Positions 1 through 26,583 of a stretch of DNA of 26,583 nt are shown here, one piece after another (within the stretch, counting starts at the first letter, position 1; the number at the start of each line of letters is the position of its first letter). The notes under the pieces were generated by a model. It had not been told where the DNA came from. It did not search any database and saw only the letters and a program-made list of their open reading frames with translations. The position numbers and the translations under genes were made by a program. The DNA lies in the IMG/VR virus record IMGVR_UViG_3300037225_001064, positions 1-26,583 of that record, one strand, 5' to 3'. This stretch comes from a virus.

Positions 1-528
1 CGCAGTTGGAACAACAGCATTTGCAGTAACAACATAGGAAGGCGAAACTTCTGAATTATATGAACCTGTTCCATGAACTTTTGTTCTTGAACTTGAACCT
101 GCTTCTGCATAAGAAATCTTAATATAATTTTTTGTAAAACCATCAAGCGTAGGAGGAACCGTTTGAGTCATTAAATCAAATACCGGTATGTGGGGCACCT
201 GTATTTCTACAAGATCAATATCTGGTTGTGTTGTTGTTGGCGGAAGGCTTGCCCATGAATTTGGAACAGTAACCTTAAACGGAGCATATCCACTTGCTCC
301 ATGTGTATTTCCCAGAACAAGTTTGTCCTGTCCTGACAAAAGTCCTAATTCATCGAAGTTTTGAACGATTATTTTTGAAGTGGATGAAAGTATGTTTTTC
401 ATCACGCGACCTGCTTGGTCTCTTAAAAAATTAAAATCTCTTCCAAGATCTTGTGCGTAATATCTATCTCCAGCAGAAACCGGAATCCCGGAAGAATAGG
501 CATTGTTTTGATATTTTGGAATAGACAT
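1..528 (-). CDS. Tail-fibre protein N-terminus, 3' end cut by window
   Basis: An ATG at 528 with AAGGAG upstream begins a frame that stays open to base 1 (176 codons). The start MSIPKYQNNAYSSGIPVSAG is followed by DRYYAQDLGRDFNFLRDQAG (about 21-40), a pattern seen at the N-termini of phage fibre and appendage proteins ('d...a.Dl.rd...l.d..g'). The rest is Ser/Thr/Pro-rich beta sequence (PNSWASLPPTTTQPDIDLVE). It directly follows gpI, the usual place of the fibre or receptor-binding protein. The C-terminal, receptor-binding part is outside the window. Confidence 0.7.
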   Translation of the reverse strand, partial: MSIPKYQNNAYSSGIPVSAGDRYYAQDLGRDFNFLRDQAGRVMKNILSSTSKIIVQNFDELGLLSGQDKLVLGNTHGASGYAPFKVTVPNSWASLPPTTTQPDIDLVEIQVPHIPVFDLMTQTVPPTLDGFTKNYIKISYAEAGSSSRTKVHGTGSYNSEVSPSYVVTANAVVPTA

Positions 529-538
529 ATATTTCTCC

Positions 539-1198
539 TTAACCTATTGTAGTATATACTGTAAATTGTCCAACAAAATTAAAATATCCAAGAAAAATTT
601 TATAATAAGCTGGAAAGTTATCGGAAGAAAGGTCATCAACTATATCCTGTATTTGATTTGGCGTCAATATAGGATCCGTTTCTCCCTGATGACAATCTAT
701 AAGTATATTTCCAGAAATTGGATATTCTGTTCCTAAAGCAAATGGCCAAAGCCCCAAAAGATTATTCCCTCCATCATTTCCCATAGTCGCCCAATAATAT
801 GTCGAAGGATTAGGACTTTTTTCAGCTCCAGACATTAATACCCATTCATCAGTATCAAATTGATGAACTATTTCTGAATTTTGAAATGTAATAGCATCAA
901 TTCTTTTTTTGACATCAAATTTAAAAGTTCCTCTTAATTTTTGTGATTCTATGGCATTATGTACTTTTTTTCTTTTTGTGGCGTCCAAATCATCATTTTT
1001 AAGACCAGCATTTAAAAGAATCCCGAGCTCATCCACGACCCAGGACGGACACTCATCAATTCTTATAAATCTTGCGAGGGCAAGTATATCATTTTTCCAT
1101 TCTTGAAGGTGTGTATCTATTTTATTTGTCATAGCCTTTGCCGATGGATCATCTTTAAACAATTTAGGAATAAAATTAATTGACGGCAAAGGCAGCAT
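539..1198 (-). CDS. Tail protein I (gpI-like)
   Basis: The 219-aa protein follows J, where P2-type phages have gpI. It contains the gpI-like pattern: long helical opening with IDTHLQEWKNDILALARFIR, CPSWVVDELGILLNAGL (50-66), RKKVHNAIESQKLRGTFKFD then VKKRI (76-100), where 'r.li..a...h...GT' is the family hallmark. The C-terminal half is beta-rich (PISGNILIDCHQG). gpI bridges baseplate and tail fibres. The SD of the next gene overlaps its stop. Confidence 0.75.
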   Translation of the reverse strand: MLPLPSINFIPKLFKDDPSAKAMTNKIDTHLQEWKNDILALARFIRIDECPSWVVDELGILLNAGLKNDDLDATKRKKVHNAIESQKLRGTFKFDVKKRIDAITFQNSEIVHQFDTDEWVLMSGAEKSPNPSTYYWATMGNDGGNNLLGLWPFALGTEYPISGNILIDCHQGETDPILTPNQIQDIVDDLSSDNFPAYYKIFLGYFNFVGQFTVYTTIG

Positions 1199-1207
1199 TT
1201 TATATCC

Positions 1208-2983
1208 TTATAATCCAGATAACGTTAATGTTCCAGGAGTTGTTATTTCATCAGCAGCCAAAGTTAAAGGCAAACTTCCTGTGAAACTTGAAATTGTCAT
1301 ATATTCAATTCCTAAAACATTGCTTTGAATATAACTAAAAATATCAGATTCTTCAATCAAATCTCCAAATTGTCTTGGAGTAAGATTAGCAAGCAATATG
1401 GATATTTGGGTATAATCAGATGCGCCAAAAGAAGCTGAAAAAATTTGGTTAATTAATGTTACCGCGCTTACAATTCCACTTCCTAAATAAGTATCTTGAA
1501 TTTGTTTTCCTGTTTCAGTTAAAAATAATTGCCACGCTAACCTGAAATATTTATCTATTCCGTTTGTATAGACATGTCCTGCTTTAGGCTTAACGGCTGA
1601 AGTGACAGCGATAACGGTAATTGTAGAATCAACAAATCTAACATCTATTGATTCCAAAATTGTCCTATCTATAAGAAATTGTTGTATTGCTGATTTTAAC
1701 GTATTAGAAGGATTTCCTCCTCCGCTGGCAATACCTATGACTTCACAAGTCAACAATCCATATTTATTTCCAACTATTTGACACTGCGTTATTCCGCCAT
1801 AAGCAAGCACAAGAGCAATTCCATCCTGTACCGTAATAAATCTATCTCTTGTTTTTAAAAGCAATGGAGCTAAATTTTTGGCATGGTTTAAATCTTCTGA
1901 ACCAGCGCCACCCGAAAAAATAGTTGTATTGGTTACACCTGAAATATTTGAGTCAGATCCACCATAATTAGAAACAGAATTTAAAGCATTAACATTGCTT
2001 GAAGCGCCTCCGCCATAAGCATAACCGGCAAAAATATCAAATGCCGGCGGAATCATTCCATAAGTTCCATCTCCAAATCGTATTGAAAACTGATTGTTGG
2101 ATTTTGGAATAATTTTAAAAACTTTATCTGTTGAAATAGAATCAACAAAAGTAGTCACAAGAGTCCAGGTAATTGAATTTATTGTTATTGTCAGAGTGTC
2201 TTTTAAAACAAATTTATCTGGAAGATTAAATTCCTGGAACGCTGTTATTCCATCAGAAGTACCTATAACTATGTCTTGAGCTAAAGAAGTCTGCTGATAC
2301 ATAGTGATGGTCTTTGAATACAACGTCATTGTCTGATTTCCAATTCCTGCATTAGTAATTGGAATATATGTTCCAGCAAACGCATTAGAAAGAGAAGATG
2401 CCAATCTTATTGTAGTTGGGGACAAATATATCATATAGTAATCAGTATTAAGCGCTAAGGGAACAGGAAGAGTATTTGAAGTAGTGAATCTAACTTTATG
2501 TCCAGTATAAAGAAAATTAGTTGCCACTGTAAAAATTGATGTTCCTGTATTTATACTTGTTGAAGGTATAATTTCCTGAACCAATGTAAAAACGACATCA
2601 TTTCTTCCTTCAAATCTTTTTGAACTAACTACAAGTGAACCAGTATTTCTTGCTATGATATCAGCCTTTGATAAAGTGAAAGGAAAAACGCCTGTCCCAG
2701 AAGATGTTTTGACAAAAAATAATTCTGTTCCTGAACTTGTTGTTTGCGCGGATAAGGCGTAATCAATTAATTGACAAAGATCAGCGACAGATTGAACCGT
2801 ATATGATGTTCTAAGAAAAACAAGATTTACCATTGAATTAAGCCACATAGAAAGGACATCTCCTATTCCGGCCCATAATCTTTTCCACCAATTTGGTTTA
2901 TCTGTAAGTTCACTGTCTGAATTTATGTCAGAAAGTATGCTTGCAAAAGTTCTGGAACTATATTTAATAGGATTCGTAATCAT
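1208..2983 (-). CDS. Baseplate J/gp47-like protein
   Basis: The 591-aa protein starts with an amphipathic opening (FASILSDINSD) and a helical segment (VLSMWLNSMVNLVF). A beta-module insertion is clear at about 145-225 (YTGHKVRFTTSNTLPVPLAL and NTDYYMIYLSPTTIRLASSL). The key gpJ signature follows: FSIRFGDGTYGMIPP, GYAYGGGASSNVNALN, and the helix ITVQDGIALVLAYGGITQCQ. The family forms the wedge arms of the baseplate. It follows the gp25-like gene and precedes gpI. A good SD (AGGAG) precedes the ATG. Confidence 0.85.
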   Translation of the reverse strand: MITNPIKYSSRTFASILSDINSDSELTDKPNWWKRLWAGIGDVLSMWLNSMVNLVFLRTSYTVQSVADLCQLIDYALSAQTTSSGTELFFVKTSSGTGVFPFTLSKADIIARNTGSLVVSSKRFEGRNDVVFTLVQEIIPSTSINTGTSIFTVATNFLYTGHKVRFTTSNTLPVPLALNTDYYMIYLSPTTIRLASSLSNAFAGTYIPITNAGIGNQTMTLYSKTITMYQQTSLAQDIVIGTSDGITAFQEFNLPDKFVLKDTLTITINSITWTLVTTFVDSISTDKVFKIIPKSNNQFSIRFGDGTYGMIPPAFDIFAGYAYGGGASSNVNALNSVSNYGGSDSNISGVTNTTIFSGGAGSEDLNHAKNLAPLLLKTRDRFITVQDGIALVLAYGGITQCQIVGNKYGLLTCEVIGIASGGGNPSNTLKSAIQQFLIDRTILESIDVRFVDSTITVIAVTSAVKPKAGHVYTNGIDKYFRLAWQLFLTETGKQIQDTYLGSGIVSAVTLINQIFSASFGASDYTQISILLANLTPRQFGDLIEESDIFSYIQSNVLGIEYMTISSFTGSLPLTLAADEITTPGTLTLSGL

Positions 2984-2992
2984 TTTATTCTC

Positions 2993-3403
2993 CTAAATAT
3001 TCATAGGTATGCTAACATTAGCAGGTTTTTTAATATTACTAAAAGGAATATAATTTACCAAAATGTCCATTTCCTGTCCTGATTGCTTAATATTTATTGA
3101 TGATTGACTTAATGCTATTCTCCGGTCAGGATGTCCATTAGTCCCATCTGATACTTGCGTATTTCTCCATGCATTCCATTTAACAATATCATATTTTGTC
3201 ATAAAATTAAGAACGAAAGCATTGGGGTGATTTTCTTTTTCTGGAACACCTGAAGCATCCCTGCGATTATAAAACAAACTTTTTTTAGGTTGAAGGCATC
3301 CGGCCACAAGATCAGATTCTATTTCCAAAGAAAGATCAGAACCGGGTTCTCCATAAAAAAAGAATATTTCAAAGTTACTTAATTGAGATATTTCATAATT
3401 CAT
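2993..3403 (-). CDS. Baseplate wedge protein (gp25/gpW position)
   Basis: The 136-aa protein sits between the spike and the gpJ homologue, where P2/Mu-type phages encode the gp25-like wedge protein. Its segments (GSDLSLEIESDLVAGCLQPK then KSLFYNRRDAS, and a C-terminal SSINIKQSGQEMDILVNYIP then FSNI) fit the small beta-alpha layout and final 'i.v........l.i.yi' of that family, but the core GxR/dyG motif is not obvious. The assignment is by synteny with moderate sequence support. SD is inside the spike gene's end. Confidence 0.6.
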   Translation of the reverse strand: MNYEISQLSNFEIFFFYGEPGSDLSLEIESDLVAGCLQPKKSLFYNRRDASGVPEKENHPNAFVLNFMTKYDIVKWNAWRNTQVSDGTNGHPDRRIALSQSSINIKQSGQEMDILVNYIPFSNIKKPANVSIPMNI

Positions 3404-4083
3404 TATTTATTACCAACCTTCACCTGATCACTACCTTCTGTTATTTTAGATGTTTGACTTGTCGGTGTTCCTCCGGATCCTGTTATTGCCAATGCAAGAG
3501 CTGCCTGAAATGCCGAAGGAGAGCCAGAACCCGGTTCTGGAATCGGAGCACCAGTTATAACAGAAAACACCGCAGAAAAAAATGTCCAGAATGATGAATC
3601 CGATCCGCTGTCAGATTTTGTCTTGTCTCCTATTCTTGAAACAAACTGCATGTCAGTATTTCCAATTTCAAGAAGATTATTCAATGCGTCAAACACCAAG
3701 CTTATTTTTGCTTCTGGATCCTCAAAAATAACATGTGTTGTCGGCTTTCCATCATACGCGCCTGGAAGCATGTCTTTCATTTCATTTGCTTTTCCAAGAC
3801 ATACGGGACGGTTTTTATCACCATTCATGAAATAAATCTCAACCCAGTCATTAACCGCTGGTATAGTTAATGAGTTTTTATCCCTCATAGAAACCCATAA
3901 TCCAAGACCATTATTTGAAGGGCATAATGCCAAATCATAACAAGCTACTCTTATTTTTCCATTTTGGTCTGGATCATCAACTGAAATAACTTGCGCAAGA
4001 TAATGACGTAAATATATGGTTTCCTGAAAAATTATTCTTTTTAGAAGCTGTAGAAGGCTTTTATCATTAACGTCAAAGCTCAT
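3403..4083 (-). CDS. Baseplate spike protein (gpV/gp5-like OB fold)
   Basis: The 226-aa protein contains the gpV OB-fold (29-98): LAQVISVDDPDQNGKIRVAC, GLWVSMRD, IPAVNDWVEIYFMNGDKNRP, VCLGKAN, the usual 'v..vdDP...GRi.V... vGd.V.V.F..Gd...Pv.~G'. After it come a beta segment and a Ser/Gly/Pro-rich tail with a possible helix (FWTFFSAVFSVITG). No His-x-His iron motif or lysozyme domain is present, so the tip is short and not enzymatic. It is coupled to the next gene by TAATG. Confidence 0.82.
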   Translation of the reverse strand: MSFDVNDKSLLQLLKRIIFQETIYLRHYLAQVISVDDPDQNGKIRVACYDLALCPSNNGLGLWVSMRDKNSLTIPAVNDWVEIYFMNGDKNRPVCLGKANEMKDMLPGAYDGKPTTHVIFEDPEAKISLVFDALNNLLEIGNTDMQFVSRIGDKTKSDSGSDSSFWTFFSAVFSVITGAPIPEPGSGSPSAFQAALALAITGSGGTPTSQTSKITEGSDQVKVGNK

Positions 4084-5372
4084 TTTTGTATCCCAGGCCC
4101 AACAGCCTCTTCTAATGTTTGTGGTCCTATCATGGAACCATTAGCGCCATATCTGTCACAAATTTCAAGATCAGAACCGAATTCTCCTTTTGTAAATGTA
4201 TGTGTAACTTTTTTAATATAAAAATGAACCAGGGCGCCTTCAATTTCTTGAAGAATTGATTGCGTAAGAGGTGGTGGAAATCCTCCAGCGAAATTTATCT
4301 TTGTTAATGGAATAAAAAAAGGATCACCATGAGCTTTTACATTGACAGTAAATCCTTGACCTTGTGGTGCAGTAGATGAATTTACTGGATCAAAATATTT
4401 TATGACTTGTTGAAAATCAGTGGCAGATAATATTTCCGTGTCCTTCTGAATATTGGCCCCATTAGCAGTTGCTCGTCTTACTCTTTCCTTATTTAATTGA
4501 TATAATTTAACTGTTCCGCTTTCAAGGACATATCTTTGGAATACAGGTTGTCCTTCAACATAGGTTATTGATACCCCGTCTCCCTGCCCAGATTCTCCAA
4601 TATGCTGTTGCCAATCGAAACTTTTTATATTTGATAATTGTCCGCAGTTGTAATACAGATCCTTCTCATCATCAACGCCATAAACAGAATTGAAAAATCC
4701 CTTAACAATCAAACTTTTCATTTTTACGCTATCAACAAACAATCCCATCTTTGTTCCATCAGGTTTCACTCCATATCTAAAAAGAACATTCCAATTATTG
4801 GCCTTTTCATGTAGAAATGATAGAGATGTATCTCTCTGAGTTATTGGTTTTCTGATTGAAATTTTTTCCTTTGACAAACTGAAATCTATTATCTGATTCT
4901 CAACAGGAATGTCAATGTCCTGCATAAGCTGTGAAATCATGTCCGCATAAGTCTGTGATTCATAGACAGCATATTTTATTCCTTTTAAAAGTTCCAATCC
5001 CATAAAGGTAGCATTATAAATTGTTTGACCGCCTTCATCTCCAGCGCCCGAAGGAGTCTGTACCATACAATGTATTCCTTGTCTTCTTCCTCTTGACGAA
5101 GAAATATTTATTCCTAATTTTGCTATGTTTTGATTCCAAGATTTATAACCAAAAGATATTTCCAGTTTTCTTCCGCATCTAAAAAATTTAGCATATATTC
5201 CTGAAGGATCCCGTAATGAAAGACTGCCTGAAACAAGTTTTCCAAGTTCTTCTGTTATACTGAACGATATAACATCAGGCGTTATCATTTTTATTGCGTC
5301 TTTATTTGGTCCATCAAAATTAGGACAAACAATAGAAAAAAAGGCTGTTCCATTGTTAAATAGAATTTCCAT
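4080..5372 (-). CDS. Baseplate hub protein (gpD / T4 gp27-like)
   Basis: The 430-aa protein has the hub layout: a beta opening (ISFSITEELGKLVSGSLSLR), a middle (NATFMGLELLKGIKYAVYES, then QTYADMISQLMQDI, then FLHEKANNWNVLFRYG), and a C-terminal part with FFIPLTKINFAGGFPPPL and the conserved-looking VTHTFTKGEFGSDLEICDRY. The 'L...la...n......' region and the final 'h.f..g.f...l.l' are typical of late-control gene D proteins. It forms the trimeric hub that carries the spike encoded next (4-base overlap). SD is partly within the preceding gene. Confidence 0.8.
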   Translation of the reverse strand: MEILFNNGTAFFSIVCPNFDGPNKDAIKMITPDVISFSITEELGKLVSGSLSLRDPSGIYAKFFRCGRKLEISFGYKSWNQNIAKLGINISSSRGRRQGIHCMVQTPSGAGDEGGQTIYNATFMGLELLKGIKYAVYESQTYADMISQLMQDIDIPVENQIIDFSLSKEKISIRKPITQRDTSLSFLHEKANNWNVLFRYGVKPDGTKMGLFVDSVKMKSLIVKGFFNSVYGVDDEKDLYYNCGQLSNIKSFDWQQHIGESGQGDGVSITYVEGQPVFQRYVLESGTVKLYQLNKERVRRATANGANIQKDTEILSATDFQQVIKYFDPVNSSTAPQGQGFTVNVKAHGDPFFIPLTKINFAGGFPPPLTQSILQEIEGALVHFYIKKVTHTFTKGEFGSDLEICDRYGANGSMIGPQTLEEAVGPGIQK

Positions 5373-5656
5373 TAAATATCCTGTATAATAGGAATTATCA
5401 GTTTTTTTAATTTGCCTTCATCGAAATCATTCTCAACAATGTCAATTATATTCGCTTCAAAAAGAATATAAGACAAATCTTCAGATCCATCACCATAAAT
5501 TTCCTGTCTGCTGGCTATGTCGTCAAGCATTGATCCCTGGATATTATCTATAATTGTAGCGGTTTGATAAGTCCCTATGTCTTTTTTATCACGGACTGGA
5601 AATGTATTTCCAAGTTCATCGTTAAAAGAAATAATGGCCACATCATCAAAAATCAA
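5372..5656 (-). CDS. LysM-like tail protein (P2 gpX-like)
   Basis: The 94-aa protein ends in a LysM-like fold: MLDDIASRQEIYGDGSEDLS (43-62), then YILFEANIIDI and EGKLKKLIIPII (80-91), matching the 'D.iA...yG....l...N.......G..l.iP' pattern of P2 gpX-type tail proteins. The N-terminus has a short beta extension (DDVAIISFNDELGN). It may attach the hub to the tube or to peptidoglycan. It overlaps the next gene by one base (TAATG) and the previous by four. Confidence 0.75.
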   Translation of the reverse strand: MIFDDVAIISFNDELGNTFPVRDKKDIGTYQTATIIDNIQGSMLDDIASRQEIYGDGSEDLSYILFEANIIDIVENDFDEGKLKKLIIPIIQDI

Positions 5657-6261
5657 AATTTGCCTCCAGAATTAAGTTCTGATTGAACTACATCATAAGC
5701 TGATTCAACCATTCCGAGATAAGAAGCTATTTTTCTACATGTCTCTTCACCCTTATAAAGCAAAGATGTTTCATCGAGCCATAATTCAATACTAATTTCT
5801 GAAAATTGAGTATATCCGAAACGATTTGTAAACTGGCTTTTATGAACATAGTCACACTTTGCCACATACCATTCCAGGGGAATAGTTGATCCGGATCCCC
5901 AATAAAATAAAACTTTCGGATTTGGCGTAAACTGTGAAACCGCGTTAAATATTCCTGCTGGATTTATTCCAAACGCCTGGTTTCTTAAATTATCAAATTG
6001 TTTTAAAATAAGAATATTCCCAACCGTATTATTTCTCTTGACAAGAGGGATAGTAAATGATACCTTTCTGTTCCCCATGCCTCCGGAATTTATAGGATTA
6101 AAATTTAAACCTGGAATCGGAGTTTCAGTAAGAACTATTTGTTTGCTGTCAGTTATATCTCCCGGGATTGCAATTGAAGTAATAAGCTGAAAGTTTTGCA
6201 GATCAAACATAAAAAAGGGAACATTAACGGCGCTATATGGGGATTGCAATATTTTATTCAT
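5653..6261 (-). CDS. Baseplate/tube-initiator protein (gp53/Afp7-like)
   Basis: The 202-aa protein has a strand-rich N-terminus and a segment NPKVLFYWGSGSTIPLEWYV (114-133). A later segment reads YVHKSQFTNRFGYTQFSEIS then IELWLDE (138-164). This 'lFxWG...v....f...G....a.i.v.l.E' layout is found in the tube-initiator/LysM-linked proteins of contractile systems (PVC/Afp7-like, T4 gp53-like). No LysM is fused here. The next small gene supplies a LysM-like domain. It overlaps both neighbours by 4 bases. Its place directly after the tape measure fits. Confidence 0.65.
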   Translation of the reverse strand: MNKILQSPYSAVNVPFFMFDLQNFQLITSIAIPGDITDSKQIVLTETPIPGLNFNPINSGGMGNRKVSFTIPLVKRNNTVGNILILKQFDNLRNQAFGINPAGIFNAVSQFTPNPKVLFYWGSGSTIPLEWYVAKCDYVHKSQFTNRFGYTQFSEISIELWLDETSLLYKGEETCRKIASYLGMVESAYDVVQSELNSGGKF

Positions 6262-7436
6262 GTGCCCTCTAACGTCATATCATCAAGAAGAATATTTTTG
6301 ATCTGGCGTGCTATTCCACGACCAAAATTTTCTCCTGCATTAACCGCGTTTCCCTCCGTGACATTTAAGGACATTCCAGGAATAATCACCTCAATATGAG
6401 AGCCGCCCATTCCATGAGGATTCTTTGTGGCAAATATTGTATCATTTGGATCAGTATGAACTACTTTTCCTGACTTTGTTATAATGGCATCTTTAACAGT
6501 TACGTTAGGATTTAATTTTCCAGTAGGTGTCTTTGAGAAAAGGCTTTTAACCATATCAACATAAGCCATTCCTAAATCTTTAAGATTTTTTACATCAAAT
6601 GTTCCATGTAATAAATCAACAAGTATTTTTAAGGCATCATTCAAAACTCTAACTCCGGCTACAAATTCACTGCCTAGTATTTTTCCTATTTCTCTAAACA
6701 ATGGATTTAAAATCTTTATGACTTCACCTATAGATTCAAGGATAGATTTTAAACTTTGCATTATATCCATTCCGCCAGACAATCCACTTAAGCCTTCAGT
6801 AAATCCTGCCCCGAATTCTTTGACTGCATTTATAACGGCCCTGATTACAAAAGCCAATCCTTCAAATATTGGTTTTAAAAAATTAGATACCATCATCCCA
6901 AACACCATTATTTTTAACATAATAAGATTTAATGTATCGGCAATACTTTTAGCCGTGTCTCCGAATATACTTTTCAATGTTTCTTTTATTACATCAATGA
7001 TAGGTTTGACCATATTTAAAACAGATTCAAAAAGAGATTTGATCATTTTAAACGCATTAACCAGGACACCACCCATCAGAACAAACATTTCTCTGTTCTT
7101 TTCCACCCATCCAAGAAGTTTCTGTAAAAGAGGAAGTAAGGCCTGTCGTAGAGGCCATAACAAATTTTTTGCAATAATATTCTGCATGATTCCAAACGTA
7201 GTTCCGATTTCCGGTATAACTTCTTGAACCATTCCCATGGCTCCCTTGAATCCTGCCGCGAGAGCTGCAAAAAGAACCTTAGCTCCCGCAATGGCATTGA
7301 AAGCTCCTTTTGTAATTTTTCCGGTCATATTCTTTGTGTTTTCAGTCATGTTTTTCATTGACTTTGACATTTCTTGCATGGCCTTTGTAAAACCACTGAT
7401 GTCATATCCAAAACTAATTTCACTTTTATCGGCCAT
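6258..7436 (-). CDS. Tail tape measure protein (short)
   Basis: The 392-aa protein is helical with long hydrophobic stretches (AKVLFAALAAGFKGAMGMVQ, LIMLKIMVFGMMVSNFLKPI) and amphipathic repeats. Near the end (314-338) it has the characteristic tape measure signature, VKDAIITKSGKVVHTDPNDT then IFATK. By the usual ruler of about 1.5 angstroms per residue it predicts a tail of about 59 nm, short for a myovirus. The C-terminal 50 residues could interact with the hub. It begins directly at the stop of the chaperone extension and overlaps the next gene by 4 bases. Confidence 0.85.
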   Translation of the reverse strand: MADKSEISFGYDISGFTKAMQEMSKSMKNMTENTKNMTGKITKGAFNAIAGAKVLFAALAAGFKGAMGMVQEVIPEIGTTFGIMQNIIAKNLLWPLRQALLPLLQKLLGWVEKNREMFVLMGGVLVNAFKMIKSLFESVLNMVKPIIDVIKETLKSIFGDTAKSIADTLNLIMLKIMVFGMMVSNFLKPIFEGLAFVIRAVINAVKEFGAGFTEGLSGLSGGMDIMQSLKSILESIGEVIKILNPLFREIGKILGSEFVAGVRVLNDALKILVDLLHGTFDVKNLKDLGMAYVDMVKSLFSKTPTGKLNPNVTVKDAIITKSGKVVHTDPNDTIFATKNPHGMGGSHIEVIIPGMSLNVTEGNAVNAGENFGRGIARQIKNILLDDMTLEGT

Positions 7437-7613
7437 TTATTTTTCCTCTATGTGTCCCATTTTCTTACAAATTTCAATGGCTCTCTTTGCTGTATATAGA
7501 TATGTTTCAATGTTCATATTATTCAAATCATTTAGAGAGATAGTTCCCTTTGAGGCCAACCCAATTAAAAAAGCATCTTCGATCATTTGTTTTTCACTCC
7601 AGTCCAGCAACAT
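7437..7613 (-). CDS. Frameshift extension / small tail-chaperone partner (-1 frame)
   Basis: From an ATG at 7613 this frame gives 58 aa (MLLDWSEKQMIEDAFLIGLA then mostly helical, ending CKKMGHIEEK), and its stop TAA directly abuts the tape measure ATG. The ATG has no SD at a useful distance: AGGAGG lies 22 bases upstream. The frame stays open and protein-like further up (ERGGIFWLESI), so it is more likely reached by a -1 shift from the chaperone. With a shift at 7685 the fusion would be about 346 aa. In many tailed phages a short protein and a longer frameshifted form of it assist tail assembly just before the tape measure. Frame relation, spacing and position all fit. Confidence 0.55.
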   Translation of the reverse strand: MLLDWSEKQMIEDAFLIGLASKGTISLNDLNNMNIETYLYTAKRAIEICKKMGHIEEK

Positions 7614-7641
7614 TATACTTTCAAGCCAGAAAATGCCTCCT

Positions 7642-7691
7642 CGCTCTCCCGTGATGACTTGATGATCTACCGGAGAGCGTTCTCGAAAAGC
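7642..7691 (-). promoter_or_regulatory. Probable -1 ribosomal frameshift signal in the tail chaperone
   Basis: GCTTTTC (7691-7685, codons CTT TTC) is followed after five bases by an 8-bp perfect stem CGCTCTCC/GGAGAGCG (7679-7672 with 7649-7642, loop 22 bases) that includes the chaperone stop TAG (7669-7667). The -1 frame is open from 7712 to a TAA at 7439. Slippage at UUC to UUU is possible, but the heptamer is not canonical, since the P-site CUU pairs poorly after a shift. Confidence 0.5.
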
Positions 7692-8476
7692 TGCGATGTG
7701 TTCAAAACTACTTCAAATTTTTTACCGCATTTATTGCATCTTTTGGTTACCCGTTCATTCAAGCCATATTTTTCCAGAATCTTTCCGATTTCTTTGAGAT
7801 CGTCTATATCGCTTCTTTCGAACATGGTCATGCCAAAATTATTCTTGAATTCTCGAGTGATCTCATTGCCATTAACTTTCCGCAATGCTTGGACGTATGC
7901 CATCATCTGCATCCGGATTCCATCCTCATCTCCGATCTTGTTATACGCCATACTACAATGATTCAATGATGGATATTCAATTTCAATGTCCGTTACCGTT
8001 TCATCATGAGCATCGGCATCTGATATGACAATAGGAAATTTCAATTTGTACTTGATTGTGTTATCCTCTGATTCTGGCTTCATTGATATTTTTATATCGG
8101 AAATATAATCTCTGCTGTCAAGATCTGGATTTTTGTTGTATTCACATTTTTTCAATTCCCCGCATTTCGGACATGGATATTCTCCCTCGATACCTGTATC
8201 ATCCGATCTCATGAGAGCTAATTTAATTGCCAAAAGAAACGAGGACCGATAAGGCATGCATCCCACGATGTTTTTTATTGTTTGTCTGTCCGAGACATCG
8301 TCTATTTTTTCAATGCCCCCGGAAATATAAACTTGGAGAGCGCTGTATTGATTTCCTTTTTCCGCAATACGATTAGTGTCTGCCAGAACCGATGATTGGA
8401 TATGAGTTTTGAGCTCCACTTCCGTATAAGTTTTTCCCTCGAAAATGGCCGGAATCGGCAATTTTACAGTTCCCAT
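7667..8476 (-). CDS. Tail assembly chaperone (T4 gp26/gp51-like, zinc-ribbon type)
   Basis: The 269-aa protein has a split zinc ribbon, CPKC (102-105) and CNKC (247-250), with about 140 residues between. This resembles the T4 baseplate hub-chaperone family found next to tape measure genes. Conserved-looking helices include RSSFLLAIKLALMR and RMQMMAYVQALRKVNG. The SD is CGGAGG. The protein would coat or fold the tape measure before tube assembly. A probable -1 frameshift near its end adds a C-terminal extension. The GC-rich stem that overlaps its stop is described separately. Confidence 0.75.
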   Translation of the reverse strand: MGTVKLPIPAIFEGKTYTEVELKTHIQSSVLADTNRIAEKGNQYSALQVYISGGIEKIDDVSDRQTIKNIVGCMPYRSSFLLAIKLALMRSDDTGIEGEYPCPKCGELKKCEYNKNPDLDSRDYISDIKISMKPESEDNTIKYKLKFPIVISDADAHDETVTDIEIEYPSLNHCSMAYNKIGDEDGIRMQMMAYVQALRKVNGNEITREFKNNFGMTMFERSDIDDLKEIGKILEKYGLNERVTKRCNKCGKKFEVVLNTSQLFENALR

Positions 8477-8574
8477 CTTTTCCTCCGTTGTTATTATAAT
8501 CGCATATAAGGCCCTAAAACTCGCACAGGTTGAATCTTCAGGCAGGGGATAGCCATATTATGCCATCCACCGTG

Positions 8575-8596
8575 ATTTCGGAACCGGTTCCGAAAT
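8575..8596. repeat. 22-bp perfect palindrome after the tail tube gene
   Basis: ATTTCGGAACC and its reverse complement meet with no gap. As RNA it would form a 9-bp stem with a CCGG loop, 7 bases after the tube stop. No U-tract follows, so it is not an ordinary terminator. It could protect the sheath-tube mRNA end, be cut by RNase, or bind a protein. Confidence 0.6.
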
Positions 8597-8602
8597 TGAC
8601 CT

Positions 8603-9022
8603 TTAGGCGCTTAGGGGTACGGGAGTTGACGTGCAGATAATCTTGATTCCCACGCCCATGAATTCCACGCCCGATGCGTTATATGCCCTGCGGTCATATT
8701 TCCCGTTCTCACAGTCCTGGAGGAGCATCTTGTCCACAATTGCGCCAGTGGCATCCACGTTTTCAATTGTGACATCGTGGTACTCATTGTTATAAAACCA
8801 ATCGCGCATGAATTTTTCTGTGATTGTGTCCCTGGCAATTTTATAAACGCATTCAATGGGATCAAATTTTTTGACACCATCTTTGACGTCAATCTTTCGT
8901 CCAAAAGAAGGAACCTCAACAGTTCCTTCTTCATCTTTAACCATTGTAGTTTCAACAAGGCCGGGAATTTCTTCTCCGTCAATGTATATTTTGCGTTTTA
9001 GGACGAGTTCGTTCTTTTGAAT
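8603..9022 (-). CDS. Tail tube protein, apparently with an ATT start
   Basis: From an ATT at 9022 the protein is 139 aa, the usual size of myovirus tube proteins of the XkdM/gpFII type. The first ATG (8944) would give 113 aa and lose the strand KIYIDGEEIPGLVETTMVKD, which matches the first beta hairpin of tube proteins ('i.idG.ei....'). Next come EVPSFGRKIDVKDGVKKFD, IARDTITEKFMRDWFYNNEY and a last strand VEFMGVGIKIICTSTPVP. An 8-base SD is placed ideally for ATT, and no usual start codon exists in the frame before 8944. The tube lies inside the sheath. Position after the sheath supports the call. The start assignment is less certain than the gene. Confidence 0.8.
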   Translation of the reverse strand: MQKNELVLKRKIYIDGEEIPGLVETTMVKDEEGTVEVPSFGRKIDVKDGVKKFDPIECVYKIARDTITEKFMRDWFYNNEYHDVTIENVDATGAIVDKMLLQDCENGKYDRRAYNASGVEFMGVGIKIICTSTPVPLSA

Positions 9023-9024
9023 AA

Positions 9025-9032
9025 ATCACCTC
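9025..9032 (-). promoter_or_regulatory. RBS that decides an ATT start for the tail tube
   Basis: GAGGTGAT matches the 16S rRNA 3' end over 8 bases. AGG is 6 bases from an ATT at 9022-9020, in frame with the tail tube. An in-frame TGA overlaps this site, and no ATG, GTG or TTG lies between it and the ATG at 8944. Confidence 0.55.
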
Positions 9033-9135
9033 GTTTTGAATTCTGCTTTCCAGAAAAATTTTCTATACTTATTTCCCTTATGGGATTATAGAATCTTTGT
9101 TTTCTAAACCATTCTCATTCTATCTCCTTTTTATT

Positions 9136-10944
9136 TCAGTGCAATACAAGAGCTACATCAATTTCAATGGAACCAGTCGGAGCAGGAAATGTGAATGCCA
9201 CATCGAGATTCCTGTTTCCGGCCTGTATTGAACTGATAGGATTATTAACAGCGTCACCCTGGACCGCGAATGCGTCTGAAGGTCCTGAAAGAGTTCCATC
9301 ATCTTTTTCAAACTGACCGAAAGTCTCACCTTCTGGGACTGAATTTGTGCTGCCCTTAAACCACAATTTGTAAAGAAAATTATTCAGAGCATTCACATCC
9401 GCTTGGATTCTTTGAAAACTGTTTGGAAAATTCTCATCAGATTTAAGACTATCAGTCGCGGAAACCTTAATATAGTTTCGCATCATGATAGCGTTTGAAA
9501 ACATTGCCGCATCATCAGTTGACAACGTAAACAAATTTCTTATTCTAAAACCTGAACCAGCTATGAACTGAATGATATTAATTCCCATGTTTGCTATATC
9601 AGTCCTGTCTTGATCATCAACGTTTCCAAGATTATTATTGGCAAGACTGTTAACTCCAGCAAGAATTATTTGATCAGTGCATGGAATAAAATGGATTCCC
9701 TGATTATTAATTGCCTGAATCCATGCTCCCATGACAGCTCCAACGTTTGGAATATTTCTGTCAGGAGCTGATGGGGAATTTGTATATGGATCAGTAACAC
9801 CCAACCATTCCGCAACCATAACTTGAAAAACTTCATTTGATCTTTGATATTGAGCGCCAAGAGCAATCAATTGATCTTTTGTTTGATCCATCTGCAGGAC
9901 ACCAACAGATATTGGAGTATCATCTCTGGAACCGCAATAACTTTCCACGGCTTTTTGAGTTGGAACATCTATTGTTTCACAATTCGCCAAAAGACGAACA
10001 GGATTTTTATCGAACGCCGAAAGGTCAACTGTCCAATGTGAAGCTGTTGTCGGAGTTGTTCCATCAGCACCATTTTCAAGAAAAACGGGATCAGTGTCAG
10101 ACGATGGATATTTTGTTATTGAAGTCGAAACTGAGGCAAGATCTTCTACCTTCAAGTATTTATTTGTTGAATGAACATTTTCAACATAAAATTCAGTGAC
10201 TTCTGATTCAAGAGTACACCATGATTTTCCAAGTTGCGTTTCAACTTCTGCCACTATTCCAGTTATTGATTTTCTAAATGTCTGGATTTTGAACCCTATG
10301 ACATCGATCGTATCTCCAGCATCACCAGCAATTCCGAATGTTGAAACAACCGTTAATTGAGAATTGGCTTCATCTAAAGATTGAACTTTTGCATAAGCCG
10401 TTCCTTCACCTGTCGTGAGCTTGAGAAGATCTCCAACCTTGATTCCCAGGAGACCAGTAATAGGAACGATGACATCAGAAGCTCCAAGAGTATTTGAAAC
10501 AGTGGTTGAAAATCTTGATCCCATTGTTATTTTTCTTGCTGTTCTATTTCCCTGTGCTCCATAATCATCTATTGTTTGATATGCAGCAGAAAACTTTAAT
10601 GTTGGAGTGGCCGCGCCATCGTTTACGCTTTTATTTGCCACCACCGCGTCAATGGCAGATCCCGTATATCCGACATGGCTTTTAACAAATAATTTTCCTG
10701 CTGTTCCCTTAAGATTTGAAAAGAATGAATCAACAACATCCCTTCCATAAGTGTTAGCATCAACATATCCGCCAAGAATAATTGCCGCTTGAGAAGGGTT
10801 GTCAATTTCCATGGATACGGCATATTTTCTCTCAAAAATTCCAATTAGCCCGGCTATACCAAAATCTGCCGCAACGACAGAAAGAGATTTTCTTGTTACT
10901 GCATTTTTTCCATGAACTCCAAGTTTTCGTAAATTAAGTGACAT
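9136..10944 (-). CDS. Contractile tail sheath protein
   Basis: The 602-aa protein has the sheath layout. The N-terminal domain includes FGIAGLIGIFERKYAVSMEI and SQAAIILGGYVDANTYGRDV then VDSFFSNLKG (60-79) as the 'gY...vd.FF.n' motif. Residues about 135-225 form an inserted beta domain. The conserved middle has VSVLQMDQTKDQL-like strands and residues 395-420 (VGAVMGAWIQAINNQGIHFIPC). The C-terminal handshake arm ends in DVAFTFPAPTGSIEIDVALV. Sheath subunits contract around the tube at infection, which defines the phage as a myovirus. SD is CGGAGG. The tail tube follows after a 113-base gap. Confidence 0.9.
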   Translation of the reverse strand: MSLNLRKLGVHGKNAVTRKSLSVVAADFGIAGLIGIFERKYAVSMEIDNPSQAAIILGGYVDANTYGRDVVDSFFSNLKGTAGKLFVKSHVGYTGSAIDAVVANKSVNDGAATPTLKFSAAYQTIDDYGAQGNRTARKITMGSRFSTTVSNTLGASDVIVPITGLLGIKVGDLLKLTTGEGTAYAKVQSLDEANSQLTVVSTFGIAGDAGDTIDVIGFKIQTFRKSITGIVAEVETQLGKSWCTLESEVTEFYVENVHSTNKYLKVEDLASVSTSITKYPSSDTDPVFLENGADGTTPTTASHWTVDLSAFDKNPVRLLANCETIDVPTQKAVESYCGSRDDTPISVGVLQMDQTKDQLIALGAQYQRSNEVFQVMVAEWLGVTDPYTNSPSAPDRNIPNVGAVMGAWIQAINNQGIHFIPCTDQIILAGVNSLANNNLGNVDDQDRTDIANMGINIIQFIAGSGFRIRNLFTLSTDDAAMFSNAIMMRNYIKVSATDSLKSDENFPNSFQRIQADVNALNNFLYKLWFKGSTNSVPEGETFGQFEKDDGTLSGPSDAFAVQGDAVNNPISSIQAGNRNLDVAFTFPAPTGSIEIDVALVLH

Positions 10945-10956
10945 GATTTTCCTCCG

Positions 10957-11196
10957 TTAAATTTCAGTGACTACAAAATATTTTTTAGAAGGCAAAAAAT
11001 CTTTGTGGTTCACTATCGATTCTGGAACTCCATTTGAGAAATTTTCAGGATAAACAGGATTCCTTTTGTGAGCCACAAATTTCAAAAGAACGCCTCCCAC
11101 AATGATTTCAGTTGAAGAATTTAATTTATATGTGACGGAATATTTTTTTTCCAAAGAATCAGATTTTGTTTCCTTTTGGAATGTCTTCTTACTCAT
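10957..11196 (-). CDS. Small hypothetical protein, 79 aa
   Basis: Strong SD (AAGGAGG, six-base spacer) inside the end of the previous gene. It overlaps that gene by 8 bases. The protein is Lys-rich with a beta-strand core (SVTYKLNSSTEIIVGGVLLKFVAHK), with no known motif. Located directly before the sheath, it is probably a small tail component. Confidence 0.65.
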   Translation of the reverse strand: MSKKTFQKETKSDSLEKKYSVTYKLNSSTEIIVGGVLLKFVAHKRNPVYPENFSNGVPESIVNHKDFLPSKKYFVVTEI

Positions 11197-12427
11197 CGAT
11201 GTCCTCCTTAAAGCTATAAGTTAATACATTTTGTAGTGTCTTGACAAGTGTCTGACGATTATTTATTTGCTCTTTAATATCAACTCTAACCACAAATTGT
11301 ATTTTAGGTATCTCGTTAAATCCCTCAACGGGTTCCAAATACGTAGATGTTCCATCAGAGAATATTTCAATTCTCTTGCCATTTACCCATAAATATTGAT
11401 TTGCGATGAAAGAACGAACCAGCAAACTCATTACTCCTATCATTTCATTGTGCCTGGCCTCACAATCTATTAAAATAACATATCTAAACTTAGCGTCAGC
11501 CTTTCTTTCCTGTACAGTATCATCATCTTTAAAGGTATCCCGCACATGATCTAATTTATTAACATCATATACTTCTTCAGGATTCATTCCCCATATAGAG
11601 ATCCCTGGAAGTTCAATGTCATCTTCAGCTCGTCCATATTCAATTGTAATTAAAAGATAAACACTGGCATTTATAAAATTATGTTTTATTGTTGCTCCAT
11701 CGAATTTACTATTAAAAAAGAATTCGAGTTCATCATTAGAATCAATCTGATGCTTTTCACTGTTTGTGCCATCATCTATAACTACAACAGAATACCTTTC
11801 CATAAATTGAATTGAACCTGAAAAAATTATTGATTGATCATTAAGAGAAGCCGTTACGTGTCCAAGCAGTATTCCCTTTGAAGTTCCGTTTCCAAATTTA
11901 AAATAGATGTTATTTTCAAGATCATATTCTAATTGATCCTTTACGCTTTGAAAAATATCCCTTGGAATATCATCGTGTACCGCGACCATGTTTGAAACTA
12001 TAACATAATCCTCATCATTATGAAGACAAACAATTCTTATTTCATCAATGATTCCCAATCCATCAGCTTTAAAAGTTACGTCTATAAATTGATCAAAGGT
12101 TGGTATAAGAATTCCTTTTATTCTTACTCCTGACCTATAAAACTGCATTTCATAAACAAAGTCTGAAGATAATTGATATGTCGCCCCTTTTCTCTTTTTA
12201 TTTCTGGACCAGAAATGAAATACAATTTCATCAAAAGAAGTAAAATCAAAGTTCATTCCTGTTTTTGATACATACCCATTAAGACTACCAGAAGGAAATT
12301 TGAATATTAAACTTGAATCATTTATTCCAGCCACAAAATCAGGAATCTGATTGACTCCAAATAAAACAGCTCCGCCAGAAGCAGTCCATCCCGTCAACGA
12401 TGTAAGAGAATCAATAACTTCATACAT
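11189..12427 (-). CDS. Neck/tail-terminator-region protein with N-terminal jelly-roll (carbohydrate-binding-like) domain
   Basis: The 412-aa protein has two parts. Residues 1-160 have the pattern of carbohydrate-binding jelly-roll modules: IDSLTSLTGWTASGGAVLF, SLIFKFPSG, FDFTSFDEIVFHFWSRNK, a final strand EIRIVCLHNDEDYVIVSNM. The rest (about 170-412) is alpha/beta. It includes YVILIDCEARHNEMIGVMSL (about 320-340) and a conserved-looking end (PKIQFVVRVDIKEQINNRQT). The place before the sheath and after the tail-completion protein is where tail terminators lie, so the C-terminal half may be one, with the N-terminal module exposed at the neck. The SD is weak and the start follows the previous stop by one base. 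Assignment is tentative. Confidence 0.5.
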   Translation of the reverse strand: MYEVIDSLTSLTGWTASGGAVLFGVNQIPDFVAGINDSSLIFKFPSGSLNGYVSKTGMNFDFTSFDEIVFHFWSRNKKRKGATYQLSSDFVYEMQFYRSGVRIKGILIPTFDQFIDVTFKADGLGIIDEIRIVCLHNDEDYVIVSNMVAVHDDIPRDIFQSVKDQLEYDLENNIYFKFGNGTSKGILLGHVTASLNDQSIIFSGSIQFMERYSVVVIDDGTNSEKHQIDSNDELEFFFNSKFDGATIKHNFINASVYLLITIEYGRAEDDIELPGISIWGMNPEEVYDVNKLDHVRDTFKDDDTVQERKADAKFRYVILIDCEARHNEMIGVMSLLVRSFIANQYLWVNGKRIEIFSDGTSTYLEPVEGFNEIPKIQFVVRVDIKEQINNRQTLVKTLQNVLTYSFKEDIDE

Positions 12428-12428
12428 A

Positions 12429-13079
12429 TTATTTCTCTAACACCTCGTATTTTTTCAATCCTTTTAAAAAATGATTTGATGCTATCTTTAACAGATCTTT
12501 TTTTTGTTTTATAATATATAGCACCAATGCTGTTTTTATAATATCTCCTGTTTTTTTCATTTCTCTTTGTTTCATTGCCATATTGAATGCTTTTGTCAAT
12601 GCCGGCCTGGGAGGAATTCTAATCAAAGTCTTTTTTGGTTTTTTGGTTCCTTTGTATATTTTAGTTCCTCCAAAAATAGTTCTTATTGTTCCGTGCTCAT
12701 GTATGTCCCAAAGATATTGCAATTTAATATCTCCTGTCCAATGTTTTTCTTTTGAGACATGAACAATAAATCCTTTTTGATCTGGACGAATTCTAAGCAT
12801 GTTCATATAACTGTTTCTTTTTGATTCATCGCCCTTTGCATATAATGGAATTTCAGGATGTGAATATCCAAGTTTTTTCTTTTGTTGAATTGTTCCGTCT
12901 TTAAGTTTAATTAGCCCTAGCTCATTTTTTTTAATCCCTTCCTTAAAATTTTTCATTGTTCTCAATGCGTCTCTTTTAACAGCAGAATTAAAAACCTCAA
13001 TGACTCCTTTATCCGTTCCTAAAATTGGAAATTGATTCATTATTCTTTGATAGTTGTTAGAAAACTTAACTTTCATCAT
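12429..13079 (-). CDS. Tail completion/virion morphogenesis protein (gp10/Mu gpG-like)
   Basis: The 216-aa, Lys-rich protein carries the tail-completion signature near residues 125-160: LWDIHEHGTIRTI, then IRIPPRPALTKAFN. An 'HE-G ... IPxRPAL' pattern is found in HK97 gp10-like and Mu/P2 virion-morphogenesis proteins, which join head and tail. The C-terminus has a hydrophobic helix (IIKTALVLYIIKQKKDLL). Start at the first of two ATGs, overlapping the previous stop. Position fits a neck protein before the tail terminator. Confidence 0.72.
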   Translation of the reverse strand: MMKVKFSNNYQRIMNQFPILGTDKGVIEVFNSAVKRDALRTMKNFKEGIKKNELGLIKLKDGTIQQKKKLGYSHPEIPLYAKGDESKRNSYMNMLRIRPDQKGFIVHVSKEKHWTGDIKLQYLWDIHEHGTIRTIFGGTKIYKGTKKPKKTLIRIPPRPALTKAFNMAMKQREMKKTGDIIKTALVLYIIKQKKDLLKIASNHFLKGLKKYEVLEK

Positions 13080-13702
13080 TTTTTGCTCAATCCCATGGTT
13101 ATATATCCGAATGAATCAGTTAATTGAACTTCAACGTTTTTTTCTCTTATTTCATATTCATTCCCGCGGATCATAATTGTTGTCCTTCCCATGATTTCAA
13201 TATCTTCAAATTCCAGATCGTTATTTGACCAATCAAGATAAGCGGTATAAATAAGGACATCACATTTTTCTTTTATTCCCGCTTTTTCCAATTGTTTGCT
13301 TGTTGGAGTAAAAACAACAGGATAAGATTTTAAGAAAAAAACAGTATTCTGTGCTCTTGATTTTATAGAGTTATATTTATCCCTTGTCACATCAGATTCA
13401 GATCTTGATATGATTTTCAAAACTTCACCGCGTTCATCTACTATGCTTTTTATGTCTGCTTGACCGCTTATTCTTTCCCATAAAGCATCTGGACTTGCTG
13501 AAGTTATATTTAAAGATTTTATGCCTTGAGCAATAACTTTAGCGCTTATTGTTATTTGTGTTGCTGAATCAACAGATAAAACAACAGCTGAAACAGGAAT
13601 TCCAGTACCGTAAACATTAAGACCAATGGCAATATCAGAAGTTTTTTTTAAATTTGTAATAATGGGGCTGTTATAAGTAAGAGTACCGTTTCTGATTATC
13701 AT
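13076..13702 (-). CDS. Neck/head-closure-region protein with inserted beta-motif
   Basis: The 208-aa protein begins where the connector stops (TAAATG). Its first 70 residues contain a beta-module typical of phage structural proteins (GLNVYGTGIPVSAVVLSVDS followed by ATQITISAKV). The rest looks like a small beta-rich adaptor (VVFTPTSKQLEKAGIKEKCD, then DLEFEDIEIMGRTTIMIRGN). Position between connector and tail-completion gene matches a head-closure protein (SPP1 gp16/HK97 gp7-like), which seals the portal. No diagnostic motif seen, so the role is from synteny. It overlaps the next gene by 4 bases. Confidence 0.55.
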   Translation of the reverse strand: MIIRNGTLTYNSPIITNLKKTSDIAIGLNVYGTGIPVSAVVLSVDSATQITISAKVIAQGIKSLNITSASPDALWERISGQADIKSIVDERGEVLKIISRSESDVTRDKYNSIKSRAQNTVFFLKSYPVVFTPTSKQLEKAGIKEKCDVLIYTAYLDWSNNDLEFEDIEIMGRTTIMIRGNEYEIREKNVEVQLTDSFGYITMGLSKK

Positions 13703-14335
13703 TTAATTTCCAATTACAGAAGTAGAATATCTTCTAAGAATAGCATGGGCCTGATTGCTGAATCTTTTCCGTATATTTGAAAATTTACCCATATTGCCAT
13801 AAGTGCGATTAAAAGATTGACCTGAAAGCTGTCCTCCTCCGGTCCTTCCTTCCATTTGGTCCAGGACCAATATTGCCGCAAGTTTTTTTATTGCCACGGC
13901 AACATCCGCTGGACATTCACCTCCGACCTTATATGTAACCTTTACATTATCGTTTCCTTTCGGAAAAATCCTGTAAAAATTGTAGAATTCAGAAAGTCCA
14001 CTTCTTATTTTAAGTATCCCGGCGCCTGGTATCGTGTCAATTTCTTTTATATCAATTGAGATATCAATATCATTGCTTGATATTAATTTAACCTCAATCG
14101 TCTCAACAATATTTTTTCTGTTAAGCATAAGCTCATCACGGCCATTTCCTGAATAATATTCAACAACAGTTTTTTCTCCAGTAAAACTTGTTCTTGCAAA
14201 ATTTTCAACATAAGGAATAACTTCATCATTTATAGAATCGTCTATAAAATCATCATCAATTATACTGGATGTAATATTATAACCCTGAAGAAGTGTTCTA
14301 ACATTATCAGCAGTTGGTATTGGTACTGTTCTCAC
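13703..14335 (-). CDS. Head-tail connector / head completion protein (gp6-like)
   Basis: The 210-aa protein starts at a GTG supported by GAGG seven bases upstream. It has a helical N-terminus (DNVRTLLQGYNITSSIID then DDFIDDSINDEVIPYVENFA), a beta segment (TVVEYYSGNGRDELMLNRKN and VETIEVKLI), and a helix VAVAIKKLAAILVLDQM. This helix-strand-helix layout matches head-tail adaptor proteins of the HK97 gp6/SPP1 gp15 type, which form a ring below the portal. The C-terminal tail is basic and Arg-rich (RKRFSNQAHAILRRY). It follows the terminator and begins the connector/neck genes. The call is by position and shape. Confidence 0.65.
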   Translation of the reverse strand: MRTVPIPTADNVRTLLQGYNITSSIIDDDFIDDSINDEVIPYVENFARTSFTGEKTVVEYYSGNGRDELMLNRKNIVETIEVKLISSNDIDISIDIKEIDTIPGAGILKIRSGLSEFYNFYRIFPKGNDNVKVTYKVGGECPADVAVAIKKLAAILVLDQMEGRTGGGQLSGQSFNRTYGNMGKFSNIRKRFSNQAHAILRRYSTSVIGN

Positions 14336-14360
14336 TTGTCCGCCTCTGATTAAGATAACA

Positions 14361-14388
14361 AAAAGAAGCCCATCACTTGATGGGCTTT
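14361..14388 (-). terminator. Intrinsic terminator after head block
   Basis: On the minus strand a 9-bp stem AAGCCCATC/GATGGGCTT with loop AAGT is followed by CTTTTTG. It lies in a 69-base gap after the repeat protein and before the connector gene. It is nearly symmetric, but the U-tract fits the minus strand best. It would end or attenuate the transcript from the promoter near 19067. Confidence 0.75.
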
Positions 14389-14404
14389 ATTTCATTTTCT
14401 CATT

Positions 14405-15286
14405 TTAATGAGTCGCGTTATGAGTTTTAACCGCACCATTGGAAACATAAATCACATAGTTTGAAAAATTGTCAACCGCTTTTACCTGAATTCTATTTGT
14501 CCTGTGAAGATTCAGAACATTTGTGTAATTCCAATGGGATAACTGTGTTGCATGAGTAAAATTCCCGATGGAATAAGCATTAGTATAAGATAAAAGCAGA
14601 ACATTGTTTGTCAACCATGTTGCTCTGGCGTTTACGGTATTGATTCTTACTCTTAAATTTGTACCAAGCGTATTGGTTCCAAGAATAAGATTTGCAGCAC
14701 CTGTATTTAAACGCACTCTAAGGTTCGTACCTAAAGTGTTTGTGCCAAGAATCAAATTGGCTGATCCGGTGTTTAATCGAATCCTAAGATTTGTCCCAAG
14801 AGTATTCGTAGCTACCATAAGCCTGTTAATATTAGTATTCAAACGAACCTTTGTATTATAGTTGGTTCCGTTCATACCGTTTGTCGCTGTAGCTATTTGC
14901 GCTGTAATGACATTATGAAACGCCTGGGTGTATGAAGTCATAACAAGATTTGACCAAGCTGAATTATTTCCCGGGAAAGAATTGATATAGTTTGTACCCA
15001 TGGTTTCAAAGATAAATTTCCAATTTGTGCTAACCTTTGGATGATTTATCTTTGCTTGATACATTCCAGGATAATAATTTGATTGTTTTACAGAAACAAA
15101 ATAAAAATCATTCTTATATGCATTAGTATATGCATATAATCCACTATGAGTGGTTACGACCGCTCTAATAACTCCATTAACTGCGGTCCAATCCACCAGA
15201 AGAGTGGTTGAAAATTTTTTATCTTTTCCTTCGGACATGGAGCACATCATGAAAAGAGACAATATAAGAATCAATAGTTTTTTCAT
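14405..15286 (-). CDS. Signal-peptide protein with 22-residue NTLGTNL repeats
   Basis: The 293-aa product starts with a signal peptide (MKKLLILILSLFMM, a Cys at residue 15 without a convincing lipobox). A beta-rich N-terminal domain follows (about 25-95, VIRAVVTTHSGLYAYTNAY and FYFVSVKQSNYYPGMYQAKI). Residues 148-213 form three 22-residue repeats (RLNT...NL...TNTLGTNLRV), each composed of two 11-residue halves sharing NT...NL, with a partial fourth. Eleven-residue periodicity suggests a coiled or solenoid rod. The C-terminus is beta/Asn-rich. It is the last gene of the head block and is followed by an intrinsic terminator. A secretory signal on a gene among capsid genes is unusual. It could encode a surface-exposed or periplasmic protein, or a virion fibre. 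Function unknown. Confidence 0.7.
   Translation of the reverse strand: MKKLLILILSLFMMCSMSEGKDKKFSTTLLVDWTAVNGVIRAVVTTHSGLYAYTNAYKNDFYFVSVKQSNYYPGMYQAKINHPKVSTNWKFIFETMGTNYINSFPGNNSAWSNLVMTSYTQAFHNVITAQIATATNGMNGTNYNTKVRLNTNINRLMVATNTLGTNLRIRLNTGSANLILGTNTLGTNLRVRLNTGAANLILGTNTLGTNLRVRINTVNARATWLTNNVLLLSYTNAYSIGNFTHATQLSHWNYTNVLNLHRTNRIQVKAVDNFSNYVIYVSNGAVKTHNATH
14648..14845 (-). repeat. Three tandem 66-bp coding repeats
   Basis: Three in-frame copies of a 66-bp unit encode the RLNT...TNTLGTNLRV repeats. The latter two are nearly identical at protein level and the first is more diverged, consistent with recent duplication of one unit. Confidence 0.75.
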
Positions 15287-15480
15287 GACTGACTCCCTTT
15301 CTTTCCGGATCTCATTGATTCACCAACCGGAATTTTTACCGAATCACTTGTTGTCAGAATTGAATTCAAGGCATTCAGCGCATCATAGACCTTTGTCCCA
15401 AGTTGAACATTTTGAGCTGCTGGGCTTGAATTATTTATGACAGACACTTCATCGGTTGTTAAATTAGTAAGAACGGCCAT
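15283..15480 (-). CDS. Small hypothetical head-region protein, 65 aa
   Basis: The start is the ATG at 15480, with GGAGG six bases before it. An upstream ATG at 15516 lacks such a site. The sequence opens MAVLTNLTTDEVSVINNSSP, then a helix (NVQLGTKVYDALNALNSIL) and a basic Ser/Gly tail. No family recognised. It overlaps the next gene by 4 bases. A head decoration or minor structural protein fits its place, but there is no direct sign. Confidence 0.6.
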   Translation of the reverse strand: MAVLTNLTTDEVSVINNSSPAAQNVQLGTKVYDALNALNSILTTSDSVKIPVGESMRSGKKGSQS

Positions 15481-15772
15481 TATTAGCCTCCATTTTATAT
15501 GTGTCAAAAAGAACAAATCCTTTCGAACACATGTATTTCATTATCTCCTCATCATTAGTTCTCAACATCCCGTGTTCAATTTCGATCTTGACCTTCCTAT
15601 CTCCGATTTTTCTTTCACCGGTATAAGTTCGGCCTTCTGGATCAACTAACACATAAGTGTTGTTTGAAACGGGAAGAGGCGCGGGCTTCTCAACCCGCGC
15701 TTTCTTCTCGAACCTTTTTGAGGAGGCAGATTCTTTTTTTGTTTCATACTCTTTATCAGTACGAAACGACAA
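15464..15772 (-). CDS. Small hypothetical head-region protein, TTG start
   Basis: The 102-aa reading frame starts at a TTG directly after the capsid stop. The start is supported by GGAGG six bases upstream, made partly of the capsid's last codons. The N-terminal third is charged (KEYETKKESASSKRFEKKARVEKP). The rest forms a small beta/alpha domain with YVLVDPEGRTYTGERKIGDRKV and later a helix (DEEIMKYMCSKGFVLFD). I do not recognise the family. Its position directly after the capsid suggests a capsid-associated or head-completion protein. The end overlaps the next start by 17 bases. Confidence 0.65.
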   Translation of the reverse strand: MSFRTDKEYETKKESASSKRFEKKARVEKPAPLPVSNNTYVLVDPEGRTYTGERKIGDRKVKIEIEHGMLRTNDEEIMKYMCSKGFVLFDTYKMEANNGRSY

Positions 15773-17221
15773 TTAATTCCTCCGTATCCTGCGTGTCCAG
15801 CATGAAGTGGCTTCAAATGCCGGAGTGAGAGCTGTATAGCTTTTCACCAGGAAATGAATGTAATCTTCAATGGGAGCAAGTCTCATTGTGGTAACCAATC
15901 CATTAAACTGATCACCGCTCTGATTCGTATAAGGGAGTTTTCCAAGACCCTGGATAGGATCCAAATCCCAAAGATAGACAGCTTCATCAGCTGTCTTGGC
16001 TGCGATTGTTCCCGCCAAAGGAACATCATTCTGCATAGCTGATGGAACAGAAGAATCTGCGGCAACAGTATCAAGAATGATGTCATATCCAGTTAGGCCA
16101 TTAAAAATGGTATCACTGGCCGTTCCTTCGGAATCATAAGTAAACGCTGAAACAATTCTGATCAGCTTTTCAGCTCCCGTTGCAGAAGCATAATAAATCC
16201 TGTATTGAATAGCGGGATCCAAACCAGAATGTCTTGCTGACAATGTCAACTTGATCGATTGCACTGAAGTTCCACCGCTCAACGTAACATTGGTTTCTGC
16301 GCTGGGAAGCTGTTCACCGGAAAGAGTGACAGGGGAAACTACAAAGAAATAATTTCCATTCGACAGGGCTCCAGTAGCGGAAGAAGCCGCAGAAGCCGTT
16401 GCCGTGGGAATCATTGCTTCAACCGGTGAAGTTGAACTTGTTTCAATGATAGGAATATCACGATACGCATTCTGCCTCCAGCCACCGCCGATATCAACTT
16501 TCGTTATACCTGCTCCAGAAAGACCCTGGACCAAGCGAACGTTTGTCAATAAGCGGGAACAAAGGGAAAGCATTTCCGGACTCATTCCAAAAACTCTGCG
16601 ATGCCGAGCTCCACCTTTCCTGTTGGATTTATCAATCATATCATCCAAGAAAGACAAACTGGCTGGTTTCTGTCCACCAAAATCAATTCTATTCGTTGAA
16701 ATACTTTTTTCTATTCCATCGAATTCAAGATTCGGTGTTTGGTTTGAAGCCGCGGATGAATACGATGTCGCGTCTTTGTTTCCCCAAATCATGTAGAAAA
16801 TCAGATCAAGAACATGGGCCTCGAGCTGATTGTTCATTTCATAAGTAGGGGTATCAATGAAAGAACGGGAAGCGTCAATCAGGAAGTTGGAAATTTTTCC
16901 CTTTCTCTTAATGATCTTCAAATCCACGCTGGTTCTCTGCGTGAGAGAATTTGTGGATTTACTTTCTGACAATTCACCAGTCGCGGCTCCAGGAGCTGGA
17001 CGAGTGAAATATCTGTCAAATTCATGTGTCTTTCCTGAAATTGGTTTCGGAGTGACCAAAGCCATTTCTGGAGCGAGCCTGATAACCGCATTGGTTATTT
17101 GCTCTTCAAGGTTTTGCGGTATGAGTGCCCCACCCACGTTCACAGCGGATGTCATCGCTCTTTCGATAATCGAACGATTGTCGCTCGAAAATCTGTTAAA
17201 ATTAGCTACAACTGGAAGCAT
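15773..17221 (-). CDS. Major capsid protein (HK97 fold) with Ig/Fn3-like insertion
   Basis: The 482-aa protein shows HK97-fold features: an N-terminal segment SAVNVGGALIPQNLEEQI (25-42), a typical N-arm to E-loop transition, E-loop-like residues 60-110 (EFDRYFTRPAPGAATGELSE), a spine-helix region (about 125-147), and a P-domain strand at 205-235. Residues about 272-380 form an inserted beta domain, opening with ALSNGNYFFVVSPVTLSGEQ and including YRIYYASATGAEKLI. This fits an Fn3/Ig-like fold that could project from the capsid. The HK97 fold resumes at about 400, ending EDYIHFLVKSYTALTPAFEA. A strong SD (AGGAG) precedes the ATG. The order protease-scaffold-capsid supports this call. Mature N-terminus processing by the protease is expected but its site is not obvious. 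Confidence 0.88.
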   Translation of the reverse strand: MLPVVANFNRFSSDNRSIIERAMTSAVNVGGALIPQNLEEQITNAVIRLAPEMALVTPKPISGKTHEFDRYFTRPAPGAATGELSESKSTNSLTQRTSVDLKIIKRKGKISNFLIDASRSFIDTPTYEMNNQLEAHVLDLIFYMIWGNKDATSYSSAASNQTPNLEFDGIEKSISTNRIDFGGQKPASLSFLDDMIDKSNRKGGARHRRVFGMSPEMLSLCSRLLTNVRLVQGLSGAGITKVDIGGGWRQNAYRDIPIIETSSTSPVEAMIPTATASAASSATGALSNGNYFFVVSPVTLSGEQLPSAETNVTLSGGTSVQSIKLTLSARHSGLDPAIQYRIYYASATGAEKLIRIVSAFTYDSEGTASDTIFNGLTGYDIILDTVAADSSVPSAMQNDVPLAGTIAAKTADEAVYLWDLDPIQGLGKLPYTNQSGDQFNGLVTTMRLAPIEDYIHFLVKSYTALTPAFEATSCWTRRIRRN

Positions 17222-17240
17222 TTTTTTCTCCTAATAATTA

Positions 17241-17263
17241 AACGGACAGTCACAATATCCGTT
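17241..17263 (-). other. Hairpin 2 in the capsid-gene leader
   Basis: Stem AACGGA/TCCGTT (6 bp) with an 11-base loop, one base downstream of hairpin 1 and about 20 bases before the capsid ATG and its SD (AGGAG). Followed by TTAATTATTAGG, which is not a proper U-tract. Paired hairpins before a highly expressed capsid gene suggest a role in mRNA processing or stability. Confidence 0.35.
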
Positions 17264-17264
17264 A

Positions 17265-17282
17265 CCTGATTTATCCATCAGG
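17265..17282 (-). other. Hairpin 1 in the capsid-gene leader
   Basis: Perfect 6-bp stem CCTGAT/ATCAGG with a 6-base loop, lying just after the scaffold stop. No U-run follows, so it is not a typical terminator. It may influence stability or processing of the capsid message. Confidence 0.35.
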
Positions 17283-17297
17283 TTTGGAAGTTTTATT

Positions 17298-18071
17298 TTA
17301 TCTGACTTTTTCTTTTCCGTTTGGATCAAACATTTCAGGACGAAGATTGAACATTCCGCCCTCTAATGCTGCCGAGATGCTTTTTCGAGCGAGTTCAGCA
17401 TTGTTTCCAATTTCAGGAACTGAATTATCAGATTTTTTCCCTTCAATTGATTTTGCTATTGACTGCAAAAATTCAATTGTTGCCTTGTTGTCATTGGAAA
17501 CTATGGGCCCTTTGTTTTCAGGGAGACTTTTTTTTGCGATCTCCATCTGTGATGTGATTCCAGAAGCATCAAAAAGATTTTTCAGAGCAGTCTGAATTTC
17601 TCCCTGGTCCTGGATGATTCCTTTCATGATCTTCAGCATTTCTGTCTGATTTTTCATGACAGGAGTAAGATCCACGGATTTCTGTGCGCGGTTTTTCTGG
17701 ATTGTCTTGATCATGTCAATGGCTTTCTTGACTTCATCCACATTGGCAGTGTCAACTTCTGAAAGCGCATCATAGATCCTGTCTTCAGCTTTGTCATTGG
17801 CAGTCGCGACATCTGATGGAGTATTGACGTTGTCTTTCTGAACTTCATCAGGATTCTTTTCTTCTTTCTTTTTCTCATCTTCTTTCGCTTTCTGTGTTCT
17901 CATGGCAATCTGATCAGGCGTTTCGATCGGAGGCTGACCCATCTGACTTTCATCCGCCTTTACTGTGGCAGCGGCACCATCAGCGGTTTCAAGTTCAGTG
18001 AGAAGGCTCTTGATGTTTGCGAGAATTGTTTTCTGCTCTTGAGCGAGAGCTTTCATTGCGACATTATACAT
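17298..18071 (-). CDS. Head scaffolding protein
   Basis: I place the start at the ATG at 18071 (257 aa) because GGAGG lies five bases before it. A longer frame from 18113 has no such site. The product is highly charged and helical, with a disordered Lys/Glu/Pro stretch in the middle (KEDEKKKEEKNPDEVQKDN) and helices with Gln/Ile heptads. There are no enzymatic motifs. Its place between protease and capsid is the classic position of the scaffold, and its low-complexity helical composition fits. Residues near its end (ARKSISAALEGGMFNLRPEMF) could be the capsid-binding segment. The assignment is by synteny and composition, as scaffolds share little sequence. Confidence 0.75.
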   Translation of the reverse strand: MYNVAMKALAQEQKTILANIKSLLTELETADGAAATVKADESQMGQPPIETPDQIAMRTQKAKEDEKKKEEKNPDEVQKDNVNTPSDVATANDKAEDRIYDALSEVDTANVDEVKKAIDMIKTIQKNRAQKSVDLTPVMKNQTEMLKIMKGIIQDQGEIQTALKNLFDASGITSQMEIAKKSLPENKGPIVSNDNKATIEFLQSIAKSIEGKKSDNSVPEIGNNAELARKSISAALEGGMFNLRPEMFDPNGKEKVR

Positions 18072-19044
18072 TGTATCCTCCTGGGATAGTTTTTGACAAC
18101 TTCTCCATCTCACAGACCAGTGCCTTCAGTACATCTACGCGAGATGATCTGTTTGACTCTGGCCCATAAGGTCCAATAACCGTCCCGCTTGCTTCAGCGT
18201 GGAAGCGCGGTTCCGATTTAAGGATGAGAGGGATAATCGTCTGTTTATAAACGTCAAAAATGACTTCAAGTTCTTTATCTTTCATCTGCGTTGAACTTTT
18301 CATTACTGTTTCAATTGCAGATTCAAGAGCATCACCAAGTTCCCATTTTCTGCGGAAATATTCATTCTCGATATTGCTATTTTCAAGAGTTTTTGAGAAC
18401 AAATCTTTAGCCACTTTAATAATTGATTCGGTTCTCATGGGTGTAATTTCGCCAAGAGCTTTATATACTGCATTGGCTATTGAATCTTTATATGCCGGGC
18501 GCGGAACCAGAACAACTCCATCAAGATAGATATCATCTATGACTCGATTGATAAGATTTCCATGTTCATCTTTTCTTGCCTGAATAATCTTTCCTTCTGG
18601 AATAAAACCTTCAATTGAAAATCCTTTTTGTCTTGGATTTTTATAAGGAGGCAAGCCATTCATCTGATTCCATTCTTTTTTTGCTATTTGTTTTGATGCA
18701 TCATCAACATCATCAAAATCGTCATACAGACGATATTCAGTATTCCAATCCCCATCAGGAAGTATTTCAGCTTTAGTAAGTATTCCTATATCCTGAGTGG
18801 ATCTGATTCCATGGATATCTGGATATAAAAGAAGATCTCCACTGTTTGCTTGGGCCATAAAAGATTTTATACAATTAGGCGTCATTCTTTCACCGACTAA
18901 ATCCAACTTTGATCCCGAAGCGATTCCAGCTACATAGCGCCTTTTATTTCCAGAAGTATCTGACTTTTCAACGGCATAATTTCCGTCATAAACTTTATTT
19001 GGAGAAAAACCAAACTTAATTGATAACCGTTTTTCTTCGGACAT
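18064..19044 (-). CDS. Prohead maturation protease
   Basis: The 326-aa protein has the pattern of phage prohead serine proteases (HK97 S78/XkdF-like). A first strand KRRYVAGIASGSKLDLVGE (34-52) is followed by MTPNCIKSFM (54-63), LLYPDIHG with candidate catalytic His78, DIGILTKAEI (85-94), then KGFSIEGF (140-147) with candidate nucleophile Ser143, and DDIYLDGVVLVPRPAY (170-185). The last 130 residues are helical and may act as an assembly or scaffold-like extension. The protease cleaves scaffold and capsid N-termini during head maturation. An SD (TGGAG) lies 9 bases upstream of the ATG. Its stop overlaps the scaffold gene by 8 bases. Family assignment is strong. The exact clan is less so. Confidence 0.82.
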   Translation of the reverse strand: MSEEKRLSIKFGFSPNKVYDGNYAVEKSDTSGNKRRYVAGIASGSKLDLVGERMTPNCIKSFMAQANSGDLLLYPDIHGIRSTQDIGILTKAEILPDGDWNTEYRLYDDFDDVDDASKQIAKKEWNQMNGLPPYKNPRQKGFSIEGFIPEGKIIQARKDEHGNLINRVIDDIYLDGVVLVPRPAYKDSIANAVYKALGEITPMRTESIIKVAKDLFSKTLENSNIENEYFRRKWELGDALESAIETVMKSSTQMKDKELEVIFDVYKQTIIPLILKSEPRFHAEASGTVIGPYGPESNRSSRVDVLKALVCEMEKLSKTIPGGYNV

Positions 19045-19060
19045 TAAAAATGCTCCATTT

Positions 19061-19090
19061 TATAGCAATATAGTGATTTAATATGCTATA
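19061..19090. promoter_or_regulatory. Inverted repeat overlapping the promoter (possible operator)
   Basis: Arms TATAGCA and TGCTATA (7 bp each, 19084-19090 and 19061-19067) flank a 16-base centre. The repeat covers the promoter spacer, the -10 box and the likely start of transcription, which is where a repressor or late activator would bind. AT-rich sequence makes short inverted repeats fairly common, so this is tentative. Confidence 0.35.
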
Positions 19091-19096
19091 TGTCAA
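19067..19096 (-). promoter_or_regulatory. Sigma70-type promoter before the prohead protease
   Basis: On the minus strand TTGACA (19096-19091, six of six) and TATATT (19072-19067, five of six) are 18 bases apart. They lie in the 69-base gap between the MuF stop and the protease ATG, one of few real gaps in this gene array. The leader would be about 20 bases and holds the protease SD (TGGAG). It would drive protease, scaffold, capsid and three small genes down to the terminator near 14361. Confidence 0.6.
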
Positions 19097-19113
19097 TAGA
19101 TTCAAGATTTTTT

Positions 19114-19920
19114 TCATATCGAATATACTATATCACAATGGCAGGAAATAAGTTGAGAAGCCGGAGCATTAGGGTCATGCGGTGCCATCATTGGAGTAGT
19201 TCCAATTTGAAAGTTATTTCCACCTATTGAAACTATCAAAGGAACGTCAAAAACACTATCCATCGGCAAAGACTTTTCATTCATTGCCTTATGTCCAAGT
19301 CTAATATTTTTAATGTTCTTTGATAAATGAGGATTATGAATCCATGTTTTTTTAGGTATTATGCCGGGATTTTCAGCTCTAATTTGATCAGCAACATTCC
19401 TTTTTATATTTGCAATTGTTGTTCTAAGTTCAGTTACAGCTATTGCGTGTATATTTGAAGGCATACCAAAATCAGGATCTTTTCTGGTAAAACTACGCAT
19501 TGTATCCCTGACATCATCCTCAAATTCACGTTCCAGTTTTCCGTTTATTCTTTTTTTAAGATAAGTCTCTTCTTTATGGCGCCCTAAAAATGTATTTGCT
19601 TTTTCTCTTAATCTGTCCGTTAATGCCATTCTTAAATTATTAGATATCCCTTCTGTTTGTCCCCTGGACCTGGACCTAATATCTTCACTGGAAGGAACTA
19701 CATGTTCATATTCAGGAACTATATATTTTCTTTTTGTTTCAGAAAGAGTCTTGTTCCAATTCCTTATGCTTCTTTGAGCTATCTTAGGAGCCACATCTTC
19801 AATGTTTACATGAAATATTTCAGTAAGAATATTTCTGTATTCCTTTTTTTTTATCATTTCTTGAAACATCTCGTCCACATGATATTTTTTTCGAAGATAA
19901 TCAAGACTTTCTTTGGACAT
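19114..19920 (-). CDS. Mu gpF-like (MuF/SPP1 gp7) minor head protein
   Basis: The 268-aa protein ends with the MuF C-terminal signature: TELRTTIANIKRN (163-175) as the 'R/T-E-T' helix, a tryptophan strand KTWIHNPH (191-198), RLGHKAMN with His210, then APHDPNAPASQLISCHC (246-262). The PHDPNAP and C-H-C ends are hallmarks. The N-terminal half is helical and charged. MuF proteins sit inside or at the portal vertex of the procapsid, help assembly, and in some phages are ejected with DNA or carry toxin domains. No toxin domain is fused here. A good SD (AAGGA) precedes the ATG inside the end of the decarboxylase gene. It marks the start of the usual head order (MuF, protease, scaffold, capsid), although the portal that normally precedes it is not seen here. 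Confidence 0.85.
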   Translation of the reverse strand: MSKESLDYLRKKYHVDEMFQEMIKKKEYRNILTEIFHVNIEDVAPKIAQRSIRNWNKTLSETKRKYIVPEYEHVVPSSEDIRSRSRGQTEGISNNLRMALTDRLREKANTFLGRHKEETYLKKRINGKLEREFEDDVRDTMRSFTRKDPDFGMPSNIHAIAVTELRTTIANIKRNVADQIRAENPGIIPKKTWIHNPHLSKNIKNIRLGHKAMNEKSLPMDSVFDVPLIVSIGGNNFQIGTTPMMAPHDPNAPASQLISCHCDIVYSI

Positions 19921-20725
19921 CTTTTTCCTTTTTTATAAATCCATGCAATTCATTAAACGCCTTTAATAACAATTCTTGTTTGTTTTTCTCAACAGGAATT
20001 TCAACATGAGGAATTTTTGGTTTTATTTTTACAAGTTCATCTATTCCTCCGGTAACATGATAATAATTAGGAACAAGTAATTCATAATCAAACGGTGACG
20101 GCAAAGGCAGAACAAGACATATTTGACTTCCCCAACGAATTGTGGCAAGTCTTGAATTCTGAAGCATTGGTGTTCCTGATGGTTTAAAATGAGAAACAAC
20201 ATCTATTTCTTTATCCGCTATTGTAACTAAGTGATATTTATACCCATATTTATTTACAATAACAGTTTCAAGATATCTTTCATTAGAAAATGAATATTCC
20301 ATGTCATTAAAATCAATTATTCCTTTTAATATATCATTTTCTTCTGAAATCATCGGCCTGTTAGAAGTCTCAATCTTTTCAAGTTTTTTATATGTTACAT
20401 TGCCTCCCAAGGGTACTCGCGATACATGTACATCAAACTTTGAAAGAAATATTCCTATTACAAGAGCTCTTTGATTATATTCAGGATTTTGAAGCAAAGA
20501 TCTTAACGTGAAATTTTTCCCTTTGACTTCAATAATTTCTTCTTCCGGACCGACTTCTTTCTGGTATAATATTGTTCCATCACATGGGGAAAACAATACA
20601 GAGCTATCAATAAACTGACAACGAAGAGGATCCCGATGGAATGTATGTCCATAAAATTCCTCTGTGGGTATTTTTTTTAGTTCTTTAACTTCTGTATCAA
20701 TCCAATCCTTAAGTAAAATAGCCAT
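19901..20725 (-). CDS. psd: Phosphatidylserine decarboxylase-like pyruvoyl enzyme (short form)
   Basis: The 274-aa product carries the full motif series of short-form (PSD-A) phosphatidylserine decarboxylases: FHRDPLR (29-35), FSPCDGTIL (45-53, Asp49), KGKNFTL (68-74), FLSKFDVHVSRVPLGG (93-108, His100), SNERYLETVI (147-156) and, near the end, LATIRWGSQICLVLPLP (193-209). In this family the proenzyme cuts itself at Gly-Ser (here Gly199-Ser200), turning Ser into the pyruvoyl cofactor that decarboxylates phosphatidylserine to phosphatidylethanolamine. About 65 residues follow the core (helical, Lys/Glu-rich), more than the family normally has. There is no membrane segment. The SD is weak and the start overlaps the endonuclease stop. 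Its end overlaps the MuF gene by 20 bases. It is unusual among head genes. Lipid or non-lipid substrate cannot be decided. Confidence 0.85.
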   Translation of the reverse strand: MAILLKDWIDTEVKELKKIPTEEFYGHTFHRDPLRCQFIDSSVLFSPCDGTILYQKEVGPEEEIIEVKGKNFTLRSLLQNPEYNQRALVIGIFLSKFDVHVSRVPLGGNVTYKKLEKIETSNRPMISEENDILKGIIDFNDMEYSFSNERYLETVIVNKYGYKYHLVTIADKEIDVVSHFKPSGTPMLQNSRLATIRWGSQICLVLPLPSPFDYELLVPNYYHVTGGIDELVKIKPKIPHVEIPVEKNKQELLLKAFNELHGFIKKEKDVQRKS

Positions 20726-21399
20726 TAGGACACCCGCTTATTTTGCCATCTTATAATATTGGCCTGAGATATTTTTTTATTGTGTTCTTCTGTATGTAAT
20801 CGCCCCAATTTTGCCAGTCTCATTTTAATTTTCGATTCATCTTTATGATGTTTGCCATACATGGGATGATTCAATCCGGAATTGAATCCCCTCATTCCCT
20901 TGTTCCAAGGAACATGATTCAAAAGAGCTATTGAATTTGCTTTTCCTATTTTTTGTTTTGTTTGTTCGGACATAGTATAATGAGTGCCTAATTTAGCAAG
21001 TCTTAATTTCTCTATATGTTCTTTTGAAAATTTCATGCCCATTCTTGCTTGTGATTTCTTTAATCTTGTTTCATATGAATCGTGACGTCCTTTAGTTGAT
21101 GGAGGATTATCCCCTCCTTCGGACATGTTATATCCAGTTGGGAATCGAGTATCCAATAATTTTATAAAATCCCGTTCGAACTGTAAAAGCAAATCATTGT
21201 TGTTTGATTCTATCAAAATAGACCATTCAAAACCATCTAATCCATATTTTCTGATAGAATTAACAAAATAAGTATTTCTGTGTAATCGTTTGCTCGCATC
21301 ATATAAGTGTCCATTTTTACGTTTTTCTAATGAAGTAATGGTTTTACCGATATAGCACTTGCCATTAATTTTATTTTTCGCCTGATGGACGCATCCCAT
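20725..21399 (-). CDS. GIY-YIG homing endonuclease with NUMOD3 repeats
   Basis: The 224-aa protein has an N-terminal GIY-YIG nuclease domain (1-95) followed by DNA-binding NUMOD3-type repeats: MKFSKEHIEKLRLAKLG, TMSEQTKQKIGKAN, MYGKHHKDESKIKMRLAKLG and HTEEHNKKISQAN. Visible key residues are Tyr16 in YIG, Arg27, His31, His40, Glu75 and Asn91, close to the spacing in I-TevI. The first motif, normally GIY, reads GCVH, so the first conserved tyrosine is His5. These are selfish genes that cut and copy themselves into related genomes. This one is free-standing: the genes on both sides look complete. Its stop overlaps the next ATG (TAATG), so the downstream decarboxylase is probably translated by coupling. 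It has its own SD (AGAGGT). Confidence 0.88.
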   Translation of the reverse strand: MGCVHQAKNKINGKCYIGKTITSLEKRKNGHLYDASKRLHRNTYFVNSIRKYGLDGFEWSILIESNNNDLLLQFERDFIKLLDTRFPTGYNMSEGGDNPPSTKGRHDSYETRLKKSQARMGMKFSKEHIEKLRLAKLGTHYTMSEQTKQKIGKANSIALLNHVPWNKGMRGFNSGLNHPMYGKHHKDESKIKMRLAKLGRLHTEEHNKKISQANIIRWQNKRVS

Positions 21400-21429
21400 T
21401 TTGTTACCTCTACAGACAAAATACTGCTT

Positions 21430-22839
21430 TTATCCTGCAAAGTCATGCCAATTCAAATGCATAACAAGACAAGATAACGAACTCCCAGAAACTCTGGAAG
21501 TTTCGCTCAAGTTCACGATGACAGGATCAAGATCAAGTTCAATTATTGTTCTTTCAAACCAATCAACCCGAGCTCTTTCATCAGCATAACTTTCATCAGT
21601 CTTTTGCATTCCTGTAATGTCACTTGCGTTCAAAATCATTTTTCCCGCTCTGACGCAGTTCGTGCTCCCTCCATATCCGAACAATTTGTTCACTGGAATT
21701 ATATTCGTGACTGCCTCTATTGCTTTCAGATCTTCTGGTGATATGATTTCTGTCATAACGAGACAGTTCTCTTTGTTCACTGGAAACAGAATGCAATCGA
21801 AGTGGTATTGCCTTTCGTCCGTCATTTTTACCTTGACAATTTGGATAGGGAATGTTTTTTCCATCCATTCGTATGCCTCCTTCTGCGACCTTATTCCATA
21901 ACCACCTATAAATTTATTTCCACCGATATATTTTAAATCAGCTTCACCTTCCCAGAAAAATGGAACTTGTATATCATTCCATTGATTCATTCCAAAAAAC
22001 TCACGTCCTACCTGTTCTTCACCAAGCCTGGGATCACTTCTAAAATTTGAAAGCAGTATTGTATCTCTTTGAATATGTTGAGGAAGAAATAATCCTAAAT
22101 TTGCCACATAAATTTCATCCTGAAGACCATCTTGAGAAGGCAATAAATAAACCCATCCAGCTTCATCAAGAATCCTCTTTAGGTCACCCCATTGAGTGTA
22201 TGCCTTTTCATAATTTATAGGTTCCTTTGCTTTAGGATTTTCCATCCACACATTGTTGGCTTTTTCATTATCAACATTAAATGGTGGACACATAAGAAAT
22301 GCAGGTATTTTTAATTCAGAAAAATGACTTGCTGATGGTTCAGTCTTTGCCTCTTTTATAGGCATCATTTCACGGACTTTTTTAATTTTAATTAAATTGT
22401 TTTCTATTGCCTTTAAAATAACAACAGAAGATTTTGAAGTATATCCAGCATCATGAGTCGCCGACCAGGCTATTTTAGAACACTTTTCTTTATCTCCCCC
22501 ATCGCGTCTGCATTTTGCATATACATTAGCAAGAATTTTTTTCCCGCTTTCAGGAAGATCTCCAGGTTCCGGGCTTTCATATCCACCAACTGTCATTGAT
22601 TTTGCCACTTGTTCAAGTTCAGGATAATATGTTTTTTCCATTTCTGCCATTTCTTCTTTTGCTATCATGTCTTTTATTATTTTAATTGATTTTTGAATCC
22701 CTGATTTTCTTTGATATGAACTAAACATGCCATAACATTGACCTGCTGCTTGTTCTTGTGTTTTTCCTTCTTTCATTAGTTCAGGAATACAGCGCGCAAC
22801 ATATTCTTGTTGTGTTTCTCCATCTTTTACTTTTGGCAT
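21430..22839 (-). CDS. Guanidino-modifying enzyme (amidinotransferase/DDAH superfamily) fused to phage-head-type N-terminal motifs
   Basis: I start this 469-aa protein at the ATG at 22839, because AGAGG lies nine bases before it. A GTG at 22869 would add ten residues. N-terminal motif one (YVARCIPELMKEGKTQEQA, about residues 13-31, then QCYGMF) is the Cys-containing helix seen in phage head and portal-region proteins. Motif two (about 98-133, ANVYAKCRRDGGDKEKCSKI then AWSATHDAGY) is ChaB-like. Residues about 180-465 match the amidinotransferase/dimethylargininase superfamily in order: LMCPPFN, DEIYVANLG (Asp241), the EGEAD motif (Glu297), GYGIRS, YHFDC (His346), and SGSSLSCLVM (Cys457). The Glu/His/Cys catalytic set is complete, so it is probably active on a guanidino group (arginine or a methylated/modified arginine, hydrolysis or amidino transfer). 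The substrate is unknown. The fusion to head-type motifs suggests contact with the virion or its assembly. Confidence 0.82.
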   Translation of the reverse strand: MPKVKDGETQQEYVARCIPELMKEGKTQEQAAGQCYGMFSSYQRKSGIQKSIKIIKDMIAKEEMAEMEKTYYPELEQVAKSMTVGGYESPEPGDLPESGKKILANVYAKCRRDGGDKEKCSKIAWSATHDAGYTSKSSVVILKAIENNLIKIKKVREMMPIKEAKTEPSASHFSELKIPAFLMCPPFNVDNEKANNVWMENPKAKEPINYEKAYTQWGDLKRILDEAGWVYLLPSQDGLQDEIYVANLGLFLPQHIQRDTILLSNFRSDPRLGEEQVGREFFGMNQWNDIQVPFFWEGEADLKYIGGNKFIGGYGIRSQKEAYEWMEKTFPIQIVKVKMTDERQYHFDCILFPVNKENCLVMTEIISPEDLKAIEAVTNIIPVNKLFGYGGSTNCVRAGKMILNASDITGMQKTDESYADERARVDWFERTIIELDLDPVIVNLSETSRVSGSSLSCLVMHLNWHDFAG

Positions 22840-23108
22840 GGTTCTATACCTCTTAATCTGTTTGAGCACTCAACTTTCAAAATCATTAATGTTTTTAACA
22901 GCGCTTTCTTGCTGATATTCCTTAATTTGTTTTCATATTCTCTATCGATTACTGCAGGACTTTTGTTTATTTGTCCTGCAGTATTGACAATGTTTTTAAT
23001 CAGTTCCTTTTTACCCATGTATTTATATTCATCAAGCATGTCGCCAAAGGTTCTGATTTTCCAACCTTTGAATATTTTATTTAACCAGATTCCTAACTTT
23101 GAAATCAT
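22827..23108 (-). CDS. Hypothetical basic protein, 93 aa
   Basis: This small Lys-rich protein has no membrane segment. It has an amphipathic N-terminus (LGIWLNKIFKGWKIRTFGDML), then mostly helical sequence. It starts in an ATGA overlap with the hydrolase before it, and its 3' end overlaps the start of the large fused enzyme after it by 13 bases. I recognise no family. Position and coupling suggest it is translated together with the lysis-like cluster. Confidence 0.6.
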   Translation of the reverse strand: MISKLGIWLNKIFKGWKIRTFGDMLDEYKYMGKKELIKNIVNTAGQINKSPAVIDREYENKLRNISKKALLKTLMILKVECSNRLRGIEPCQK

Positions 23109-23848
23109 GCTATCTGTTTTCCTTGTGTAAAATCTCCTATAAAACTATACTCACCGCTAAAATGTGTTTTTGATACTGCGGGATGAGCAGGAAATATAGC
23201 ATGTAAAGGCCAGGGGCTCTTAAAGTTTTCAATGAACTTTTTGTCCCAGGCTTCTGGATTCAGAATTGCATAAGGATAAGGCATAACTTCACCGGCTTCT
23301 TTTCTTGAATTGATCCAATTATAAAGAATAGCATGGACAGCCACGGAACAAACCAGGCGCTTATCTGTCCAAGTGAAGATTTGAACTTTATCATAATCGG
23401 GGAAACCACCGATGGTATTGCAAAGCATGTTTAAAAGCTGTCCGATTGAATACGGCTGTTTTGAATCTATGATAGCCTGAGCAGCTTTTTTCATAGTTAA
23501 AATATCGAGTGGTTGAAGTTCACGGCCACAAAATTCAGGATTCATTCTGTAAACAGAAATCACCTTATCTTCAACATCATTGTCAATGTCAGTTTGAGTG
23601 AACCAGTTCGCTCGCGGAGGTTGCATAGAAAACACTTCTGTTTCACTAAACCATTGTGCTTGATGATGATATTGATAAGGAACATTTGCAGGATTAAGTT
23701 TTCTGCAAAATGTTTCCTCGCTTACTTCTTCGATAATATGGTCAACAGTCCAATCAACTGAACTGGTCACAAGATTATCAAGAACTATTTGAGGAGTTTT
23801 ATAAAGCAATAAATCACATGCTTGAAGTGCGTTTCTAAGATCTGTCAT
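23105..23848 (-). CDS. Probable permuted papain-fold (YiiX/NlpC-P60-like) cysteine hydrolase
   Basis: The 247-aa protein matches the layout of circularly permuted papain-fold enzymes (YiiX/YaeF-like). An early hydrophobic strand (CDLLLYKTP, residues 11-19) matches the GDIVLF-type opening. A His in VDHIIEEV (His37) sits where the family has SHVGI. A strand ending in ISVYRM follows (97-102). A long helix (about 117-130) leads to PYSIGQLLNML (132-142), and the nucleophile motif would be VCSVAVHAIL with Cys167. Such enzymes cleave peptidoglycan peptides, other amides or lipid acyl bonds. The genes before it look like holin and single-TM proteins, so a lysin role is possible. It overlaps both neighbours by 4 bases. 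The alignment is by eye and divergent, so the fold is probable but the substrate is unknown. Confidence 0.5.
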   Translation of the reverse strand: MTDLRNALQACDLLLYKTPQIVLDNLVTSSVDWTVDHIIEEVSEETFCRKLNPANVPYQYHHQAQWFSETEVFSMQPPRANWFTQTDIDNDVEDKVISVYRMNPEFCGRELQPLDILTMKKAAQAIIDSKQPYSIGQLLNMLCNTIGGFPDYDKVQIFTWTDKRLVCSVAVHAILYNWINSRKEAGEVMPYPYAILNPEAWDKKFIENFKSPWPLHAIFPAHPAVSKTHFSGEYSFIGDFTQGKQIA

Positions 23849-24069
23849 GGACGTGCTCCTTTATTGGTTTCGACATAGAATCCTTTCCTGGATAATTTAA
23901 CTTTTGCGAATGGTTTTTCTTTGTTTTCATAATGACGCTGATGAAATTTTATTTCATTCATTGACTTGGCTTTGTTATTTGTTTGGATATAAGTAACCGT
24001 TATTGTAGTCAATGAAGTAATAAGAGTAACAACAATAGGAACTATCCAGGAAAGGTTCTTTCTTTTCAT
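23845..24069 (-). CDS. Small single-TM protein (possible lysis accessory)
   Basis: The 74-aa product has one N-terminal membrane segment (residues about 8-28, WIVPIVVTLITSLTTITVTY) after a basic start (MKRK). It ends in a polar, Lys-rich tail of about 45 residues. The start overlaps the membrane protein before it by 4 bases and its stop overlaps the hydrolase after it by 4 bases. This order (membrane protein, single-TM protein, hydrolase) resembles holin/inner-spanin/lysin arrangements, and the tail could be periplasmic. There is no coiled-coil of typical i-spanin length and no embedded o-spanin frame that I can see, so the spanin idea is weak. It could simply be a membrane anchor protein. 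Confidence 0.5.
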   Translation of the reverse strand: MKRKNLSWIVPIVVTLITSLTTITVTYIQTNNKAKSMNEIKFHQRHYENKEKPFAKVKLSRKGFYVETNKGARP

Positions 24070-24362
24070 TTCTGAAATTTTTCCTTTATCAACTGAAGTC
24101 TTGTTGTTAATGGCTGATAGTTAGTTGGTATTGCCGCGCGGCCAGTAAGAACTGCAAATCCTAAAGTAATGGCAGTCCAGAAAGGTTCAACAATCTGCCA
24201 ATGAGCAACTATCCATGGCAAAGAAAGAATAATCTGTCCATGGAATAAAGCTCCAGCAAGATTTCCGATTGCTCCAAACAACATAAGAATGCCAAAGAAA
24301 TAAGTTCTTTTTCCTTTCGTCCATTCCCATGCGATGCTAATAATTTGAAAAACTTTCATCAT
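24066..24362 (-). CDS. Small multi-spanning membrane protein, holin-like
   Basis: This 98-aa protein has a short basic N-terminus with Trp (AWEWTKGKR), then a hydrophobic segment at about residues 20-41, a second at about 43-55 and a third at about 60-76, then a charged C-terminal tail (LQLIKEKFQK). Size and layout fit phage holins and other small phage membrane proteins, in which a KGKRT-type motif often precedes the first helix. It is the first gene of a run joined by ATGA overlaps: it overlaps the next gene by 4 bases, and a putative cysteine hydrolase follows that. The holin call rests on size, topology and neighbours, not on a recognised family signature. Confidence 0.55.
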   Translation of the reverse strand: MMKVFQIISIAWEWTKGKRTYFFGILMLFGAIGNLAGALFHGQIILSLPWIVAHWQIVEPFWTAITLGFAVLTGRAAIPTNYQPLTTRLQLIKEKFQK

Positions 24363-24383
24363 TTTGCACCTCCGTGCATTAAG

Positions 24384-25541
24384 TTACTTTAATTTTACCT
24401 TATAAACAAGATTTCCACCAGTGCTTCCTGCTATCGAAGCCCTCTTAAACCTTACCCATCTCACATTTGTCGATGTAGGTTGAACTGTTTTATAATCTGA
24501 TGAATACCATCCTTGATCTGGATTCTTATTCGTTGACCACTGGTTTGTCCATCCTGCCGGGGAACTTGATGAGTTTGTGACAAACTTAAATTTCCTGTTG
24601 ATATAGTCTTCTATGACGATGTGCGTTGTCGCTCTCTTATAATTTGTATAGTGAATCGTATGGGTTATCATAGATGTTTTGAATCTAAACGTATTAGTAA
24701 CAAATATTGAAGGAGGACTCCATTCCAGCCATCCCATATCCACTCTTCCGTTTCCACTTGGAATAGGAACTGAATCTGTCGGGTCACCAGCATCTATACA
24801 AGGACTTGTGTTTCCTAAATAAAGAAAATTAGGCAAAAATGTATAATCATAGGAAGCTAAAATAGGATTGTTTGATATGCTTCCTGTTCCAGGAGACATA
24901 TTAGAATAATTTAGTACATTTCCAAAAGTATCATTATAAGTAGATGATATTACAGTTCCTTGTCTTGCATTTACTCCTTGACTGTTTCCATAAAAAATAT
25001 TATTTCTTAATCTATAACTTATTCTTGCTGTTCCTGTGCTGTAAAAACCTTTAAAGTTTGACACAAAAGTATTATGTAATGCTCTCATTCTTCTGCTTTT
25101 TAAATGAAGCCCTCTATGGTTTGAATAAATAGTACAACCGACAACTCGTACGTTTGTTGCACCATCTATAACAGTTATTCCAAAGTTTGATTGTCTTGCA
25201 AAATTAACGTTTGAAATAATTATCGCAAAAGCATTGGTAATAACTATTCCATTTTTTCTTCCTCTTAAAACAGCGCGTTTTGTATTAGTAAGAGATGTCA
25301 AAATCATAAATGTAGGTGAATTTTTATTAGATTTTATATAGACATTCTGTGTATAGACTCCCGGCCCTATATACAAAATAGGAACAGACTGAATTGCCGA
25401 TACCACATTCACTCCCCTTTGTATATTCTTAAAAGGAGAGGCAAATGTTCCAGAGTTGGCATCAGAACCGTTTGTTGATACATAAAATTGTGCTGAAAGA
25501 AATATAGGAAATAATGTTAAAACAATAATTATTCGCTTCAT
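24384..25541 (-). CDS. Secreted right-handed beta-helix protein with DUF11-like C-terminus
   Basis: The 385-aa product begins with a clear signal peptide (KR, hydrophobic core, cut near LSAQ-F at about residue 18). It continues with YVSTNGSDANSGTFASPFKN, the usual opening of DUF1565/pectate-lyase-like beta-helix proteins. Residues about 55-235 show parallel beta-helix rungs with recurring NNIF, NVNF and GITV patterns. Residues about 250-275 (CIDAGDPTD, GRVDMGWLEW) match the end motif of secreted bacterial beta-helix proteins. The last 100 residues resemble a DUF11 repeat (THTIHYTNY, VIEDYINRKFKF). Such folds bind or cut polysaccharides, but no catalytic residues are identifiable. A Sec signal on a gene beside phage virion genes is odd. 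It may be a depolymerase, a cell-surface protein expressed from a prophage, or an acquired host gene. Confidence 0.8.
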   Translation of the reverse strand: MKRIIIVLTLFPIFLSAQFYVSTNGSDANSGTFASPFKNIQRGVNVVSAIQSVPILYIGPGVYTQNVYIKSNKNSPTFMILTSLTNTKRAVLRGRKNGIVITNAFAIIISNVNFARQSNFGITVIDGATNVRVVGCTIYSNHRGLHLKSRRMRALHNTFVSNFKGFYSTGTARISYRLRNNIFYGNSQGVNARQGTVISSTYNDTFGNVLNYSNMSPGTGSISNNPILASYDYTFLPNFLYLGNTSPCIDAGDPTDSVPIPSGNGRVDMGWLEWSPPSIFVTNTFRFKTSMITHTIHYTNYKRATTHIVIEDYINRKFKFVTNSSSSPAGWTNQWSTNKNPDQGWYSSDYKTVQPTSTNVRWVRFKRASIAGSTGGNLVYKVKLK

Positions 25542-25996
25542 GTCATCCCTGGCAATTTTGATATAACTAAATCTCTGTCCTCTTGAACTATATCTCCATT
25601 CTGTAAGGCCTCCTCAATAACCATCGAAGCCACTCCATATGAATAATCCATAAGATACCAGGCGAAGTCTGGATATTTCCTAAACACATGAACAATCCTT
25701 ATCCCCTGTTCCGTGGAAGTGAAGTCCTGATAGATTTCTGTCATTATCTGCATGGGTTCTTTTGTAGGAACAGGAGGTGGATTGGCATTCTCATATGCCT
25801 GTTTTTCTTCTGCCGTCATTTCTCTTGGAGTTTTTACTCCATCCACATCATCAAAGACTATATATTTGTTTTCAACATTTTTCAGCATATTGTACTGATC
25901 ATCAGTTATTGTTATGAAAGTTGACTCATCGAACTTCTCTCTTTCAACTTGCCACCATAAAGTCTTATCATTTATATTTATAAGATTTACCATCAT
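25538..25996 (-). CDS. Hypothetical protein, 152 aa
   Basis: I do not recognise this family. It starts at the first of two adjacent ATGs behind a strong SD (AAGGAG, six-base spacer), overlapping the stop of the gene before it. The protein is acidic and soluble, with no membrane segment or signal peptide. The middle part has an acidic, proline-rich linker (NANPPPVPTKEP, about residues 70-81). The C-terminal half looks helical, with aromatic residues (FRKYPDFAWYLMDYSYG). Its place between an appendage-like protein and a beta-helix protein, with ATGA coupling to the latter, would suit a fibre accessory or chaperone, but no motif proves this. Confidence 0.65.
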   Translation of the reverse strand: MMVNLININDKTLWWQVEREKFDESTFITITDDQYNMLKNVENKYIVFDDVDGVKTPREMTAEEKQAYENANPPPVPTKEPMQIMTEIYQDFTSTEQGIRIVHVFRKYPDFAWYLMDYSYGVASMVIEEALQNGDIVQEDRDLVISKLPGMT

Positions 25997-26583
25997 CTGA
26001 ATCTCCTTATCATGAGATTGAAAAAAACTATTTTAACAGAATTTGCTGCATCTTGTGATACAGTCAATTTTATTAAATCACCTATTGTCATTCTCTTTTC
26101 TGACATACCAAATCTCTCACTCAAATCACCAGCAACTCCTCTATAAAAAGAATATGTAGAAGTGACTGCTATACCATTATAAGTTATGGCAAAATAGAAC
26201 TTCGCTCCGGCAGAAACATTTGAAAAACATATATTATAACTTATCACATACCATCCTGCTCCAAGTGTATTTACCCTTAATGCTTTATTTGCCACATCGT
26301 AAACAATATAATTCGTGTTGGCATCGGCATCTGATTTGCTGACGTTCGTTATTGTTGTCCATCCGCCTCCTGCTCTGGGAGTCCTATTTGTAGCAGGCGT
26401 CATGAGCCAAGACCCATTTGATTGGGATATAAAATTATACCATAACGCATTAGACCTTATTGTATTGCTGATTCTGGTCACTCTACTTTGAATTGTATTT
26501 GTTGGACTGACAATCAGTTGGTTGAAAACATTTGTCATGAAATAGTGATTCGGTCTCGGGCCTACATTATACAAGGCAACCTC
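25993..26583 (-). CDS. T/N-rich protein with C1q/TNF-like C-terminal half, 5' end cut by window
   Basis: The frame is open to the right edge of the window. A TTG at 26574 could start translation (193 aa), but the codons before it (Glu-Val-Ala) are also open, so the gene is probably partial. The first half is rich in Thr and Asn, with stretches such as SPTNTIQSRVTRISNTI that could form a coiled stalk. The second half (from about residue 70) alternates hydrophobic beta strands with turns (GWYVISYNICF, KFYFAITYNGI, VKIVFFNLMIRRF), a pattern like the jelly-roll heads of C1q/TNF-type phage fibre and appendage proteins. The stop overlaps the next start (ATGATG). The jelly-roll fold is inferred from the strand pattern only. 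A fibre or virion appendage protein is the most likely role. Confidence 0.6.
   Translation of the reverse strand, partial: EVALYNVGPRPNHYFMTNVFNQLIVSPTNTIQSRVTRISNTIRSNALWYNFISQSNGSWLMTPATNRTPRAGGGWTTITNVSKSDADANTNYIVYDVANKALRVNTLGAGWYVISYNICFSNVSAGAKFYFAITYNGIAVTSTYSFYRGVAGDLSERFGMSEKRMTIGDLIKLTVSQDAANSVKIVFFNLMIRRFR

Follow-up and report, generated by a model that had tools for sequence, protein, structure and literature searches.

An arginine-dihydrolase-like enzyme and a phosphatidylserine-decarboxylase-like protein paired in phage genomes: a possible route from arginine to putrescine

Introduction

Two families of phage proteins listed as being of unknown function, phrog_12759 and phrog_12670, constitute one conserved unit, which has been found in at least 158 and at least 233 viral contigs, respectively, and which is usually located next to the major capsid gene in the loci examined. 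The first family comprises an arginine-dihydrolase-like enzyme and the second a phosphatidylserine-decarboxylase-like (PSD-like) protein. The pair is conserved in many uncultivated phages, among their capsid genes, and apparently undescribed so far, as no published description of it was found in the open-licence literature. With a probability of about one half, the two genes form a cassette that would convert arginine to ornithine and this to putrescine, a DNA-condensing polyamine; its synthesis would be late, next to the capsid genes, and would serve DNA packaging or host takeover. The pair would thus represent phage-encoded amino-acid and polyamine metabolism, a kind that is already known.

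The DNA analysed here, called the window, is an IMG/VR record of 26,583 bases in which the enzyme is fused to a head-region protein. The original prediction made from this DNA had described a guanidino-group enzyme joined to a head-region domain, and that description holds; the fusion, however, is not the functional unit, and the conserved PSD-like partner had been missed.

The fused gene and its catalytic residues

The frame from 21430 to 22869 (minus strand) is open and encodes 479 residues from a GTG start or 469 residues from the ATG at 22839. A Shine-Dalgarno-like AAGAGGT precedes this ATG, so the 469-residue form is the likely protein; residue numbers of the fused protein refer to it. 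The following features have been located in the window:

21430..22839, minus strand: fused gene, head-region protein plus arginine-dihydrolase-like enzyme, 469 residues (open frame, Shine-Dalgarno-like AAGAGGT, relatives)
22369..22839, minus strand: residues 1-157, head-region domain with two motifs, the second ChaB-like (stand-alone homologues)
21433..22368, minus strand: residues 158-469, ArgZ/AgrE-type catalytic domain (phrog_12759, E 1.2e-47; ArgZ/AgrE in the PDB; fold)
22099..22119, minus strand: Asp241 to Asn247 (DEIYVAN), matching ArgZ D65 to N71 (alignment; 41/41)
21949..21951, minus strand: Glu297 codon, matching ArgZ E118 (alignment; invariant, 41/41)
21802..21804, minus strand: His346 codon, matching ArgZ H168 (alignment; invariant, 41/41)
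21469..21471, minus strand: Cys457 codon, putative nucleophile, matching ArgZ C264 (alignment; invariant, 41/41)

Asp241, Glu297, His346 and Cys457 lie where the original prediction had placed them, and they are identical in all 41 non-redundant relatives of the enzyme, as are Asn247, Arg271, Arg317, Asp348 and Asn394.

Closest relatives of the enzyme

By sequence and modelled fold, the closest characterised relative of the enzyme is the arginine dihydrolase ArgZ/AgrE, which is clearly nearer to it than dimethylargininase or the amidinotransferases. A sequence search with the enzyme matches ArgZ/AgrE in the PDB at E 1.9e-19; together with the phrog_12759 match and the complete conservation of the catalytic residues in the 41 relatives, this excludes chance. 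With a profile built from 38 relatives, the match to Anabaena AgrE (E 2.5e-47) and Synechocystis ArgZ (E 2.6e-46) spans the whole N-terminal catalytic domain (profile 15-297 against chain 7-270), whereas dimethylargininase is reached only at E ~4e-5. When the AlphaFold model of the fused protein is compared with known folds, ArgZ structures are the top match (E 2.3e-19, TM 0.86 by target), followed by human and bacterial dimethylargininase (DDAH, E ~1e-11) and then by amidinotransferases. AGAT is far below ArgZ in this comparison (rank 41, E 2.3e-8). On this rank and the lack of a Pfam match to PF02274, an amidinotransferase of the AGAT type is rejected.

The enzyme falls below the equivalog cut-offs of NCBIfam both for arginine dihydrolase (NF052232, E 2.4e-22, 79.5 bits against 450) and for dimethylargininase (NF045659, E 1.8e-23, 83.1 bits against 300), and for this reason it is named here ArgZ-like, or dihydrolase-like, and not ArgZ. 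The guanidino-modifying superfamily proposed originally is borne out by these profiles, by the AgrE/ArgZ match and by the modelled fold. Within it, the proposed amidinotransferase or dimethylargininase type gives way to ArgZ/AgrE, and PF02274, which had been suggested as a check on the enzyme, yielded nothing in Pfam.

Asp241, Asn247, Arg271 and Glu297 align with D65, N71, R90 and E118 of ArgZ/AgrE, and Arg317, His346, Asp348 and Cys457 with R139, H168, D170 and C264. The titles of the PDB entries identify C264 and N71 of ArgZ as the residues mutated to trap the substrate or the intermediate. The conserved set includes the residues of the arginine pocket. We take the other aligned residues of ArgZ to hold arginine, R90 and R139 presumably gripping its carboxylate. 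In the proposed reaction, Cys457, with Asp241, Asn247, Glu297 and His346, would remove the guanidino carbon from free L-arginine to give ornithine, CO2 and two NH3. The targets considered at first were arginines of proteins or a small molecule derived from arginine; the PSD-like partner and the conserved pocket residues favour a free amino acid as the substrate, and the small-molecule option is the better one.

The head-region domain and the origin of the fusion

The N-terminal part of the fused protein is a whole head-region protein, which is encoded alone in relatives of this phage, just before the MuF gene. Single-protein scans with the MuF and the protease of the window found no relatives, and the N-terminal 148 residues gave no match among phages and only two weak ones among plasmids. 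The relatives of the head region (10 loci) came from a two-sequence alignment of the protease. These 10 viral contigs have the MuF, protease, scaffold-like and capsid genes in common with the window, and both the enzyme and the PSD-like partner are absent from all of them. Two genes of the window flank the fused gene and its cassette:

19114..19920, minus strand: MuF-like head morphogenesis protein, encoded immediately after the cassette on its downstream side (phrog_2468, E 1.2e-11)
22827..23108, minus strand: small upstream gene, kept in the head-region relatives L105, L107, L108 and L110

A stand-alone homologue of 185 residues is encoded at the same place in contig L106 (1162-1716), with about 40% identity, and aligns with residues 1-152 of the window protein. 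Further homologues are present in L105, L112 and L002. The one in L105 is a larger protein that has its first and last parts in common with the domain (LKAIETNL against LKAIENNL in the window). The one in L002 ends in NAGY and a stop codon, and the ATG of the MuF gene comes at once after it, without any cassette. These homologues, above all those of L106 and L002, agree with the head-region character originally read from two N-terminal motifs. The same cannot be said of the ChaB assignment: the match to PF06150 (E 0.15, 13.2 bits against a gathering score of 27) is below the threshold, so membership is rejected and 'ChaB-like' denotes a weak resemblance. This second motif is also present near the start of an 845-residue prohead-protease-like protein (L001, 7809-10346), and head genes therefore seem to exchange it by shuffling.

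The homology with the head protein stops near residue 157, where two ATG codons (MM, 158-159) are followed by the enzyme; they probably represent the old start codon of the latter. In the AlphaFold model the joint (158-169) is a linker with pLDDT below 50. The other relatives of the enzyme that were examined are stand-alone proteins of about 300 to 360 residues, so the fusion, seen in the window alone, is local. With its joint at the probable old start codon and its very-low-confidence linker, it looks like a by-product of the insertion of the cassette. On the simplest reading, the two enzyme genes and a homing endonuclease gene would have entered at the 3' end of the head-region gene, and the first enzyme was probably fused when the intervening stop codon was lost.

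A tether of the enzyme to the procapsid, as suggested in the original prediction, has consequently been rejected as a property of the family, since the relatives are stand-alone and the 10 head-region relatives have no enzyme. A tether belongs to the idea that the enzyme converts arginines of capsid or host proteins into ornithine or citrulline, held in place by its N-terminal part. The gene lies among head genes in the window and beside gp23 in T4-like contigs, which fits such protein modification, as does the fusion itself. The fusion is nevertheless confined to the window, the residues of the free-arginine pocket of ArgZ are retained, and the strictly paired small decarboxylase would have no role in it, which makes it highly improbable.

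The PSD-like partner and the genes around the pair

Two genes downstream of the fused gene stands the PSD-like gene, which the MuF-like gene overlaps by 20 nt:

19901..20725, minus strand: phosphatidylserine-decarboxylase-like (pyruvoyl) protein, the partner (PF02666, E 6e-19; phrog_12670; adjacency)
20126..20131, minus strand: Gly199-Ser200, predicted self-cleavage site making the pyruvoyl group (GS invariant, 35/35)
20725..21399, minus strand: GIY-YIG homing endonuclease gene between the two enzyme genes (PF01541, E 5.3e-8; NUMOD3, E 6.8e-11; phrog_314, E 5.7e-33)

The protein belongs to the Pfam family PF02666 (68.9 bits, gathering score 22). Asp49, His100, Gly199 and Ser200 are kept in 35 of 35 relatives, and self-cleavage to a pyruvoyl enzyme is therefore expected; it would take place at Gly199-Ser200. 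Foldseek found no significant match for the model of this protein, although solved PSD chains are cleaved at Gly-Ser, which may hinder a match.

One alternative is lipid remodelling, in which the PSD-like protein would make phosphatidylethanolamine from host phosphatidylserine while the guanidino enzyme modified a lipid head group or acted separately. Solved PSD structures are indeed matched by sequence (2e-11), Pfam membership is clear, and Campylobacter phages carry the gene under the name phosphatidylserine decarboxylase, the other half being annotated separately as amidinotransferase. On the other hand, the protein is below the cut-offs of all NCBIfam PSD equivalog models, and its gene is strictly paired with the arginine enzyme. 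In each of eight phage genomes there is a single PSD-like gene, and a CDP-alcohol phosphatidyltransferase (PF01066) is absent; the Saprospiraceae genome that carries the pair encodes, at another place, a further PSD homologue with a weaker match. Lipid remodelling is accordingly quite improbable. The PSD family is not confined to lipids: PsiD is an amino-acid decarboxylase that acts on tryptophan (PMC12603985).

GIY-YIG or Hef-like homing endonuclease genes recur inside or beside the pair in several phage lineages. In addition to the gene in the window (20725-21399), they have been located in L045 (1919-2665), where the insertion point is the same, and in L061 (5628-6626), L104 (6233-6922), L017 and L019 (9595-10170), L057 (9620-10153), L007 (6731-8185) and L004 (9808-11328). 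Homing endonucleases may spread the enzyme cassette.

Two other genes of the window are unusual within a head and tail region, as their products look secreted or surface-acting: a right-handed beta-helix protein (24384-25541; PF13229, E 4.5e-7) and an Asn/Thr-rich repeat protein (14405-15286), both with a signal-peptide-like N-terminus.

Conservation of the pair across genomes

The association of the two genes was examined from both sides. An IMG/VR scan with an alignment of three enzymes gave at least 158 relatives. Among the best 80 of 158, which represent 32 sequences at 90% identity and whose counts come mostly from one group of related T4-like contigs, the PSD-like gene is directly 3' of the enzyme in 75 of the 77 viral loci with room for it, and the two genes overlap by 1 nt in 61 loci. 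In the two exceptions (L045 and L061) the enzyme is immediately followed by a GIY-YIG gene, which is also the arrangement in the window. An alignment search with the PSD-like protein gave at least 233 relatives, and in the best 80 of 233 the enzyme is directly upstream in every locus with room (74/74). The identity matrices of the two proteins correlate with r 0.96; over eight separate lineages the correlation is 0.70, and a value as high was reached in 47 of 5000 permutations. The pairing recovered from both baits and the correlated matrices are strong evidence that the enzyme and the PSD-like protein are one functional unit.

In T4-like contigs the gene order is prohead protease, scaffold-like gene, gp23 capsid, enzyme, PSD-like gene and PhoH, with gp23 upstream of the pair in 69 of 71 cases and phoH after the PSD-like gene in 65 of 66. 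The two genes are likewise neighbours in Bacteroides phage DAC19 (genes 243-244), in L100 and in the Saprospiraceae contig L103. Two bacterial MAGs have the pair, the Saprospiraceae one and one from Verrucomicrobia, in which the genes are adjacent but in the opposite order. A distance of about 43 kb separates them in Campylobacter phage NCTC12673; among the matches listed, all 38 Campylobacter records found with the enzyme are also in the PSD-like list. In both the Campylobacter and the Bacteroides phages the pair lies outside the capsid operon.

Some other neighbours have been observed. In L103 (5983-8874) a MATE-type-transporter-like gene, for which NCBIfam has no match at 1e-5, follows the pair, and in NCTC12673 (L007, 5694-5990) the PSD-like gene comes directly after a GroES-like co-chaperonin gene. 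Agmatine-deiminase-family genes lie beside or near the ArgZ-like gene in L101 (6335-7153) and L104 (6922-7761), which are phage-like contigs binned in MAGs.

The proposed pathway and its alternatives

In the pathway favoured here, ornithine produced by the ArgZ-like enzyme would be decarboxylated to putrescine by the pyruvoyl PSD-like partner. This is the economical reading, and it has parallels in AgrE, where a step that consumes ornithine is coupled to arginine dihydrolysis, in the amino-acid decarboxylase PsiD and in the pyruvoyl decarboxylases already known from phages. The location with capsid genes suggests that polyamine synthesis would be late, during DNA packaging, and putrescine could act as a counter-ion for the packaged genome, support host translation, or both. 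Several observations speak against the pathway. SpeD and SpeE are absent from the eight phage genomes, which would limit the product to putrescine. SpeA-like and AguB-like genes, which are homologues of a standard putrescine route, occur in both bacterial MAGs that have the pair; the usual route is thus not lacking, and the pair is no obvious replacement there. The score of the PSD-like protein below the PSD equivalog cut-offs and the position outside the capsid operon in Campylobacter and Bacteroides phages also count against it.

The same product could be reached in the other order, the PSD-like protein making agmatine from arginine and the ArgZ-like enzyme dihydrolysing agmatine to putrescine. 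The equivalents of R90 and R139 of ArgZ, the presumed holders of the carboxylate, are invariant, yet agmatine has no carboxylate, and this order must be regarded as unlikely. In its favour, an agmatine-deiminase-family gene (PF04371, E 9e-28) lies between the two genes in L101, and phages do encode pyruvoyl enzymes that decarboxylate arginine (PMC9992855).

It has also been considered that the pair acts on the virion, its ornithine or putrescine chemistry being directed at phage DNA or at capsid arginines, with a PSD-fold enzyme that has a new amino-acid-type substrate and a role in capsid maturation; this is rather unlikely. A related proposal is that the bases of phage DNA bear an adduct of the ornithine or putrescine type, which the pair would supply or complete. 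Putrescinyl-thymine DNA exists in phage phiW-14, and thymidylate-synthase-family genes occur in five of the eight phage genomes. Thymidylate synthase is, however, common in phages, none was found in the Campylobacter or the Bacteroides phage, and Campylobacter phage DNA has been reported to carry 7-deazaguanine modification instead (PMC6884629). Such hypermodification is thus very unlikely.

Finally, the pair could scavenge nitrogen, releasing two ammonia per arginine, or remove host arginine, with the PSD-like protein as a disposal step. The key role of AgrE when cyanobacteria break down arginine (PMC8262935) fits this, but scavenging leaves both the conserved decarboxylase and the location in the capsid operon unexplained and is considered improbable.

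If the arginine-to-putrescine pathway is true, it would add another way for phages to obtain putrescine, one that involves neither urea nor PLP, as well as a new substrate for the PSD fold and a link between polyamine supply and the block of capsid genes. Surveys in which viral genes of this sort are interpreted as lipid or creatine metabolism would then have to be re-examined. A marine survey discusses viral psd apart from the genes of the creatine pathway, as a different pathway (PMC11360552).

Comparison with known systems

AgrE takes the guanidino group off arginine with ornithine as an intermediate, releasing CO2 and ammonium; in it the arginine dihydrolase is joined to a second enzyme that consumes ornithine (PMC8262935). 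The phage enzyme resembles ArgZ/AgrE (Synechocystis Sll1336, Anabaena Alr4995) over the whole catalytic domain and in its fold, and the equivalents of eight active-site residues are invariant. It differs in having no fused ornithine cyclodeaminase, in a pairwise identity of about 23%, in its fusion here to a head-region domain and in its score below the NCBIfam arginine-dihydrolase cut-off. Dimethylargininase has the superfamily and the catalytic triad in common with the phage enzyme, but solved DDAH structures are far weaker matches than ArgZ by profile and by fold.

With regard to the second step, phages carry SpeD-derived pyruvoyl decarboxylases for ornithine and arginine, which have another fold (PMC9992855). 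They are comparable in the proposed reaction and purpose, and they are also small pyruvoyl enzymes in phage genomes; in contrast, they belong to the SpeD family and not to PSD, they have no dihydrolase partner, and that paper makes no mention of PSD or of a dihydrolase. The nearest known counterparts of the pair as a whole are the 'amidinotransferase' and 'phosphatidylserine decarboxylase' of Campylobacter Fletchervirus phages and genes 243-244 of DAC19, which are homologues of both halves (phrog_12759 and phrog_12670), although the enzyme is stand-alone in these phages and the two genes are unlinked in those of Campylobacter.
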